A DNA stretch of 64,000 bases from Desulfurivibrio alkaliphilus AHT 2 (GTDB lineage Bacteria > Desulfobacterota > Desulfobulbia > Desulfobulbales > Desulfurivibrionaceae). Below, one piece after another: positions 1 to 64,000 of this stretch. Numbering within the stretch: the first letter of the stretch is position 1; the number at the start of each line of letters is the position of its first letter. The notes beneath the pieces were generated by a model. That model was not told the DNA's origin. It saw only the letters and a program-made list of their open reading frames with translations, and did no database searches. The stretch covers positions 248,001 to 312,000 of the forward strand of contig NC_014216.1 of assembly GCF_000092205.1 (NCBI RefSeq). The letters are read 5' to 3'. Position numbers and translations under genes: made by a program.

Positions 1-27
1 TCCGTGATCAGTATAGGGTTGCGCTTT

Positions 28-1383
28 CTACCGGAGTAAGTGGCGCAGGGCCTGTAGCGGCGCTGGTCGGTCGTTGATGGTCAACTCGCCATTCTGATAG
101 CGCAACTGGAAACTGACCTGATTGCTGTCCGGGTCGCTGTTCAGGTAGCCCCGCTGGTGCAGGCCGGCCAGCGGATCGGAGGACTTGGTTACGGCCTGGT
201 CGGCGGTGGTGCTGTCTTCTGCGCTGCTCTCTGCCGGGGCTTGCCGCCAGAGCTGATAATCACTGGACAACGCCGTCAGCAGGCGCTCGGGGGCGTTCGC
301 CTCGATGTTCAGTTGCAGCCCGGAAAGCAGCATAATGGGATGAAATGGGCGGCCATTTGCCCGGTGGCGGTAGGCCATATGCAGGCGGGCTTCAGCCTCG
401 CCGTGGGGAGTGGCCAGTTGCAGCGGGTTTATTTCCACGGCCGGGGATTTGGCCAGCAGCCGAGCCAGGGTTTCCACCATGTTTTGCGCCGTAGCCGGCG
501 GCATCTGGCTGCCGTTGGGACCCAGCAGCAGCCGCTGCCACCAGGGGGTCAGGCGTAGCATGTCGCCGGCAGCCTGCCGGTCTAAATTGTGCCAGTGCAG
601 GGCCAGGCGCAGGGGGCCATATTGCTCCCCGGCGCTGTTGATGGCGGCCAGTTCCAACCGTTGCTGCGCCTGCAGGGTGATCCCGTCCTGGTCGTCGCGT
701 TGTTGCTGATAGCCGAAATCAAGCTCTACCCCTTTCAGTTCCAGCACCCGGGCGGTGGTCTCAGACCCGGCCGGCCCGGCCAGGGTAAGTCCGGCAGTAC
801 TCAACTTTCCTTCCAGTTTTTCTAGATTAACCGGCACAACCAGCTCACCGGCCAGTTCTTGCCAGATCAGGGTCAAGCCGTGGGTGTCCGGGTCCTGCTG
901 TTGGCCGGCGGCCAGCCGAAACCGGCTCCTGATCAGGCCGCCAAAGGTTACGATGGTATGGGCCTGCAACAGTTCCTCCCGGCCGGTTCCGGCGGGTGAT
1001 AACAGCCGGGAGTTGATCGCTGCCAGCAAGGGGCGCAGGCTTGGCCTTGGCGACTGGGCGGAGAAGCCCCAGAGCAGGGGCAGGGGGCCGTGCTGGAGGT
1101 GGTGCACCATTTGCTGTGCCTCCTCCTCTAGTTGCTCGGCCGCTGCCGGCGGCTGCTGCTGGTGCAGGCGGGTAACCGCTTGCGCGGTGAAAAGGTGGCG
1201 CTGGTAACTCACCAGTTCCAGCTGGAACCGGTGCTGGTCGTTGAGTCTGGCCACACTCCGGGCGAAATGTTGTTCCGCCTGCAGGCCGATAAAATAGGCG
1301 GCGGCAGCAATCGCCAGCAAAGCGGCGCCGGCGATCAGCGGTAGCCACAGTCGCAGCAGCTTTTTGGGTTTGGGAGCGGGCAT
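28..1383 (-). CDS. DUF945 (YdgA-like) family protein
   Basis: The product is about 451 residues with one N-terminal membrane segment (LWLPLIAGAALLAIAAAAYF), followed by a long region predicted to lie outside the cytoplasm. The segment HRFQLELVSYQRHLFTAQA after the anchor is typical of the DUF945/YdgA family, whose function is not well defined. The frame is open to a GTG at 1431 that overlaps the upstream stop (GTGA) but has no Shine-Dalgarno. I prefer ATG 1383, which has AGGA about ten bases upstream. It is probably co-transcribed with the kinase gene before it. Confidence 0.7.
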   Translation of the reverse strand: MPAPKPKKLLRLWLPLIAGAALLAIAAAAYFIGLQAEQHFARSVARLNDQHRFQLELVSYQRHLFTAQAVTRLHQQQPPAAAEQLEEEAQQMVHHLQHGPLPLLWGFSAQSPRPSLRPLLAAINSRLLSPAGTGREELLQAHTIVTFGGLIRSRFRLAAGQQQDPDTHGLTLIWQELAGELVVPVNLEKLEGKLSTAGLTLAGPAGSETTARVLELKGVELDFGYQQQRDDQDGITLQAQQRLELAAINSAGEQYGPLRLALHWHNLDRQAAGDMLRLTPWWQRLLLGPNGSQMPPATAQNMVETLARLLAKSPAVEINPLQLATPHGEAEARLHMAYRHRANGRPFHPIMLLSGLQLNIEANAPERLLTALSSDYQLWRQAPAESSAEDSTTADQAVTKSSDPLAGLHQRGYLNSDPDSNQVSFQLRYQNGELTINDRPAPLQALRHLLR

Positions 1384-1427
1384 CTGGGTGTCCTGCCGAC
1401 AGTCAGTCTGGTTCCCGGTTAACAGTT

Positions 1428-2555
1428 TCACCAGGTAAGTTCATTGATGATCAACCGTAGCAACTCTTCCTGGTCCTCGATGGAGGCGGTCAACCGGAAC
1501 TGGGTCAGGGCCCGGTGCAGGTTATGTTCCGGGTCGGTGACCTTGAAGTAACGGTTGCCGTCCAGGTAGTCACTGAAAAAGCGAATTCCCAGCTCGAAGC
1601 TGATTAGCCTGGCGGCATCGTAAAAATAAGAAAAATCACTGTAGGTAAGCAAGGCCCGCATCTCTTCCAGGTAGCCGGTTAGCAAAGCCCGGGCCAGGTC
1701 CAGGTCGAACTCAACCTCATCGGGGTTGGCGGGATTTTCGCCGGCCCGGTTGCAGCAGGAGCGCAGGCAGTCTCCCACATCGTATTGGGTCAGGCCTGGT
1801 TTGACGGTGTCCAGGTCGATGAGGGCCAGGGGGTGGTCGCTGTATTGGGCGAAAAGAATGTTGGCCAGTTTGGGGTCGCCGTGGATCACCCGTTCCGGCA
1901 GGATCCCTCGCGCCCGGGCCTGTTCCAGGACGGCGGCGGTATGGCGGCGGCGCTCGATGAAATCGTGGCAGAAGGAGATCTCGGCTTTGGGGCCGCCCGC
2001 CCCGGAACCGTGGTAAGCGGCCGCCAGCTGATCGTAGGCGCGCAGTGCGCAAGGGGTAACGTGCAGGGTAGGCAAAGGGTCGTACAGTTCGGCGGGGGGG
2101 AAATCGTTGACCAGGGCCTGGAAACGTCCCAGGGCCAGACCCGCGCCCTGGGCCTGGGCCTCCGAGGTTATCCGGGGCAGCACCCGGCTTTCCCCGATGA
2201 AGTTCAGGGCTCGCCAGCAATCGTTTTCCCGGTCGTAACAACAGTCTGCGCCTTCCCTGGTGGGCAGCAGATGGAGGATCGGCTGGCCGGGGGCCAGCTT
2301 GGTGGTCCTGGCCTTGTTGCTCAGGTGGGAGCTGATCCGGCGGATATTGTCCAGCAGCTTGGTCGGCTGGGGGAAAACCTCCGGGTTGAGCCGTTGCAGC
2401 AGAAAATCCTCGCCGGCCCGGCAACGAATCAGGTAAGTGTCGTTGATCAGCCCGGTGCCGTAGGGCTCTGCCGAGATGATATTTTCCGGCTCTGTGAAAA
2501 AGGCGGCAACCGCGGCGGCGCTGGGTTCTGGTTTGGTGACTGATTCGGTATTCAC
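1428..2555 (-). CDS. APH-family phosphotransferase, N-acetylhexosamine 1-kinase (NahK)-like
   Basis: This 375-residue protein has the aminoglycoside phosphotransferase/choline kinase fold. The N-terminal YGTGLINDTYLI is the nucleotide-loop region seen in NahK-type sugar kinases. HGDPKLANILF (catalytic loop, HGD-x4-N) and LIDLDT (metal-binding Asp) are intact near residues 220-250. The family phosphorylates small hydroxylated substrates; N-acetylhexosamine is the best guess from the N-terminal motif, but other sugars are possible. The start is GTG 2555 with no clear ribosome binding site. The 3' end overlaps the open frame of the DUF945 gene, so the two are likely one transcript. Confidence 0.75.
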   Translation of the reverse strand: MNTESVTKPEPSAAAVAAFFTEPENIISAEPYGTGLINDTYLIRCRAGEDFLLQRLNPEVFPQPTKLLDNIRRISSHLSNKARTTKLAPGQPILHLLPTREGADCCYDRENDCWRALNFIGESRVLPRITSEAQAQGAGLALGRFQALVNDFPPAELYDPLPTLHVTPCALRAYDQLAAAYHGSGAGGPKAEISFCHDFIERRRHTAAVLEQARARGILPERVIHGDPKLANILFAQYSDHPLALIDLDTVKPGLTQYDVGDCLRSCCNRAGENPANPDEVEFDLDLARALLTGYLEEMRALLTYSDFSYFYDAARLISFELGIRFFSDYLDGNRYFKVTDPEHNLHRALTQFRLTASIEDQEELLRLIINELTW

Positions 2556-3222
2556 GATTATTTCTGCTTAACTTGTTGGCCTGGGCTTGTCAAGCTCGAG
2601 CCATTCTCGCGCTGGACAGCCCAGGGCCTTTGATGATTTGACGTTCTTCGGCGGTTCAAGAAAAAAGGGTGGCCTGCCGATACGACGAGCAATAGTGGGC
2701 GCTGGTGCCTTGAGGTGTTTTAAATCGGGGGAGAGCCTGATGTTGTGTTGGGAAATAGATGGACGAAAACAGTGGCTTTGCCGGGAATGCACCCGGATGA
2801 ACACCCATGTTTTTTTGCATTCCCAGGTCCGGTTGCTGACCGTGTCGGAAGATAACGGGCGGTTATGCACCAGTTGCGGCCGGGGTGATGGGCCGTCGGC
2901 GGGGCCGTTGCCGGAGTCAAACATAGCCACGGCAGGTTTTTCCTGGTTGCCGGAACGACCCAGGTTGCCGGGGCCCAAGGAGATCTGGTGGCAGTGCCGG
3001 CGGTTGGCTCTGGGGGTGGTGGCGTTGCTGCCGAGCCGGGCTTTGCCCGATGGCCGGCGCCGGGCCTTGCGGCGTGCCAAGTAACTAAAATTGTCGGCGT
3101 CGCAAAAAGCCGCGCCGCCGACTGGGCACGCTTTGTAACTAATTGTTTTCGCGTTACCGACCAACTCGTTTGGCGGGTTTTTGCGAGGCCATCAAAATTA
3201 AGCCACCGTTTGCCGCAAACCG
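2556..3222. other. 667-bp intergenic region, possibly gene remnants
   Basis: This gap separates two minus-strand transcription units. Open frames exist on both strands, but only the plus-strand frame from 2740 has protein-like features. A GC-rich inverted repeat (GTCGGCG...CGCCGAC) lies around 3090-3122. No RNA gene is recognisable. The region may hold a decayed gene or mobile element, which I could not identify. Confidence 0.3.
2740..3084 (+). CDS. Possible small cysteine-rich protein, unrecognised
   Basis: The 114-residue frame starts at ATG 2740 behind GGGGGAGAG. The first half holds two Cys pairs (LCRECT and LCTSCG) about 30 residues apart, like a zinc ribbon. The second half is Pro/Arg/Ala-rich and reads like translated GC-rich non-coding DNA. 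It could be a truncated zinc-ribbon gene or chance. It is divergent from both neighbours and no family is recognised. Confidence 0.25.
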   Translation: MLCWEIDGRKQWLCRECTRMNTHVFLHSQVRLLTVSEDNGRLCTSCGRGDGPSAGPLPESNIATAGFSWLPERPRLPGPKEIWWQCRRLALGVVALLPSRALPDGRRRALRRAK

Positions 3223-4863
3223 TTAAGACTTGGGTTGCAGGGAGAAAGTAACCGTTAAATGGCGTCCCTGGTCCCGCCATTGCACGGCGTTGGCCAGGGT
3301 TTTAATGATAAAAATTCCCCGTCCGCATTCGGCGACCTTCCGCTCTCCTTCAGTGGGATCGGGCAGGTTGTGGTAGTTGAAGCCCGCGCCCTGGTCCAGC
3401 ACCTCGAAGGTGAAGTTGTGGTTGAAGCACCAGCGGAAGATAATGGGTTGATGCTGGTTACCACGGTTGCCGTGTTTCCAGGCATTGATAATGGCCTCGG
3501 CCAGGGCCATGTGGATATTGACCTCCAGCGGCCCGAAGCCCTGCTGGCTGATGACCTCCTTGATCCGGTTCCAGCAGCTTTCCACTACTTCATCGATGTC
3601 ACGGAAATTATTTGGCAAAAGCGTGACCTCGCCGGCAAGCTTGGCCTGTTCCTCGGGAGAGGGAAAAGCCGGGTTGCCGTAGCGGCCGGTATACTGCATG
3701 GCCAGCAAGGTAACATCGTCGGCGAAACGGATTTGATTGGAAAATCTCAGCACTTTTTTAACCAGTTGGTCCATGTCCTCCTCATCGGTCGGGAAATCCA
3801 GTTGGTTAAGCATTGCCAGCAGTCCTTCACTGCCCAGCATTTCTTCCTGCTGATTGCTTGCCTCAATCAGCCCGTCGGTATAAAACAGCAGGCCGTCGCC
3901 GGGTTCCAGCGGCAGGAAAGTGACCTCGTAGACGTGATCCTCAACCAATCCCAGCGGCAGGCTGGAGAGCCTGATCTGCCGGCCCTGGCCACCACGGTGG
4001 AGGATAAAGGACGGACTGCCGGCGGCGCACAAAGCCAGTGCTTCGGCCCGCAGGTCGATGATGCCGAACAGCCCGGTGGCAAATGATTCCCCGTCGCGCA
4101 CCAGGGAGCAGAGATTACGGTTTAGCGAGCTGACAAAAGTAGCTGGCCGGTCGATAAACCGGCGATTGTTTTCCCACAGGGAATGCAGGTGCATGGCGTA
4201 CAATCCGGCCGCCGTGCCGTGGCCCATGACGTCGGCAATGCAGAAGGCGTAGCGGTGCTCGTCGAGCCTTTCCATGGTGTAATAGTCGCCGCCCAGTACA
4301 CCGTGGGGCAGGTATTTGACCGCCAGGTTCAACCCCGGGGTCTCCCCGGTGGGGAGTTGCATGGAGAGGCTTTGAATCTTGCGGGCTCGTTCCTGGTCGT
4401 GGATTTGCGCCGAATAATCGCGAAAAACCTCCACCCCGCCAATGACCTTGCCCTGCCCGTCGACAATGGGGGAAACGTTGACCATCACCGGCACCCGGCG
4501 CCCGCTTTTGTCCTGGGCGAAAACCAGGGATGGAGCCTCCGAGGCCCGGCCGGTGCGCATGGCCCGGTGCAGGGGGCAGTACTCCTCGCCGCACAGGCGG
4601 TGACCGTCCTTGTCCACATGGCACAGGATATTGTCGTAGCAGCTTTTCCCCAGCACCTCTTCGGCCCGCCAGCCGGTGATTCTTTCCGCCGCCTGGTTCC
4701 AGTAAACAATCCTCCGTTGGCGATCGGTGACGTAAACCCCGTCGCTGATCGCCTGCAGGATTTGGGGCGCCGAGTAGGTCAGCGACGATTCACCACCGCT
4801 GCTCAGGTAACCCGGGCGCTTCTCTGTGGGATGCTCAATGTTGTCTAAAATCATTTTGTTCAT
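3223..4863 (-). CDS. PAS - SpoIIE/RsbU phosphatase - HATPase (RsbW-like) fusion protein
   Basis: This is a 546-residue cytoplasmic regulator. An N-terminal PAS domain (about 30-155; GVYVTDRQRRIVYWNQAAERITGW) is followed by a PP2C-type SpoIIE phosphatase (about 185-385; GGDYYTMERL, CIADVMGHG and FYTDGLIEA carry the metal-binding Asp residues). It ends in a GHKL ATPase of the RsbW type (about 410-545; AEAIINAWKHGN, DQGAGFN, GRGIFIIKTLA). RsbU phosphatases dephosphorylate STAS proteins and RsbW kinases phosphorylate them, so one chain carries both opposing activities of a partner switch. The gene starts 15 bases after the GGDEF-EAL stop, so the two form an operon. A candidate STAS partner is encoded at 27078-27389. 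Confidence 0.9.
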   Translation of the reverse strand: MNKMILDNIEHPTEKRPGYLSSGGESSLTYSAPQILQAISDGVYVTDRQRRIVYWNQAAERITGWRAEEVLGKSCYDNILCHVDKDGHRLCGEEYCPLHRAMRTGRASEAPSLVFAQDKSGRRVPVMVNVSPIVDGQGKVIGGVEVFRDYSAQIHDQERARKIQSLSMQLPTGETPGLNLAVKYLPHGVLGGDYYTMERLDEHRYAFCIADVMGHGTAAGLYAMHLHSLWENNRRFIDRPATFVSSLNRNLCSLVRDGESFATGLFGIIDLRAEALALCAAGSPSFILHRGGQGRQIRLSSLPLGLVEDHVYEVTFLPLEPGDGLLFYTDGLIEASNQQEEMLGSEGLLAMLNQLDFPTDEEDMDQLVKKVLRFSNQIRFADDVTLLAMQYTGRYGNPAFPSPEEQAKLAGEVTLLPNNFRDIDEVVESCWNRIKEVISQQGFGPLEVNIHMALAEAIINAWKHGNRGNQHQPIIFRWCFNHNFTFEVLDQGAGFNYHNLPDPTEGERKVAECGRGIFIIKTLANAVQWRDQGRHLTVTFSLQPKS

Positions 4864-4878
4864 GGCGCAATTTCTGCT

Positions 4879-7527
4879 TTACTGCTGGTCTGCCGGCCGG
4901 GCCGGGAGTTTGCTGAAGCCGATGGCCGGCCGGCCGATATAATACCCCTGGCCGTAGTCCACGCCAAGGTCCCGGCAGGCGTTGATGATCTTTTCATCTT
5001 CGACATATTCGGCCACGGTTTTGATCCCCAGCTCCCGGGCCAGGGTTACAATACTTTTGGTATAGGCCATATAGTCACGATCATCAAGGATATTACGAAT
5101 AAAATCACCCTCGATTTTCAGAAAATCGATGGGGAAAAGCTTTAAATACTTGAAGGAAGAGTAACCGGAACCGAAATCGTCCACCGCGAAGCGGTAACCT
5201 TCGGCCTTCATCATGGTGACGAATTTTTTCAGCATGGCCACATTGCGGATGGTGTCCCGTTCGGTGACTTCAAAAATCACCCGGTGCGGATCAATGTTGT
5301 ACTCCTGGCTCAACTTCTGAATTTTGGGAAAGAACTCGGGGAAAATAAATGATTTTGGCGAGAGGTTGATGAACAGCCGGCCCTGGTAATTTTGTTTTGC
5401 CACCACGGCAAAAGTTTTTTCCATCAGCAGGTGATCCAGCTTGTGCAGCAGGCCGATCCGGCCCGCTGCCTGGATAAAGTCCGAAGCGGCAATCATGCTG
5501 CCGTCGTCGGCGGGAATCCGCATCAGCACTTCATGGGCTTCCACCTCGCCGGTGGCCAGGTCGAGAATGGGCTGGAAGTAGGGAATAATGCTTTTTTCTT
5601 CCAGGGCCTGGTAAACCCGGAAGTTGGTCTTGCTTTCCTCTTTGAAAATCTCGGTTATTTCCGCTTCCTCAGGTTCGGCGATGGCATTTTTGCCCTCGCC
5701 CTTGACCTTATACATCATATTGTCGGCCACCAGAAAAAGGTCCTTGGCGCTTTTCCCGTGCTCCGGGAACATGGCAATACCCAGCGACACCGTGGCCTGC
5801 ACCTTGATGCCTTCCGCGGTGAGCACGCTCATGCCGGAAATCGCTTTGACGATCCGCTCGGCGACACTTATCGTCTGTTCCCGGGTGGTTGTCGGCAGCA
5901 GCACGGTGAACTCGTCGCCGCCGTAGCGGGCGATGAAGTCACCGTCCCTGACCGCTTGGCGCAGGGCCTCGGCCAACTGCTGGAGGAAGAGATCGCCAAA
6001 GGCGTGCCCGTAGCGGTCGTTGATGGTCTTGAAGTTGTCGATATCGATGACCATCAGCGAAAAGCTGTAATCATGGCGCTGGGCCCGGCCCACCTCGTAG
6101 CCGAGCAGTTCCCAGAACATCCGCTGGTTGTGCAGCTGGGTGATGGGATCGCGGGTGGCGTAGTATTCCAGATCCTTGGTGTACTTGTAGATGGCCTTCA
6201 CCGAACCCACCAGGTTGAGCAGGGTGGCGAGCACGCTGTCCAGCACGATGTGGTAGATGGAATCCATCACCATGTTGGACTGCACACCGATGCCGACGAT
6301 GCCGCCCACCTTGGGGGCATCAAGAAAAAGTGACTTGGTGCGCAGTTCAATGTCCTTGAGACTCAGACTCTTGGGCAGAGGGACGGGGGAGCCGCAATCG
6401 TGATGGACGATTCTTACCGCCGGGGAATCGCTGGCCAGTTGGAACTGGTTGTAAATCTGCCCTTGCACCAGCTTTTCCAGTTCGTTGCGGGTTTCATAGG
6501 AGGGGGTGGCGCGCCAGAAGACGTCCAACTCGTATTCGTTTTCCCCTTCCTGAAAAAAGGCCAGTAGGGCGTAGGTGTCCAGGATGTTGTTGATGTCCAG
6601 CAGGAGCTCTTTCACGAACAGTTGCCAGTCCTGGACCACGTTGGAGGTGATGATGAATTTATTTAAAATCTTGATTTCAAATTCCAGGATATCCTTGTCC
6701 ACCGCCACATCATGCAAGCGTTCGGCCAGTTCTCCCACTGCCTGAAAGGCCTCGTTCAGCTCGGAAAAACCTACCTCAGCCCGGCTCAGCCGGGAGATGG
6801 CCGGCAGATCGGTGACGGTTTTGATCTCTTGGGTTTTGCGCCGGAAATCTTCCACCGTGGAGCTGACCCGGTTGATCACCAGGGTGGTGATGCCCACCAC
6901 CAGGGCAACGGCCAGGCCGCCGTAGAAAACAAAGACCCAGAGGTAGTCACTGCGCATCCGGGCCACCATGTCCCGGATGCTCTGTTTTACTTCCACGATA
7001 CCCAGTACCGAGCCTATTTCCGCGTTGGGATGGCAGGTCAGGCAGGCCTGGTCTTCCACCGTCAGGGCATATAGATGCCTGGTGGAGGTGTGGTTTTCGA
7101 TGGTAAACTTGCGGCCGTAACCGGGAGCCAGGGCCTTTTCGGTGGCCTGGAAAGGAATGCGCTGCTCGATTTCGCCGTAAATTTCACTGACCAGCGGGCT
7201 GCGGTAAACTTCGATTTGATAAGGGGTGTCGCGATGGGCGGCCTTGATCTCGTCAAGTACCGTTTCCAGCTGTTCTCGGCTGATGCCGTGCGGCATCAGG
7301 TTGTTGATAATGGTGTAAGTCTGGGCGGCAATCCCTTCGGCGGCGGCCTGGGCCTGCTGGCTCAACAGGCGGTCGTAAAAATAGGTGGCGGTACCCAGAA
7401 CCATCAGGAAAATCGCCAGGGTCACCCCGATAAAGCGGGAGAAGAGAAAGGCGCGCAGAGAACTGCTGAAGGGCCGGACAATAATTTCATGCAGAAACCT
7501 GTATCGGGCCAGAATTTTTTCCACCAT
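4879..7527 (-). CDS. GGDEF-EAL protein with CxxCH-containing periplasmic sensor
   Basis: The product is about 882 residues. The start is ATG 7527 (GGAG about 12 bases upstream); the frame is open to 7740 but that extension is not protein-like. Two membrane helices (near 28-50 and 195-220) flank a periplasmic sensor of the Tll0287/DUF3365 type with one CLTCH motif, a covalent heme-binding site. A middle region leads to a GGDEF domain (RYGGDEF, with inhibitory RxxD site RDGD upstream). The C-terminal EAL domain has EVL in place of EAL but keeps the Mg/catalytic residues (NLSPKSF, EVTERD, DDFGSGYSS, LKIEGDF, VAEYVED). Both c-di-GMP synthesis and breakdown look possible, perhaps gated by redox state or a heme ligand. 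Confidence 0.9.
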   Translation of the reverse strand: MVEKILARYRFLHEIIVRPFSSSLRAFLFSRFIGVTLAIFLMVLGTATYFYDRLLSQQAQAAAEGIAAQTYTIINNLMPHGISREQLETVLDEIKAAHRDTPYQIEVYRSPLVSEIYGEIEQRIPFQATEKALAPGYGRKFTIENHTSTRHLYALTVEDQACLTCHPNAEIGSVLGIVEVKQSIRDMVARMRSDYLWVFVFYGGLAVALVVGITTLVINRVSSTVEDFRRKTQEIKTVTDLPAISRLSRAEVGFSELNEAFQAVGELAERLHDVAVDKDILEFEIKILNKFIITSNVVQDWQLFVKELLLDINNILDTYALLAFFQEGENEYELDVFWRATPSYETRNELEKLVQGQIYNQFQLASDSPAVRIVHHDCGSPVPLPKSLSLKDIELRTKSLFLDAPKVGGIVGIGVQSNMVMDSIYHIVLDSVLATLLNLVGSVKAIYKYTKDLEYYATRDPITQLHNQRMFWELLGYEVGRAQRHDYSFSLMVIDIDNFKTINDRYGHAFGDLFLQQLAEALRQAVRDGDFIARYGGDEFTVLLPTTTREQTISVAERIVKAISGMSVLTAEGIKVQATVSLGIAMFPEHGKSAKDLFLVADNMMYKVKGEGKNAIAEPEEAEITEIFKEESKTNFRVYQALEEKSIIPYFQPILDLATGEVEAHEVLMRIPADDGSMIAASDFIQAAGRIGLLHKLDHLLMEKTFAVVAKQNYQGRLFINLSPKSFIFPEFFPKIQKLSQEYNIDPHRVIFEVTERDTIRNVAMLKKFVTMMKAEGYRFAVDDFGSGYSSFKYLKLFPIDFLKIEGDFIRNILDDRDYMAYTKSIVTLARELGIKTVAEYVEDEKIINACRDLGVDYGQGYYIGRPAIGFSKLPARPADQQ

Positions 7528-8014
7528 GGTAAATAAAACTCCAGGAGCCGGGTCGTTTCGTTCGCCGGCGGGGTTGCAGATTGATGTAAAAAATGTGTAA
7601 AGATAATTATTGTAAACAAGAAGTTGTCGGCGCAATGTGGTCTTTGTGCGTCTTTTGGTCAAGTGTTTTTTTAAAAAACACCGCCTTCCGGTGAGTCGCA
7701 AAGGGCAGGTGATAAATTTAAGTTTTCCGGCTGTTAACAATTGGGCACTGCTTACAACGCAATATCGTTATCGGCACTAATTGTTTTGGCGCTATCATTA
7801 GTAACTGGAAAAAAGTTAAATTGACGATTTGTCCGGCCGGCGGTTTTCCGCTATGCTGTTCCCTGGTTGCAAGACCAAACCTGCGGCACGGCTGTTCGCT
7901 TACGTCCCATTATACCGGTGGGTTAGTACCCCTGGTGAACGGTTACACCAGGGATGGTTGCCGGGTTATGGTCGAAGTGTTTGGTTGCAGGGGAAGGGTG
8001 CGGGAGCATGAAAC
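7528..8014. other. Divergent intergenic region before hypA
   Basis: The 487-bp region separates the minus-strand GGDEF-EAL gene from the plus-strand hyp cluster and should hold both promoters. AT-rich stretches lie at 7590-7680 and 7740-7830, with TTGACG at about 7822, but no convincing spaced -35/-10 pair and no -24/-12 sigma-54 site was found. The right part is filled by a half copy of palindromic repeat A, so the hypA leader runs through that element. Confidence 0.4.
7871..7946 (+). repeat. Family A palindromic repeat, 3' half only
   Basis: This stretch matches the right half of the 153-bp family A element: AACCTGCGGCACGGCTGTTC, then the CGCTTAC arm, then a tail ending in GGTTAGTACCCCTGGTGAAC. 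The left arm is missing. It lies about 70 bases upstream of hypA. Confidence 0.75.
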
Positions 8015-8353
8015 ATGCATGAAATGTCGCTGGCCATCAATATCGTTGCCTTGGCCGAGGCCGAATGCCGGGCCGCCGGCGCGGGGCGGATCAGGCGGGT
8101 TGAGGTGGAGGTGGGGGGGCTGGCGGGAGTCATGCCCGAGGCCCTGCGCTTTTGTTTTGCCGCTGCCTGCCGGGAGACCATGGCCGAGGGGGCGGAGCTT
8201 GAGATAATCGTCGTGGACGGGCAGGGCGAGTGTGCCAGTTGCCGGCGCCCGGCTCCCATGGCCGAACATTTTGCCCTTTGCCCGGCCTGCGGGGGGCTGA
8301 TGCGCCCCCTGCAGGGGCAGGAGTTGCGGCTGGCGGCGATTGAGGTTGATTAA
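8015..8353 (+). CDS. hypA: Hydrogenase nickel incorporation protein HypA
   Basis: HypA is a 112-residue metallochaperone that delivers nickel, with HypB, to the large subunit of [NiFe]-hydrogenase. The N-terminal MHEMSLAINIV supplies the conserved nickel ligands (Met1, His2, Glu3). The C-terminal half has the zinc site as two CxxC pairs (CASCRR, CPACGG). The length is normal for the family. The ATG follows GGGAG. It is the first gene of the hyp cluster, 99 bp before hypB. Confidence 0.95.
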   Translation: MHEMSLAINIVALAEAECRAAGAGRIRRVEVEVGGLAGVMPEALRFCFAAACRETMAEGAELEIIVVDGQGECASCRRPAPMAEHFALCPACGGLMRPLQGQELRLAAIEVD

Positions 8354-8452
8354 GCGGCGGACCCTGGAGGATGGCTTGGGCAGCGTAAGCCTTCGCCAGG
8401 ACCAATAATTTATGAAAAAACGGGATATTGGATAGAGAGAGGCTGGTGGGTT

Positions 8453-9280
8453 ATGTGTGATGACTGCGGTTGTGGGCCGGGGGCGGAAGGGGTCAGCTAT
8501 ACCCTGGCCGGGAAAAAAGCGGGGCCGGGCACCCGGCATGGGGCCGGGCACCATCACCACCACGGCCGGCAGGACGGCGGCGGGGCGGATGATGGGGCGG
8601 CGGCCGGGCGCCGCCTGCAGGTGGCCCGGGATGTGCTGGCTTACAACAACCAGCAGGCGGAGCATAACCGGCAGCATTTCAAGGCCTGCCGGGTCCTGGC
8701 CTTAAACCTGGTCAGCTCCCCCGGCTCCGGTAAAACCACCCTGCTTGAGCAGACCATCCGGCGCCTGGGAGGTGCCCGTCCGGTGGCGGTGATCGAGGGC
8801 GACCAGCAGACCCTGCTGGATGCCGAGCGGATTGAAAAAACCGGGGTGCCGGTGGTGCAGGTCAACACCGGTGCCGGCTGCCATCTCGATGCGGCCATGG
8901 TCCACCGGGCCCTGCACGAGCTGGAATTGGCCGATGACTCCCTGCTGTTCATCGAAAATGTCGGCAACCTGGTCTGCCCGGCCATGTTTGACTTGGGCGA
9001 GGCGGCCAAGGTGGTGATTATCAGTGTCACCGAAGGGGAGGACAAGCCCCTCAAGTATCCGGCCATGTTTGCCGCCGCCAGGTTGTGTTTGATCAACAAG
9101 ATCGACCTGCTGCCCCATCTTGATTTTGACCTGGCCAAATGCCGCGAGTATGCCCGCCGGGTCAACCCGGATCTGCAGTTTATTGCCATTTCCGCCCGCA
9201 GCGGAGAGGGAATGGAGGAATGGCTGGCGGCGTTGGCAAACCTGGCGGCAACGGACCCGGAGGGAGCTCGTGCGGGCTGA
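8453..9280 (+). CDS. hypB: Hydrogenase nickel incorporation GTPase HypB
   Basis: HypB is a 275-residue SIMIBI-class GTPase that drives nickel transfer during hydrogenase maturation. The N-terminal CGCGPG is the high-affinity metal motif. A short His run (GHHHHHG, about residues 33-38) could store nickel. The GTPase core shows the P-loop [28 protein letters not shown] and the NKIDLL guanine-specificity motif. Start ATG 8453 leads straight into the CGCGPG motif. hypF follows 69 bp later. Confidence 0.95.
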
Positions 9281-9349
9281 AGCCTTGCACCGGTGCCGCT
9301 TGGCAGTGGTGGCCCGGAGGTGGCAGCTGCTGTTGCCGGGGAGCGGTGT

Positions 9350-11935
9350 ATGCTGACCCGCTGGTCCCTGGCGCTGGGCGGCCTGGTGCAGGGGGTTGGG
9401 TTCAGGCCCTTTGTTTACCGGCTGGCCCGGCAACACGCCCTGGCCGGCCGGGTGTGCAACAGTGCCGCCGGGGTGGAAATCGAGCTTGAAGGCCCCCGGC
9501 CACGGCTGGTCGCTTTTCTTGACGATCTGCAGCGGCAGGCGCCCCCGGCGGCGGTGATCGAGCACCTGGAGCGTCGGGAGTTGCCTCCGGTCGGGGAGCA
9601 GGGGTTTGTGATCGCCGATACCCAGTGCGGCGGCCCGCCGGTGGCCGGAGTGGTACCAGACCTGGCGGTCTGTGCCGATTGCCTTGCTGAAATGCTGGAC
9701 CCGGCCGACCGCCGCTACCTGTACCCTTTCATAAACTGCACCAACTGCGGCCCCCGTTACACCATCATCGAAAAAATCCCCTATGACCGCCCCCATACCA
9801 CCATGCGGGTCTTCACCATGTGCCGGCGCTGCCAGGCCGAATACGACGACCCCGCCAGCCGCCGCTTCCATGCCCAGCCCAATGCCTGCCCGGACTGCGG
9901 CCCCGCTCTGGCCCTGGTTTCCTTAAACCAACAGCGGCAAGATAAGGCTCCGCCACCGCTGGCCGCCGGCCCGTCAGCCGTGGCCGAGACCCGCCGCCGC
10001 TTGCTGGCCGGGGAGATTGTCGCCATAAAAGGTATTGGCGGTTTTCATCTGGCGGTGAATGGTGCCGATCAGGCGGCGGTGAAGCGGTTACGGCGGCGCA
10101 AGGGGCGGCCGGACAAGCCCCTGGCCCTGATGGTTCGCGACCTGGCCACCGCCCGGGGGTTGGTGCAACTGGGGCCGATGGAGGAAAACCTGCTGGTTTC
10201 CCCCGCTCGCCCCATTGTCCTGGCGCTCCGGCAAGCGGCGGCGTTGCCGGTGGCGGCGGCGGTGGCCCCGGGAAACCGGCGCCTTGGCCTGATGCTGGCT
10301 TATGCCCCCCTGCACCACCTGCTGCTGGATTCCGAGTTGCCGCTGCTGGTGATGACCAGCGCCAATCCCAGCAGCGAGCCGCTTTGTATCGATAACGACG
10401 AAGCCTGCCGCCGCCTGTCGAGTATTGCCGATGCCGTGCTGCTCCATGATAGGGCAATCGTGCGGGGCAACGATGATTCGGTGATCATGCAGGGACCCGT
10501 CAAAGTCATTGGTTGTGGCACCGGGGTGGGGGCCGCTAATCCCGGTAGCGGCTCATTCTCGGCGGGCATCCTGCCCGCCTCCGAGGTGCCGGCAGCCTCC
10601 TGCGCGTCCATGCGCCCGGCTGCCGGCAAACCCGCCGCTACCGGGATAGGCGCCCCCCGTCCAAGTTCAACTTTGACGTTGCCCTGGGTGATCATGGCCG
10701 GCAACGACCGGCACCCGGGGGCGGCGCCGCTGGTTATCCGCCGGGGCCGGGGCTATGCCCCTGGGCTGCTGCCTTTTTCACACCGGGGGGCGGCGGTGCT
10801 GGCGGTGGGTGGTGAGCTGAAAAACACCGTTTGTCTGGCCGCCGACGGCCGGGCGGTGATCAGCCAGCACCTGGGGGATCTGCAAAACCTGGAGAGTTAT
10901 CGCGTTTTTGGTCAAACCATTGCCGATTTGTCGCAACTGTTTGCCATTCAGCCGCAAGTGGTGGCTTATGATCTGCACCCCGACTATCTGGCTTCCCGCT
11001 GGGCCCGGCAGTGGGCGGCCGAACAGGGCCTGCCGGCCGTGGCGGTGCAGCACCACCATGCCCACCTGGCCGCCTGCCTGGCGGAAAATGAACACCAGGG
11101 TCCGGCCCTGGGGTTGATTTTAGACGGCACCGGTTATGGCCCGGACGGCAGCATCTGGGGAGGGGAGATTCTGCTGGGGGATGCCGGCGGCTTTAGCCGC
11201 TGGGGCCATTTGGAAACCATGCCGCTGCCCGGCGGTGATTTGGCGGTCCGGCAGCCCTGGCGAGCCGCCTTGGGGTTTCTGTATCAGGCCTTTGCCGGGG
11301 ACATCCCCCCGTTACCCTTCTTGGCCGAGTTGCAGGCTGCCGACAAGGTGGACTGGCAGGCGCTGCTCCCCCCGTTGCGGCAGAACATCAACTGCCCGCG
11401 CACCAGCAGTTGCGGGCGCCTGTTTGATGCCGTGGCCGCCATGGCCGGTGGCTGCCAGAAGATCAGCTACGAGGCCCAGGCCGCCGTGGAACTGATGCAG
11501 GCTGCCGACGGCCTGCAAGGCCCGCCCTTTGCTTATCGACTGATCGAAAACAAGGTGACGGAGTACGGTTTCCACGGGGCAGGCGGGCCCGGGGTGCTCA
11601 TGCAACTCAGTCCGTTGGTTTGCGAGGTGGCTGCGGCGGTGTCAGCCGGAGCGGGGCTTACGGAAATAAGTCGCCGTTTTCATGCCACCCTGGTAGATAT
11701 GTTTACGGCGGCCCTGGTCACCGCCGCCACGGCAACCGGCATCAAAACGGTGGCCCTGGCCGGCGGCGTGATGCAAAATGAGGTTTTGCTGGCCGGCTTA
11801 AAGGACAGTCTGGCCCAGGCCGGTTTGGCGGCCATGCTGCCCCGGCGCCTGCCGTCCAACGACGGCGGCCTGGCCTACGGCCAGGCGGTGGTGGCGGCAA
11901 CCGTAAGCGAACAGCCGCACCGCATCTTCGGGTGA
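9350..11935 (+). CDS. hypF: Carbamoyltransferase HypF with an internal palindromic insertion and a repeat-derived C-terminus
   Basis: HypF makes the carbamoyl group that becomes the cyanide ligands of the [NiFe] centre. ATG 9350 follows GGGGAG by a few bases. In order the protein has an acylphosphatase domain (QGVGFRPFVYRLA), two C4 zinc fingers (CADC...CTNC, CRRC...CPDC), a YrdC-like domain, and a Kae1-like domain (QHHHAHLAAC, GGVMQNEVL). At 861 residues it is about 100 longer than usual HypF. About 69 of these come from an in-frame palindromic insertion between DDSV and PLVIRRGRGYAP (residues ~380-448). The last ten (VSEQPHRIFG) and the stop codon come from a family A repeat. All catalytic motifs remain, so activity is plausible but untested. 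Confidence 0.93.
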   Translation: MLTRWSLALGGLVQGVGFRPFVYRLARQHALAGRVCNSAAGVEIELEGPRPRLVAFLDDLQRQAPPAAVIEHLERRELPPVGEQGFVIADTQCGGPPVAGVVPDLAVCADCLAEMLDPADRRYLYPFINCTNCGPRYTIIEKIPYDRPHTTMRVFTMCRRCQAEYDDPASRRFHAQPNACPDCGPALALVSLNQQRQDKAPPPLAAGPSAVAETRRRLLAGEIVAIKGIGGFHLAVNGADQAAVKRLRRRKGRPDKPLALMVRDLATARGLVQLGPMEENLLVSPARPIVLALRQAAALPVAAAVAPGNRRLGLMLAYAPLHHLLLDSELPLLVMTSANPSSEPLCIDNDEACRRLSSIADAVLLHDRAIVRGNDDSVIMQGPVKVIGCGTGVGAANPGSGSFSAGILPASEVPAASCASMRPAAGKPAATGIGAPRPSSTLTLPWVIMAGNDRHPGAAPLVIRRGRGYAPGLLPFSHRGAAVLAVGGELKNTVCLAADGRAVISQHLGDLQNLESYRVFGQTIADLSQLFAIQPQVVAYDLHPDYLASRWARQWAAEQGLPAVAVQHHHAHLAACLAENEHQGPALGLILDGTGYGPDGSIWGGEILLGDAGGFSRWGHLETMPLPGGDLAVRQPWRAALGFLYQAFAGDIPPLPFLAELQAADKVDWQALLPPLRQNINCPRTSSCGRLFDAVAAMAGGCQKISYEAQAAVELMQAADGLQGPPFAYRLIENKVTEYGFHGAGGPGVLMQLSPLVCEVAAAVSAGAGLTEISRRFHATLVDMFTAALVTAATATGIKTVALAGGVMQNEVLLAGLKDSLAQAGLAAMLPRRLPSNDGGLAYGQAVVAATVSEQPHRIFG
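10480..10696 (+). repeat. Family C cloverleaf palindromic insertion inside hypF
   Basis: The 10-bp sequence GGTGATCATG occurs at 10480-10489 and again at 10687-10696, exactly 207 bp (69 codons) apart, like a target-site duplication. Between them are nested inverted repeats. Outer arms lie at 10483-10506 and 10670-10693 (imperfect). Middle arms at 10528-10551 and 10635-10658 share TCCCGGTAGCGG with its complement. Two internal hairpins follow: 10561-10579 (GGCGGGCA/TGCCCGCC) and 10588-10627 (GCCGGCAGCC/GGCTGCCGGC). The whole stretch stays open in the hypF frame. Confidence 0.85.
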
Positions 11936-12055
11936 TCAGCCAGGCTTACGTACAGGGGGTACGCTGCGCCTGGCTGCTTACCCAAACCTGCGGCGCGGCT
12001 GTTCGCTTACGGCCCGTTAAACCTGTAGGTTAGTACCCCTGGTGAACGGTTGCCC
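11903..12055 (+). repeat. Family A palindromic repeat, full-length copy at the hypF 3' end
   Basis: This is a 153-bp element. Perfect 16-bp arms GTAAGCGAACAGCCGC (11903-11918) and its complement (11995-12010) enclose an imperfect long hairpin with an inner CGTAC/GTACG stem. A tail of about 45 bp ends in GGTGAACGGTTGCCC. Its TGA (11933-11935) is the hypF stop. It has the same length and order as the copy inside pepN at 60235-60387. Confidence 0.9.
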
Positions 12056-12252
12056 GAAACTTATAATGACAATGTAACTGATCACGGGATACCCCCTGCG
12101 TGACGATCTGCTAAGGAGTAAGCGGTCACGGGGCACCCCAGATTGCGGCAAGCAGACCGGCGCAGCGTACACCGGGTACTCAAGCCGGGCTGATCGCCGC
12201 AAGGTGGGGTGCCCCGTGATCGCTTACATGACAATCAATCGGGAGTGAGCGC
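11936..12252. other. hypF-hypC intergenic region made almost wholly of repeats
   Basis: The 317 bp hold the rest of a family A copy and a full family B copy, leaving only about 25 bp of other sequence before hypC. No promoter is evident. The hyp cluster may be transcribed through the repeats, or their hairpins may separate hypABF from hypCDE. Confidence 0.7.
12118..12227. repeat. Family B palindromic repeat (110 bp) upstream of hypC
   Basis: Thirty-base imperfect terminal arms begin GTAAGCGGTCACGGGGCACC (12118) and end in the near-perfect complement closing in GATCGCTTAC (12227). The core (GCGCAGCGTAC, GGGCTGATCGCC) matches the family A core in inverted orientation, so B looks like a relative of A with different arms. 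A loose extra arm, GATCACGGGATACCCC, lies at about 12080. Confidence 0.8.
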
Positions 12253-12552
12253 ATGTGTTTGGCGGTACCGGGAAAAGTGGTGGAGATCTTCGAGGAAAAC
12301 GGTTTGAAGATGGGGCATATCGACTATGCCGGGGCGATCAGCCGGGCCTGCCTGGAGTATGTGCCGGAGATCCGCCTTGGGGATTATACCGTGGTCCATG
12401 CCGGTTTTGCCCTGTCCATCCTGGATGAGGAAGAGGCGGCCAAAAGTTTTGCCGCCTGGCGTGAGTTGCAGGCGGCAGCGGCCCGGGAGGGAGTGGATCT
12501 CTTCGGTCGCCCGCTGGCCGATGCCGATGCCGATGCCGATGAACAGGAGTGA
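12253..12552 (+). CDS. hypC: Hydrogenase assembly chaperone HypC
   Basis: HypC (HypC/HybG/HupF family) carries the Fe(CN)2CO unit together with HypD and binds the hydrogenase large subunit. The N-terminal [12 protein letters not shown] contains the essential Cys2. The product is 99 residues, slightly long. The extra C-terminus is an ADADADAD tract encoded by four perfect GCCGAT units (12517-12540). ATG 12253 follows GGGAGTGAGC. hypD starts 8 bp after the stop. Confidence 0.94.
12517..12540 (+). repeat. GCCGAT x4 hexanucleotide tandem repeat in hypC
   Basis: There are four perfect 6-bp units. Change in copy number would add or remove Ala-Asp pairs at the HypC C-terminus without shifting the frame. 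Confidence 0.85.
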
Positions 12553-12559
12553 GCGGGGC

Positions 12560-13648
12560 ATGCTGAAACACCTGGATGAATACCGCGATCCGGCCCTGGC
12601 CCGGAAGTTACTGGCGGAGATTGCGGCGGTGACCACCCGGCCCTGGGTGATCATGGAGATCTGCGGCGGCCACACCCATGCCATTATCCGCCACGGTATC
12701 GACCTGCTGCTGCCCCGGCAGCTTGAACTGGTGCATGGCCCCGGCTGCCCGGTCTGTGTTACCCCGGTGGCCCTGATTGACCAGGCCCTGGCGCTGGCCC
12801 GGCGGCCCGAGGTGATCTTTACCAGCTTCGGCGATATGCTGCGGGTGCCGGGCAGCCGCGAGAGCCTGGCCCGGATTCGGGCCAGGGGTGGTGATATACG
12901 TACCGTTTATTCGCCGCTGGAGGCGGTTAACCTGGCGGTGCAAAACCCGGCGCAAGAGGTGGTCTTTTTTGCCGTGGGTTTTGAAACCACCGCCCCGGGC
13001 AACGCCCTGGCGGTGCAGCAGGCCGCCCGCCTGGGGTTGACCAACTTCAGCCTGCTGGTAAGCCATGTCCTGGTGCCGCCGGCCATCGGTGCTTTGCTGG
13101 CGGCCCCGGACAACCGCATCCAGGCCTTCCTGGCTCCGGGGCATGTCTGCACCGTGGAAGGGTTGCAGGACTACGAGGCCATGGCCGCCGCCCATCAGGT
13201 GCCCATGGTGCCCGCCGGTTTTGAGCCGGTTGATATCCTGGCCGCCATTTTGCTGCTGGTGCGCCAGCTGGAAGAGGGGCGGGCCCAGGTGGAAAACGAA
13301 TACCGCCGTTCGGTGCGCCCGGAAGGTAACCCGGCGGCCCGGCTGGCGGTGGAGCAGGTTTTTCAGGTTTGCCACCGCACCTGGCGAGGCCTGGGGGAAA
13401 TTCCCGCCAGCGGTTTGCGCTTGCGGCCGGAATTTGCCGCCTTTGATGCCCAATGCAAGTTCGCCCTGGAGGAGACCGGGGAGATGGAATCACCGCAGTG
13501 TATCAGCGGGGCGATTCTGCGGGGAGAGAGCAAGCCGCCCCAGTGCCCGGCTTTCGGCAAGGAGTGCACCCCCGAGCACCCCCTGGGGGCCACCATGGTT
13601 TCCAGCGAAGGCGCCTGTGCCGCCTACCGCCATGCCAACCGGCAATAA
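12560..13648 (+). CDS. hypD: Hydrogenase formation protein HypD
   Basis: HypD is the [4Fe-4S] scaffold protein on which, with HypC and HypE, the Fe(CN)2CO cofactor is built. Start ATG 12560 gives the usual N-terminus [18 protein letters not shown]; the frame is open further upstream but that part overlaps hypC. Conserved motifs are [11 protein letters not shown] (near residue 33) and [11 protein letters not shown]. The C-terminal cysteines are in [29 protein letters not shown] and SSEGACAAY. The length of 362 residues is normal. AGGAG lies about ten bases before the start. Confidence 0.95.
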
Positions 13649-13666
13649 AGAGTTTTGGAGTGATTG

Positions 13667-14785
13667 ATGTCTTGGCAAATTAAACCGGAAAACTTTGGTT
13701 GCCCGCTGCCGGCGGCGGATGGGGCGACGGTGCAGCTGGCCCACGGTGGCGGCAGCCGGCTGGCGGCGGAGTTGATTGAGCAGACCCTGGTGCCGGCCTT
13801 TGCCGATCCGGTGCTCTCCCGGTTGGAAGACCAGGCGGTGCTGGAGTCACCGCTGGGCGCCGGTGAGCGCCTGGCCTTCACCACCGACTCTTTTGTGGTG
13901 GACCCGCTTTTTTTTCCCGGCGGCAGCATCGGTGAGTTGGCGATTAACGGCACCATCAACGACCTGGCCATGGGCGGCGCCCGGCCCCTTTATCTGTCGG
14001 TGGCCCTGATTGTCGAAGAGGGGCTGGAGCTGGCGATTTTGCGCCGGGTCATTGCCGATCTGGGTGCCGCCGCCAAGGCCGCCGGGGTGCGGGTGGTGAC
14101 CGGCGACACCAAGGTGGTGGGGCGGGGGAGTTGTGACAAAATTTTCATCAATACCAGCGGCATCGGGGCGGTGCCGGCCGGCCTTGCGCTTTCCGCCGCC
14201 AACCTGCAGCCCGGGGATAAGATCATCATCTCCGGCACCATGGCCGACCACGGCATGGCCATTATGAGTTGCCGCCAGGGCTTGAGCTTTGCCGAGCCTT
14301 TAACCAGCGACACCGCCGCCCTGCATCAACTCACCGCGGCGATCATGGCGGCTGCCGGCATGCCGCCGGCCGCCCCGGCCCAAAAGGCCAATGAGCCAGA
14401 GGCCGGTCAGGCCCTGCGGGCCATGCGGGATCCCACCCGGGGTGGGGTGGCGGCGGTATTAACGGAAATGGCCAGGGCTTCCCGGGTCGGGGTGGTAATT
14501 GCCGAAGAAACCCTGCCGGTGGCCGGGCCGGTGCGCGGGGCCTGCGAAATTCTGGGGATCGATCCGCTGTTTGTGGCCAACGAGGGCAAGCTGCTGGCGG
14601 TGGTGGCGCCGGAGAGCGCCGGGGCGGTGCTGCAGGCCATGCGGGAGCACCCGCTGGGGCGGCAGGCGGCGATCATCGGTGAGGTGGTGGCGGAAAACCC
14701 CGGCCTGGTGGCGCTGCGCACCGCGCTGGGGCCCCATCGGATCATCGATCTGCCCAGTGGAGAACTGCTGCCGAGAATCTGCTGA
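13667..14785 (+). CDS. hypE: Carbamoyl dehydratase HypE
   Basis: HypE is a 372-residue AIR synthase-like ATPase that dehydrates the S-carbamoyl group on its own C-terminal cysteine to a thiocyanate. It shows SIGELAINGTINDLAMGGA, TGDTKVV, DPTRGGVAAVLTEMA and the required C-terminal PRIC. ATG 13667 has GGAG at good spacing; a TTG three bases earlier is less likely. It closes the hyp cluster, and no hydrogenase structural gene is adjacent. Confidence 0.95.
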   Translation: MSWQIKPENFGCPLPAADGATVQLAHGGGSRLAAELIEQTLVPAFADPVLSRLEDQAVLESPLGAGERLAFTTDSFVVDPLFFPGGSIGELAINGTINDLAMGGARPLYLSVALIVEEGLELAILRRVIADLGAAAKAAGVRVVTGDTKVVGRGSCDKIFINTSGIGAVPAGLALSAANLQPGDKIIISGTMADHGMAIMSCRQGLSFAEPLTSDTAALHQLTAAIMAAAGMPPAAPAQKANEPEAGQALRAMRDPTRGGVAAVLTEMARASRVGVVIAEETLPVAGPVRGACEILGIDPLFVANEGKLLAVVAPESAGAVLQAMREHPLGRQAAIIGEVVAENPGLVALRTALGPHRIIDLPSGELLPRIC

Positions 14786-14815
14786 ATCAACCGGTATTAC
14801 AAAGGCTGTGAAGCG

Positions 14816-16434
14816 ATGACCATCAAAAGCCGCATAACCCTGATCGGTATCCTGGCGGTGGGAGGTCTGTTTTTTTGCTGCTGGGCCTGATGACCAGCGA
14901 ATTCTCGCGCTATCGCCAGCAGCAGGTGGTGGTGGAAGAACTGGCCCTGATCAGCGAACTTTCAGCCCTGGTGCATGAACTGCAGAAAGAAAGGGGCCTT
15001 AGCACCGGCTTTCTTGCCTACCCCGAGGCCGATTACCGCGATGCTCTGCTGGCGCAGCAGGCCGAAACCGACCGAAAGCTTGCCGCCTTGGGCCGGGCCG
15101 ATGGTGCCCAGGCGCAGCGGTTGCAGCAGGAGTTGAGCCTCTTGCGGCAGCGGGTCATCTCCGGAGAGGGGGCTTACCCTGCCGACTACCGCCACTATTC
15201 CTGGTTGGTGCAAGGTTTGCTGGATCAGGTTCAGAGTCAGGGGCGGCGGCTGGGGTTGGCCGAGCTCAAGGATGATCTGGTGACCCACAGCCACTTGATG
15301 TTTGCCAAGGAATACCTGGGGCGGATTCGGGCCACGGTTAACCACGGCTTGCGCCTGGCGGGCGAAGGCCGGGAAAAGATGGTGGAAGCGGCCCGCCTGC
15401 AGGCCCTGTTTGGTGAATACCGGCGGCTTTTTCAACTTGCCGCCGCTGCCGATCTGGCGGGACGGTTGCAGCAGGTGCTGGACACCCCGGCGGCGGAGGA
15501 AGTGCTCAAAGCTATGCAGGCTTCCACCATGGCAGGGTTTACGGAGCTGACGATCTCATCCGGGCAGTGGTTTGCCCTGGCCACGGAGGTGATCGATGAC
15601 TTGAAAGAGTTGGAAGATCACTCCCTGACCCTGCTGCTCCACGAAGGGGAGCAGCAACTGGATAATCTTCGCCGGCGCCTGCTCATTTTCTCCCAGGGAG
15701 GCCTGCTCATCGGTGGCGGCATCCTGGTGCTGGTCATTTATACCCTCCACGGCATGATCCGCTCCCTGGACCATCTGCTGGCGGAAATCGGGCAAATCGG
15801 TGCAGAGGAAGATTTCGGCCGCCGGCTACCGGTGGCCGCCGGCCATGAAATAGGAATTATTGCCCGTCATTTCAACAAGTTGCTGGAGGTGGTCGAGCGT
15901 CTGCTGCGAGAGAAGGACCAACTGGCCGGGACTGATCAACTGACCGGCCTGAACAACCGCCGCCGCTTCAAGGAGTTGCTGGACCAGGAACTGATCCGCT
16001 ACCGCCGTATCCCCAAGCCTCTCTCCCTGTTAATCTTCGACATCGATCATTTTAAGCGGGTTAATGATACCTACGGGCATGAAACCGGGGATTTGGTGCT
16101 CAAGGAGATGGCGCAACTGTTGCAGGCCACGGTGCGCCGTACCGACACCCCGGCCCGTTGGGGCGGTGAGGAGTTTTTGGTGCTGTTGCCGGCCACCACC
16201 GCCGAGGCGGCGATGGCCCTGGCGGAAAAGCTCCGGCAGGCCATTGAAGAGCACGATTTTCCCCGGGTCGGCCGGGTGACCGCCAGTTTCGGGGTGGCCG
16301 CCTTCCATGATGGCGAGCAGGAGGAAAGCGCCTTGTTACGCCGGGTGGATAAGGCCCTCTATCAGGCCAAGCGGCAGGGGCGCAACCGGGTGGTCAACTG
16401 GGCGGCTGCAGCTAAGCCGGCTGATTTGCCATAA
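14816..16434 (+). pseudogene. NIT-HAMP-GGDEF diguanylate cyclase gene with a frameshift at a T7 run
   Basis: ATG 14816 encodes MTIKSRITLIGILAVGGLFF, the first half of a membrane helix. The frame then stops at 14888 just after a run of seven T (14870-14876). With one extra T, or a -1 slip, it continues as LLLGLMTSEFSRYRQQQ into a complete protein of about 540 residues: a nitrate/nitrite-sensing (NIT) domain (about 35-270), a second helix, HAMP, and a GGDEF domain (ARWGGEEF, RxxD inhibitory site RRTD). The only in-frame start after the run is TTG 14875, without a Shine-Dalgarno, and it would lose half of the first helix. The remaining 519 codons are intact, which argues for a recent mutation, slippage, phase variation or a base-calling error. 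Confidence 0.8.
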
Positions 16435-16454
16435 CTGACCACGTGGAGCAAAGG

Positions 16455-16488
16455 GTAAGCGATAACAGGGGGCGCCCCCCAGTTTTTT
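16455..16488. terminator. Possible terminator or solitary repeat arm between convergent genes
   Basis: GTAAGCGATAACAGGGGGCG resembles the family B arm. The self-complementary GGGGGCGCCCCC (16468-16479) is followed by six T (16483-16488) on the plus strand. It could terminate the diguanylate cyclase transcript just before the convergent kinase stop. Confidence 0.5.
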
Positions 16489-19021
16489 ACGATCTGCCCA
16501 GCACCTGTCTGACCTTGGTGGCCAGTTCTTCCCTGCTGAAGGGTTTCTGGAGGAAATTGATCTCTTCTCCCTGCTCCTGCAACTCAGCAAAAGACTCCAA
16601 GGGGTGACCGGAGATGAAAAGGATCTTCAGTTGCGGCCGCTTTGCCTGCAGTCGGCGGGCCAGTTCCAGGCCGCTCAGGCCCGGCATGGCCAGGTCGGTC
16701 AGCAGCAGGTGAATCTCTCCCGGCTGATCGTCGGCCAGTCGCAGGGCCTGGCGCGGGTCGGCGACGGGCAGCACATGGTAACCCAGCATGGTCAACAGGT
16801 TGTGGATCAGGTTCAACAGAGAGACCTCATCTTCCACCAGCAGGATGGTTTCCTGCCCGACGGCCTTGAGCAATTCGGCGGCCGCTCCGGCCGTAACCGC
16901 GTTTTCCGGGGCAGGCCCGTGGAAACGGGGCAGGTAGATCCGGAAGGTGGTGCCATGGCCGGGGCTGCTGAAGACCTCCATGAACCCTTTGTTCTGTCGC
17001 ACGATCCCGTAAATGGTGGCCAGCCCCAGGCCGGTGCCTTTGCCAATCTCCTTGGTGGTGTAAAACGGGTCGAAAATACGGCCCAAAGTATCGTCGTCCA
17101 TGCCGCAACCGTTGTCGCGGACCTCCAGGCGGACATATTGACCGGGGCTGGCATCGGGGCAAAAACGGCAGAACTCCTCGTTGATTGCCACCCGTTTGGT
17201 GGCAATCACGATTTCCCCCGGTCTTTCGTTGCCGATGGCATCACGGGCGTTGACCGCCAGGTTGGCCAAAATCTGGTCCAGTTGGCCGGGGTCCAGATAC
17301 ATCGGCCATAGTTCTTCGCCGGGCTGCCAGGTCAGGGTGATATGCTGGCCGATCAGCCGGCCCAGCATTTTTATGGTGCCCTCGATTTCTTCGTTGATGT
17401 TAAGCAGCTTGGGATTAATAGTTTGCTTGCGGGCAAAGGCCAACAGTTGCCGGACCAGGTCGGCGCTGCGCCGGCCGGCGGTGATAATTTCGCCGACCTC
17501 CCCTTGCAGGGGGTCTTCGGGGGGGAGCCGCAGTTGGAGTACCTGGGCATAGCCGATGATTACCGCCAGCTTGTTGTTGAAATCATGGGCCACGCCGCCG
17601 GCCAGCAGGCCCATTGATTCCAGCCGCTGCGATTTATGCAGAGCCTCCCGGGTGGCATGCGCTTCGGTCTGGTCGCTGAATACCAGGACCACCCCGCTGA
17701 TGTTGCCCTCGTCGTCCCTGATCGGGGCGCCGCTGTCGGCAATGGGCCGTTCGCTGCCATCCCGCGAGATCAGCAGGGTGTGGTTGGCCAGGCCCACCAC
17801 CTTGCCCTCATGCAGCACCTTTGCCACCGGGTTGGCCACCGTGACCCGGCTGTCCTGGTTGATGATCCGAAAGACCTTTGGCAGTTCTTGCCCCCGGGCT
17901 TCGTCTTCCAGCCAGCCGGTAAGCTGTTCGGCCACCCGGTTCATGGCCCGCACCCGTCCCTCGTTGTCGGTGGTGATTACCGCATCCCCGATGCTGTACA
18001 GGGTGGTGCGAAACTCCTGCTCCGCTTCCCGCCGGGTGCGCTCGCTGTGGTAAAGGCGGCGGAAGAAATCGGCCTGGCGCCGGTGCTGTAACAAAGCGGT
18101 GAAAAGCAGGCCGAGTACAATAACCAGGCCCAGCAGGCCGGTGCGGTAGTAGGTTTCGCTGAGGATTTCGCTGGTGGGTCTGCTGGTCACCAGCAACCAA
18201 TCGGTATCGGGCACCAGGCGCAGGTCGGCCAGCATGGGGGTGCCATCGCGATAGTTACCGGCAAATTTGCCTTGCCGTTCGTACAGTTCGGTTAGCGCCG
18301 CCGGGGCTACGCCGATGGCCTCAAGATCCCGCTTTGCCAGTTTGTCCGGGTTGATGGTGCAGTCGCAGAGGGTGTGCAGTTCCTGATCGTAAGGGTAAAT
18401 GATGAAAGTACGGAAGTCGATACCGGTTTCCGGCCAGAACTGGAGCAGCGGCTCAAAAAAATCCCGGGCCGGGGTGCGCAGTACCAGCAGCACCGGATCG
18501 ACCGCCGCCGGCACCGCTGCGACGGTATCAAGATAAACTTCCCGGTCGTCAGCGCGGAAAAAGGGAGAGAGGGTGACCTGCCCGGTGGTCAGGGCGGCGG
18601 TGATGCTCCGGCGGCTGGCTTCCGGCAGCGTCTCTTCTTGCCCGGTGGCGCTCAGCAGGATATCGCCGGCGGCATTGACCAGCAAAACGTCGGCATACCC
18701 CTGGGCTTTTTGTAGCTGCAAACGATGTTTGACCGCCATGACGGCTTGTTGATCTTCCGGGGTCTGCAGCCAGGCGGCGGCGGTGGCCTCGGCGAACAGC
18801 CCCCGGCTCATGCGGGCGGCGTCGGCCAGGCGTTCCTGGCGCCACTGTTCAATCTGGCCGGTTTTCAAACTGTTGGTGGCGGCCATGGCCTGGTGGGCCG
18901 CCGCCAGTTCAGTGGCCGCCTCGCGGTGGTGAAACCACCATAAAAACAACCCCAGCAGGGCTGCCAGGCCCGACAGGGCGAGGGCCTGCAGAATTTTGGG
19001 GCGGGGTTGTCGGTTGTCCAT
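16487..19021 (-). CDS. Hybrid histidine kinase (sensor - PAS - HisKA - HATPase - receiver)
   Basis: This is an 844-residue membrane kinase. One helix lies at about 12-30 and another near 290-315; the periplasmic region between them looks like a Cache-type sensor. Next are PAS (about 345-465; TLYSIGDAVITTDNEGRVRAM) and HisKA with the phospho-His in GGVAHDFNNKLAVI. The HATPase has DNGCGMDD and GKGTGLGLATIYGI. The C-terminal receiver has ILLVEDE, phospho-acceptor Asp in LLTDLAMPG, and the switch Lys in FLQKPF. ATG 19021 has AAGAG at good spacing; ATG 19027 is the alternative. No output gene is adjacent. Confidence 0.92.
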   Translation of the reverse strand: MDNRQPRPKILQALALSGLAALLGLFLWWFHHREAATELAAAHQAMAATNSLKTGQIEQWRQERLADAARMSRGLFAEATAAAWLQTPEDQQAVMAVKHRLQLQKAQGYADVLLVNAAGDILLSATGQEETLPEASRRSITAALTTGQVTLSPFFRADDREVYLDTVAAVPAAVDPVLLVLRTPARDFFEPLLQFWPETGIDFRTFIIYPYDQELHTLCDCTINPDKLAKRDLEAIGVAPAALTELYERQGKFAGNYRDGTPMLADLRLVPDTDWLLVTSRPTSEILSETYYRTGLLGLVIVLGLLFTALLQHRRQADFFRRLYHSERTRREAEQEFRTTLYSIGDAVITTDNEGRVRAMNRVAEQLTGWLEDEARGQELPKVFRIINQDSRVTVANPVAKVLHEGKVVGLANHTLLISRDGSERPIADSGAPIRDDEGNISGVVLVFSDQTEAHATREALHKSQRLESMGLLAGGVAHDFNNKLAVIIGYAQVLQLRLPPEDPLQGEVGEIITAGRRSADLVRQLLAFARKQTINPKLLNINEEIEGTIKMLGRLIGQHITLTWQPGEELWPMYLDPGQLDQILANLAVNARDAIGNERPGEIVIATKRVAINEEFCRFCPDASPGQYVRLEVRDNGCGMDDDTLGRIFDPFYTTKEIGKGTGLGLATIYGIVRQNKGFMEVFSSPGHGTTFRIYLPRFHGPAPENAVTAGAAAELLKAVGQETILLVEDEVSLLNLIHNLLTMLGYHVLPVADPRQALRLADDQPGEIHLLLTDLAMPGLSGLELARRLQAKRPQLKILFISGHPLESFAELQEQGEEINFLQKPFSREELATKVRQVLGRS

Positions 19022-19370
19022 CACCATCTCTTGTCAGGTAATCGTTCCGCGGCACCGCATCTTCGGGCGATCCGCCAGACTTACATCCACGGGCCAGGCT
19101 GCTTGCCCGAACCTGCCTGCGGTGCTGCTGAACGATGACGGCCCGTTAAACCGAAAGGGTAGTACCCCCGGTGAAGGGTTACCTGGTCAGGCGGCAGAGT
19201 GCGCCTTCGGCTTCCTGGCTGTTTACCACCGGGTGACAGCCAGGGGCGGGCGTTTGTTAATGATTTCAGTATAATATTATTGACAACAAATACTGAATCG
19301 GACGCATCTGGCCGGAACAAATAGCTATTTTGCGCAACGTCCTCGATCTTAGCAGTTGGCCGCCTCGAAT
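19022..19370. other. Intergenic region containing a family A repeat
   Basis: About half of the 349 bp is a diverged family A element. The rest (19200-19370) is AT-richer (TAATATTATTGACAAC at about 19271-19286) and may be the 3' flank of the gene ending at 19371. No coding frame is convincing. Confidence 0.45.
19038..19184 (+). repeat. Family A palindromic repeat, diverged copy
   Basis: The order of blocks is kept: GTAATCGTTCCGCGGCACCG, CATCTTCGGGCGATC, GGCCAGGCTGCTTGCCCGAA, TGCTGCTGAACGATGACGGC, and the tail GTAGTACCCCCGGTGAAGGG. The arms carry several changes and the element is slightly short. It lies just upstream of the hybrid kinase start. Confidence 0.75.
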
Positions 19371-19880
19371 TCAATCAATATCGTTGCGGTCGTCGTCCAG
19401 GGGGGTGAAGGGAATGATGTTGATACGGACCTCTTGCGCTCCTAACAGTCGATAGTAAACCTGGAGCACATCACGCCGCAGCAGGGGAGAGGGTTGGACA
19501 TAGAGGGGGCGCAGCTCGTAGCCGATGATCCCGTCGGGCTGTTTGGTAACGGCGCGCAGGCGGGCGGTGTCGAAGTGCGGGCTGCAATTGACGAAATCGT
19601 GCGCCTGGGCCAGGGCATCCGCCATGGGCAGGCCTTCCAGGAGGCGAAACTGGAAGGCGGGGGAGTAGGGCTTGAAGGTGTAGGGTTGCTCGGTGGGCCA
19701 GAAAAAGGCGATGGTATGAGGATCGTTGGTGTAGTTGCAGCCGTGCAGCAGCAGGTGGTAAGTCCCTGCCGCCGGGGGCTGATCAACCTGGATGGTACTC
19801 AAGCCGGTTGCCGTGGCACAGGACTGGTTTCCCACGGCGGTAAGGGCCAGCAGCAACAAGGTGGCGGCAACTAGTTTCAT
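19371..19880 (-). CDS. Exported protein of unknown function
   Basis: The product is 169 residues. The N-terminal MKLVAATLLLLALTAVGNQS is a likely Sec signal peptide; the following Cys (NQSC) does not fit a standard lipobox. The mature part contains YHLLLHGCNYTNDPHTIAFF and no recognised catalytic motif. It starts 24 bp after the stop of the upstream zinc-site protein gene, so the two probably form an operon. I do not recognise the family. Confidence 0.6.
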   Translation of the reverse strand: MKLVAATLLLLALTAVGNQSCATATGLSTIQVDQPPAAGTYHLLLHGCNYTNDPHTIAFFWPTEQPYTFKPYSPAFQFRLLEGLPMADALAQAHDFVNCSPHFDTARLRAVTKQPDGIIGYELRPLYVQPSPLLRRDVLQVYYRLLGAQEVRINIIPFTPLDDDRNDID

Positions 19881-19904
19881 CGCTTTTCTCCGTCAGTAAT
19901 GATG

Positions 19905-20606
19905 CTAATCGGTAAACAGATAGGCCAGTTCTTCCAGGGCCTGCTTGATGGCATACGGCATGGCCTTGGCGTACATATCCAGCAGGATGATGGCGTTGAC
20001 CGACGAATCGCTCTTGCTGCTGCCGCGCAGGCGTTGGGCCATGGCGCTGTTAACCTCCTGGATATGGCGATAAATTTCGTTAAGGCCTTCCAGGGCAAAA
20101 TCCGGCACCAGGCCTCGCCGGTTGCGGAAATATTGGGTCAGCATATAGGTGGCGGCGGCCCGGTAGATGGTCTCCTCCTCGCTGGCCAGAGGCAGGTGAA
20201 ATCTGGCCATGGGCTTAAAAAAAGTGGTCAAAGGGCAGTCGCTGGCCGCCATCAGCAGCCCCATCAGCGAGGAAACGGCCCGCTGGATGGTGGTTGCCTG
20301 GCTGATTTTCCGCTCCTGGGTAATGACCTCCAGTAAAACTTCGTCGTGGGAGAGCAGGTGTTCAAAGCTGGTCACCAGCGGTGCCAGGTTCAAGGCGGCA
20401 GGGCAGTGGGGGGCCTGGGCGGAGTTCAGGGAACAGTTGGGACACTGGTGCTGCTCCAGCCTGGCCCAGTCCGGGGGGGGGTACCGCTGCTCGTCGACCA
20501 GCCGGATGGCGTTGTCGAAAGCCAGGTTGAAGGTTACCACTTCCGTTGCACTCAAGTGGAAGTGGTAGGTTATCCGGAAAAGCGGCTCGGCGGTCATGGT
20601 TTGCAT
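19905..20606 (-). CDS. Conserved protein of unknown function with a Cys cluster
   Basis: The product is about 233 residues from ATG 20606; ATG 20597 and an upstream extension to 20735 are also possible because no start has a strong Shine-Dalgarno. It begins with a beta-like segment (FRITYHFHLSATEVVTFNLA). A CPNC...HCP cluster near residues 55-67 could bind a metal. The rest looks mainly helical. There is no signal peptide. It precedes the exported protein gene on the same strand. The family is not recognised with confidence. Confidence 0.6.
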   Translation of the reverse strand: MQTMTAEPLFRITYHFHLSATEVVTFNLAFDNAIRLVDEQRYPPPDWARLEQHQCPNCSLNSAQAPHCPAALNLAPLVTSFEHLLSHDEVLLEVITQERKISQATTIQRAVSSLMGLLMAASDCPLTTFFKPMARFHLPLASEEETIYRAAATYMLTQYFRNRRGLVPDFALEGLNEIYRHIQEVNSAMAQRLRGSSKSDSSVNAIILLDMYAKAMPYAIKQALEELAYLFTD

Positions 20607-20775
20607 TATAAAGGACAACGGTGGGGTAAGTCCACTTTTCTTGCCCCGGTCACCCTGGCCCTTGACATCGGCGGAGGGTTGCAACAAGCTGTAAAGTAGC
20701 GCTTGCGCCCGGGAAGATGATTTAGGCCGGGGCACCCCGTGCGCGGTAAGTCAGATAAGTAACCAGGGGGAAAGG

Positions 20776-22278
20776 ATGAGGATACTGTTGCTTGGTTTGC
20801 TGGCCCTCTGGGCGGGGGGGATGCTTTACGGTTACAGCCGTCGCCCTGCCTCGGGGTTTGCCGTGACCGGCCCCTGGCGGCAGGTGTCGCAAGTGGAGTT
20901 TTTCTGCGACCTTAGCTACGAGCGTGACGGCCGACCGGTTCTTGAGCAGAGAATTTTACCGGCCATGCTGGCGGCCATCGCCCGGGCCCGCCGCTTTGTG
21001 ATCCTGGATTTGTTTCTTTTTAACGATCTTGGCGGGCATAAGGTTTTGGGCCAGGGACTGCAATCACCGGTGGCTTGCCTGACCGAGGCGCTGATCAGCG
21101 CCCGGCGGCAACAACCCGATCTGACGGTGCTGTTCCTCTATGATGAGATCAACACCGGTTACGGCTCTTATTCGGAGCCGCACCTGGAGCGGCTGACCGC
21201 CGCCGGGGTGGCAACGGTGCCGGTTGATCTTGCCCGCCTGCCCGATTCCAACCCGCTCTATTCGGGGCTCTGGCGGACCCTTCTGCAATGGTGGAAGCCC
21301 GCCGGCCGGGGGCGTTTGCCCAACATTTTCGCCGCCGATGGGCCGGGGATGAAACTGGCCTCTTATCTGCGACTGTTCAACTTCAAGGCCAATCATCGCA
21401 AACTGCTGATCACCGAGCAAACGGCGCTGGTAAGTTCCGCCAATGTTCATGATGCCTCCGCCCGGCACAGTAACATCGCCTTTCAGCTGCGGGGCGGGAT
21501 CATTGCCGATCTGGCGGCATGCGAAGCGGCCACCGCCCGCTTTTCCGGCCATGATTTTGCCCTGCCTCCCGGTATCTTGCCCGAGGTCTCGCCACGGCCT
21601 TCGGACTCCCTTGAGGGCGAAGTGTCGACTGTTTCGGAGGCGGGAGAATTTTCGGGCTCTGTTCCGCTGGCGCGGCTGCTCACCGAAAGTGCCATTGGCC
21701 AGGCGCTGCTGGCGGCGCTGGACGCCACCCGGCCGGGGGATCGGATCTGGGTGGCCCAGTTTTATCTGTCGGACCGGCGGGTCATGGCCGCCCTGGCCGG
21801 CGCCGCCCGGCGCGGGGTAACGGTTCGGCTGCTGCTGGACCCCAGCCGCGATGCCTTTGGCCACGACAAACGCGGGATTCCCAACCGCAGTTCGGCCGCC
21901 TGGTTGAAGGCCCGGGGCGGCGACCGGTTGGCGATCCGCTGGTATAACACCAGGGGGGAACAGTTCCACGCCAAGCTGGCCCTGATCGAATCCTCGCCCG
22001 CCGGGGCTGAGGAGGCCTCAACCGGCCGGGTTACGATTATCGGCGGTTCGGCCAACCTGACCCGCCGCAACCTGACCGGCTACAACCTGGAGAGCTGCCT
22101 GGAAATCCGGGCTGCCGCCACCGCCCCGATCGCCGTCGAGGTGCGCCATTTCTTCAAGCGCCTGTGGCATAACCAGGAGGGAGAATATCTGGTGGACTAT
22201 GAGCAATATGCCGAAAAGCGGCCCTTAAAGGCGGCCTGGGCCGCCTGGCAGGAGTTCAGCGGCATGGGGACCTTCTGA
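20776..22278 (+). CDS. Phospholipase D/cardiolipin synthase-like protein
   Basis: This 500-residue membrane-anchored protein has an N-terminal helix (LLLGLLALWAGGMLYGY) and two HKD catalytic motifs. The first is HRKLLIT near residue 204, followed by SSANVHD. The second is HAKLALI near residue 397, followed by GGSANLTRRNL. The family hydrolyses or transfers phosphodiester groups; a role in phospholipid (cardiolipin) metabolism is likely but not proven. The stop overlaps the ATG of the downstream sensor kinase (TGATG), indicating translational coupling. Confidence 0.85.
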   Translation: MRILLLGLLALWAGGMLYGYSRRPASGFAVTGPWRQVSQVEFFCDLSYERDGRPVLEQRILPAMLAAIARARRFVILDLFLFNDLGGHKVLGQGLQSPVACLTEALISARRQQPDLTVLFLYDEINTGYGSYSEPHLERLTAAGVATVPVDLARLPDSNPLYSGLWRTLLQWWKPAGRGRLPNIFAADGPGMKLASYLRLFNFKANHRKLLITEQTALVSSANVHDASARHSNIAFQLRGGIIADLAACEAATARFSGHDFALPPGILPEVSPRPSDSLEGEVSTVSEAGEFSGSVPLARLLTESAIGQALLAALDATRPGDRIWVAQFYLSDRRVMAALAGAARRGVTVRLLLDPSRDAFGHDKRGIPNRSSAAWLKARGGDRLAIRWYNTRGEQFHAKLALIESSPAGAEEASTGRVTIIGGSANLTRRNLTGYNLESCLEIRAAATAPIAVEVRHFFKRLWHNQEGEYLVDYEQYAEKRPLKAAWAAWQEFSGMGTF

Positions 22279-23885
22279 TGACCGCCGCCATTCTGCTGGC
22301 CACGCTGTTGGGCGCCGGTTTAGGGGGCGGCGGCGCCGGCTGGTATTTTCACCGCCGGCATCGGCGGTTGTGCCGGGAGCAGCAACAGCGCACGGAGGCG
22401 GCCTTGCGGCGCCAGCTTGATGAAGTGTTTGCGGTGTTCCGGGCCATCAACGGCGGGGTTTATGTGGCGGATATGGAGACCCACGAAATTCTGGCCCTCA
22501 CCGGCCGCGACCGGGGCAGCTTCGATGCTACGGTGGTGGGGAGCAAATGTTTTGAGCAGGCCGGCGCCAACCTCGGCGGTCCTTGTCTTTTTTGCACCAA
22601 CCGGATTCTCCTGGATGATAACGGTCGCCCCGCCCCGCCGGTGGTGCGCGAGTTTCGAAATCCCTGGAGCAACGCCTGGTACCTGGCCATCGGCCGGGCC
22701 ATTCACTGGTTTGACGGTCGTCTGGTGCGGATGGAGATTGCCATCAATATCACCGAGCGCAAACGGGCCGAGGAAGCCCTGCGTTGCAGCGAGCAGAACT
22801 TCCGGGAACTGGTGGAAAACTCCCTGGTGGGAATCATGCTGATCCAGAATGGAGAGATTGTCTTTCAAAACCCGGAGCAGCAGCGCCTGCTAGGACGGCT
22901 GCCCAGTTCCTTCAACCTGGAGGACTTCACCGCGGTCCACCCCGAAGACCGGGACAAGGTTCGGGAAAGTTACCGTAAGATCAGCAACGGCCTTTCGCCC
23001 CAAGTGGACCTGGACTTCCGCCTCTATACCGGGGGGCGCCGCGATGAAGCCGGCCTGGCCTGGGTTTATTGCCGGGCCAGGCCCATGGATTTCCAGGGGC
23101 GCAAGACCATTCTGATCAGCATGATGGAGATTACCCGGATCAAAGAGCTGGAGCGGCTGCTGCGCCAGCAAGACCGGATGTCCTCTCTGGGCCGGGTGGC
23201 TGCCGGCATTGCCCATGAGATTCGTAATCCGCTCTCGGGAATTAATATTTCCCTGACCACTCTGCGACAAATTTACCATTCGCCGCAACACCGAGACCAG
23301 GTGGAAGATATCTTTCGCCGGCTGGCCACCGCTTCCGCCAAGATCGAGGCGGTTGTCAAACGGGTGATGGATTTCTCCAAGCCCGGGCAGCTTCACCCCC
23401 GCTCCGTTTCACTCAATGAACCGGTGGCCGAGGCGCTGGAGTTGGCCGGAGTTTTTTTAAGTAAATACCAGATCAATCTGGAGGTTGACCTGGCGCCGGC
23501 GTTGCCTCTCTGTCGTGTTGACCCCGGCCAACTGGAACAGGTGGTACTCAACCTGTTGACCAACAGCGCGGAAGCCATGGAGGCGATGCCGCGGGAAGCT
23601 CCTCGCCGCCTTAAAATTGCCACCCGGGCCCTGGCCGATGGGGTGGAATTGCTGGTGGACGACAGCGGCCCTGGCCTGGCGCCGGAGGTACAGGGGGAGA
23701 TCATGGACCCCTTTTTTACCACCAAGCCCGAAGGTACCGGGATCGGCCTGAACATCAGCCAGCGGATTATCAATGACCACGGCGGCACCATCGAACCCTG
23801 CGTCGGCACGCTGGGCGGCGCCTGTTTCCGGATTTTTCTGCCCGCCGCCGGCCGGGAGAGGGGTAACAGTTTGCCTGGGAAATAA
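22278..23885 (+). CDS. PAS-domain sensor histidine kinase
   Basis: This 535-residue kinase has an N-terminal helix (LLATLLGAGLGGGGAGWYF) and a first PAS-like region with CxxC-type cysteines (GGPCLFCTNRI). A second PAS spans about 170-285. HisKA has the phospho-His in AAGIAHEIRNPLSG near residue 311. The HATPase has NLLTNSAEAM, DDSGPGLAP and GTGIGLNIS. Its family resembles NtrB-type kinases. It overlaps the PLD gene and is followed 76 bp later by a response regulator, its probable partner. Confidence 0.9.
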   Translation: MTAAILLATLLGAGLGGGGAGWYFHRRHRRLCREQQQRTEAALRRQLDEVFAVFRAINGGVYVADMETHEILALTGRDRGSFDATVVGSKCFEQAGANLGGPCLFCTNRILLDDNGRPAPPVVREFRNPWSNAWYLAIGRAIHWFDGRLVRMEIAINITERKRAEEALRCSEQNFRELVENSLVGIMLIQNGEIVFQNPEQQRLLGRLPSSFNLEDFTAVHPEDRDKVRESYRKISNGLSPQVDLDFRLYTGGRRDEAGLAWVYCRARPMDFQGRKTILISMMEITRIKELERLLRQQDRMSSLGRVAAGIAHEIRNPLSGINISLTTLRQIYHSPQHRDQVEDIFRRLATASAKIEAVVKRVMDFSKPGQLHPRSVSLNEPVAEALELAGVFLSKYQINLEVDLAPALPLCRVDPGQLEQVVLNLLTNSAEAMEAMPREAPRRLKIATRALADGVELLVDDSGPGLAPEVQGEIMDPFFTTKPEGTGIGLNISQRIINDHGGTIEPCVGTLGGACFRIFLPAAGRERGNSLPGK

Positions 23886-23961
23886 TCTGCATGGGAGGAT
23901 GATGAAAAAAAATGACAGAGGGGAGGTAAATGTGCGATGATCGTTGCAAAGGAGACCCGCG

Positions 23962-24399
23962 ATGCTGGCCCAAAACCGAGACGACCTTTTTGCCGTCCTG
24001 CGCCACCTCAAACTGCTGCTGGTGGAAGATGACGAGTTGATCCGTGATTCCCTGGCGCTCTTTTTTGCCAACGAAGGTTGCCGCCTGGAAGTGCAGGCCA
24101 GTGCCGAAGATGGTCTGCAACTGGTCCGGGTGCGGGAATTCGATGTGGTGATCACCGATTTTCGCCTGCCGGGGATGAGTGGTCTGGAGTTTTTGCGCAT
24201 CCTGCAGGAGATGCAGCCGGAAGCGCAGAAGATCCTGTTGACCGCTTACATGAACGAAGAGGTGCTGGCCGAGGCCTTCCGCCTGGGGGTCCACGAGTTT
24301 ATTGAAAAACCCATCGCCACGGAAGATATTGAAGAGGCACTGGCCCGGTTGATCCGGCGCCGGTCGCCAACCCGACCGACCTTGCCCGGGGGGGTGTGA
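23962..24399 (+). CDS. Single-domain response regulator
   Basis: This 145-residue receiver domain has no output domain. Acidic residues are in LLLVEDDELIRDS, the phospho-acceptor Asp in DVVITDFRLPG near residue 66, then LLTAYM and the conserved Lys in FIEKPI. ATG 23962 follows AAAGGAGA; a TTG at 23944 is less likely. It probably receives phosphate from the kinase just upstream. The lack of an effector domain means it must act by protein contact. Confidence 0.88.
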   Translation: MLAQNRDDLFAVLRHLKLLLVEDDELIRDSLALFFANEGCRLEVQASAEDGLQLVRVREFDVVITDFRLPGMSGLEFLRILQEMQPEAQKILLTAYMNEEVLAEAFRLGVHEFIEKPIATEDIEEALARLIRRRSPTRPTLPGGV

Positions 24400-24488
24400 T
24401 TCTTGCGGTTTATATGTTATAGTAGGGGTTAAAATCAGGTTGCCGACCTGTTCGGCACCATGAACCCTAAAAGAAAGGAGAAGCAGTT

Positions 24489-24917
24489 ATGACTCAGGCT
24501 AAATCAGGCGACAGTGTCAAGATCCACTATACCGGGAGATTGACCGACGGCACCGTTTTTGATTCCTCCGACGGGCGTGAACCCTTGGGCTTTACCATCG
24601 GCAACGGCGAAGTGATCCCCGGCTTTGAAGAAGCGGTCAGCGGCATGGCGGTGGGGGAGAGCAAAAATGTGACCATTCCCATGGACAAGGCTTATGGGCC
24701 CCGGCTGGATCAGCTGATCATCGATGTGCCCCGCAGCCAGGTGCCGCCGGACCTGAACCCGGAGTTGGACCAGCGCCTGCAGATGAGCGGCCCCAATGGT
24801 GAGAATGTGGTGGTTAAGGTGGTGGATGTGTCTGATGATTCGATCAAACTTGATGCCAATCCCCCTTTGGCCGGTGAAGATCTGAACTTCGATATTGAAC
24901 TGGTTGAGATCGCCTAA
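24489..24917 (+). CDS. FKBP-type peptidyl-prolyl isomerase, SlyD/FkpB-like
   Basis: The 142-residue protein has the FKBP core (HYTGRLTDGTVFDSS, IPGFEEAVSGMAVGE), split by an insert-in-flap domain as in SlyD and FkpB (residues ~65-120), and returns to FDIELVEI. It lacks a signal peptide and a His-rich tail, so it is a cytoplasmic isomerase/chaperone without the nickel-binding tail of E. coli SlyD. The start has a strong AAAGGAGA. A clear hairpin terminator follows. Confidence 0.92.
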   Translation: MTQAKSGDSVKIHYTGRLTDGTVFDSSDGREPLGFTIGNGEVIPGFEEAVSGMAVGESKNVTIPMDKAYGPRLDQLIIDVPRSQVPPDLNPELDQRLQMSGPNGENVVVKVVDVSDDSIKLDANPPLAGEDLNFDIELVEIA

Positions 24918-25004
24918 AACCTGTTTTGTCGCCGGCCAGCCGGTAACGGCGACCCGGCAACAACTTGCCGCTGAACCGTTGTGAACGGCAGCGGCAAAGC
25001 AAAC

Positions 25005-25050
25005 AACGGCCCCTGATGGTCCAGCTTCGACCATCAGGGGCCGTTTTATT
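25005..25050. terminator. Rho-independent terminator between convergent genes
   Basis: A perfect 17-bp stem, AACGGCCCCTGATGGTC (25005-25021) with its complement (25029-25045), has a 7-base loop. It is followed by TTTATTTG on the plus strand and flanked by A-rich DNA on the other side. It serves the FKBP gene and perhaps the convergent chemoreceptor gene. Confidence 0.9.
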
Positions 25051-25100
25051 TGTTGCCCTTGTGCCATTGTTAGCCCCCGGTTAAACGGAGGGGCATGGGG

Positions 25101-27056
25101 CTATGATTTGTCTTCAAGCCGCGGGCGTTGCGCGGTTTCCTCGTCATCCCAGCGCCAGTCGTCATCGTCGCCGTCACTTGCCGCCTGGGAGCGGCTGGTG
25201 GCGGTTTGCCCATGGCTGCTGCCGAAGACCATTTTTTCCAACTCAGCCACCACCTTCTTCAGCTCTTCCGACTGAGCACTGAGCTCTTCCGAAGCGGCTG
25301 CTGATTGCTCGGCGGCGGCGGCGATCCGCTGGGTGGCGTCGGAGCTTTCATGGGTGGCCTCGGTGATCTGCTGTACCCCCTTGGCCTGCTGTTCGGTGGC
25401 CTCGGTAATGGCCGAGTTCTTGTCGCCGATGGTGGTGGCGGTTTCGACGATATCATCGAAATCCTGGTTGATTTCCTTCAGGGAGCCGGCGCAGGAAGTG
25501 ATCCGGGCCACGGTGGTGTCCAGCAGTTGCTGGATCTGGTTGGCTTCCTGGGCGGTTTTCATGGCCAGGTTTTTAACCTCGTCGGCCACCACGGCAAAAC
25601 CGGCCCCGGCTTCGCCGGCCCGGGCCGCTTCCACCGCCGCGTTCAAGGCCAGCAGGTTGGTTTGGAAGGCGATGGAATCGATGGTGGCGATGATGGAACG
25701 GATCTGGCCACTGTCCTTTTCGATCTGGGTCATGCTTTGGGTCAGTTCCGCCAGGGCTTTGAGGGACTGGCCTGACTTTTTGATGTTTTCCCGCATCAGT
25801 TTTTCAGACCCCTCGGTCAGTTCCACCATTTGGGCGCTCTGGGCGGCAATTTCCTCCAGCGCCGCGGAGGTTTCTTCCACCGAACTGGCCTGGCTGGCAG
25901 CGGTATCGGACAGCGACTGGCTGCTGGAGGCGATCTCTTGGGCAGCCACGGCCACCTGGCTGGAGCTGCCTTCAACCTCCCGGGCCGCCCGCTCCAGGGT
26001 GCGGGAAAGCCGGATGGTCAGCGGCCAGGTGATCCCCAGTCCCACGGCCAGCCCCAGCAGGATAACCAGGCTGACCCGGATTTTGAGGCCCCAGGCGGTA
26101 TGCAGCAAACCTTCGTCGGAGACCAGGTTGTCGCCCACGTGTTTCCGGATTCGGTGCAGAATACTCTGCACCTCCGCCAGGGCCGTCAGGGTTTCCCGGG
26201 TGTAGGTGGCTTGGGCCGCCTGGTAGCCGGCCAGGTTTTCATCCAGCCAGGCCAGGGTGTCGTCGATGGCCGCCAGGGTAGCCTCGCCGGCGGGCATGGT
26301 TGACTCGTGGAAATAATCGATGGCCGCCTGGCGCCGGTTTTCAGCCAGCAGCTCGTTGATGCGGACCACGCTTTCGTGCAGCTGGGTGTGCGGTTCCTCC
26401 ACCTTTTGCCAGAAGGATGCCAGTTCCGGGGTCAGTTGCCGGCGCTGGCGAAACTCGGACGAGTACAGCCAGCGGCCCAGGGCGCACTGGCGGGGGTCGG
26501 TTTGAACCCGGGCGGTGCCGATTTCCGGGTCCATCAGGGCGTCTTTTACGGAGTGCAGCCACTCCAAGTGACGAATTTTGATGTTGCGCAGGTAGTTGGT
26601 TAAATGTTGATCGGCCGGGCGGAACTGGGCTTCAATGCGGGCTGCCGACTGGTGCAGCCGGAAGTGGGGCTGTTCCAGTTCCCGCAGCAGGGGTGCCAGG
26701 CTGGGCAGCAGCTTTTCCGCCTGCTGCCGCCCTTCGCCGTACAGCCAGCGGCCCAAGGCGCACTGCCGGTCGTCGGTGGAAACCTGCAGCCTGGTGACCG
26801 AATCGTCGGTGAACAGGGTGTTTAGCTGGTTGACCCACATCAAATGATCCACTTCCCGCTGGGCCAGTTCGGCGTCCAGGCGGTTGCTGTCCGCCATTTC
26901 GTTAGCGTCCCGGATGATAAAGTTGACGCCGATGTAGCTGGCCAGGCCGCTAAGCATCAGGATGCCGATCATCAGGATAAAGCCGGCGCTGATTTGCTGC
27001 TTGATGGTAAATCGGTCAAGCAGTGGGTCGATCGTTCTGTTCAGACGTGTCAACAT
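25101..27056 (-). CDS. Methyl-accepting chemotaxis protein with tandem CZB domains
   Basis: The 651-residue receptor has TM1 near 20-45 and TM2 near 325-347. Between them are two repeats with the chemoreceptor zinc-binding signature: HLMWVNQL...[10 protein letters not shown] and HLEWLHSV...[10 protein letters not shown], each followed by a HxxLH histidine. The cytoplasmic part has the MCP hairpin tip ([20 protein letters not shown]). CZB domains are usually cytoplasmic and bind zinc or sense oxidants through the Cys; here the topology puts both in the periplasm. The Shine-Dalgarno AAGGAAGG precedes ATG 27056. It follows the STAS gene by 21 bp. Confidence 0.92.
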
Positions 27057-27077
27057 GGTGTCCTTCCTTAGCGGGGC

Positions 27078-27389
27078 TCACCCTTGGCGGGTGATCGTAA
27101 ACAATGTGTCCATCTTGAGTTCTGTAAACAGCTCAAAAAGCGGGCCGGTAAGATTGGTCACCCGCAACTGGCCGCCGTTACTGGCCAGGTGTTTGTACAG
27201 CAAAAGTAGCTTGCCGATCCCGGAACTGCCGATATGCTTGACCCGGCTGCAGTCTATCTCCACCTCCCGGACACTGGCTAAAGGCAGCTGCTTGATCGTT
27301 TTCTTGAGCTCTTCCGCCCCTTTTTCGTCAACCACACCTTCCAGGGAGATGCGAACTTTATTGTCGTTTTGGCTGGCTTCAATTTGCAT
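27078..27389 (-). CDS. STAS-domain protein (anti-sigma factor antagonist-like)
   Basis: This 103-residue single STAS domain has the phosphorylatable serine region HIGSSGIGKLL near residue 53, as in SpoIIAA/RsbV. Such proteins are partners of RsbW kinases and RsbU phosphatases. The gene is 21 bp upstream of the chemoreceptor gene on the same strand, so chemoreceptor signalling and a partner switch may be linked. The SpoIIE-HATPase fusion at 3223-4863 is a possible enzyme partner. Confidence 0.88.
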   Translation of the reverse strand: MQIEASQNDNKVRISLEGVVDEKGAEELKKTIKQLPLASVREVEIDCSRVKHIGSSGIGKLLLLYKHLASNGGQLRVTNLTGPLFELFTELKMDTLFTITRQG

Positions 27390-27766
27390 GGTGACCTTCT
27401 CCTGGATTTACTTACTTGAGGCTGCCTGCGGCATCGTTTTAAAAGGGGTTGCGCTGCGGAGATCGTCGAGTCTTTATGCTCTATTTCTTTGCGATGTCAA
27501 AAGGTTAGTCCTGATGCTTGTAAAAGGGCAATGTATAGGAATATTTTGCTTTTAGCAAAGTTTTTTTCGGTGCCGGGGTGGTTGGTGAATTTTCCCGGGG
27601 CGGCAGGGGCAAAATTATGATGATTTTATCCGGCGGATGCTGCATCATGTAGGGCCGACTTTAAACAAGGCTGTTGCCCGTCGCCAGAGGGATTTGACCC
27701 GATGGGCGGAGGGTGAGGGGTGTAGCGCGGTTGCAGTTTGCCTGATAATCCCGGGAGCAATGCTTT
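27390..27766. other. Divergent intergenic region
   Basis: The 377 bp separate the STAS-MCP operon (minus) and the SIMPL gene (plus). Small open frames exist, but none has a good start or recognisable product. The AT-rich part at 27470-27630 is the likely promoter area; no clear -35/-10 pair was identified. Confidence 0.4.
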
Positions 27767-28489
27767 ATGAAAAATTTACAACGACTGGCGGTTGCCGTGG
27801 TTTGCCTTTTGATCCTGTTGCCGGTGACAGCGGTCAAGGCCGGACCGGCCCTTGGAGGGCCGGAAGATGGTTTCACGGTGCAACTCAGCGCCTGGGCTGA
27901 AGAAGAGACGGTCAATGATTTGCTCACCGCCGTGTTGGTGGTGGAGCGCAGTGGCCCGGACCATGCCCGTTTGGCGCTGGCGGTGGCCAATCTCATGCGG
28001 CGGGCCCTGGGCGAGGTCGAGCGTTACCCCGAGATTAAAGCCCACACCGTGGCTTATGCCACCCAGCCGGTGTACCAGAGGCGGGACGGTAAAAATGAGC
28101 GGGTGGGCTGGCGGATCCGGCAGTCGCTGCAGCTTGAAAGCACCGAGGTGGAAAAAACGGTGGAGCTGATCGGACGTTTGCAGGCCCTCGAGTTGCAGCT
28201 TGTTGCCATGAACTTCACCGTCTCCGAGCAGAAAAAGGAGCGGCTGCGGGCTACCCTGACGGCGGCCGCCATCGATGCCTGGCGAGGCAAGGCCGAGGCG
28301 GCGGTCAGAAGACTGGGCGGCCGCGTCTGGCGCCCCTATGAAGTAAGGATCGACGATGAATACCGGCCGCCGGTGCAACCTTTGCTGCGCACTGAAGCCG
28401 CGATGTTGAGCCAACCCGTGGAGTCGGCGGTGGAGGCCGGTACTTCCCGCTTGCGGGTAACGGTCAGCGGTACCGCCTGGGGGCGTTGA
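27767..28489 (+). CDS. SIMPL-domain (DUF541) periplasmic protein
   Basis: The 240-residue protein has a Sec signal peptide (VAVVCLLILLPVTAVKA, cleavage near residue 25). It carries the SIMPL fold seen in BP26/YggE-type proteins: AWAEEETVNDLLTAVLVVER, VGWRIRQSLQLES, and the C-terminal strand LRVTVSGTAWG. Family members are linked to stress or envelope functions without a defined reaction. The pseudo-ATPase gene starts 29 bp downstream. Confidence 0.82.
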   Translation: MKNLQRLAVAVVCLLILLPVTAVKAGPALGGPEDGFTVQLSAWAEEETVNDLLTAVLVVERSGPDHARLALAVANLMRRALGEVERYPEIKAHTVAYATQPVYQRRDGKNERVGWRIRQSLQLESTEVEKTVELIGRLQALELQLVAMNFTVSEQKKERLRATLTAAAIDAWRGKAEAAVRRLGGRVWRPYEVRIDDEYRPPVQPLLRTEAAMLSQPVESAVEAGTSRLRVTVSGTAWGR

Positions 28490-28518
28490 GTCACCATGAT
28501 CTTCATGTGGAGAGCGGG

Positions 28519-30528
28519 ATGAAGCGACCCTTTCATAATACGCCCTGGCCCGAAGCTGACTTGCCGGCTCAGGGTGGTGCCGATAATCCCCCGGCGGGGA
28601 AGGCCGGCAGCTCTCTTGATACCTTTGTTTACCCTGAAAGCACCAAACAGTTGTTATCCGTTATTATCAGCCCGGAAGATGCCCAGGCGCATTTGCTTCT
28701 GCCGCTTTCGTTCATCGGCAATGAACTTACCGTTGCCGTTGTTCACCCCGAGAAAAGGGAAGTGCTCCAAGACCTCCGGCGGAGGTACGATGCTTTTCAC
28801 GTCTCATTCCTGCCGATCGGTGCACAAAAATTCACCGAACTTTACCATGAACTCTACCAGCAGCCGGTAAAGGGTCTGTCGGAGCCAGGCTCGCCGAGTT
28901 CCGCCCCCTTTTCGGAGCCGCCGGGTCATGGCCGCACCCCGGTTGGTCCCATCTCCGCTAAGGGGCAGGAATTGCCGGAACCCATGCCGAACGACTCCTC
29001 GACCGCTTCGGCTTCGTTAGCCGGTCCGGATCTGCCGGATCTGCCGGATCTGCCGGGTTTGGCCGAGGCGCTTTTAACCCATGCCGCTAAGTGTCGGGCC
29101 AGCGCCATCCACTTCGAACAGGAAGAGGGCCGGGGTAAAGTTCGCTACCGCATTGACGGTGTGCTCCAGGAGTTGGAGCCCGGCCGGTTGCAGGAAAGTA
29201 TCCAGGCCAGGCCGGAGGATGTCGTTTCCCGCCTCAAAATTTTGGCCAACCTTGAGCAGGCCGATCCCTTGCTGCCCCAGCATCGGGTCTTTCGTTTTGC
29301 CCCGGCCAATGGGGCCCTGCCAGAGCAGGATGAGCTTGTTTTGCGGTTGGCCACCTGCCCTGCCGTGGATGGTGAAAGCTTCACCATCAATATCCTTGAT
29401 AGCCGCAAGGCAAGGCCGGATCTGGAGATGCTTGGCCATGCCCCCCCGGTTCTGCAAGCTCTGGAAACTTGCCTGGCGCATGGGCGGGGCATGGTCCTGG
29501 TGGCCGGCCCCCCCGGCAGTGGCAAAAACACCACGCTGCAGGCCATCTTGGAATTTCTGCGGGCTCCTTCGCGTCGCATAGTCATGGCCGAGGAGTATGT
29601 TACCGCCCGCCTGCCCGGGGTTATGCAAACCGCTATCGACCCGGAAAGAGGTTTGACTGCCCCACGGCTGCTCCGCTCTTTCCTGCCGCTTGATCCCGAT
29701 GTTATCATGCTTGATCGGTTTGATGACCGCCCATCGATGCGGCAGGGGGTGAACTGTGCCCGCCAAGGCCCACTTTTTCTGAGTTCTATTGCGGCTGTTG
29801 ATGGTTCGGAAGTTCTGGCCCGTTTTGAGGCCGCCGGCTGTGACCGGGCCGAACTGGCCGCGCTTATCAACGGCGTGCTGGTCCAGCGGCTGGTGCGCCG
29901 GATTTGCCCCGACTGTAAAACCGCCTGTGTGCCCGAGCGCGATGAGTGGGGCCGGTTGTTTGTCGATTACCCCTCCCAGCTCACTTTTTTCCTGGGCAAA
30001 GGCTGCGCCCTTTGCGATTTCACCGGCTTTAAGGGCCGGACCTTGCTTTCCGAGCTGTTTGTTCCCGGTGCGGCGGCCGCCGCCACCCGGGAAAATGGCC
30101 GGGAAGGCTTAAGGGAAGCCGCGGCCAGCAACGGTCTGCCCTCCTTGCTGGATGACGGCTTGCTGAAACTGGGCGAAACCACCCTGGGGGAGATTCTGCG
30201 CGTGGTGCCCGCCGCGGCCATAGCGCGCTTTCGGCAACGGACCGGCCGGGGGACGGGGCAAAATTCGGCGGCGGCAATTAAACGGGGGCGGAGTTTTCTG
30301 CTTACCGATCCGGCCGGCCAGCGGGACCGTATCGACCGGATGTATGAATTTTACCGGGAACTGTCCCTTGCCCTGGCGTCCACCAGGGTGGTTGAGCGTG
30401 CGCTTTTTCACCGCTTTATCACTACCAGCTACCGGGAAATAAAACGCTCGGCAGCCAGTGGGGCGATTACCTTCAATTTTACCGCTGCAGGTGACCGGGT
30501 GAAGATTGCCGCCATTCCCCGGCACTGA
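28519..30528 (+). CDS. GspE/PilB-like secretion ATPase homologue with degraded active site
   Basis: The product is about 669 residues from ATG 28519 (GGAG upstream; an upstream TTG is less likely). An N-terminal domain and a Pro-rich linker with a PDL repeat lead to a GspE-type core. Walker A is GPPGSGKNTTL (Asn for the usual Thr). The Walker B segment reads DPDVIMLDRFDD, losing the usual catalytic Glu (normally GE-x-RD). The Asp box reads AEEYV, and the His box (QGPLFLSSIAAVDG) lacks its His. The tetracysteine zinc site is intact (CPDCKTAC, CALCDF). A C-terminal extension of about 100 residues is unfamiliar. ATP hydrolysis is probably weak or absent. The MinD-like gene follows 33 bp later. 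Confidence 0.8.
   Translation: MKRPFHNTPWPEADLPAQGGADNPPAGKAGSSLDTFVYPESTKQLLSVIISPEDAQAHLLLPLSFIGNELTVAVVHPEKREVLQDLRRRYDAFHVSFLPIGAQKFTELYHELYQQPVKGLSEPGSPSSAPFSEPPGHGRTPVGPISAKGQELPEPMPNDSSTASASLAGPDLPDLPDLPGLAEALLTHAAKCRASAIHFEQEEGRGKVRYRIDGVLQELEPGRLQESIQARPEDVVSRLKILANLEQADPLLPQHRVFRFAPANGALPEQDELVLRLATCPAVDGESFTINILDSRKARPDLEMLGHAPPVLQALETCLAHGRGMVLVAGPPGSGKNTTLQAILEFLRAPSRRIVMAEEYVTARLPGVMQTAIDPERGLTAPRLLRSFLPLDPDVIMLDRFDDRPSMRQGVNCARQGPLFLSSIAAVDGSEVLARFEAAGCDRAELAALINGVLVQRLVRRICPDCKTACVPERDEWGRLFVDYPSQLTFFLGKGCALCDFTGFKGRTLLSELFVPGAAAAATRENGREGLREAAASNGLPSLLDDGLLKLGETTLGEILRVVPAAAIARFRQRTGRGTGQNSAAAIKRGRSFLLTDPAGQRDRIDRMYEFYRELSLALASTRVVERALFHRFITTSYREIKRSAASGAITFNFTAAGDRVKIAAIPRH
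29026..29052 (+). repeat. 9-bp tandem repeat CCGGATCTG x3
   Basis: Three perfect 9-bp units in the linker of the GspE-like gene encode the PDL tripeptide repeat. Confidence 0.8.
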
Positions 30529-30561
30529 TATTTGCTCCCAGCAGCCAAGGAAACGCACCGG

Positions 30562-31485
30562 ATGAGCCGAACCATAGCCATTACCAGCGGAAAAGGGGGA
30601 ACGGGAAAAACCACCCTGGCGGTCAGCCTTGCGGCGCAACTGGCCGCGCTGGGCCATCGCACCTGTATTTTTGATGCCGATCTTGGCACGGCCAATGTCA
30701 ACATTATGCTGGGGATCAACCCCCAGGCCGATATCGGCGATGTGGTCAAGGGAAGTGCTGCGGTCCGCGATATCATCATCCAGGATCCTGCGGGAATAGA
30801 TATTATCCCGGGCAGCAGCGGGGTGGAAGAGGTGGCCAATCTTGGGGCCAAAAGGCTTGCTTCCCTGGTGACGTCTTTTGACGCCGCCGGTGCTTATGAT
30901 TTTTATCTCTTCGACACCGGGGCAGGGATATCCCGCCGGGTGCTGGCCTTTTGTCTGGCCGCCGCCGAGGTGGTGCTGGTGATCACCGATGAGCCCACCT
31001 CCCTGACCGACGCCTATGCCCTGCTCAAGGTGCTCACCAAACATCAGTACGGGGGGCGGATCAGAGTAGTTATAAATCGCTGCCCCGACCTGGAGGCGGC
31101 CAAAAAGGTTTACCGGCGATTCCGGGTGGCGGTGGATTTTTACCTGGGCCTGCCGCTGGAACCCCTGGGGGTGCTTTTCCAGGATCGGGCAGTTCCCGCC
31201 TCCATGCAGCAGCAACGTCCTTTCATTGAGCTGTTTCCCAAATCCAAAGCGGCTGACTGTATCAGGCTGATGGCCCGACGGCTGAGCGATGGTGGTCGAG
31301 AACCCGCCACCGCCGAGAGTATCGTTGCTTTCTGGAACCATTACGCCTCATTCTGCCGGTTGCCCTTGGAGCTTGCCGCCCGGGGAGCAAAAGAGGAAGC
31401 GCATCGCGGAGAGGAGGTGGTCGCTGAGCGGCAGATTTACCTCCTCGACCTGGAGGCTTTTGCGGCTGAAAACAGTAATGAATAA
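30562..31485 (+). CDS. MinD/FlhG-like P-loop ATPase
   Basis: This 307-residue deviant Walker A ATPase has SGKGGTGKTTLAVSLA near residue 8, DADLGTANVN, and DFYLFDTGAG as Walker B. ATG 30562 follows AAGGAAA. It lies nearest to the FlhG/YlxH branch, which positions polar organelles, but no flagellar genes are nearby. Its partner here is the degraded GspE/PilB-like protein upstream, so a role in placing or regulating a pilus- or secretion-type machine is inferred. The membrane-targeting amphipathic tail of MinD is not obvious. Confidence 0.85.
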   Translation: MSRTIAITSGKGGTGKTTLAVSLAAQLAALGHRTCIFDADLGTANVNIMLGINPQADIGDVVKGSAAVRDIIIQDPAGIDIIPGSSGVEEVANLGAKRLASLVTSFDAAGAYDFYLFDTGAGISRRVLAFCLAAAEVVLVITDEPTSLTDAYALLKVLTKHQYGGRIRVVINRCPDLEAAKKVYRRFRVAVDFYLGLPLEPLGVLFQDRAVPASMQQQRPFIELFPKSKAADCIRLMARRLSDGGREPATAESIVAFWNHYASFCRLPLELAARGAKEEAHRGEEVVAERQIYLLDLEAFAAENSNE

Positions 31486-31832
31486 TGGAGAAGTTGTTCT
31501 TGCCGGGCCGGAACTGGTATTGTTTAACAGTCTGTGGGTCAAGGGGCTGTCAGCGGCCAATGGCTGGGGTGCCGGAAGGTACCGGCACGCCGCGAACCAG
31601 ATTAATGGTGGTGCCCCCGGCAGGAATCGAACCTGCGACACCAGGATTAGGAATCCTGTGCTCTATCCCCTGAGCTACGGGGGCATTTTGGCCTCCGGAC
31701 GGCGTCGGCGGCAGCCGCCGACGCCGGGCCTGCAAGGCGTTCTGTTTAGCACAGGGTGGGAAAAAAGACAACAGAACAGAAAGCGGGGCGGCAAATAAGC
31801 ATTGCCGGTAACGAAAAACAGGCGGGATTTAG
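31486..31832. other. Intergenic region with a tRNA gene and a hairpin
   Basis: The 347 bp hold the minus-strand tRNA-Arg and, upstream of it, a strong inverted repeat at 31701-31725 (GGCGTCGGCGG/CCGCCGACGCC) without a T run. The rest shows nothing recognisable. Confidence 0.6.
31609..31684 (-). tRNA. tRNA-Arg (anticodon CCT)
   Basis: On the minus strand the acceptor arm GCCCCCG pairs with CGGGGGC, followed by A and an encoded CCA. The D arm reads AGCTCAGGGGATAGAGC. The anticodon stem is CAGGA/TCCTG with loop TTCCTAA, giving anticodon CCT. The T arm is GCAGG-TTCGATT-CCTGC. It reads the rare Arg codon AGG. Confidence 0.97.
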
Positions 31833-33398
31833 ATGATGAAACTGGCCAGTGCCGAGCAAATGCGGGCAGGCGACCGGCTTGCCATGGAGATTTTCGGGAT
31901 CCCCGGGCCGGTGTTGATGGAAAACGCCGGGCGGGCGGTGGTGGAGGTGATGGCCCATCGCTACGGACTGGCCGGCGAGGGAGAAATTGCCGTGCTGGCC
32001 GGGCCGGGCAATAACGGGGGCGATGCCCTGGTGATTGCCCGCCACCTTCAGCAATTGGGCGCCCGGCCCTGGGTGGTGCTGCTGGTGGAGCCGGAACGGC
32101 TGCAGGGGGATGCCGCCCTCAATTTGCAAATCCTGCGGCAGTTGCCGGTCTCGCTGGAGGTGGTTACCGAAGTTGAGCAGTGGCAAGCCCTGCAGGACCG
32201 GCTGCAGGCCTCCCGCCTGGCGGTGGACGGGATTTTCGGCACCGGCCTGAGCCGGGAGCTAAGCGGCCGTTTCCAGGTGGCGGTGGAGTTGTTGAACCGC
32301 TTTCCCGGGCCGGTAATTGCGGTGGATGCTCCCTCCGGGCTGGACAGTGATCACGGCCGGGTACTGGGGGCGGCGGTGCGGGCCGACTGCACCGTCACCT
32401 TTGCCCTGGCCAAGCCCGGTTTGGTTACCTTTCCCGGCCGGGCGTGGGCCGGCACGGTGGAAGTGGTCGATATCGGTATCCCGCCGGCGGTGTACGACCG
32501 GCTGGCGCCGTTTAAAGAGTTATTGACTGCGGCCGAGCTGGCTCCCTGGTTGCCGCGGCGCCGGCCTGTAGACCACAAAGGAAGTTTCGGGCATTTGCTG
32601 CTGCTGGCCGGTTCCCGGGGGATGACCGGCGCGGCCCTGCTGGCGGCCCGGGGGGCGTTGCGCAGTGGGGTTGGCCTGGTCAGCGCCTGTGTGCCCCGCG
32701 ATTTGCTGGTGATTTTTGCCACCGCCTGGCCGGAGTTGATGACCGTGGCCCTACCCAACTCGCCGCTGGCGGCGGGTGCGGAGGACCTGGCAACGGTGCA
32801 GGCGGCTCTGGCCGGCAAAAGCGCCCTGGTCTTGGGGCCGGGGCTGGGTACGGCCCCGGCCACCGCCGAACTGGTCCGGCAGCTTTACCGGACGCCGGGA
32901 GAGCTGCAGATTCCCCAGGTGTTGGATGCCGACGCCCTGAATATCATGGCTGCGGCCCCGGATTTACTGACCGAACCGCCGGGGCCAAGGGTTTTAACGC
33001 CGCATCCGGGGGAAATGGCGCGCCTGCTGGGCATGGCCACCGCCGAGGTACAGGAAAACCGGTGGCAGGCGGCCGCCGAACTGGCCGGCCGCCATGGGGT
33101 CTGGGTGGTGCTCAAGGGCGCGGGTACGGTGATTGCCGCTCCCGACGGGCAACTGGCCGTAAGCCCCACCGGCAATCCCGGGATGGCGGCGGGCGGCATG
33201 GGTGATGTGCTGGCCGGGCTGATCGGCGGCCTGTTGGCCCAGGGGATGGGGCCATGGCAGGCCGCCTGTCTGGGGGCCTACGCCCATGGCCTGGCCGGTG
33301 ACCTGCTGGCCGCCGCCGGCGGCCTGGAATTTGGCTTTACCGCGTCAGAACTGGCGGATCGGCTGCCGGCGGCCTTCGGGAGTTTTACCAAAATTTAG
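31833..33398 (+). CDS. nnrD: Bifunctional NAD(P)H-hydrate epimerase/dehydratase
   Basis: This 521-residue fusion repairs hydrated NAD(P)H. The N-terminal YjeF_N epimerase domain (about 1-210) has GPVLMENAGRAV and GPGNNGGDALVIARHL. The C-terminal dehydratase domain (about 230-510) has KGSFGHLLLLAGS, LTPHPGEMARLLG and the nucleotide-binding GNPGMAAGGMGDVLAG. Length and order match E. coli YjeF. The start is ATG 31833 (or the adjacent ATG 31836). It is followed 22 bp later by a CBS gene. Confidence 0.95.
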   Translation: MMKLASAEQMRAGDRLAMEIFGIPGPVLMENAGRAVVEVMAHRYGLAGEGEIAVLAGPGNNGGDALVIARHLQQLGARPWVVLLVEPERLQGDAALNLQILRQLPVSLEVVTEVEQWQALQDRLQASRLAVDGIFGTGLSRELSGRFQVAVELLNRFPGPVIAVDAPSGLDSDHGRVLGAAVRADCTVTFALAKPGLVTFPGRAWAGTVEVVDIGIPPAVYDRLAPFKELLTAAELAPWLPRRRPVDHKGSFGHLLLLAGSRGMTGAALLAARGALRSGVGLVSACVPRDLLVIFATAWPELMTVALPNSPLAAGAEDLATVQAALAGKSALVLGPGLGTAPATAELVRQLYRTPGELQIPQVLDADALNIMAAAPDLLTEPPGPRVLTPHPGEMARLLGMATAEVQENRWQAAAELAGRHGVWVVLKGAGTVIAAPDGQLAVSPTGNPGMAAGGMGDVLAGLIGGLLAQGMGPWQAACLGAYAHGLAGDLLAAAGGLEFGFTASELADRLPAAFGSFTKI

Positions 33399-33420
33399 CA
33401 AAATTCAAGGAGAAACAAGC

Positions 33421-33873
33421 ATGCAACTTGCCAAGGACATCATGACCGCCGAGGTGATTACCGTCAGCCCCGATCTGCCGGTGGAGAAACTGGCTTCCCT
33501 GCTATGGGAACGTAGGATCAGCGGAGCTCCGGTGGTGGATGAGCAGGGTGAGCTGGTGGGGGTGGTAACTGAAAGCGACCTGATCGATCAGGCCAAAAAA
33601 CTGCATATTCCCACCGCCATCGCCGTGCTGGAAGCGGTGATCTACCTGGAACGGGGGCGTAAGGTGGAGGAAGAACTGAATAAAATGGCCGGCAGCACGG
33701 TAAAAGACATTTGCACCACCAAACCCGCCACCGTAGCCCCCGATACGCCTTTGGATGAAATCGCCACCGTTATGGCTGAAAAGCATCTGCATACCCTGCC
33801 GGTAATGGATCGCGGCAAGCTGGTGGGGGTGGTGGGCAAGGCCGATGTCATCCGGGCCCTGATCAACAAATAA
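33421..33873 (+). CDS. CBS-domain pair protein
   Basis: The 150-residue protein consists almost only of two CBS domains (Bateman module): DIMTAEVITVSPDLPVEKLA to GVVTESDLI, and TVKDICTTKPATVAPDTP to LVGVVGKADVI. Such modules bind adenine nucleotides and act as sensors; no effector domain is attached. ATG 33421 has the excellent site AAGGAGAA. It is likely co-transcribed with nnrD. Confidence 0.9.
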   Translation: MQLAKDIMTAEVITVSPDLPVEKLASLLWERRISGAPVVDEQGELVGVVTESDLIDQAKKLHIPTAIAVLEAVIYLERGRKVEEELNKMAGSTVKDICTTKPATVAPDTPLDEIATVMAEKHLHTLPVMDRGKLVGVVGKADVIRALINK

Positions 33874-33894
33874 GGTAGGCGATCAGTTACCAAA

Positions 33895-35889
33895 TCATTC
33901 CTCGACCACCCGGATCCTGGTCAGACCGCGCAGGGAATTGCCGATAAATACCGCCTCCGCGGTTGCCAGGTCCGCCGGCCGCAGGTTTTGCTCCTGCAGC
34001 CGGGGCCGGGGCTGGGTCAGCAGGTGGCGGCGCAGTACGCCGTTCAGCAGGCCGGCACTCACCGGCGGGGTCAGCAGCCGGCCTTGGTGGCGGATAAAGA
34101 GATTGCTCACCGCACCTTCCGTCAACTCCCCCCGGGTATTGACAAAAAGCGCTTCACAGTGCCCGGCCGCCAGGGCCGCCTCCCGGTGCCGGTCATAAAT
34201 ATCCCGCTGGCTGGTCTTGTGATAGAGCAGGGGCTGGTCCGGGTCAATGGCCGCCGGGGCAATGACCGCGGTGGGTAATTTGGGCCCGTCGCCCGCCGCC
34301 GTTGTTTGGTTTTCGGCCTCGACCAGCTCCTGCCAACTGAAGCAGGGGTGGCCGGCAAAGGGGGCGTGGCTCAACGCCAGGGTGCCGTCCTTGGCCAGGG
34401 TCAGCCGCACCCTTTGCGGGCCCAGGGCTGCGGCGGTAAAGCCGTTACCATGGGCCGCCAGCAGCCGCCGGATTTCTTCCGGGTCGGCCTCAAAAGCCAG
34501 TCGCTGGGCGGAAGCCAGCAACCTCTGCAAGTGCAGTTCCAGCAGGCGATAGCCCTGATCGGGCTGCCAGAGCATGGTTTCGATGAGCACAAAAGGGGGC
34601 GTCGGCCGGCTTAAAAAATTGCCTTTCAGTTTGCACTCCCGCCACTCCTGCTCCGGGTCCGAGTCGTAGACCACCCCGGAGCCGATCCCCATTTCGGCCA
34701 CCCCCCGGTCCAAGGTAACGGTACGGATGGGGACGTTGAACACCATCTCCTGCTCCGGGCTGATAAAACCGATGGCGCCGGTGTAAACGCCGCGGGGGGC
34801 CTGCTCCAGCTCATGGATGATCTCCATGGTCCTGATCTTCGGGGCGCCGGTAACCGAGCCGCAGGGGAACAGGGCCTTAAACAGCTCCGCCAGGCCGGTG
34901 TCGGCCTTTAGTTCGCCCCGGATGGTGGAGGTCAACTGGTACAGGGTTTCGTAGCTCTCCAGGGTAAACAGCTCCAGGGTCTCAACGGTGCCGGGGCGGC
35001 AGATTCGGCCCAGGTCGTTGCGCAGCAGGTCGACGATCATCACATTTTCGCTGCGATTCTTCCGGTCCGCCGGCAGTTCCGCCGCCCAGCGGGCGTCTTC
35101 CTCCGGGGTAAGGCCCCGGCGGCTGGTGCCCTTCATGGGGCGGACCGTGCAGTAATCACCTTGCCGGCGCAGAAAAAGTTCCGGCGACAAGGAAATGATG
35201 TGCTCCCCGGCCAGGTTGAGCAAAGCGGCGTAAGAGACCCGCTGGTTGCGGCGCAGGGCGCAGTAAAGGGCGGCGGCGGAACCCCGGCAGGGTAACTGCT
35301 GTTTAAAGGTGTAGTTAACCTGGTAGGTATCACCGGCGGCGATATATTCCTTGATCCGCCGGACATTGCGCCGGTATTCCGCCCCGGGCAAGGCCCGCTG
35401 CAGCGCCTCGGTTACCAGGCCGGGATCACGTTGCGAGGGAAGGGGCTGTTCGGCCCCGGTGACCGGCAGTTTTTTTGCCAGCACCGCAGCCGGGTCGCGA
35501 TCGTCCCAGCTGCCTCGCTCGTGGTCATAAACCAGAGGGGCGGCATAGACCCCCAGCACCGCCAGCGGGGCCGGTTGGGCCGTCAGCAGCCGTTGCAGTC
35601 TGGGTTCCAGCAGGTAACCGAATTCGTAGGCAAACCAGCCGGCCAGGTAATGACCCTGCTGCAGTTCCGCTTCCAGGGCGGCCAGAAAATCCGCCGCAGA
35701 AGTTCCGGGACGTAAGGTCAACATCTTCAGGGGCCGGGCAAAGAGCAGCGAACGGCGGTTCTCCGCCGATAAGCGGGCGCTTTCCAGGAAAACGAAGTTT
35801 TCTTCGTCTTCCAGCAAACCCAGCAGTTGGTCAAGTTGTTGGTCGCTAAAGGTCCGGCCGGGCCGGCCTGCGGTGTGCTGTTGGTGCAT
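33895..35889 (-). CDS. pabB: Fused aminodeoxychorismate synthase component I / aminodeoxychorismate lyase
   Basis: This 664-residue fusion makes p-aminobenzoate for folate. The N-terminal chorismate-binding PabB domain (about 1-430) includes MKGTSRRG, ENVMIVDLLRNDLGR, FPCGSVTGAPK and GVYTGAIGFI. The C-terminal PLP-dependent PabC-like domain (about 440-664) includes YHKTSQRDIYDRHR with the likely Schiff-base Lys and LTEGAVSNLFI. Both reactions are on one chain; the glutamine amidotransferase (PabA) is not in the window. It is convergent with the CBS gene. The start at 35889 lacks a clear ribosome binding site. Confidence 0.93.
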   Translation of the reverse strand: MHQQHTAGRPGRTFSDQQLDQLLGLLEDEENFVFLESARLSAENRRSLLFARPLKMLTLRPGTSAADFLAALEAELQQGHYLAGWFAYEFGYLLEPRLQRLLTAQPAPLAVLGVYAAPLVYDHERGSWDDRDPAAVLAKKLPVTGAEQPLPSQRDPGLVTEALQRALPGAEYRRNVRRIKEYIAAGDTYQVNYTFKQQLPCRGSAAALYCALRRNQRVSYAALLNLAGEHIISLSPELFLRRQGDYCTVRPMKGTSRRGLTPEEDARWAAELPADRKNRSENVMIVDLLRNDLGRICRPGTVETLELFTLESYETLYQLTSTIRGELKADTGLAELFKALFPCGSVTGAPKIRTMEIIHELEQAPRGVYTGAIGFISPEQEMVFNVPIRTVTLDRGVAEMGIGSGVVYDSDPEQEWRECKLKGNFLSRPTPPFVLIETMLWQPDQGYRLLELHLQRLLASAQRLAFEADPEEIRRLLAAHGNGFTAAALGPQRVRLTLAKDGTLALSHAPFAGHPCFSWQELVEAENQTTAAGDGPKLPTAVIAPAAIDPDQPLLYHKTSQRDIYDRHREAALAAGHCEALFVNTRGELTEGAVSNLFIRHQGRLLTPPVSAGLLNGVLRRHLLTQPRPRLQEQNLRPADLATAEAVFIGNSLRGLTRIRVVEE

Positions 35890-35943
35890 TCTGGCTTTTT
35901 ACGGGGTTGCGTGATTCTTGGCAAGTCGTTTATGAGCGTAATC

Positions 35944-35968
35944 GGGGACAGTTTTCAAAACTGTCCCC
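35944..35968. repeat. REP-like perfect palindrome
   Basis: The 25-bp perfect inverted repeat GGGGACAGTTTT-C-AAAACTGTCCCC is of the type often found with REP-associated tyrosine transposases. No such transposase is nearby. It directly abuts a family A half copy. Confidence 0.7.
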
Positions 35969-35972
35969 TCCT

Positions 35973-36019
35973 CAAGCCTGGCTGATCGCCCGAAGGTTCG
36001 TTGCTGCTGAACGATTACG
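35973..36019 (-). repeat. Family A palindromic repeat, 5' half, inverted
   Basis: On the minus strand this reads as the left half of family A: GTAATCGTTCAGCAGCAACG, then CTTCGGGCGATCAGCCAGGC. The right half and tail are absent. It sits upstream of the CBS-ACT gene, next to the REP-like palindrome. Confidence 0.7.
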
Positions 36020-36133
36020 TGCCTTGCTTATTGATCTTGCGATGGGGAGAGGAATAATTTATAAATTGAGGGTTGGCGTCAACGACCGCTTTGGGTGCTG
36101 TTTGGGCGAGTCCATACATTTTAGGAGGGAAAC

Positions 36134-36820
36134 ATGCTGATTGAAGACTGGATGGCCAAGAACGTTCTTACCGTGGATGAAAACACTTCTCTGATGCGGG
36201 CGACCCGGATAATGAAGGAAAACAACATCCGTCGCCTGCCGGTGGTGTCCCACGGCAAACTGATCGGCATTGTCACCGATCGCGACGTTAAGGACGCTTC
36301 GCCGTCCAAAACCGCCACCCTGGATATCCACGAACTCTATTACCTGCTCTCCGAGATGAAGGTCAAGGATGTGATGACCGCCTCTCCCCTGACCCTCAAA
36401 GGCAAGGACAGCCTGGAACTGGCGGCGGTGATCATGCTGGAAGACAAGATCTCCGGCCTGCCGGTGGTGGATGAAAGCGGCCGGCTGACCGGCCTGCTCA
36501 GCGAGACGGACCTTTTGCGGGCCTTTGTTCGCAGCACCGGCATCAAAGATGGCTCCCGCCGCTATGTTTTCGATTTGCCCGACGCCGCCGGTTCGGTCAC
36601 CAGGGTCATGGAGAGCCTGCGCCAGTATGACGCCCGGGTGATCAGTATCCTGACCTCGTTTGAAGACGCTCCCGAAGGCCAGAAGCGGGTGTCCATCCGG
36701 ATTACCATGGACGATGCGGCCCGGGCCGAGGAACTGCACCAGGATCTGCTGGCCAAATTTACGGTGGTTGATTTCGGGATCGACGATATCAAAAACCGTC
36801 CCCGCAAAAAGCAGTCCTGA
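36134..36820 (+). CDS. CBS-pair protein with C-terminal ACT-like domain (AcuB-like)
   Basis: The 228-residue protein has two CBS domains (DWMAKNVLTVDENTSL to GIVTDRDV; VKDVMTASPLTLKGKDSL to GLLSETDLL). A C-terminal segment (about 140-215) resembles an ACT fold (VFDLPDAAGSVTRVMESLRQ). The architecture matches AcuB-type regulatory proteins. The ligand is probably a nucleotide. The start has the strong site AGGAGGGAAAC. It is convergent with the PBP gene. Confidence 0.88.
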   Translation: MLIEDWMAKNVLTVDENTSLMRATRIMKENNIRRLPVVSHGKLIGIVTDRDVKDASPSKTATLDIHELYYLLSEMKVKDVMTASPLTLKGKDSLELAAVIMLEDKISGLPVVDESGRLTGLLSETDLLRAFVRSTGIKDGSRRYVFDLPDAAGSVTRVMESLRQYDARVISILTSFEDAPEGQKRVSIRITMDDAARAEELHQDLLAKFTVVDFGIDDIKNRPRKKQS

Positions 36821-36832
36821 AGTTAAAGGTTG

Positions 36833-38887
36833 CTAACCTTCCGCCGGCATTTCCTGCAGCTTTTTTAGGCGCGGGGTTTCCGCTGCCGGTGCTGGAGAGA
36901 GCAGGGCGGGGGGCAGGTTGTCGATACGAAAGGCCTCCAGGGAAACGCGATTCGGCGTTTCTTCTTCAAAATGGCCCACCGCATGGTCAATCGGCACCAG
37001 CACGATTCCGGGCGGGCGGGGAAACTCCTTGCCCGCCAGTTGCGCTTTGGCCCCCTGCATGAAGTGCAGCCAGATCGGGGCGGCGGCCCGGGCTCCGCTT
37101 TCGTTGCGACCCAAGGGGCGGGCCCGGTCGAAGCCCATCCAGACGCCGGTCACCAGTTCCGGGCTGTAACCGATGAACCAGGCGTCCATATAACGGTCGG
37201 TGGTGCCGGTTTTGCCGGCCACCGGCAGGCCGATGGCCGCCACGCTGCGGCCGGTTCCCTCCCTGACCACCCCTTCCAGCAGCCTGGTGACCTGGTAGGC
37301 GGTGCGTTCATCCAGCGCCCGCTGGCCTTTCAGGTTGGCCTGTTCCAGAACCCGGCCGTTGCTGTCCCGGACACTTTTGATGAAGACCGGTGCGTGATAA
37401 ACCCCGCCATTGGCCAGCGCCCCGTAAGCCGCCGTGAGCTCCATGACGGAAATTTCCGCCGACCCCAGAGCCAGCGACAGGTTGTTGCTCAGCGGGCTGC
37501 TGATCCCCATTTGCCGGGCCAGTTTTACCACCGGCGCCAGCCCTATTTCCTGCATGATTTTAACCGAGAGAATATTGCGCGAGTATACCAGGCCGTCCCG
37601 CAGGGTGGTGGGCCCGTAAAAGCGGTTGCTGAAGTTTTTCGGTTCCCAGACCCGGCCGCGGTCCGCTCCGGGCAGGCGCAGCGGCTCATCAATAATAACG
37701 CTGGCCGGCGTCATCCCATGGTCCAGGGCGGCGGCATAAATGATGGGCTTGAAGGCCGAGCCGGGTTGGCGGCGAGCCTGGGTGGCCCGGTTAAACTGGC
37801 TGACGGAGAAATCGGTGCCGCCGCTCACCGCTCGAACCAGCCCGCTGCCGGTTTCCATGGCCAGCAGCGCTGCCTGGGGCTGCTCCTGCTGGGCGGCGGC
37901 TCGGCGCTGCCGACGTTCCCAGTTTTGCACGCCCAAGGTAACCGCCGCCGCCGCCCGCTGCTGCAGTTCCTGGTCCAGGCCGGTGTAAACCCGCAGCCCG
38001 CCGTTGTATAGCATGTTCCGCCCGTAGGTCTGTTCAATTTGGTTTCTGACCTGCTGGAGAAAGTAGCTGTTTTCCTGGCCATTTTGCCGGGGAGAGGCCC
38101 ACAGCAGGGGATGCAGGTAGGCCCGTCGGGCGGCGGTGGGGGTTATGTAGGCCTCTTCCGCCATCCGGTTCAAAACATAAGCCTGGCGGCGTTTGGCGGC
38201 GGTATAATCCCGGAAGGGGGTATAGCGGCTGGGTGCCTGGGGTAGCCCGGCCAGCAAGGCTGTTTCCGCCAGATTGAGCTCCCGGGCGGGTTTGCCGAAA
38301 TAGGTCCAGGCGGCCGCTTCCACCCCGTAAGCGCCGCTGCCGAGATAAATGTGGTTAAGATAAATATGAAGAATTTCGTCTTTGTTTAGTTTCTGGTCAA
38401 TGCGGTAAGCAAGAATCGCTTCGCGTATTTTACGGATATATGTCTTTTCCCTGCTGAGCAGCAAGGCCCGGGCCACCTGCTGGGTGATGGTGCTGCCGCC
38501 CTGACGGCGCTCACCGGCCCGCAGGTTGTGAACCAGGGCCCGCACAATGGACCAGCCGTCCACCCCGCTGTGGTCATAAAAACGGGCGTCTTCGGCGGCG
38601 ATGAAAGCCTGGGGGAGCTGTTCCGGGAGTTTATCCAGGGGGACGACAATGCGGTTTTCGGTAAAAACCCGGTCCACCACCACCCCCTGATGATCATAGA
38701 TCAGGGTGGTCTGAGCCGGTTGGTAGCTGTCCAGCGAACCGATGTCCGGCAGATCCAGGGTAATGTGGACAAACAGCACCGACCCGAGCAGGCCCGTGAG
38801 GCCGCCGGCGATAAAGAGCAAAAAGAGCGAGAGCTGGGTTTGCCGCCAGATGCGCGTTTGTTGTTTACTGGTCCGCTTAGTTGCCAC
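36833..38887 (-). CDS. Class A penicillin-binding protein (PBP1A-type)
   Basis: This 684-residue bifunctional peptidoglycan synthase has an N-terminal anchor (LFLLFIAGGLTGLLGSVLF). The glycosyltransferase domain has the catalytic Glu in AAEDARFYDHSG plus GGSTITQQVARAL and EILHIYLN. The transpeptidase has the SxxK serine in PGSAFKPI, SRN, and KTGTTD. The start appears to be GTG 38887 without a strong ribosome binding site. It is transcribed alone. Confidence 0.94.
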   Translation of the reverse strand: MATKRTSKQQTRIWRQTQLSLFLLFIAGGLTGLLGSVLFVHITLDLPDIGSLDSYQPAQTTLIYDHQGVVVDRVFTENRIVVPLDKLPEQLPQAFIAAEDARFYDHSGVDGWSIVRALVHNLRAGERRQGGSTITQQVARALLLSREKTYIRKIREAILAYRIDQKLNKDEILHIYLNHIYLGSGAYGVEAAAWTYFGKPARELNLAETALLAGLPQAPSRYTPFRDYTAAKRRQAYVLNRMAEEAYITPTAARRAYLHPLLWASPRQNGQENSYFLQQVRNQIEQTYGRNMLYNGGLRVYTGLDQELQQRAAAAVTLGVQNWERRQRRAAAQQEQPQAALLAMETGSGLVRAVSGGTDFSVSQFNRATQARRQPGSAFKPIIYAAALDHGMTPASVIIDEPLRLPGADRGRVWEPKNFSNRFYGPTTLRDGLVYSRNILSVKIMQEIGLAPVVKLARQMGISSPLSNNLSLALGSAEISVMELTAAYGALANGGVYHAPVFIKSVRDSNGRVLEQANLKGQRALDERTAYQVTRLLEGVVREGTGRSVAAIGLPVAGKTGTTDRYMDAWFIGYSPELVTGVWMGFDRARPLGRNESGARAAAPIWLHFMQGAKAQLAGKEFPRPPGIVLVPIDHAVGHFEEETPNRVSLEAFRIDNLPPALLSPAPAAETPRLKKLQEMPAEG

Positions 38888-39198
38888 AGGAGCCGGGATA
38901 CCGAATAGGGTGATTGGGGGGCGGTGGTGGCCGCAACTTATGCAAGTCCCTGTTGTTTGCCTATAGTAACAAGCAATCAGGGATCAGGCAAGCAACGAAC
39001 GCTGGACGGGCGGAGCTTTTCGGCCTGGTGGTGCGATGAGTTGAAAAGGGCTTGCCGCGAGGGCTGAAAAAAGCCGCCCTGATAAGGGGCGGCTTTTAGC
39101 AAACAGTTGTTAGTGCAACTGTTTGCCCCAACTAGGAACGGGGGCCGGCAACGCTGAGCGGAGCCAGCCCCGTGATCACTTGGCGGTAATTACGGTAA
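38888..39198. other. Intergenic region with terminator and hairpin
   Basis: The 311 bp hold the PBP promoter region, the terminator of the cytochrome gene at 39067-39097, and a second perfect 11-bp inverted repeat GCAAACAGTTG/CAACTGTTTGC (39099-39126). A CCCCGTGATCACTT stretch at about 39168 resembles a family B arm. Confidence 0.55.
39067..39097 (-). terminator. Rho-independent terminator of the cytochrome gene
   Basis: The stem is AAAAGCCGCCC/GGGCGGCTTTT with loop TGATAAG. On the minus strand it is followed by a T run, downstream of the c7 cytochrome stop. It is symmetric enough to work both ways. Confidence 0.8.
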
Positions 39199-39507
39199 TT
39201 ACTTTTGGTGACAGCGGGCGCAGTCGTTGCTGGCGAAAGCCTTGCCGCCTTCCTGGTGGCAGGAGAAGCACAAGTTGCCGCTGTTGTGGTCGGCCATGGT
39301 GATTTTAACTTCGCGCTTCATCTGGAAAATACCGGTGTGGCAATCGCCGCAGCTCAAGCCGGCGTCGGCGTGAATCTGGCCGCTGAATACGACCTTACCC
39401 ATGGGGCCGCCTTCAAACTCTGAGGTGTTACCGGGCATGGACGCAATGGCGGTACCAACGAAAGCCAGGGCGGCCAGAATGGTGATAATGGTGGCAGTAA
39501 GTTTCAT
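39199..39507 (-). CDS. Periplasmic triheme c7-type cytochrome
   Basis: The product is 102 residues from ATG 39507 (GAGGAGGA upstream; the frame extends to 39555 but without a good site). It has a Sec signal peptide (TIITILAALAFVGTAIA). Three CxxCH heme motifs, CGDCH, CFSCH and CARCH, are accompanied by additional His residues (GQIHADAG, MADHNS) as distal ligands. This is the cytochrome c7/c3-like triheme layout used for periplasmic electron transfer. It lies downstream of the ccsB/resB maturation genes on the same strand. Confidence 0.92.
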   Translation of the reverse strand: MKLTATIITILAALAFVGTAIASMPGNTSEFEGGPMGKVVFSGQIHADAGLSCGDCHTGIFQMKREVKITMADHNSGNLCFSCHQEGGKAFASNDCARCHQK

Positions 39508-39646
39508 GTGGTGAATCCTCCTCTCTGTTGTGGTTACTGCTGTCTGATTACACAATTGCCCCTTGGAAAAAGGCCTTAGCTGTTCTACATCTGCCGGTTA
39601 ATCGACAGTAAGGTTCTATATACGAGTGCCGGGAAGGCGTCAATAC

Positions 39647-39687
39647 AAAAAAAACCGGCGGGCACGGGAAGACCATGTCCGCCGGCA
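39647..39687 (-). terminator. Rho-independent terminator after ccsB
   Basis: On the minus strand, CCGGCGG ... CCGCCGG forms a stem followed by a run of eight T. It lies 8 bp past the ccsB stop and separates the ccs genes from the cytochrome gene. Confidence 0.85.
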
Positions 39688-39694
39688 ATCTTAA

Positions 39695-40558
39695 TTAAGC
39701 GTAGCTGTGCAGGCCGGAAAGCAGGAAATTGACGCCGTAATAGGTGAACAGGGTGGAGGCAAAACCCAGCACCGCCAGCCAGGCGATCTTCTTGCCGGTC
39801 CAGCCTCGGGTGTATCGCACATGCAGGGTGGCGGCATAAACAAACCAAGTGATCAGCGACCAGGTTTCTTTAGGGTCCCAACTCCAGTAGGTGCCCCAGG
39901 CCGAGTTGGCCCAGATGGCGCCGAAGATCAAACCACCCACGGTGAACCAGAGGAAGCCGAAAAGGATGGTTTTATAGATTACCTCATCGATGGTCTTCAG
40001 GGGGGGCAGCGAGGCAAAGACGCCAGTGCCTTCCGGCTGGCCGCTTTTTTCCACGTTACGGGCCTTGGTAAGGTACATCACCGCCACCCCGAAGGCGATG
40101 GCAAAGGCGGCATAACCCACAAAGCTGGCAATAACATGGGCGATCAGCCAGTTGCTTTGCAGGGCCGGCATCAGGGGCTTAAGCTGCTGATCCCACTGCG
40201 GCCAGTATTCGGCCAAGGCCTGGGACAGAAAGGCAAAGGGCATGGCAAAGGCGCCCAGGGTCTGGTTTTTGTAGAGATACTCCAGGACCAGGTAGGTCAG
40301 GGCGATACACCAGGCAAAAAAGACCAGGGATTCGTACATGTTGGAAAAGGGCGCGTAATAGCCGAAGTCCAGCTTGTAGGCCTCATGCCAGCGGATGATG
40401 ATCCCCATGGTGCTGAGAAGCAGGCCGCCCATGGTAACCAAGGTGGCGGTCAAGCCCAGGGTCTTGTTTTTGGTGCCGAAGACCAGGATGGCAATGTAAA
40501 GGAAAGAAGCCGCCAAATAGACAAAGGTGGTTATGCTGAGCAGTTGCGCGCTTTGCAT
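39695..40558 (-). CDS. ccsB: System II cytochrome c biogenesis protein CcsB (CcsA/ResC family)
   Basis: This 287-residue integral membrane protein has about eight helices. It carries the tryptophan-rich heme-handling motif WGTYWSWDPKETWSLITWF near residue 225 and conserved His residues in helices. With ResB it exports heme and attaches it to CxxCH motifs of c-type cytochromes. The start has GAGG at moderate spacing. The resB gene is upstream with a 64-bp gap. Confidence 0.92.
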   Translation of the reverse strand: MQSAQLLSITTFVYLAASFLYIAILVFGTKNKTLGLTATLVTMGGLLLSTMGIIIRWHEAYKLDFGYYAPFSNMYESLVFFAWCIALTYLVLEYLYKNQTLGAFAMPFAFLSQALAEYWPQWDQQLKPLMPALQSNWLIAHVIASFVGYAAFAIAFGVAVMYLTKARNVEKSGQPEGTGVFASLPPLKTIDEVIYKTILFGFLWFTVGGLIFGAIWANSAWGTYWSWDPKETWSLITWFVYAATLHVRYTRGWTGKKIAWLAVLGFASTLFTYYGVNFLLSGLHSYA

Positions 40559-40622
40559 GATTACATACCTCGTTGCTTAGTAATGTACCGAATTACGAAT
40601 TCGTTCGTCCTAACGTCAAACC

Positions 40623-41966
40623 TCAGCCGATGCTTTGATCCTGGCGCAGGCGTTGGGCCAGGTCGGCAAAACGTTTATCGAAGGTTTCTTTGTTACGGTT
40701 GCTGCCGCCGCAAAGCAGCAGTTGCGCCCCACCTTTGTCGGCGGGCTTCACATAAGCCCACAGCCGGCGGTGTGTGACCATGAAACAGGCATACAGGCCA
40801 AGCATCATCAGGCCGCAGCCGGCGTAAACGATCCAGACACCCGGGTCGTTGGCCACCTGCAGGCCGGTGGCGTAACGCTGCTGGATATAAAAACTGTAGT
40901 TACCGGCCGGCCGTTGCACGGTCACCGTTTGCTGGTCACGCATGTTGAACACCGAAGGGCTTTCCTCTTGGTCGGAAAACCAGATTTCATACTCGTGCAC
41001 CCGGCCGGTACGATCACTCATGGTGTTGGTGACCCCGAAAATCAGCCCCTCATCTCTCCACTGAAGTTGGCGGCCCGGCCTGGCCATGAAGGAGCGTTTC
41101 GCGCCCGTTTCCCGGTTCTGGATCTCAACCAGGTACTCGGTCAGCGGCTGGTAGCTGGACTGGTAAAAGGTCAGTCCCCGGTGTTTCAGGGGGTGGTTAA
41201 CCAGGATCGAGGTCCGTAAGGGTCCATCCAGTTCCGGGTCATTGATTACCACATCCGAGCGGAATTCGCGCACCATACCGATGGGATAGTATTTGATGTC
41301 GAAATTTTCCAGGTGAATTTCAAAGCCCAAGGGGATAGGCTCGCTGGTTTTCCGTTCGAAGACATGGGCCACCGTTTCTCCTTCGGGAAACATGATGCTG
41401 GCCTTGTAGCCGAAAACCGACCCCACCAGGGCGCCGATGAAAATGACCAGGATACCGATGTGCACCAGGTAGGCGCCCAAGCGCGACCAAGCGCCTTTCT
41501 GGGCAAACAGCAGCACCCCATTTTCCTGGTCCCGGGATTGCGCTTTCCAGCCGGCGCCGGCCAGCAGGCCTTTTATCTTGTCGGCGGCCACGGTCGGGGA
41601 ATCCGCCTTCACGCTGAACTCGGCTTTGAGCGGCATTTTCTGCAGCCGCTCGGGAGTGTTGTTGAGGTTGTCCAGTACCACCATCCGCCAGGCGTTGGGC
41701 AGCCGGTCGATGCTGCAGACAATGAGGTTGACGCAAAAGATGATCAGCAGGGTAATGAACCACCAGGAACCGTACATGTTGGTGAAGTCCAGCACCTGGA
41801 ACAGCCGGGCCAGTTCCGGCCCGTATTCTTCGACGTAAAACTCGTGGGAGCGTCCCTGCTGGATAACGGTGCCGATGATCGAGGTGACGGCAATTACAAA
41901 TATGATGGTAATGGCCAGCTTGACGGAGGCGAAAAATCGCCATACCTGATTTTGTTCTTTAGTCAT
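40623..41966 (-). CDS. resB: System II cytochrome c biogenesis protein ResB
   Basis: This 447-residue protein has N-terminal helices (LAITIIFVIAVTSIIGTVI, FITLLIIFCVNLIVCSIDRL), a third near residue 165, a large periplasmic domain, and a final helix (WIVYAGCGLMMLGLYACF). The order and length fit ResB/Ccs1. With CcsB it forms the heme lyase that would mature the c7 cytochrome and the CxxCH sensor seen in this window. Confidence 0.92.
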   Translation of the reverse strand: MTKEQNQVWRFFASVKLAITIIFVIAVTSIIGTVIQQGRSHEFYVEEYGPELARLFQVLDFTNMYGSWWFITLLIIFCVNLIVCSIDRLPNAWRMVVLDNLNNTPERLQKMPLKAEFSVKADSPTVAADKIKGLLAGAGWKAQSRDQENGVLLFAQKGAWSRLGAYLVHIGILVIFIGALVGSVFGYKASIMFPEGETVAHVFERKTSEPIPLGFEIHLENFDIKYYPIGMVREFRSDVVINDPELDGPLRTSILVNHPLKHRGLTFYQSSYQPLTEYLVEIQNRETGAKRSFMARPGRQLQWRDEGLIFGVTNTMSDRTGRVHEYEIWFSDQEESPSVFNMRDQQTVTVQRPAGNYSFYIQQRYATGLQVANDPGVWIVYAGCGLMMLGLYACFMVTHRRLWAYVKPADKGGAQLLLCGGSNRNKETFDKRFADLAQRLRQDQSIG

Positions 41967-42287
41967 GGTAACCTGTAGAGCGCTTTTTCAATGATATGAG
42001 GTGATGTGGGGGAGCTCCGGGGGTATAATGAAATACGGAGTTTCGGATGGCTTGGCTGGCGCGGCAGCCAAGTCTGATAATGACAGGGTTTTTACAATAT
42101 TCTCTTGCCCGGTGTCAACAGGAAAAGACCATCGTGGCAGTTGACAATAAAATACTTGTCAAAAAACACCGAAGGAGGTATATGTCCGGGTCTTGTTCCT
42201 TAAGGCAAGCCCGATGTCTTCGGGGCGCTGTGCAAGTGAGGATTCCCGATAGTTTACCAGAACCAAATTGTAGCGTGGAGTTTAGAT
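41967..42287. other. Divergent intergenic region between resB and rpmB
   Basis: The 321 bp contain the palindrome TTGACA-N10-TGTCAA at 42141-42162, whose left half could be a -35 box. They also contain a very strong Shine-Dalgarno (AAGGAGGTAT) at 42172-42181 in front of a short frame that overlaps rpmB. rpmB itself has GGAG nine bases before its ATG. Confidence 0.5.
42141..42162. promoter_or_regulatory. Palindrome TTGACA-N10-TGTCAA upstream of rpmB
   Basis: Six-base perfect inverted repeats with an AT-rich 10-bp centre lie about 125 bp before rpmB. It may be an operator or a -35 element; no matching -10 with 17-bp spacing is clear. Confidence 0.35.
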
Positions 42288-42355
42288 ATGTCCAAAGTAT
42301 GTTCCGTTTGCGGCAAGAAACCGGAAGTAGGCAACAATGTCAGCCATGCCCATAA
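42182..42355 (+). CDS. Possible leader ORF overlapping the rpmB start
   Basis: The 57-codon frame begins at ATG 42182 with AAGGAGGTAT just before it, the strongest Shine-Dalgarno in this area. It is Cys- and Arg-rich and overlaps the first 68 bases of rpmB in another frame. It resembles no known protein. It may be a regulatory leader frame or an accident of sequence. Confidence 0.3.
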
Positions 42356-42476
42356 CAAATCACGGCGTCGCTGGTTGCCCAACCTGCAAAGCGTTCGGGT
42401 GGCGGTACCCGGCGGCAATACCCGTCGTACCAGGGTTTGCACCCGCTGTTTGCGTTCCGGCGCGGTGGTTAAGTAA
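42288..42476 (+). CDS. rpmB: 50S ribosomal protein L28
   Basis: The 62-residue bL28 begins [20 protein letters not shown] and continues [12 protein letters not shown]. It has the zinc-binding cysteine pairs CSVC and CTRC, so it is a C+ (zinc) form. The length is normal. It is a single-gene unit, convergent with rel 14 bp away. Confidence 0.96.
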
Positions 42477-42490
42477 CTAACCACTTGCCC

Positions 42491-44698
42491 CTATTTGCGA
42501 TCGGCGGCGATGATTCCTGCCAGTTGCCGGATGTGTTGGAGGATGCGGTTTAAGTGATCAATTCCTTCCACTTCCAGGACCATGTTAAAGCGGGCCTGGT
42601 CGGCGCTGGTGCTGACCTCCAGGTTGGCGATGTTGGCATCGTCGTTGCTGATGGTGCTGGAAAGGGCTGCCAGCAGCCCCTTGCGGTTTTCCCCCACCGC
42701 CTGTACTGAGGCCCTGAAGGGGGTCCTGCCGGCTCCGCTCCAGCGCACTCCGATTCTCCTTTCCGACTCTCCCCCCAGCAGGTTGGCGCAGTTGCTCTTG
42801 TGTACGGTGATGCCGCGGCCGGTGGTGATGAAGCCGATGATCTCATCCCCGGGCACCGGGCGGCAGCAGTTGGCCAACTTGGTGGGAATGCCGGTGGCCC
42901 CTTCGACGATGACCGCCTCTTCTCCGCCCTTGCCACTCCTTTTCGCCTGACGTTTCTGGACCTGTTCCAGCAGGGCACTTTCCTGGTCTTCGGCCTCTTC
43001 TTCCCGGCGCAACTCCTCCGGTTGCAGCACCCGGGTAAGGGCGCCCATGCTGAGCTTGCCGGAGCCGACCTTGCGCAGCAGTTCATCCAGGGAGTTGCAG
43101 GCCAGCTCTTTGAGTAACTCCTGCAGGTGCCCGGTTTTGATCAGTTTCTTCAGGCTGATGTCATGTTTGCGCAGCTCGCGTTCGCAGATTTCCCGGCCCT
43201 TTTCAAGCTCGCGCTCCCGCTGTTCCTGGTTGAGCCATTGCCGGATGCGGTTGCGGGCCCGGCTGGTTTTCACGATATGGAGCCAGTTGCGGCTGGGCTT
43301 CTGGTTGGGGGAGGTGATGATCTCCACCACGTCGCCGTTTTTCAGCGGCGTGCGCAGCGGGGCGATCTGGCCGTTGATCTTGGCCCCGCTGCAGCGGTTG
43401 CCCACCTCGGTATGCACGCTGTAGGCGAAATCAACCGGCGTGCTGCCCCTGGGAAAACCTTTGACCTCGCCGTTGGGGGTCAGTACGTAAATATCATCCT
43501 CGTACAGCTCACCCTTGACCGTTTCCAGCAGCTCCTTGGGATCTTCCAGCTCCTGGAGCATGGCCACCAGTTGCTTGAGCCACTTGAACAATTTAACGTC
43601 CTGGGGGCTGGCGGCCTGGCCTTCCTTGTAGGCCCAGTGGGCGGCAATGCCCTCGGCGGCGATGCGGTCCATCTCTTCGGTGCGGATCTGGATCTCCATG
43701 AAATCACCGTTGGGGCCGATCACCGAGGTGTGCACCGACTGGTAGCCGTTGGCCTTGGGGTGGCTGATGAAGTCTTTGAAACGGCCGTCGATGGGCGGCC
43801 ACAGGGAGTGAATGACCCCCAGGGCCTGGTAGCACTCCTTGACATCGCCCACGATGATCCGGAAGGCTACTTTGTCGTAAACCTTGTCGATGGTGATATT
43901 CTGCACCAGCAGTTTTTTGTGGATGCTGTACAGGTGCTTGGGGCGTCCCAGGATACGGAAGTTTGTCAGGCCGCTGTCGCGCAGATGATGGGTCAGCAGG
44001 CCCTTGATCCGCTCCACGTAGGCTTCGCGGTCCGGCAGCGAGGTCTGGATCTTGGACATCAGGTAGCGGTAGGCCTCGGGTTGCAGGTGGGAAAAGGCCA
44101 GGTCTTCGAGTTCCCGCTTGATCCAGTCGATCCCCAAGCGGCCGGCCAAAGGGGCGTACAGATCCATGGTTTCCTGGGCGATCTCCCTGCGGCTCTCCTC
44201 GTCGCTGATATTCAGGGTCTGCATGTCGTGCAGGCGATCGGCCAGGCGGACCAGCAGCACCCGGATGTCGGTGGCCATGGCCAGCAGCATCTTGCGGATG
44301 TTTTCCGCCTGATAGGCCAGGCGGTTGTTGAACTGCACCGCGGTGATCCGGGTGGCGCCGGCGACAATGCCGGCCACATCCTCGCCGAACTCCTCCCGCA
44401 GCTTGGCCTGGCTTACCGGGTGCTCCTTTTGCTTCAAAATACCGTGCAGCAGCCCGGCGGTGAGGGTGGCGACATCCAGCCGCATGGCGGTCAGAATCTC
44501 GGTGACGGCCAGCACGTGCTCCAGGTAAGGGTGCCCGGAGTAACGGTGGCGGGTGCCCTTGTGGACCTTCTTGGCCAGGGCATAGGCCAGGCGCAGAGGC
44601 TGCAGATCCTCCTCGGGCATGTAACCGGCGGCCTGGCGAAGGATATCGTCGATGCCGGTGAGCGGTGGTTGCTGGGCTTGCGGTTTGGCTTTAGTCAT
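42491..44698 (-). CDS. rel: RelA/SpoT-family (p)ppGpp synthetase with degraded hydrolase site
   Basis: The 735-residue protein has the full long-RSH layout: HD hydrolase (about 40-190), synthetase (about 230-345), TGS (about 390-450), and C-terminal ACT (about 660-735). The synthetase motifs look intact ([46 protein letters not shown]). In the hydrolase, the HDxxED motif reads HGILKQ and LADRLHNM reads LADRLHDM, so Mn-dependent ppGpp hydrolysis is probably lost. It is thus RelA-like in activity, though RFKD is the form usual in bifunctional enzymes. The start overlaps the proS stop by 8 bp. Confidence 0.92.
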
Positions 44699-46421
44699 GG
44701 TCCTGGCTGGTACTGGTTAAGGCCGCCGCCACCATCTCCTTGATTACCGCCTCGGCGGCGGCGGGGGTGGCTTCGCTGGTCTGGCCGTCGGCCCGGGTGC
44801 GGATCTCCAGCAGGCCGTCGTTCTTGAAGCGTTTGCCCACCATCAGGCGGATGGGAATACCGATCAGGTCGGCGTCCTTGAATTTGCTGCCGGGCCGTTC
44901 GTCGCGGTCGTCCAGCAGCACCTCAATGCCGTCGGCGGTAAGCGCCTGGTAAAGCCTTTCGGCCTCGGCGCTGATCACCTCGTCTTTGGGGGTAAGGTTG
45001 AGCAGGATTACCTGGAAGGGGGCGATGGGCAGGGGGAAGATCATCCCGTCGCGGTCGTGGTTCTGCTCAATGGCCGCCGCCACCGTGCGGCTGACCCCGA
45101 TGCCGAAACAGCCCATCACAAAATGGCGGCTCTGTCCCTGGTCATCCAGGAAGGTGGCGTTCAGGGCCTCGCTGTAGTTCGTTCCCAGCTTGAAGATGTG
45201 GCCCACCTCGATACCGCGGGTTAAGGCCAGCCTGCCGCCGCAGCGGGGGCAGCGGTCATCCTCGTTGACCATGCGGATGTCGCCCCGGTGGTTCGGGGAG
45301 AAGTCACGCTCCAGGTTGACATTGACCAGGTGCTGATCGCTTTCATTGGCCCCGGTGACGAAGTTGACCATGCCGGCCACCGCTTCATCCATCACCAGGG
45401 GGATTTTCAGCCCCACCGGGCCCAGGTATCCCGCCGGCGCCCCGGTCAGTCCCAGAATTTTGTCGTCTTCCGCCAGCTCCACCTCCTGGGCGTTAAGCAG
45501 GTTCTGCAGTTTCACCGGCTGTACTTCGTGGTCGCCTCGTAACAATACCGCCACCGGTTGGCCGTCGGCCAGGTAGATCATGGTCTTGACCAGGTTTTCC
45601 TGGGGAATCTGCAGAAACTCGCAGACCTCGGTGACCGTTTTGCGGCCCGGGGTGGCAACCTTTTCCAGCGTTTTGGGCGCCTCGCTGCGACCGGCCTCGT
45701 CCGGGTTGGCGGTGGCCTTCTCCAGGTTGGCGGCGTAATCGCAGTGCTGGCAGATCACCACCACATCCTCGCCGGTGGCGGCCAGAACCATGAACTCATG
45801 GGAAAAACTGCCGCCGATGGTGCCGGTGTCGGCCTCCACCGCCCGGAAGGCGAGGCCGCAGCGGCTAAAGATGCGCTGGTAGGCATCATACATTTTCCGG
45901 TAGGTCAGTTCGGCTCCGGCCTCGTCCAGATCAAAGCTGTAGCCGTCTTTCATGATAAACTCCCGGCCGCGCATCAGGCCGAAACGGGGGCGGATCTCGT
46001 CGCGAAACTTGGTTTGCACCTGGTACAGGTTCACCGGTAGCTGGCGGTAAGAGTGAATGTTCATCCGTACCAGGTCGGTGATCACCTCCTCGTGGGTGGG
46101 TCCCAGGCAGGATTCCCGCTGGTGGCGGTCCTTGAAGCGCAGCAACTCCGGGCCGTATTTCTCCCAGCGCCCCGACTCCCGCCAGAGATCGGCGGGCTGC
46201 ACCATGGGCAGCAGCAGCTCCTGGGCCCCGGCCCGGTTCATCTCCTCGCGCACGATCTGTTCCACCTTGCGGATGGCGGCCAGCCCCAGGGGCAGGTAAG
46301 AGTAAACCCCGGCGGTGAGCTTGCGGATAAAACCGCCCCGCAGCATCAGTTTGTGGCTGATAACCTCGGCCTCGGCCGGGTCTTCCTTAAGGGTGGGCAG
46401 CAGCAGTTGAGAAAAACGCAT
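44691..46421 (-). CDS. proS: Prolyl-tRNA synthetase (bacterial type with editing domain)
   Basis: This 576-residue class II aminoacyl-tRNA synthetase has motif 1 and 2 regions ([63 protein letters not shown]). An inserted editing (YbaK-like) domain spans about 240-380. Motif 3 is [14 protein letters not shown], and an anticodon-binding domain closes the chain. The length matches E. coli ProS. It lies between ispG and rel on one transcript. AAGGATC precedes the ATG. Confidence 0.96.
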
Positions 46422-46438
46422 GGCGGTGATCCTTAGTC

Positions 46439-47509
46439 TTAGTGTTCGTATTCCCGGGTCATCTGCTCGATTTCGGCTAAAAAAACGGCCAGCAGTTGGG
46501 CCTCCGGTACTTTTTTGTAGATTTTACCCTTTTTGAAAATTATGCCTACCCCGTGGCCGCCGGCTACTCCGATATCGGCTTCGCGGGCCTCGCCGGGCCC
46601 GTTGACCACGCAACCCATAACGGCAATTTTCAGCGGGGTGTCGATTTTCTGGATATAACGCTCAACCTCCTCGGCCAGGCCGAACAGGTTGACCTGGCAG
46701 CGGCCGCAGGTGGGGCAGGAGATCAACTCCGGCCCGCGCTGGCGCAGGTGCAGGCTGCGCAGCAGTTCGTAGGCCACCCGGATTTCCTCCACCGGATCGC
46801 GGGTCAGGGAAATGCGAAAAGTATCGCCGATGCCCTCGTGCAGCAAAATCCCCAAAGCCACGCTGGACTTAACGGTGCCGGCAATCAACCCGCCGGCCTC
46901 GGTGACCCCCAGGTGCAAGGGGTAATCGCAGCTGTTGCTCAGTTGCCGGTAAGCCTCGATGGTGGTCAAAACATCGGATGATTTCAAAGAAATTTTAAGC
47001 TCATGAAAGCCCAGTCGCTCCAGCTTTTCCACGTTGCGCCGGGCGCTTTCCACCAGGGCGGCGGGGGTTGGGCGGCCGTGACGGGCCAGGATGTCCTTTT
47101 CCAGCGACCCGGCGTTGACGCCCACCCGGATCGCCACCCCATGCGCCTTGGCGGCGGCGGCTACCCGGGCCAACTTGTCCTCTCCCCCCAGGTTGCCGGG
47201 GTTGATCCGGATCCCCTGGGCGCCGTGTTCCATGGCGGCAATGGCCAGCCGGTGGTCAAAATGGATGTCGGCAATCAGGGGAATGCCTATCTGCTCCCGG
47301 ATCGCTTTAATGGCTGCGGCCGCCTCCAGATCCAGCACCGCCACCCGGATAATCTCGCAGCCCGCCTCCTCCAGCCCTTTGATCTGGGCCACGGTGGTTT
47401 CAACGTTACGGGTGTCGGTGTTGGTCATGGATTGCACGGCAATGGGAGCATCGCCGCCAATGGCCACCGGTCCTACCCGGATCTGTCTGGTCTTTTTTCT
47501 GGGCCGCAT
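46439..47509 (-). CDS. ispG: 4-hydroxy-3-methylbut-2-enyl diphosphate synthase IspG
   Basis: The 356-residue [4Fe-4S] enzyme catalyses the penultimate step of the MEP isoprenoid pathway. The barrel part has [25 protein letters not shown] and [10 protein letters not shown]. The cluster-binding cysteines are in SCPTCGRC and [11 protein letters not shown] chose ATG 47509 over a TTG at 47515. proS starts 17 bp downstream. A consensus TATAAT lies about 11 bases before the start, so the transcript may be nearly leaderless. Confidence 0.95.
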
Positions 47510-47519
47510 AACCAATCCA

Positions 47520-47525
47520 TTATAC
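47520..47525 (-). promoter_or_regulatory. Possible -10 box for the ispG-proS-rel operon
   Basis: On the minus strand CAGGTATAATGG gives a perfect TATAAT 11 bases before the ispG ATG. The -35 region at 17-bp spacing is weak. If used, transcription would start at or within a few bases of the ATG. Confidence 0.4.
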
Positions 47526-47583
47526 CTGCTAACCTTGAAAATGCACCCGGAAAGCCGGAGTCGCCAGGACTTTCCTGAAGCAC

Positions 47584-47613
47584 CGGTAAAAAAAGAGGAT
47601 CGTTTTTTTACCG
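47584..47613 (-). terminator. Rho-independent terminator after the ICMT-like gene
   Basis: CGGTAAAAAAA (47584-47594) and TTTTTTTACCG (47603-47613) form a perfect inverted repeat with an 8-base loop. It lies directly after the stop of the ICMT-like gene and is symmetric. Confidence 0.75.
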
Positions 47614-47617
47614 AGCA

Positions 47618-48166
47618 CTACAGGATAAAAGGGATAAACATTTTGGTGCGGTGCATGTACTGCCGGTATTCTTCTCCGAAATACGCAATATTTTCCTGCT
47701 CTTCGATTAATGCCGTATAAATGCAGGTTATGGTGCCAACCAGGGCGACCAGCAACAGGCCTGGCTCGGGGTTTTTTAGCAATAACCCCCAGGTAAGGCA
47801 TAAAAGAGATAGATACATGGGGTGGCGAATGTAACGAAACAAGCCAACTTCAACCAGTGACGTGGTTTTTTCAAACCCAAACAACGTTTCATCTTTTCGC
47901 TTGCCGCTTATTTTTCCATGTTGAAGCATGACGCTTAGAGAAGAAAGAACAATTAACAGGGCAGCGATAAGCAAAGCGGTGGCCGGCGAAAAGCCCAGAA
48001 TGGCCTTGCTCTCGGTCGGCTGGTTGATGTTGTTGACTCCTATCCAGAGAATGCATTCCCAGGTGATAAACCTGTATACGCCATGTCTCCTGAGGTTAAA
48101 TAAGGCTCTCCAGGAAAGAAAAACCAAGGGGATGGACAAAACGGCAAACAAAACTATTTCCAGCAT
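47618..48166 (-). CDS. Isoprenylcysteine carboxyl methyltransferase-like membrane protein
   Basis: The 182-residue protein has about four to five helices. The C-terminal half carries the ICMT/PEMT signature GLFRYIRHPMYLSLLCLTWG (SAM-binding RHPxY) and the conserved EEQENIAYFGEEYRQYM. Bacterial members methylate unknown, often lipid-like, substrates. AGAGG precedes ATG 48166. It is an isolated gene with its own terminator. Confidence 0.8.
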   Translation of the reverse strand: MLEIVLFAVLSIPLVFLSWRALFNLRRHGVYRFITWECILWIGVNNINQPTESKAILGFSPATALLIAALLIVLSSLSVMLQHGKISGKRKDETLFGFEKTTSLVEVGLFRYIRHPMYLSLLCLTWGLLLKNPEPGLLLVALVGTITCIYTALIEEQENIAYFGEEYRQYMHRTKMFIPFIL

Positions 48167-48369
48167 GGGAAGAACCTCTGCCTCAAAACAGCATCATTAC
48201 CCAGGAAGTGCCAAGGGACGACGGTGTTTTTGATTGACAACTCCGGTCGGCCTGAGGCACCATTTCCTGAACTTATGAGGCCGTTTAGTGGCCAGGAAAA
48301 GGTTGCCATGTACGGGAATTCTTCATCAATCGTTTACAACTTAAAAACACCAAAGCGAGAGGTTACAAA

Positions 48370-48873
48370 ATGCTCAGCCAGAAAATGGAAACCGCCCTTA
48401 ACCAGCAAGTAAATGCCGAACTTTACTCTTCCTACCTCTATCTCTCAATGTCTGCTTTTTTCAGCGGGCTCAACCTGGGTGGCAGTGCGCACTGGATGCG
48501 CCTGCAAGCCCAGGAGGAGCTGAACCATGCCCTGAAGATCTATGATTTCGTCAATGAGCGGGGAGGGCGGGTAGAGTTGAGCGGCATCGAAGCTCCGCTT
48601 CATCAGTGGGACTCCCCCACCGCCGTTTTTGAAGAGGTTCTGCGCCATGAACAAAAAGTAACCGGGTTAATCAATGATCTGGTCGATCTGGCGATCGCTG
48701 AAAAGGATCATGCCACCAATAACTTTCTGCAATGGTTCGTGGCTGAGCAGGTAGAAGAGGAAGCCAGCGCCAATGAGGTATTGCAGAAAATGCAACTGGC
48801 GGTCAGAGAGGGCGGGCTGTTTATCCTGGATCAGGAACTGGCTAAACGGGTACCGCCTCCGACCGCTCAGTAA
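48370..48873 (+). CDS. ftnA: Ferritin (bacterial, non-heme)
   Basis: The 167-residue four-helix bundle iron-storage protein has ferroxidase-centre residues Glu17 ([12 protein letters not shown]), Glu50/His53 ([15 protein letters not shown]), a central Glu near 94, and the Gln/Glu in FVAEQVEEE. It has no heme-binding Met motif of bacterioferritin. The length is normal. ATG 48370 follows AGAGG. It is monocistronic. Confidence 0.93.
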
Positions 48874-48874
48874 A

Positions 48875-48905
48875 CCCGTCCCGTGCCTTGTTGCCACGGG
48901 ACGGG
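48875..48905. terminator. Hairpin between ferritin and chemoreceptor genes
   Basis: A perfect 11-bp stem CCCGTCCCGTG/CACGGGACGGG has a 9-base loop, two bases after the ferritin stop codon. There is no T run, so it may act in RNA stabilisation or as a weak terminator for the convergent genes. Confidence 0.55.
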
Positions 48906-48917
48906 CGGCTGTATCAG

Positions 48918-50891
48918 CTAAAAATCTTTGAAATCGTCATCGTCGAAAGGAATCACCGCGGCGGAATTCTGCTTGCTTTTGGTTGGGGCGGTGCGGTGCG
49001 GTTCGATCTTTTGCTTCGCTACCGCCGGGGCCGCCGCGGCTCGTGGGGAAGTTGCCTGTTTGCTCAGCCGCACCGGGGCTTTTTGCCGAGGTGGTTGGCT
49101 GTGGCAGCGGTCACCGGCAATCAGATCGGACAGTTCCCGGACGTAGTCTTTCATTTGATTGGCCATGGCACTAAGCTCTTCGGCTGCCGCCGCCGACTCT
49201 TCGGAGTTGGCGGCGGTGCGTTGGACCACGGTGTCCATTTCACCCATGGCGGTATTGAGCTGGTTGATACCGTTGGCCTGTTCATTTGAAGCGACGGCAA
49301 TTTCCCCAACCAGACCACTGGCTTTACCGGTGCTGGTCGACACTTCTACAAAGGCCTGGTTGGTTTTGCTTACCAGCTGCGACCCTTCCTGGATCCGTTG
49401 TACCGTGTCTTCGATGAGACTGGCGGTGTTTTGGGAGGCCTCCGCCGCCCGCATGGCCAGGTTGCGCACCTCGTCGGCTACCACCGCAAAGCCGGCCCCG
49501 GCTTCTCCGGCCCGGGCCGCCTCCACCGCCGCGTTTAAGGCCAACAGGTTGGTCTGAAAGGCGATTTCATCGATGGTTTTGATGATCTTGGAGGTTTCTT
49601 CACTGGATTTATTAATTGTTTGCATGGCGGTGGTGAGTTCAGCCATGGCCTCCTCAGCCCGTTTCACAATGGCGCTGGCTTCCCGCATCAGGGCGTCAGC
49701 CTGGCCGGCGTTGTCGGCGTTTTGTTTGGTCATGGCGGAAATTTCTTCCAGTGAAGCGGAGTTTTCTTCCAGTGCGGCCGCCTGCTCGGAGGCGCCTTCC
49801 GCCAGTTCCTGGCCGCTGGCGGCCACCTGGTCGGCAGAAGAAGAAATCTGCAGGGCGCCATCATCCAGCCCTTTGGCCAGTCGGCTAATGCTGCAGACAA
49901 TGCTGGAGCTGAAGTAATAAAGCAGTCCGGCCAAAGCTGCCAGTAAGGCGCTGCCACCGACCACCAGGGCCCAGCGCAGCCCTTTAATCATGGCGACTTG
50001 TTCCTCCACGTCGCGAACAAAAACCAGCACCCCTTTCATTTCGTTGGTGTAATCGAAAACTGGTTGCGCGATCAGCAAGCGTCCGTTGACCTGGGCGGTG
50101 GTCACCCCGGTTTTGGCGGCCTGGAGAAAGCTGTTGTCGATGTAAGGGTCGGTTTCATCGGCGGCGGTAGTGAAAACGCGGGCCAGATCGCCGGTAATGG
50201 GCGGATTGGCGGCTCTGGCGGCACGGGCAAAATCAAGATCGCGAGCCAGCAGATAGATGGCCATGTTGTCGCCCTCTCCGGAGAGGGCGGTGTCTACCAT
50301 GCTTTGCAGTGAAAAAATGCCTTCCACCGTGCCCAGGAAACGGCCGTTCTGGCCGGTAATGGGGACGATGCCGCGCAGGGCGAAGCCCTGATCGCCCACC
50401 TCCACTCCGGAAACGACACTTTGGTTTTGTGAGGCTTGAAGAATGGTGCGGCGGAAAGCGGACAGGTCGTCGCCGCCGTCGTTTTCTCCGGGGCGCCGCC
50501 AGGTTCGCAGAAAGCTTTTGGCCGGCGGCAGGTGAAAGTGTATCTGGGTTTCTTGAGTGCCGCCGAGCAGCCTCCGGGCATCAGCTTGTAAAAGGTCGAA
50601 GCTTTGGCGCAGCAGCGTGCGCCCTTCTTCCTCGTTTCCTTGATGGGCTAATTCGTAGGCCTCCCGGACCCCCGGGTAGTGGGCGGCCAGCAGGCCCAGG
50701 CCAAGGGCTCCCTTTTCCAGGTCTTTGATGCTGTTCTCGTTCAAAGCCACTTGGGTGCTGGTCAGGGTTTCGATTTCTTCCTGCCACAGTCCGTTGACCA
50801 CCCAGAGGGAAATCCCGATCAGCAGGGTGAAGGACGCCACCACCAAGATAAGGGGGATTATCATGACCTTCATGCGTAAAGAAAATTTCAT
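48918..50891 (-). CDS. Methyl-accepting chemotaxis protein with periplasmic Cache-type sensor
   Basis: The product is about 657 residues from ATG 50891 (AGGAG upstream; the frame extends to 51035 without a better start). TM1 ([21 protein letters not shown]) and TM2 ([21 protein letters not shown], near residue 315) flank a sensor resembling a double Cache domain ([20 protein letters not shown]). The cytoplasmic signalling domain includes [20 protein letters not shown]. The tail ends in an acidic [11 protein letters not shown]. No CheR-tethering pentapeptide is clear. Confidence 0.92.
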
Positions 50892-51303
50892 GGTGCAACT
50901 CCTGGTTGAAATTTTTGCCACACGGAACAAAGAAACTGCTGAACTGCCGGGTTTTAAGTTCGCTTGGCAAACAGCGGCAGCGTACCTGGTGGTGAGCGTT
51001 GGCGGCCATGCGCCAGCCCAAGGCCACATGACCATTAATGCAACAGCCGGGTTGCTTCTGGCAACTATTTTTTGCTACTGTTTGCAGCGATTGCAGGCTT
51101 CAGGTATAGTGCCGCCGCCTTGGTTTGATTTTGCGATCCGTTATAAAACGGGTTGTTAGGGGAAGATGCAGAAGGTTGTGGGGCTTTCTGGAAAGCATTG
51201 AAAATTGGTTGGGGTTGCCGGCACGGCATCAAGGGTCCTGGTGACGGTTTGCCGGCGCTTATTTTGTGCCCTTTGTAAGATAAAGATTGCCCGGAGATTG
51301 CCC

Positions 51304-51504
51304 GTGGAGTTTTTGCTTGTGCTAATCGGCCTGATCCTGATCGTTGAAGGATTGCCTTATGCGGCCTTTCCCGAAGCCATGCAACGCTGGCTGGCCCAGA
51401 TGCAGCAGCTGAGCCCGGTGACTTTACGCAAAGCAGGGCTGGTGATGCTGGGCTTGGGTCTGCTGCTGATTTACCTGGCCCGCCGCACCAACTTTTTTTC
51501 CTGA
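51304..51504 (+). CDS. DUF2065 family small membrane protein
   Basis: The 66-residue protein has two helices (EFLLVLIGLILIVEGLPY and AGLVMLGLGLLLIYLA) joined by AFPEAMQRWLAQMQQL, which is the DUF2065 pattern. I chose GTG 51304, which has CGGAG at good spacing and gives the normal family length; the frame is open to 51205. Its function is unknown. Confidence 0.8.
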   Translation: MEFLLVLIGLILIVEGLPYAAFPEAMQRWLAQMQQLSPVTLRKAGLVMLGLGLLLIYLARRTNFFS

Positions 51505-51527
51505 CCTGTGCCTTGGGTCTGAACCTT

Positions 51528-51570
51528 CACGGCTCGTTATATCTACATTTATCGGACCTGGTGAGCATTT
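51528..51570 (+). repeat. Relic of a family A tail upstream of queA
   Basis: ACGGCTCGTTATATCTACAT and CCTGGTGAGCATTT match the family A tail (ACGGCCCGTTAAACCTGTAG ... CCTGGTGAACGGTT) with several changes. It ends two bases before the queA GTG. Confidence 0.45.
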
Positions 51571-51572
51571 AA

Positions 51573-52649
51573 GTGACCGCTTATTCTCTGGATGATTATG
51601 ACTACCACCTGCCGCCCGAACTGATTGCCCAGCAGCCGCCCCCCCGGCGGGACGGCTCCCGTTTGCTGGTTTGCGATGGGCGCCGGGATTTTGCTCTGAG
51701 TGATCAGTTGTTCCCCGACATGCTCTCCTGGCTGGCGCCGGGGGATTTGCTGGTTTTTAACGACACCCGGGTGTTTCCGGCCCGTTTGTCGGGGCACAAG
51801 GAAAGCGGCGGCCGGGTGGAGTTGTTGTTGCTTGCCTACCCGGTGTTGAGCGATGTTTCCGGCCCGGGGGCCACCGAAGCCGAGGCCTGGGGGTTGCTGA
51901 AAAGTTCCAAAGGGGCAAGGCCGGGAACCTGGCTGCAGTTCGGTGACGACTTGCGGGCGCTGGTGGAGGAAAAAGGGGAGGGGGGTAAAGTGCGGGTGCG
52001 GCTGGTGCTGGGAGCGCCGCTGGCCGACTGCCTGGCCCGCTATGGCCGAATGCCGCTGCCGCCATATATCAAGCGGGAAAACGAGCAGGAAGAGGATCGC
52101 CGCCGCTACCAGACCATCTATGCCCAGACACCGGGAGCGGTGGCCGCACCCACCGCCGGTCTGCATTTTACCCAAGAGCTGCTGGGGCAAATAAAGAAAA
52201 AAGGGGTGGGGATGGCCCACATCACCCTTCATGTGGGCTACGGCACCTTTGCCCCGGTGCGCAGTCAGGATATCCGCCGGCACCAGATTCATGCCGAGGA
52301 GTATTTAATCAGCCGGGAGAATGCCGAGTTGATCAACCGGACCAAAGCCGCCGGCGGCCGAATCTGGGCGGTGGGCACTACTTCGGTGCGGACCCTGGAG
52401 GCCGCCGCCGGTGAAGATGGCCGGGTAAACCCCGGCAGCGGCAGCTGCCGTCTCTACATTTACCCCGGTTATTCTTTCAAGGTGGTGGACAATCTGCTCA
52501 CCAACTTCCACCTGCCCCGTTCATCGCTGCTTTTCCTGGTCAGTGCCCTGGCCGGCCGGGAAAACATCCTTCGCGCCTACCGGCACGCCGTAGCCGAGCG
52601 CTACCGCTTTTTCAGCTACGGCGATGCCATGGCCATCATCAGGAAATAG
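51573..52649 (+). CDS. queA: S-adenosylmethionine:tRNA ribosyltransferase-isomerase
   Basis: The 358-residue enzyme makes epoxyqueuosine in tRNA. It begins YSLDDYDYHLPPELIAQQP and shows FNDTRVFPARLSG, HFTQELL after the AAPTAGL-type motif (VAAPTAGLH), HVGYGTFAPVR, VGTTSVRTLE and LTNFHLPRSSLLFLVSA. The length is normal. The start is GTG 51573. No other queuosine genes are adjacent. Confidence 0.96.
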   Translation: MTAYSLDDYDYHLPPELIAQQPPPRRDGSRLLVCDGRRDFALSDQLFPDMLSWLAPGDLLVFNDTRVFPARLSGHKESGGRVELLLLAYPVLSDVSGPGATEAEAWGLLKSSKGARPGTWLQFGDDLRALVEEKGEGGKVRVRLVLGAPLADCLARYGRMPLPPYIKRENEQEEDRRRYQTIYAQTPGAVAAPTAGLHFTQELLGQIKKKGVGMAHITLHVGYGTFAPVRSQDIRRHQIHAEEYLISRENAELINRTKAAGGRIWAVGTTSVRTLEAAAGEDGRVNPGSGSCRLYIYPGYSFKVVDNLLTNFHLPRSSLLFLVSALAGRENILRAYRHAVAERYRFFSYGDAMAIIRK

Positions 52650-52669
52650 CCTAATTTTTCAGTGGGTGG

Positions 52670-52945
52670 TCAGCAACCGCAAGCGGCGCCGCAGGCCGGA
52701 GCCGGGGAGGCCGGGGTGGACGAGGCTGCCGGGCAATCGCCGGCTGCGGCACAGCCTTTGCTTTTGCCGTTGCTGTAGCCGTCGGCATACCAGCCGCCGC
52801 CCTTGAGTTGAAAAGAGCTTTGGGAGATGATCTTGCTCAGAGCACCGCCGCAACTGTCACAGGTGCTCAGCGGGGCATCGCTGATGCTTTGACGGGCTTC
52901 GGTGATTTTTTGGCAGGATTGACATTCGTACTCATAGATCGGCAT
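52670..52945 (-). CDS. FmdB-family zinc ribbon protein
   Basis: The 91-residue protein has the family N-terminus MPIYEYECQSC and a second pair CDSCGG, forming one zinc ribbon (residues 8-36). An Ala/Pro/Cys-rich tail ends in CGAACGC. FmdB-type proteins are putative regulators without firm function. The start has AAGGAG upstream. A structured element lies in the 5' flank at 52988-53109. Confidence 0.88.
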   Translation of the reverse strand: MPIYEYECQSCQKITEARQSISDAPLSTCDSCGGALSKIISQSSFQLKGGGWYADGYSNGKSKGCAAAGDCPAASSTPASPAPACGAACGC

Positions 52946-53334
52946 GACAGCAACTCCTTATCGGTTGCGCTTTTTTTGCCTTTGGTGCATCCTGACGATA
53001 AGCCGGGTAAGGCGGTCGTCGCACGCCCCTGCGGTGTGTTCAGGCAACCTGCGTTTGCGTGGCCTCCGGGCCACAGGCAGGTTTTTGCCGGGGCGGCAAT
53101 TTCAGGATGACCGTGACAAAAAAATCAGTTAAGTAGTTATTATGATTATACGGTTTTTAGAGGATATCTACCGGTAATGCCGAAAACGAAAACAGCGGCT
53201 CCCCGGCGTTGGTTACAATAATGCCGCCGGGGCAATATGTCAATGCAGCGGTGGTAAAATTGGTAAACGTTCAGCCGTGCCGCAGGTGAGGTCTTACCGC
53301 CGGGCGGTTCGATGACGAGAGGGAGACCAATTAG
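52946..53334. other. Divergent intergenic region with a structured element
   Basis: The 389 bp separate the FmdB-type gene (minus) and the HDOD operon (plus). The left part is the structured element described separately. The middle (53110-53170) is AT-rich and likely promoter DNA. The right part has no feature I can name. Confidence 0.5.
52988..53109. ncRNA. Structured non-coding element of unknown class
   Basis: The outer arms CATCCTGA (52988) and TCAGGATG (53102) enclose several helices. These are GCC/GGC in the left part, GCCCC (53025)/GGGGC (53090), AACCTGC (53046)/GCAGGTT (53077), and GTGGCC (53059)/GGCCAC (53069) capped by TCCG. On the plus strand the last two stack and are followed by five T. 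The layout is like a branched riboswitch or small RNA. I found no match to 6S, SRP, tmRNA, RNase P or c-di-GMP riboswitch signatures. The strand is undecided: on the minus strand it would be the leader of the FmdB-type gene. Confidence 0.4.
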
Positions 53335-53676
53335 GTGCAGCAGATAGCGACGGTACAGGCGGCCGCCGGCATGGTGCTGGCCAAGGATGTGGAGACCGGT
53401 GATAACCGGGTGCTCTGCGGCAAGGGCACCGCCCTGACCGAGGCCATGATCGATCGTTTCAAGCGGATGGATATCACCCACATCACCGTACAGGGGCACC
53501 CGGTGGTGGAGGAGGGGGCTAAAACCCTCAAGGAAGAGGTGATGGATATTGAACAGCGCTTTGGCCGGGTGCGGCATATCAAGCCCCTGATGTATCTTAA
53601 AAAAAGGATCCAGGAACGGTTGATTGCCGCCCGGCGGCCGGTGGAACCTGCGGCCGGGCAGGGAGACGGAGAATGA
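53335..53676 (+). CDS. Small regulator-like protein resembling the N-terminus of HD-GYP proteins
   Basis: The 113-residue protein has the pattern AAGMVLAKDVETGD...LCGKGTALTEAMIDRFKRMDITHITVQG, which commonly precedes HD-GYP or HDOD domains. Here it is a separate gene. Start GTG 53335 follows GAGGGAGA. Its stop overlaps the next ATG by four bases (ATGA), so it is translated with the HDOD protein. Confidence 0.65.
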   Translation: MQQIATVQAAAGMVLAKDVETGDNRVLCGKGTALTEAMIDRFKRMDITHITVQGHPVVEEGAKTLKEEVMDIEQRFGRVRHIKPLMYLKKRIQERLIAARRPVEPAAGQGDGE

Positions 53677-54563
53677 GCCCGGAACAGGAACAGAAGCGGG
53701 AGGCGATTCGCAAGGCGTTGCGGGAGGTGAAAAACCTGCCCACCCTGCCGGGGATCATCAGCAAACTCACCAAAATGGCCGATGACCCGGATACCACCAC
53801 CGAACAGATGGGGCGAACCATCAGCAAGGACCATATCCTGGCGGCCAAACTGCTCAAGCTGGTCAACTCGGCCTTTTACGGTTTTCCCCAGCGCATCAGC
53901 TCGTTGAGCAGTGCCATCATTCTGCTCGGTTTCAACGTGATCAAGAGTCTGATCATCAGCGCTTCGATTTTTGAACTGATGGAAGATCAGGATATGGAGT
54001 TGTGGGAGCACTCCCTGGGCTGTGCGGTGGTCTGCAATGTGCTGGCCAAGCGGCTGGGGGTGAGCGACCCCGAAGAGGTCAGCACCGCCGGGCTGATCCA
54101 TGATCTGGGCAAGGTGGCGATTAAAATGGAACTGCCCGGGGAAAGCGAGCAGGTTTCGGCCCTGGTGGTCTCCCGGCAGATCAACCGGTTCGAGGCCGAG
54201 CGGGAGCTGCTGGGGCTGGACCATGCCGAGGTCGGCGGTTGGCTGGCCAAAAGCTGGAACCTGCCGGCCAAGCTGGTGGAGCCCATCAGTTGCCACCATG
54301 ATCCGAGCCTGGCCAAGGCCGAACCTTTGGCCGCCGCCATTGTTCATTTCGCCGATATTGTTATCCGGGGGATGGGGTACGGGCATGGGCCTGATATCTG
54401 GGTGCCGGCCCTGGCACCCAGGGCCTGGGAGCTGCTGCGCCTCAAACCGGTGGATATCGATGAGATGCTGGCGGAAGTGGAAGAAAAATTGTGGGACGTC
54501 AAGGGCTTTAGCTTGGATATCAAGGCAGAAGCCCAAAGCGCCACGCAGGTGCCCAAAGGATGA
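53673..54563 (+). CDS. HDOD-domain signalling protein
   Basis: The 296-residue protein is mostly one HDOD domain (about 15-215): LPTLPGIISKLTKMADDPDT, AAKLLKLVNSAFYGFP, SLSSAIILLGFNVIKSL, with an HD pair retained in TAGLIHDLGKVAI. HDOD proteins are regulatory and often linked to c-di-GMP or motility. It is the middle gene of a three-gene unit with ATGA overlaps on both sides. Confidence 0.9.
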   Translation: MSPEQEQKREAIRKALREVKNLPTLPGIISKLTKMADDPDTTTEQMGRTISKDHILAAKLLKLVNSAFYGFPQRISSLSSAIILLGFNVIKSLIISASIFELMEDQDMELWEHSLGCAVVCNVLAKRLGVSDPEEVSTAGLIHDLGKVAIKMELPGESEQVSALVVSRQINRFEAERELLGLDHAEVGGWLAKSWNLPAKLVEPISCHHDPSLAKAEPLAAAIVHFADIVIRGMGYGHGPDIWVPALAPRAWELLRLKPVDIDEMLAEVEEKLWDVKGFSLDIKAEAQSATQVPKG

Positions 54564-55522
54564 ACATGTCGCGCTTGCTGGTGGCCGGCTCTCCCGGGTT
54601 TCTTCCGCCTGCGGCACGAACCCTGCTCGAGGCCAAAGGTTATCAACTGAAAGTCTGTGAGCAGCTGCCGGAAGCGGTGGCCCTGGTGCTGGAAGATCCG
54701 CCGGATTTGCTGCTGCTGGAAAAGGGATTTGTCGGTGACGGTGACCAGCGCTTGATCAAGGCGGTTTCCGGTTGCCTGCAGAAGGGTAATATCCCCATTA
54801 TTCTGGTTTTGGAGTTGACGGAACTGGAAACGGAACTTGACTGGGGAGTTTACCCGGTGGATGATATTGTCACCCTGCCGCTGGTGCCGTCCCTGCTGCT
54901 GGCCCGCCTGCAACTGGCAGAAGCCCGGATGATGCGGGTGTTCGACAATAACCCACTGAGCCGGCTGCCGGGCAACACCTCTATTCTGCGGGCCATGCAA
55001 CGGGTGTTGGCAAGCGGCAACGATTATGCGGTCTGTTATGTGGATATAGACAACTTTAAGCCTTACAACGACCGCTACGGTTTTTCTCGCGGGGATGAGG
55101 TGATCCTGATGGTGGCCCGGATCATCGTCAATGTCATTGAAGAAAAGGCCCGGGAGGGAAGCTTTATCGGTCATGTCGGCGGTGATGACTACGTGTTTAT
55201 CATCAAGGCGGAAAAGGCCGAGGAGGTTTGCCGGCAGATCATCGACAACTTCAATATGGTCCGCAATCTCTTTCTCAATGCCGAAGATATTGCCGCCGGC
55301 GCCTTTGTCGGCCTTGATCGCCGGGGGCAGGAAACCCGGTTCCCCTTGCTCAGTATCTCAATTGCCGTGGTAACCACCGGGGAGGGCCGCTATCGCCATT
55401 CCGGCGAAATAGCCGCCGCCGCCTCGCAGCTGAAGCATTACGTGAAGCGGCTGGAAGGAAGTAATTACTTGATTGAACGTCGAGACAGCTGTGTCAGCGG
55501 TCAGGAGATGTCGGCGGCGTGA
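54560..55522 (+). CDS. Receiver-like plus divergent GGDEF protein
   Basis: This 320-residue protein has an N-terminal receiver-like domain (1-125; LLVAGSPGF, PDLLLLEKGF) with a Glu where the phospho-Asp would be. The GGDEF-type domain (about 130-305) keeps YVDIDNFKPYNDRYGFSRGDEV, but its signature is VGGDDYVF instead of GG(D/E)EF. It may be a GTP or c-di-GMP binder rather than a cyclase. It is last in the HDOD operon. Its stop TGA lies in TGATCAGCC, which also occurs in repeat A. Confidence 0.82.
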   Translation: MNMSRLLVAGSPGFLPPAARTLLEAKGYQLKVCEQLPEAVALVLEDPPDLLLLEKGFVGDGDQRLIKAVSGCLQKGNIPIILVLELTELETELDWGVYPVDDIVTLPLVPSLLLARLQLAEARMMRVFDNNPLSRLPGNTSILRAMQRVLASGNDYAVCYVDIDNFKPYNDRYGFSRGDEVILMVARIIVNVIEEKAREGSFIGHVGGDDYVFIIKAEKAEEVCRQIIDNFNMVRNLFLNAEDIAAGAFVGLDRRGQETRFPLLSISIAVVTTGEGRYRHSGEIAAAASQLKHYVKRLEGSNYLIERRDSCVSGQEMSAA

Positions 55523-55608
55523 TCAGCCTCTCTTGTGGGGACTTGTTTGGTAGAGGAAGGTTACGGCCCGTTAAGTCTACAGGTTGCTGGCCCTGGTGAA
55601 TGGTTGCA
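55520..55608 (+). repeat. Family A palindromic repeat, internally deleted copy before mltD
   Basis: TGATCAGCC at the left matches the repeat core. The right part, TTACGGCCCGTTAAGTCTAC, AGGTTGCTGG and CCCTGGTGAATGGTTGC, is the family A tail. The arms in between are missing. The element spans the stop of the GGDEF gene and ends ten bases before the mltD ATG. Confidence 0.6.
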
Positions 55609-55617
55609 GGTGGTCTG

Positions 55618-57900
55618 ATGAAGTTTGCATGGTGTACCCATTTTTTACGTTCCTGGTCAGGTGCGGTCGGCGTGGCGGCGCTCCTTGGCGCCTTGTTTTT
55701 TTTTAGTTGCCCCACCGGGGTTCAGGCCGAGCCTTTTCCGGTTTACGATGAAATCAAACCGAAAGTTGCCTTCTGGAAGGATATTTACAGCCGTTATCCT
55801 TCCACCCAGGGGTTGCTCCACGACCGCTTTGATCTCGATCTGGTCTATGCGGTGCTGGAGGTGGAAAACACCTGGGATAACGCCGCCCGGCGGCGCAACC
55901 GCAACCAAATAAACGCCGGCCGGGAAGAGTACCGGGCCATTCTGCTGCACCTGGCGGCCGGCCATGCCCCCCGTAATGCCAAAGAAGAGCGGGTGCTGGC
56001 ACTGTTCGGCGACCGGGCCAGCCCGGAGAGGCTGCGCCGGGCGGCCGACAACATCCGTTTTCAGCGGGGTTTAAAGGACCGCTTCCGGGAAGGGGTGATC
56101 CGTTCCGGCGCCTATCTGGCACAAATCAAGGAGATTTTGCGCCAGTACGGGCTGCCGGAAGATCTGGCCTACCTGCCCCATGTGGAATCTTCCTTCAACT
56201 ACGAGGCCTACAGTCGCCTGGGGGCAGCGGGGATCTGGCAATTCATGCGGGCCACCGGACGCCAGTACATGACCATTGATTATGTGCTGGATGAACGCCG
56301 GGATCCCATCAGGGCCACCCATGCCGCCGCCCAGCTGCTCCGGGAGAACCATCAGCGCCTGGGCAACTGGCCTCTGGCCATCACCGCCTATAACCACGGG
56401 GCCACCGGGATGATTCGGGCCCGTAACCAGCATGGCGATTATCCTTCCATTATTCGACATTATAGCGGCAATCGTTTCGGTTTTGCCTCCCGTAATTTCT
56501 ATTCCGAGTTTCTGGCCGCCCGGGAGGTGGCCAAGAACGCTGAGCGCTACTTTGGCCCTTTGGACTTGGAGCCCCAGCGGCGCAGCCATGAAATTGTGTT
56601 AAGCGGTTACGTCTCCCTGGCCGAACTGGCTGCCCATCTGGGAGTGGATGTAGCCACTCTGCACCGCTATAACCAGGGGTTGCGGGAACCGGTGCTGCAG
56701 GGCGAGAAATATGTGCCCAAGGGCTACCACTTGCGGCTGCCGGCCGATCAGCCCACGGTGCGCCTGGCTTCGGCCCTGCCGGATACGATGCTCCGGCAGG
56801 CGCAGCGGCGCAGTGCTTTTTACACGGTTCGCCGGGGTGATACCGCTTGGGAGATTGCCCGGCGTCACGGGGTCAGCCTCAGCGCCTTGATGGCCGCCAA
56901 CCAGCTTAACTCCCGGGCCACCATTTATGCCGGGCAGAACCTGCGCATACCCGGGGTGGATGAACCGGCGGTGATGCTGGCCGCAGCTTCCGGTGCCGGG
57001 GCCGGTAAGACCCGGGTGGCTGAAGCTCCGCCCGCCCAGGAGCCGACGGCGCCGGCAACCGCCGCCGCGCCACCTGTCGAGGCGGCGCCGGAGGTTGTGG
57101 CGGTTGCCGGCGAGCCTGCTCCGGGCCAGGTAACGGAGCAGGCCGCTGCTGAAGATTATCAAGTGGCCGGGGCCTTGGCCGATCCTAGGGAGGTGGCTGC
57201 GGCGGGTGCCAGGCTGGCCTCCGCCCGGGACAACGGCTGGAGTCTGGCCATGGCTGAACGGGTGGCAGAGTCGCGGCCGGACTACGTCGGCGAAGGGGTG
57301 GCGCCGGAGGCGGCTGGCGAGTTGTTGAGCAGCCGGCGCGCCCTGTCTCTTTCCGGCAATGGCTCCCGCTTGCCGGCCATGACCATGGCGGTGGCCGGGG
57401 CCGGAGAACCGGCCACTGGGGCGGTTAATCCAGCCGTGGTATGGGGCAATCTGTCGGTGGAAGAGGTCCGGGATCTGGCCGATGGCCGCCGGGTGGGCTA
57501 CATTCGGGTGGAAGTAGAGGAGACCCTGGGGCATTACGCCGACTGGCTAAGTATTCCCACCCAGGAGTTGCGCCGCCTCAACGGCTTTCCCTTCGGCCGG
57601 CCCATCCGTCTGGAGCAGCGGTTGATGATCCCGCTGGACAGGGGAGTCGAGCAGGCCTTTTTTGAAGAACAGCGCTACGAGTACCACAAGAGCCTGGAAG
57701 AGGACTTTTACGCCGCTTACCGGGTCGACGGGGTGGAGACGTACCGGGTGCGGCCCGGGGACAATATCTGGCAGTTGAGCCACGACGAATTTGAACTGCC
57801 CTTGTGGCTGATCCGCAAATACAACCCCGAACTGGTGCTTGATCGTCTGCGCCCGGGAGATGAGATCCGGGTGCCGGTGGTGCTGGCCCGCCAGCGCTGA
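55618..57900 (+). CDS. mltD: MltD-like membrane-associated lytic transglycosylase with LysM domains
   Basis: The product is about 760 residues. A Sec signal lies in the first 37 residues (VGVAALLGALFFFSCPTGVQA). The SLT family 1 domain has its catalytic Glu at about residue 190 (LPHVESSFNYEAYSRLGAAG, IWQFM, ITAYNHGATGM). LysM-type motifs lie near 400-450 (YTVRRGDTAWEIARRHGVSL), 620-675 and 705-755 (YRVRPGDNIWQLSHDEF), and an Ala/Pro-rich linker separates them. It cleaves peptidoglycan glycan strands. The 5' flank is a family A remnant, and start TTG 55600 within it is less likely. Confidence 0.9.
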   Translation: MKFAWCTHFLRSWSGAVGVAALLGALFFFSCPTGVQAEPFPVYDEIKPKVAFWKDIYSRYPSTQGLLHDRFDLDLVYAVLEVENTWDNAARRRNRNQINAGREEYRAILLHLAAGHAPRNAKEERVLALFGDRASPERLRRAADNIRFQRGLKDRFREGVIRSGAYLAQIKEILRQYGLPEDLAYLPHVESSFNYEAYSRLGAAGIWQFMRATGRQYMTIDYVLDERRDPIRATHAAAQLLRENHQRLGNWPLAITAYNHGATGMIRARNQHGDYPSIIRHYSGNRFGFASRNFYSEFLAAREVAKNAERYFGPLDLEPQRRSHEIVLSGYVSLAELAAHLGVDVATLHRYNQGLREPVLQGEKYVPKGYHLRLPADQPTVRLASALPDTMLRQAQRRSAFYTVRRGDTAWEIARRHGVSLSALMAANQLNSRATIYAGQNLRIPGVDEPAVMLAAASGAGAGKTRVAEAPPAQEPTAPATAAAPPVEAAPEVVAVAGEPAPGQVTEQAAAEDYQVAGALADPREVAAAGARLASARDNGWSLAMAERVAESRPDYVGEGVAPEAAGELLSSRRALSLSGNGSRLPAMTMAVAGAGEPATGAVNPAVVWGNLSVEEVRDLADGRRVGYIRVEVEETLGHYADWLSIPTQELRRLNGFPFGRPIRLEQRLMIPLDRGVEQAFFEEQRYEYHKSLEEDFYAAYRVDGVETYRVRPGDNIWQLSHDEFELPLWLIRKYNPELVLDRLRPGDEIRVPVVLARQR

Positions 57901-57939
57901 CCGGTTACCCAAATTTTTTAATTCAATAAGGAGTTACCC

Positions 57940-60843
57940 TTGTCCGCCGACAGCGAACTTCCCCGGCCGGTACTGCTTGCCGAGTACCGGCCGCCGTTTT
58001 TTTTGCTTGATGAGGTCAACCTGCAGGTTGAGCTTTTTGCCGATCATGCCCTGGTCCGTTCCTCTCTTTGCTTGCGCCGTAATCCGGCGGTTGACGATGC
58101 GGAAATGCTGGTGCTGGATGGCGAAGAGCTGGAGCTGCTGGAGTTGCGACTGGACGGCCAAGCGTTGCCGCCGGAGCGTTACCGGCTGGAAGGGGTCGGC
58201 AACCGGGGCCGGCTGGTGATCCCGACCCCCCCGGTGCAGTGCACCCTGGAGACGGTGAGCCGCATCTATCCTGCCGCCAATACGGCGCTTGAAGGTTTAT
58301 ATCGCTCCGGTTCGATGTTCTGCACCCAGTGCGAACCGGAAGGTTTCCGTCGGATCACCTGGTACCCGGATCGGCCCGATGTCCTGGCGCCCTTTACGGT
58401 GACCATCAGCGCCGACCGCCAAACCTGCCCGGTTTTGCTGGCCGGGGGGAATCCCGTCGGCCGCGGCGAACTGCCGGAGGGGCGCCACTGGGCCTCCTTC
58501 AAAGACCCCTTTCCCAAGCCCTCCTATCTCTTCGCCCTGGTGGCCGGTGATCTGGTGGGGGTTCACGACCGCTTCACCACCGCTTCGGGGCGGCAGGTGG
58601 CCCTGGCCATTTACGTGGAGGCCCACAATCGGGATAAGTGCGACCATGCCATGGCGGCGCTGAAAAAGGCCATGCGCTGGGATGAGGAGACCTTCGGCCT
58701 GGAGTACGATCTTGATCATTACCTGATCGTGGCGGTGGATGATTTCACCATGGGGGCCATGGAGAACAAGGGGCTCAATATCTTTAACGCCCGCTATGTA
58801 CTGGCCCGCCCGGAAAGCGCCACCGATGATGATTTTGAAAACATCGAAGCGGTGATCGCCCATGAATATTTTCACAACTGGACCGGCAACCGGGTAACCT
58901 GCCGGGACTGGTTTCAGTTGAGCCTCAAGGAAGGCTTGACCGTCTTCCGGGATCAGCTCTTCAGCCAGCAGCTGCATTCCGCGGGGGTAAAAAGAATCAA
59001 CGACGTGCGGCTGCTGCGCGAACAGCAGTTCGTCGAGGATGCCGGCCCCCTGGCCCATCCGGTAAGGCCGGAGTCTTACCTGGAAATCAACAATTTCTAT
59101 ACCCTGACCGTCTACGAAAAGGGCGCCGAGCTGGTGCGGATGCTCCACACCTTGTTGGGGCCGGCCGGCTTCCGGGCCGGGTTGCGGCTTTACCTCAGCC
59201 GCCATGATGGTTCAGCGGCGACCATCGAGGATTTTCTGGCCGCCATGGCCGAGGCCGGGGGGCGTGAGCTGGGCGCTTTTGCCCGCTGGTATGCCCGGGC
59301 CGGGACCCCGCGGTTGCAGATTACCGACGACTATGATCCCGCCGCAGGCTGTTACCGGCTGCGGGTGGTCCAGGAAATGCCGGTGCCGGCAACCACCGGC
59401 GGCGAATGCTGCGATAATGCTCAGGGGGTGGCTGAGGCGCCCCCTGCCTCGGAGGGCCGGCCGGAACAGCCTCGGCCGGTTGCGGAGGGGCGCGAAAATT
59501 TACCGCTGCTGCTGCCCCTGGCGGTGGGCCTGTTGAGCCCGGCGGGCGAGGAAGTGGCCGCAGAGTTGCTGGAATCGACCGAGTGGGAGCAGGTTTTTGA
59601 ATTTACCGGGCTCCATGCCCGCCCGGTTCCTTCGCTGTTGCGCGGGTTTTCAGCCCCAGTGCGGTTGACGTATGACTACCGCGACGAGCAACTGGGGCTG
59701 TTGCTGGCCCACGACACCGACCCTTTTTGCCGCTGGGAAGCCGGCCAGCGTTTAAGCGGCAGCCTGATTTTGGAGCTGGCCGGTCGTTGGCAAGCCCGGG
59801 AATATTTGCAACTGCCCGGAGGCTTTGTCGACACCTACCGGCAATTGCTGGCCCGGCTGCCTGGCCTGGAAGACAAGTCGTTTGCCGCCCTGCTGGTGGC
59901 CCTGCCCACCGAGGAGTACCTGGCCGAGCAGATGGCCCTTATCGATGTTGAGGCGCTCCACACCGCCCGAGAGTTTGTGCGCCGGGAACTGGCAGTGGCT
60001 CTGCGGCCGCGCTGGGAAGAAATTTATCGGAGCTTTCCCGTTGCCACCGAAGGGGAGGGCACCTATGATCCCCGTTTGGCCGGGGGGCGGCGTTTGCGCA
60101 ATCAGGCCCTTTTCTTTTTGCTGGCCCTGGCCGATGATCGGGAGCTTATCGCCCTGGCCAGGCAGCAGTTTTTTCAGGCCGGCAATATGACTGACAGCCT
60201 GGCCGCCTTGCGGGGGCTGGTGCATGCCGCCGCCGTAAGCGAACAGCCGCACCGCATCTTCGGGCGATCAGCCAGGCTTACGTACCTGGGGTACGCTGCG
60301 CCTGTCTGCTTGCCCGAACCTGCGGCACGGCTGAACGCTTACGGCCCGTTAGAGCGGCAGTTTAGTACCCCTGATGAACGGTTACCCGCGGCCCGGGCGG
60401 TGGCGGCAGAGGCGCTGGAGGAATTTGCCGCCCGCTGGGGCCATGACCCGCTGGTGCTGGATAAGTGGTTCACCGTCCAGGCCACCGCTCCCTCCCCGGA
60501 CACTTTGGAGAGGGTAGAGGCGTTAATGGCCCACCCGGCCTTTCGGCTGAGTAACCCCAACCGGGTGCGGGCCCTGATCGGGGCCTTTGCCGCCGCTAAT
60601 CCGGTGGCTTTTCACCGGGCCGACGGCGCCGGTTACCGTTTCCTGGCCGCCCAAATCATGGCCCTGGACTCCGTCAATCCCCAGGTGGCCGCCCGGCTGG
60701 CGGCCCGTTTCAGCCGCTGGCGGCGCTTTGCGGGACCACGCCGGGAGTTGATGCGGGCGGAACTGGAAAAAATCGCCACGGCGCCCAAGCTCTCCCGCGA
60801 TGTTTATGAAATGGTGAGCAAAAGCCTGGGCAGCCAGGCTTAG
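57940..60843 (+). CDS. pepN: Aminopeptidase N with an in-frame palindromic repeat insertion
   Basis: The 967-residue M1 zinc metallopeptidase has GAMENKGL (about residue 272), HEYFHNW (HExxH, about 308-312) and the distal Glu in LKEGLTVFRDQ. E. coli PepN has 870 residues. Most of the excess is a 51-residue insert at about 766-816 (VSEQPHRIFGRSARL...), encoded exactly by a 153-bp family A repeat in the C-terminal helical domain. About 25 extra residues lie near 490-515. The start is TTG 57940 with AAGGAG. The catalytic core is untouched, so the enzyme may still work. Confidence 0.93.
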   Translation: MSADSELPRPVLLAEYRPPFFLLDEVNLQVELFADHALVRSSLCLRRNPAVDDAEMLVLDGEELELLELRLDGQALPPERYRLEGVGNRGRLVIPTPPVQCTLETVSRIYPAANTALEGLYRSGSMFCTQCEPEGFRRITWYPDRPDVLAPFTVTISADRQTCPVLLAGGNPVGRGELPEGRHWASFKDPFPKPSYLFALVAGDLVGVHDRFTTASGRQVALAIYVEAHNRDKCDHAMAALKKAMRWDEETFGLEYDLDHYLIVAVDDFTMGAMENKGLNIFNARYVLARPESATDDDFENIEAVIAHEYFHNWTGNRVTCRDWFQLSLKEGLTVFRDQLFSQQLHSAGVKRINDVRLLREQQFVEDAGPLAHPVRPESYLEINNFYTLTVYEKGAELVRMLHTLLGPAGFRAGLRLYLSRHDGSAATIEDFLAAMAEAGGRELGAFARWYARAGTPRLQITDDYDPAAGCYRLRVVQEMPVPATTGGECCDNAQGVAEAPPASEGRPEQPRPVAEGRENLPLLLPLAVGLLSPAGEEVAAELLESTEWEQVFEFTGLHARPVPSLLRGFSAPVRLTYDYRDEQLGLLLAHDTDPFCRWEAGQRLSGSLILELAGRWQAREYLQLPGGFVDTYRQLLARLPGLEDKSFAALLVALPTEEYLAEQMALIDVEALHTAREFVRRELAVALRPRWEEIYRSFPVATEGEGTYDPRLAGGRRLRNQALFFLLALADDRELIALARQQFFQAGNMTDSLAALRGLVHAAAVSEQPHRIFGRSARLTYLGYAAPVCLPEPAARLNAYGPLERQFSTPDERLPAARAVAAEALEEFAARWGHDPLVLDKWFTVQATAPSPDTLERVEALMAHPAFRLSNPNRVRALIGAFAAANPVAFHRADGAGYRFLAAQIMALDSVNPQVAARLAARFSRWRRFAGPRRELMRAELEKIATAPKLSRDVYEMVSKSLGSQA
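60235..60387 (+). repeat. Family A palindromic repeat, full-length copy inside pepN
   Basis: This copy is 153 bp and begins GTAAGCGAACAGCCGCACCG, the same start as the copy at 11903. Arms, inner CGTAC/GTACG stem and tail (ending GATGAACGGTTACCC) are in the same order. The hypF-terminal copy has TGA after TTCGGG; here it is CGA, so the pepN frame reads through. The length is exactly 51 codons. Confidence 0.92.
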
Positions 60844-60977
60844 TTCTTCGGCGGGGGCACGGGCTTGGGCGGCTGGTTTTTTGCTTGCCGCCGGCGGGAT
60901 TTCCAGTTAAAAAAAGCCCTTTTATCCGCTTTGCATTTCGTTGTTTATTGGCTTATCAACCAAGGAGAAGATTGTTT

Positions 60978-61541
60978 ATGTACACCACTTCCGACCTGCG
61001 CAAGGGGCTTAAAATTCAGCTCGACGGCGAGCCCTATATCATCACCGATTTCGAATTTTCCAAGCCCGGCAAGGGCCAGGCCCTTTACCGCTGCCGTTTG
61101 CGCAACATGATTACCGGTAACGCCTTCGATCGTACTTATCGCTCCAACGACAAGTTTGAACCGGCGGCCCTGGAAGAACGGACCATGCAGTTTCTTTACG
61201 CCCAGGGCGACGAGTACAATTTCATGGATAATAAAACCTTCGAGCAGATCGTGATCACCAAAGATCTGCTGGGCGATGACATCAATTTCCTGATCGACAA
61301 CATGGAGGTTGATATCCTGCTGTTCAAGGAGCGGGCCATCGGGGTGACCCTGCCCAACTTTGTCAACCTCACGGTGACCAAGGCCGACCCCTGGGTCAAG
61401 GGTGATACCAGCGGCAGTGATTCCAAGCCGGTGACGGTGGAAACCGGCTACGTGCTGCAGGTGCCGCCTTTCATCAACGAAGGTGAGAAGATCCAGATCG
61501 ATACCCGCACCGGCCAGTACGTCACCCGGGTCAAGGAATAA
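60978..61541 (+). CDS. efp: Translation elongation factor P
   Basis: The 187-residue EF-P rescues ribosomes stalled at proline stretches. It begins MYTTSDLRKGLKIQLDGEPY. The loop PGKGQA places the modifiable Lys at residue 32. The C-terminal OB domains are normal in length. ATG 60978 follows AAGGAGAAG; the frame extends upstream without protein-like sequence. The modification enzyme gene epmA follows 71 bp later. Confidence 0.96.
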   Translation: MYTTSDLRKGLKIQLDGEPYIITDFEFSKPGKGQALYRCRLRNMITGNAFDRTYRSNDKFEPAALEERTMQFLYAQGDEYNFMDNKTFEQIVITKDLLGDDINFLIDNMEVDILLFKERAIGVTLPNFVNLTVTKADPWVKGDTSGSDSKPVTVETGYVLQVPPFINEGEKIQIDTRTGQYVTRVKE

Positions 61542-61547
61542 GGGATA

Positions 61548-61571
61548 AGCGGCACCCTGTGACCGCTTACC
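61548..61571. repeat. Short inverted repeat between efp and epmA
   Basis: TAAGCGG and CCGCTTA enclose CACCCTGTGA. The outer bases match the termini of repeat families A and B, so this may be a minimal relic or a hairpin separating efp from epmA. Confidence 0.45.
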
Positions 61572-61612
61572 CGGTGGACCCTGTGAGCAGTTAGAATAGG
61601 AGTCGTTGCCGA

Positions 61613-62497
61613 ATGTCCGATCTTTGGGGCCGGGCCCGGGTTGTCCGGGCGGTGCGCCGCTTTTTTGAGCAGCGGGATTTTCTCGAAGTGGAAACGCCGC
61701 TGATGATCCCGGCCCCGGCCCCGGAACCTCATCTGCTGCCCCAACCCGCCGGCCGCTGGTTTCTTCAGACCTCGCCGGAGCTTTGCATGAAGCGGTTGCT
61801 GGCCCGGGGGCATGCCAAAATTTTCCAGATCTGCAAATGCTTTCGCCGGCAGGAGCGGGGGCGGCGCCATGTCCCCGAATTCACCATGCTGGAGTGGTAC
61901 CGGGCCGGGGCCGATTATCTTGCTCTGATGGATGACTGTGAACAACTGCTGACCGCAGTGGCCGCAGAACTGGCGCTGCCGGGAGAAAACGGCCACCAGG
62001 TATCGCTGGTCCTGCCCTGGGAGAGGCTTACGGTGGCTGAGGCCTTCTGCCGTTACGCTGCAATGGAAGTTGACGAGGCCCTGCGGCGTGATCTTTTTGA
62101 TCAGTTGCTGGTGGAAAAAATCGAGCCGCACCTGGGGGTGGGGCGGCCCACCTTCCTCTACGATTATCCGCTGGAACTGGCCGCCCTGGCCCGGCCCAAG
62201 CCGGGGCAGCCGGAGGTGGCCGAACGTTTTGAACTCTACCTTGGCGGGGTGGAATTGGCCAACGGCTTTTCCGAGTTGATCGACCCGGTGGAACAGCGGC
62301 GCCGCTTTGAGGCTGATCGCCGCCTGATCCGGGCCGCCGGCCGTCGGCCGCCGCCCATGCCCGAACCTTTCCTGGCCGAGCTTGACGCCATGCCGCAAGC
62401 CGCCGGTATTGCCTTGGGCCTTGATCGTCTGGTAATGATTATGCTGGGCAAGGAGAACATTGACCAGGTGCTGGCTTTTCCCCCGGAAACCCTTTAA
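61613..62497 (+). CDS. epmA: EF-P beta-lysine ligase EpmA (GenX/PoxA)
   Basis: The 294-residue protein is a lysyl-tRNA synthetase-like catalytic domain lacking an anticodon-binding domain. Class II motifs are FLEVETPLMIPAPAPEPHL, FRRQERGRRHVPEFTMLEWY and GIALGLDRLVMIMLG. EpmA attaches beta-lysine to the EF-P lysine. The pairing with efp and the Lys in PGKGQA support this. The lysine 2,3-aminomutase EpmB is not in the window. Confidence 0.93.
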   Translation: MSDLWGRARVVRAVRRFFEQRDFLEVETPLMIPAPAPEPHLLPQPAGRWFLQTSPELCMKRLLARGHAKIFQICKCFRRQERGRRHVPEFTMLEWYRAGADYLALMDDCEQLLTAVAAELALPGENGHQVSLVLPWERLTVAEAFCRYAAMEVDEALRRDLFDQLLVEKIEPHLGVGRPTFLYDYPLELAALARPKPGQPEVAERFELYLGGVELANGFSELIDPVEQRRRFEADRRLIRAAGRRPPPMPEPFLAELDAMPQAAGIALGLDRLVMIMLGKENIDQVLAFPPETL

Positions 62498-62511
62498 GCG
62501 GAGTTTAGATT

Positions 62512-63138
62512 ATGGAAGCGCAGGAACTGCAACGCCGGTCGGCCCTGATTCGGGAGTATGAAGAGGGTTTTGCCCACCGCCTGGCCACCCGGGTGATCAA
62601 CAAGCCCAAGCTTAACATCTGGCTCTTTCTGGTGCCCTTTCTCTTTATCTACCATTTCAGCGAGTTACGGCGCTACAAGGAGAATCTGCCCGCTTTAAGA
62701 CAGGGTTTGCTGCGCTCTAAACTCCACGCCCTGACCATGGCCGAAGAGGAGATCAGAACGGGGCAACGCAAGAGCGACGCGGAGATTGTGCCGCCCTCTG
62801 ATCCGGAGCTGGCCAAGCCATCCATGGCCGAAGTGAGGAAGCGGCAGGAAGAAGAGTTACGCCTGCTGTTGGCCCACTACCGCCGCCTGCTGGGCAGCAG
62901 TGCTGAAGACTACGGGCGGTTGGTGCGGCAGGCATACGGTGATCGGCGGCGTTACCAGGATTTTATTGAAGATCTGCAGCAGCGGGAAAATGAATTGAAC
63001 CAGACCCTGCTGGCGGCCATGGCCCGTGCCAAAAAAAGTGATGAAGAAGCGCCACTGGTGGTGGAGCGCCTGGAAAAGGAAAGCCTGAAGCTACGGGTGG
63101 CCGATATGCAGCAATTTTTCCCCTTGGAATCAGCTTAG
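62512..63138 (+). CDS. Conserved membrane-anchored coiled-coil protein of unknown function
   Basis: The 208-residue protein has an N-terminal cytoplasmic stretch, one hydrophobic segment (LNIWLFLVPFLFIYHF, about 34-50), and a long charged helical region (about 60-205) rich in Glu, Arg, Lys and Leu, likely coiled coil. No enzyme motif is seen. It starts 14 bp after epmA and may share its transcript. Its stop overlaps the stop region of the convergent small gene. Confidence 0.7.
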   Translation: MEAQELQRRSALIREYEEGFAHRLATRVINKPKLNIWLFLVPFLFIYHFSELRRYKENLPALRQGLLRSKLHALTMAEEEIRTGQRKSDAEIVPPSDPELAKPSMAEVRKRQEEELRLLLAHYRRLLGSSAEDYGRLVRQAYGDRRRYQDFIEDLQQRENELNQTLLAAMARAKKSDEEAPLVVERLEKESLKLRVADMQQFFPLESA

Positions 63139-63347
63139 CGCAGTTGAGCCTTTTTGCCCTTGATTTCCCCGTAAGCATCGACATCGGCATACCAGATGGC
63201 GGAAACCTCGATCTCGGTGGCGGCAAAGGCCGTGCGCACGGTCTGTACCGTGGGCAGACGGTAAAATTCACCAACCACCCATCCTCCCAGCAGCACCAGC
63301 AACACCACCGGCCACAACGTTTTTTTGGGCTTGCGTTTTGCGTTCAT
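63135..63347 (-). CDS. Small single-pass membrane protein, unknown
   Basis: The 70-residue protein has a Lys/Arg-rich N-terminus (MNAKRKPKKT), one helix (LWPVVLLVLLGGWVVGEFY) and a short exported C-terminus. ATG 63347 has GGAGGGCATC directly upstream, a good ribosome binding site. No family is recognised. It is downstream of the YeiH-type transporter gene on the same strand. Confidence 0.65.
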   Translation of the reverse strand: MNAKRKPKKTLWPVVLLVLLGGWVVGEFYRLPTVQTVRTAFAATEIEVSAIWYADVDAYGEIKGKKAQLR

Positions 63348-63508
63348 GATGCCCTCCGCTGAGCTTTGTTCAGATTCTGTGCCCGTATTTTCCGGGTATT
63401 TTTTTATACGGCCGCCCGGCCCGGCTTGGGGGAGGGGGTATGGAGAGGGAACCCAAGCCGGACCGGTTGTCCGTAAACTAAATGCCGTTTTGTTGTGCCC
63501 CGGGCCCG

Positions 63509-63538
63509 GCGTCGCCTGTTCAGGGTCGACGCCGGACC
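63509..63538. repeat. Hairpin downstream of the YeiH-type gene
   Basis: CCGGCGTCG and CGACGCCGG form a 9-bp stem, with an inner CCTG/CAGG pairing. There is no T run. A second inverted repeat, CCGGCTTGGG/CCCAAGCCGG, lies at 63421-63461. They fill most of the 218-bp gap and may terminate the transporter transcript. Confidence 0.5.
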
Positions 63539-63565
63539 TCCGGCTGCTTGCGGGGGTTGGGTTGC

Positions 63566-64000
63566 TTAACGAATGGTCATCAGATGTTCGGTGATGCCGG
63601 GGAAGGCGACCATGAACATCAGCCAGGCCAGGAACAGGGTCAGGACTACGTTGAAGCCCTGGGTGAAGGCGTAGTGGTAGAGAATCTTGCCGCCTTCAAA
63701 GTACTTGGCCAGTTCGCGGAAGTTGGTGGCCAGCCCGATGCTGACGAAGGCCATGCAGAACATCCAGCCGCGCAGGGGGTTGGCCCAGCCGCGCAGGGCG
63801 CCTTCGCTGATGATGGCATTGCCCACCTGGTCTCCCATCAGCTCGTAGATGATGGTGAAAAGCACGGAAGCGCCGATGAAGCCGATGACGAACTTGGGGA
63901 AGCGGGTCCAGATTTCCTTCATGGCCCCGCCGAAGGTCAGCTTCACGTTGCTGCCTGCGGTTTCCACCCGGGTGGCCCAGTAAGCGGCGATGGCGAAGGC
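63566..64000 (-). CDS. YeiH-family (UPF0324) putative sulfate exporter, 3' part
   Basis: The frame runs off the window end, so only the C-terminal 144 codons are present. They include helices FVIGFIGASVLFTIIYELMG, GWMFCMAFVSIGLATNF and GFNVVLTLFLAWLMFMVAF, matching the conserved C-terminus of the Cons_hypoth698/YeiH transporters (LRGWMFCMAFVSIGLATNFR). Family members are annotated as putative sulfate exporters on limited evidence. Confidence 0.8.
   Translation of the reverse strand, partial: AFAIAAYWATRVETAGSNVKLTFGGAMKEIWTRFPKFVIGFIGASVLFTIIYELMGDQVGNAIISEGALRGWANPLRGWMFCMAFVSIGLATNFRELAKYFEGGKILYHYAFTQGFNVVLTLFLAWLMFMVAFPGITEHLMTIR

Follow-up and report, generated by a model that had tools for sequence, protein, structure and literature searches.

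The hypF gene of the soda-lake bacterium Desulfurivibrio alkaliphilus AHT2 (9350-11935, forward strand, within the 64,000-nucleotide stretch of DNA analysed here, referred to as the window) encodes the carbamoyltransferase for [NiFe]-hydrogenase maturation and is read in frame through a strongly folding insert. The locus raises the question of what this insert is, by what process it could have entered the gene, and whether the protein tolerates it. The insert very probably belongs to a dispersed family of palindromic, non-autonomous, MITE-like elements, the fold of which would be used in mobilisation.

Anatomy of the insert and its relatives in the genome

The hypF frame opens with a GTG at 9293, the likelier start being the ATG at 9350, and continues to 11935 with no stop anywhere, the insert included. 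The Pfam domains of the product (Acylphosphatase, zf-HYPF, Sua5_yciO_yrdC, HypF_C and HypF_C_2) flank the insert on both sides, in agreement with the preliminary description, in which the frame had been regarded as kept. The 10-bp direct repeats recorded there were also found to be exact: the left (10480-10489) and right (10687-10696) copies of GGTGATCATG, both on the forward strand, are identical and lie at a spacing of exactly 207 bp. The 207-bp segment had been taken as a palindromic element with direct repeats; both features stand, but the element proper comprises 197 bp (10490-10686, forward strand) and the second GGTGATCATG is a target-site duplication. The element is bounded by terminal inverted repeats matching CAGGGCAACGTCAAAGTC at 15/18 positions on the left (10490-10507, forward strand) and 17/18 on the right (10669-10686, reverse strand).

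Inverted-repeat arms were found at 10515-10552/10634-10671 and 10482-10506/10670-10694, together with two inner hairpins, and the folding energy of the 217-nt stretch is -138 kcal/mol (z = -9.6), a value equalled by none of 200 shuffled sequences. The nested arms and two hairpins of the cloverleaf-like inside proposed earlier are thus present, but the four-arm cloverleaf is not, the inner fold being a three-way junction. The core of this junction (10538-10648; L001 1549-1659) matched covariance model R1 with 113.0 bits. The outer stem P1 is formed by 10528-10552 (5' strand) and 10634-10659 (3' strand), followed inside by the invariant junction strand CTCATT (10552-10557; TCATT in 47/47 copies, the leading C in 44/47), hairpin P2 (10558-10586, CTCGGCGGGCATCCTGCCCGCCTCCGAGG, with a TCC loop and a TCC bulge) and hairpin P3 (10587-10628, TGCCGGCAGCC ... 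GGCTGCCGGCA, with TCC in the loop), all on the forward strand.

The AHT2 genome is one contig of 3,097,763 bp, which matches the published genome size (PMC5016858). When the 197-base element was used as query, 41 places with 72-100% identity were found in this genome, a figure that includes a few fragments and one copy split in two, so that about 40 copies, each some 150-235 bp long, can be counted. A single-copy origin, by which the mobile interpretation could have failed, is therefore not the case. A search with the hairpin motif gave no other copy within the window. Outside AHT2, the complete element is frequent only within the genus, with 23 matches in strain AMeS2 (D. dismutans), and more distant members of the family hold only its central part. 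Two further AHT2 copies are missing at the syntenic AMeS2 sites (L022/L098 and L013/L084), and the copies L009 and L033 are common to both strains.

A three-way-junction core in several phyla

Pairing in the core is retained despite extensive sequence change. In an alignment of 25 own copies, 19 of 55 pairs had changes on both sides that preserve pairing, and among 28 diverse copies this was true of 28 of 38 pairs. Over 84 distinct copies, 88.8% of cells were paired, compared with 60.8% in shuffles and 33-46% with slid partners, and the covariation score was 0.647 versus 0.154. In this first set, some letters were constant because the search pattern required them. A further set, of 47 copies mostly fetched by the covariance model alone, but with a model that had been seeded with pattern hits, gave the same covariation outcome and retained the unpaired letters as well, i.e., TCATT in the junction, TCC in the P2 loop, TCC in the bulge (46/47) and TCC in the P3 loop (about 43/47), along with the CC ahead of the closing G. 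The core is a combination of fixed unpaired letters and freely varying yet complementary stems.

A search with the core-hairpin pattern returned 53 stretches from genomes labelled Desulfobacterota, Thermodesulfovibrio and other Nitrospirota, Nitrospinota, Spirochaetes, SAR324 and Plasticicumulans, with outer arms that differ from each other, are mostly 18-33 bp long and are almost perfectly complementary. Overall, the core has a patchy occurrence among records labelled Desulfobacterota, Nitrospirota, Nitrospinota, Spirochaetes, SAR324 and one gammaproteobacterium, often with 9-124 copies per genome; the model search was positive in 12 of 395 Desulfobacterota genomes, several of these with at least nine copies, nine being the most that were scored in any one genome. 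Copy numbers of 34, 27, 28 and 29 were counted in Nitrospirota M_MetaBat.26, Thermodesulfovibrio S141, Yes70-02 and a Spirochaetes MAG, respectively, and 124 in the MAG OS_PC_MetaG.mb.142 (7.4 Mb, possibly a mixed bin). The elements of the last MAG end in GTAACTATTCA and are flanked by an 8-bp duplication, which matches at 8/8 in about half of the 20 fetched copies; in copies with both termini the mean match was 0.79 at length 8 and about 0.4 at other lengths. One core is therefore carried by elements with different termini. In a Nitrospirota MAG (L119, 1-8000), seven core copies lie in 8 kb, occupying most of the intergenic gaps and in both orientations, and the P2 loop of two of them contains an additional hairpin module, GGGGTCCCCGAAAAGTC...GACTTTTTGGGG.

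As elements whose termini are unrelated carry this one core, its fold would be used during mobilisation itself, most likely as extruded or single-stranded DNA. The two orientations beside same-strand genes in L119 and the wobble mismatches, of which G-T and A-C both occur and in both senses, are read as favouring use as DNA. It is possible, though less than an even prospect, that the core is a distinct, previously undescribed selfish nucleic-acid module of several phyla, serving or recruiting several unrelated transposases from the apex of palindromes whose arms are free to change if they stay paired, and repeatedly adding peptides to working proteins in the Desulfurivibrio lineage. No description of the element or of the core was found in the open-access literature.

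Two other explanations of the fold have to be weighed. Template switching in replication could correct palindromes and by itself account for the complementary stems, which would leave the fold functionless. Compensatory changes do occur between orthologous AHT2 and AMeS2 copies, the flanks of which differ by about 10%, and the pair variants are nearly all Watson-Crick, as such correction would produce. However, template switching explains neither the fixed unpaired letters across phyla amid varying stems nor the patchy multi-copy presence, and we regard it as an unlikely account, if the strongest of the alternatives.

Alternatively, the core could be a regulatory RNA, with transposition only spreading the regulator. 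On the minus strand, the P2 loop, bulge, P3 loop and junction present unpaired GGA or GG segments resembling CsrA/RsmA-binding sites. The TCC triplets (GGA on the opposite strand) of P2 loop, bulge and P3 loop are near-invariant while the stems vary, and 12 of 14 element-rich genomes encode CsrA, so that the core may have an RNA role. Against a regulator of this kind, copies stand in both orientations beside same-strand genes in L119, in the hypF copy it is the TCC strand, rather than the GGA strand, that is present in the mRNA, GGA is lacking from some P3 and P2 loops, and a search for CsrA in G431, with its 28 copies, found none. Among own copies, A-C variants (wobble on the minus strand) occur at more sites than G-T, but the bias is not clear-cut and the wobble pairs could not be used to assign an RNA strand. 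On balance the regulatory RNA appears slightly less probable again than template switching, and a fold used in mobilisation is preferred to both.

No known RNA family was found for the core either. No family of Rfam 15 matched core copies from several phyla above its curated threshold, and the only hits (E up to 1-10) were chance-like. The Rfam family TwoAYGGAY is similar in having two hairpins with GGA loops, as on the minus strand here, but it was likewise not matched. A conserved minus-strand peptide, MxAENE, was considered and rejected, as the codons downstream did not appear conserved by eye. The puzzle posed by the core lies in fixed unpaired letters, varying paired stems, patchy multi-copy presence across phyla, different termini and the lack of an Rfam entry. 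Its solution may be a principle of recognition common to unrelated transposases, or a widespread RNA.

Transposition and the search for an enzyme

The preliminary description supposed a small mobile palindrome with a 10-bp target duplication, and this was borne out by the some 40 copies, by empty sites and by duplications of 9-10 bp at other copies. Of the ten own copies in which both termini are recognisable, hypF and L004 have a duplication that matches at 10/10 positions, L023 one at 9/10, and L006 and L017 one at 8/9; a random pair of 10-mers would match at 9/10 or better with P of about 1e-4. In L017, both ends agree with CAGGGCAACGTCAAAGTC at 18/18. Terminal inverted repeats of this kind together with the 9-10-bp target duplication make the element a non-autonomous, MITE-like transposon. 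Many other copies have decayed or different ends, and since most own copies are without clear termini and duplications, some may have decayed or spread by other routes.

MITEs such as QMITE of Coxiella, Correia/NEMIS, RUP and ERIC are similarly short and non-coding, with terminal inverted repeats, target duplication and a strong fold. The hypF element differs from them in that no parent insertion sequence was found among the own-genome pattern matches, and in that its apical core also occurs in elements that have unrelated termini and make duplications of another length (8 bp instead of 9-10 bp). Specifically, among 42 pattern matches in the own genome, none had a second terminus at the distance expected of an insertion sequence, and a transposase matching the element was likewise not found. 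An ISAs1-family parent, suggested by the CAGGG ends, was rejected, because the ISAs1-type domain PF13808 was absent from all 38 genomes searched. Viral spread was rejected after the pattern was not found in 2.9 million viral contigs, and plasmids gave one weak pattern match only. No neighbouring protein was shared across taxa, other than seemingly ubiquitous families (ABC transporters, response regulators) that recur beside copies.

The hairpin structure and the presence of two Y1_Tnp genes (about 320 aa) in the AHT2 genome could suggest a REP/REPIN-type repeat moved by a RAYT-like Y1 tyrosine transposase. However, no core copy lies within 1.5 kb on either side of either gene, and Y1 enzymes are not known to make target duplications, which renders this origin very improbable. 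The dispersed hairpins of REP/REPIN systems with RAYT are comparable, but REPs are not known to make target duplications. They are also shorter, at 20-40 bp (PMC3733652).

The course of events favoured for the MITE-like element would be as follows. A putative trans-acting transposase made its cuts at the terminal inverted repeats and placed the 197 bp in hypF, whereby 10 bp of the target were duplicated, as the anatomy shows. Because element and duplication add up to 207 bp, equal to 69 stop-free codons, HypF has gained 69 residues in a surface loop, probably remaining functional. Copies that break genes would be purged by selection, so that mostly intergenic and a few in-frame copies remain.

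HypF function and insertions in other proteins

The stretch from DDSV through RR.RGY covers 21-27 residues in HypF of the relatives that could be read and 95 in AHT2, consistent with the earlier remark that DDSV and the following motif are normally close together. The insert is missing from HypF of every relative in which the hairpin motif was readable, so that empty sites exist; at this place in AMeS2, GGTGGTGCTG is present once. An intrinsic domain or linker expansion of HypF that was never mobile, as the open frame and the retention of all HypF domains might suggest, can be dismissed in view of the near-copies throughout the genome, including between genes, the target duplication at the insert and the empty sites of relatives. 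As DDSV and RR.RGY are only a few residues apart in aligned solved HypF proteins, the insertion site is, judging from the alignment, a short loop.

No second full-length hypF was found in the AHT2 genome. The sequenced AHT2 culture had H2 as electron donor, and growth on H2 in combination with no other HypF gene suggests that the altered HypF probably works. The case for this activity is indirect, as an [FeFe] hydrogenase would not need HypF. Growth of AHT2 on H2 probably depends on the altered HypF, which makes its tolerance directly testable.

Read-through copies inside genes number 2 of about 40 in the own genome, though 90.6% of that genome is coding. The second lies in an aldolase-II/short-chain-dehydrogenase fusion, relatives of which are without the insert, and is read in the same element frame as the hypF copy. 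In AMeS2, in-frame copies were found in a BadF/BadG-type activase, in aminopeptidase N (pepN) and in a transglutaminase-domain protein, and the RNase H gene of the MAG UBA5628 also reads through a copy, giving five in-frame insertions beyond hypF, all in the Desulfurivibrio lineage. The inserts in the AMeS2 and UBA5628 genes are mostly located between Pfam domains, that of aminopeptidase N being at the edge of DUF3458. The tryptic peptide MDAQEAAGASEAGR is predicted within aminopeptidase N of AMeS2, a strain whose proteomes are described in PMC12142623. Although 23 of 33 copies are open in the hypF frame, an element designed to be frame-open was considered and rejected, as the number of open frames was 2.06 against 2.66 in shuffles and thus not higher.

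These insertions support the analogy with Rickettsia palindromic elements (RPE) that had been drawn at the outset, as far as behaviour is concerned, i.e., in-frame insertion that is tolerated. RPE and similar Wolbachia elements are palindromes some 100-150 bp long that lie in intergenic DNA as well as in frame in unrelated conserved genes, and ERIC and a 107-bp Neisseria repeat also occur in frame (PMC2229807, PMC10969869). The hypF element resembles RPE and the Wolbachia elements as a small palindrome tolerated both between genes and in conserved protein genes, whereas it is longer (about 200 bp), G+C-rich, equipped with a conserved three-way-junction core and hosted by a free-living haloalkaliphile. 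It further differs from RPE in its 9-10-bp target duplication and small intragenic share. The likeness to RPE is functional only. Rickettsia and Wolbachia are the best-known cases of in-frame palindromic insertion into working proteins, to which a cultivable, free-living bacterium is added here.

Copies within the two Desulfurivibrio strains also vary in make-up. An identical 32-base hairpin module, GTCGGCAGTTCTGCCGACAAAAACAGACTAAG, is present at exactly the same junction in L023, L029, L031, L032 and L033, which otherwise belong to different subfamilies; the rest of the own genome is without it, and so is the AMeS2 orthologue of L033. Such modules suggest that copies exchange sequence (gene conversion) or that the fold receives insertions. 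At two shared sites (L166/L024 and L173/L014), copies are nested or in tandem, AMeS2 seemingly having an element next to a 3' remnant of a second element, against only one copy in AHT2. In the intergenic region common to L005 (AHT2) and L107 (AMeS2), the elements have opposite orientations, which suggests independent insertion or inversion. Mini versions, in which the two termini are a few dozen bases apart without the core, were observed at 243799-243854 of the own genome and at L037. Finally, a second, unrelated family of dispersed palindromic repeats (about 110 bp) adjoins many copies of the hypF element and occurs in the window at 7862-7944, 11935-12056, 12118-12227, 19093-19183, 55561-55607 and 60235-60388.

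Follow-up and report, generated by a model that had tools for sequence, protein, structure and literature searches.

Palindromic repeats that supply genes with stop codons are already known, as passages on the GTAG-tagged REPs, the Coxiella QMITEs and the enterobacterial RU-1 element attest. The GTAG ends of the GTAG-tagged REPs "often provide" the TAG stop of flanking ORFs, and conv- and uni-REPs lie mostly near ORF 3' ends, with some of them in frame inside ORFs (passages of PMC3733652). QMITE1 and QMITE2 overlap gene 3' ends by 1–50 bp, and the affected functional annotated genes were all struck at their 3' ends, for a reason stated as unknown; QMITE2, which is flanked by direct repeats of 7–9 bp and occurs in full-size and short, REP-like forms, encodes the tail of enhC in one strain (passages of PMC5896051). 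In one of the RU-1/ERIC fusions, RU-1 joined an amidase gene at its 3' end; the normal stop of the gene was lost, and a point mutation in the repeat made a new one (passages of PMC2759123). The Rickettsia palindromic elements are in-frame inserts in genes for conserved proteins (passages of the review PMC2229807).

By these precedents, the repeat of Desulfurivibrio alkaliphilus AHT 2 described here, repeat A, belongs to an already known sort. Like the GTAG REPs of PMC3733652, as its passages describe them, it is a palindromic repeat that stands behind genes and supplies the stop with its end, but those REPs measure 20–40 bp, whereas repeat A is about 151 bp long, has GTAA ends, is flanked by 8-bp target duplications and sits asymmetrically, left versus right, with respect to the gene; a term search of the accessible text of that paper returned neither Desulfurivibrio nor GTAA. 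The QMITEs differ in sequence and host, and the passages of PMC5896051 hold no tally of frame or orientation. The RU-1 amidase case tells the same story as hypF below, but it concerns a different element and a single case, and genome-wide docking is absent from the passages of PMC2759123. The Rickettsia elements resemble the repeat A copies in pepN, lnt and a helicase gene in being in-frame inserts, although their target duplication is listed as unknown in the passages of PMC2229807 and is 8 bp here. The part for which no precedent was found in the REP, QMITE, RU-1 and Rickettsia passages is one-sided docking on stop codons with an internal control.

The stretch analysed, hereafter the window, comprises 64,000 bp (genome positions 248001–312000) of the 3,097,763-bp, single-contig genome, and its features are collected in Table 1. 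A sequence-only reading of this DNA had noted that in the hypF copy TTCGGG is followed by TGA, leaving a C-terminal VSEQPHRIFG, and this holds: the protein ends ...GQAVVAAT-VSEQPHRIFG-TGA, its ten final codons and stop being positions 1–33 of the repeat. The same reading proposed that the element replaced the native hypF 3' end and supplies its stop, a proposal that comparison with relatives supports. The hypF of Desulfurivibrio sp. AMeS2, the nearest relative found, ends GQAVAAAAQWQQVNGK and a stop, without the repeat, and the end in relative G002 is identical; the VSEQPHRIFG tail was found in none of the relatives whose hypF ends were read, which carry other short tails. When the flanks of the element are rejoined, no stop is met before the start of hypC, which, together with a target duplication of only 5/8, shows the native end to be incomplete. 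The stop of hypF is thus supplied by the repeat, and its native 3' end is gone.

Table 1. Window coordinates of hypF, pepN and the repeats associated with them
Feature	Position	Strand	Remarks
hypF (carbamoyltransferase HypF), 880 aa	9293..11935	+	Pfam HypF_C_2, zf-HYPF, Acylphosphatase, Sua5
Left 8-bp flank of the hypF copy, CGGCAACC	11895..11902	+	decayed target duplication, 5/8 match
Repeat A copy at hypF 3' end, 151 bp, GTAAGCG...CGGTTGC	11903..12053	+	long hairpin about nt 1–108, then 43-nt tail
hypF TGA stop	11933..11935	+	repeat positions 31–33; position 31 is C in 99 of the best 100 of 131 copies
Second in-frame stop (TAG) in the hypF copy	12026..12028	+	31 codons past TGA; element offset 123
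Right 8-bp flank of the hypF copy, CCGAAACT	12054..12061	+	
Second MITE family, 154 bp, GTAACTG...CGCTTAC	12074..12227	+	between the first MITE and hypC
Perfect 8-bp duplication around second MITE, ATGACAAT	12066–12073 and 12228–12235		
Presumably hypC, so named from the operon; gene after hypF	12253..12552	+	the gene after hypF in relatives matches it
Right-end fragment of repeat A	55561..55605	+	38 bases downstream of GGDEF stop
pepN (M1 aminopeptidase), 967 aa	57940..60843	+	contains in-frame repeat A insert
pepN target duplication, left copy, CCGCCGCC	60227..60234	+	right copy CCGCGGCC at 60386–60393, 7/8
Repeat A copy read through in pepN, 151 bp	60235..60385	+	with 8-bp duplication adds 159 bp = 53 codons

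Repeat A was characterized genome-wide with a 29-base core in which the critical base was replaced by N. At up to three mismatches this core matches 131 sites, 66 forward and 65 reverse, while a reversed control matches none; the counts given below refer to the best 100 of the 131, fewest mismatches first. Seventy of these 100 are long copies (41 of exactly 151 bp, 18 of 150 bp), 28 consist of the hairpin only, and two are unclear. An 8-bp duplication flanks 29 of the long copies perfectly and another 17 at 7/8, so that 46/70 reach at least 7/8, a level reached by about 1% when the right flanks are shuffled. Repeat A is thus a MITE, a non-autonomous transposon, with GTAA ends: it is short (typically 150–151 bp), multi-copy and devoid of transposase coding capacity, and it is bounded by 8-bp duplications and by short, imperfect terminal inverted repeats, whose consensus is GTAATCGTTCAGCA on the left and GTAACCGTTCACCA on the right. 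Its hairpin of about 108 nt and its GTAA end set it apart from REPs of the GTAG/CGTC type, which are palindromes of 20–40 bp. As RNA, the hypF copy has a fold z of −7.4; an Rfam scan of the window returned tRNA only. Three copies (L187, L220 and L248, at genome positions 235989, 1379686 and 3090811) have an altered loop, with GGAGGGGACA where other copies usually have GTACAGGGGG; they may form a subfamily or reflect a nested insertion. In relative G003 many contigs start or stop inside the MITE (loci L146, L156 and others), its assembly having been broken by the repeat.

Most copies lie on gene stop codons, with the left end towards the gene. Neighbouring genes, identified from codon scores with 33 long ORFs of the window as the training set and not by annotation, provide 115 gene ends beside 86 of the best 100 of 131 copies. 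For 66 of the 100, a stop codon begins between −11 and +1 of the element edge, against an expectation of 13–14% of permitted window positions (intergenic, or within the last bases of genes, with insertion otherwise assumed even). Inside the 8-bp target there is a weak A/T preference, which is also seen at sites away from stops, and weighting by a base-weight matrix of the target puts the expectation at 15%; the idea that docking is due wholly to a specific target sequence is therefore rejected. Docking is one-sided: 58 of the gene ends with docked stops face the left end of the element and 10 the right end, again among the best 100 of 131. Left-facing gene ends have 31 stops at −11 to −3 and 6 at −60 to −12, and right-facing ones 5 and 18, respectively (Fisher p 2e-6); the median spacer following a gene in the window measures about 50 bp. 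Relatives show docking at 21 of 36 examined loci, with 9/10 in G001, 6/10 in G002, 5/10 in G013 and 1/2 in G027, and with 0/4 in G003, G016 and G029.

In 31 of the best 100 of 131 copies (32 gene ends) the stop is made by the element itself, 25 times as the TAA within GTAA, six times as TA/G and once as T/GA, the slash marking the junction. Where reading enters the element, the junction is in frame 1 in 26 of 34 cases (p 3e-7 under equal frames), hypF with its frame-0 junction being among the exceptions. Empty sites were rejoined wherever the duplication reached at least 6/8 (54 copies), native stops being reconstructed only where the duplication is clear, and the native stop then falls within −11 to +12 in 23/31 sense-side genes and in 6/23 genes on the other side. 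Coding loss at the element-made stops among these 54 is mostly short, the longest shift being a TA/G case with its native stop 106 bases away. Leaving hypF aside, 28 of 32 proteins with element-made stops match Pfam at E<=1e-5 and four do not; the matches include LytB, HisD (histidinol dehydrogenase), DapF (diaminopimelate epimerase), Tmk (thymidylate kinase), MoeA, an isocitrate/isopropylmalate dehydrogenase, a ribulose-phosphate epimerase, a carbamoyltransferase and an FtsQ-type POTRA protein, and the domain often reaches within a few residues of the protein end. Judging from these matches, the genes ended by the element are mostly real housekeeping genes. A repeat whose end carries a stop can insert into such genes harmlessly, and the 100 copies, with the right end as internal control, make a quantitative case for the puzzle posed by the QMITEs, namely why mobile palindromes occupy gene 3' ends.

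GTAA ends and 8-bp target duplications are traits of the IS66 family, and the MITE has both, although it lacks a transposase. IS66 elements begin GTAAGCGCTCAGCA, and their 14 terminal nucleotides are identical to those of three of the best 100 of 131 MITE copies, the consensus sharing fewer; GTAAGCGCTCA(G/A) ends are found on IS66 elements in two Desulfurivibrio genomes. From this resemblance of ends, we infer that an IS66-type transposase probably moved the MITE in trans. The IS66 element of this genome is about 1.5 kb long (L132:3532-5063, genome 2119031–2120562) and has a short transposase of 356 aa, whereas a 2.4-kb relative in G002 (L271:139-2560) has a frame open over 527 aa; in G004 the IS66 transposase is split or partial. 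An IS66 transposase was sought in every MITE-bearing genome, but none was found in G001, G003, G013 or G027, all of which bear the MITE and some of which are incomplete genomes. Literature searches returned no paper on IS66 with GTAA, nor any in which a MITE supplies a stop codon, and no word beginning "transpos" occurs in the accessible text of PMC5016858.

Taken together, we regard as probable an account in which a GTAA-ended MITE, mobilized in trans, landed in frame 0 in hypF, where a C-to-T change followed, and docked on stops elsewhere. A copy would have inserted near the hypF 3' end in reading frame 0, displacing the native end, and C-to-T at position 31 would then have closed the frame with TGA, leaving the ten-residue tail. 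Since the hypF TGA is present in no other copy among the best 100 of 131, the substitution most likely postdates the insertion. At targets containing a stop, the old stop would be preserved in the left copy of the 8-bp duplication, and at junctions in or just before a stop, in frame 1, the terminal GTAA would re-make it (NNG/TAA, TA/G). Intragenic inserts would persist for the most part close to the 3' end, in the one frame that makes GTAA an immediate stop, and rarely as whole in-frame inserts, as in pepN, lnt and the UvrD-type helicase gene. A gene entered in the wrong frame could thus be rescued by a single substitution (hypF) or by a wholly open frame (pepN). The weak duplication at hypF itself counts against this account, as do the MITE-bearing genomes in which the transposase was not found and the shortness of the enzyme in this one. 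As to why the copies dock, we favour two causes acting together: target preference, and selection that favours having a hairpin right behind the stop.

Selection by itself, to which we give somewhat less than even chances, would start from random insertion and remove nearly every copy, sparing those that follow closely on a stop and those shortly ahead of one whose reading frame lets GTAA end translation; the orientation bias would arise because, with the left end leading, a hairpin right behind the stop does no harm or stabilizes the mRNA. The near absence of copies that split gene interiors and the excess of frame-1 junctions agree with this, and REP hairpins are already known to lie shortly after genes (passages of PMC3733652). 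Selection against damage accounts for the frame bias but not for the tight clustering at the left end as against the spread at the right: distances to the right end are spread through the spacers and those to the left end crowd within 11 bp, which harmlessness alone does not predict.

Rather doubtful, in our judgment, is targeted insertion alone, in which the transposition complex would prefer gene 3' ends in one orientation, for example through a structure or process at the ends of translation or transcription. It accounts for the left-end clustering, which is tight, one-sided and repeated in congeners, but no agent for it is known; there is no fixed target sequence, the weak A/T preference does not account for the clustering, and we know of no IS66 behaviour of aiming at gene 3' ends. 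Bolder, and in our view unlikely, is the extension that some process linked to transcript 3' ends or translation termination directs transposition to stop codons in a single orientation, the GTAA end being an adaptation that re-makes the stop on arrival, a built-in device against damage to the host. Targeting and selection can be distinguished by experiment.

The sequence-only reading had instead held that one base decides whether the repeat ends or extends a protein. This describes the contrast between hypF, which the TGA closes, and pepN, where it is missing, but as a general device the T/C switch at position 31 is most improbable. Tabulating the base gave C in 99 and T in one (hypF) of the best 100 of 131 sites, so the family does not use the switch, and gene ends are mostly made by the TAA of the terminal GTAA, in another frame. 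Because the hypF copy holds a second in-frame stop (Table 1), the base sets the length of the tail there (10 versus about 41 residues) and not whether the protein terminates in the repeat.

It is hardly conceivable that hypF has its native tail and stop and resembles the repeat by coincidence: the 151 bp of the element are complete, begin exactly at the ten-residue tail and are up to 96.7% identical to another copy in the genome, and the relatives whose ends were read carry other tails. The hypF of G001 also terminates in a MITE copy of its own, with a different junction and frame (flanks GGTGGCCA/GGTGGCCG). A shared ancestral insertion is unlikely: the two copies are 72% identical, well below the identity within this genome (G000), and the junctions differ, so the insertions are read as separate events.

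The further suggestion that a repeat remnant, TGATCAGCC, ends the GGDEF gene fails, since this sequence occurs five times in the window, on both strands, and the 121 bases before 55561–55605 match the hairpin no better than shuffles (117/500 score as high). Alignment and shuffles thus reject a remnant at the gene end; the true right-end fragment lies downstream (Table 1).

The pepN copy, as had been read from the sequence, carries CGA at the position of the hypF stop, and its frame is open across all 151 bp and returns to pepN. The insert is absent from G001, G004, G009, G010 and G013. At the same spot, G002 has an insert of about 47 residues (L279, about 2250–2420), which was rejected as a MITE copy for want of any resemblance and which indicates that this loop tolerates insertions. 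Further whole-frame inserts are found in lnt (genome 536949) and in a gene for a UvrD-type helicase (843008, right end lost), and frame 0 is open from end to end in 28/70 long copies.

The second MITE family, which follows the hypF copy, showed no clear stop-codon docking among nine copies (the one in Table 1 and eight matching loci). Another palindromic repeat, unrelated to the MITE, lies in frame inside hypF (window 10505–10690, about residues 405–465); this stretch is absent from the alignments of most relatives, and 40 genome matches were returned for the repeat, several of them near full length.
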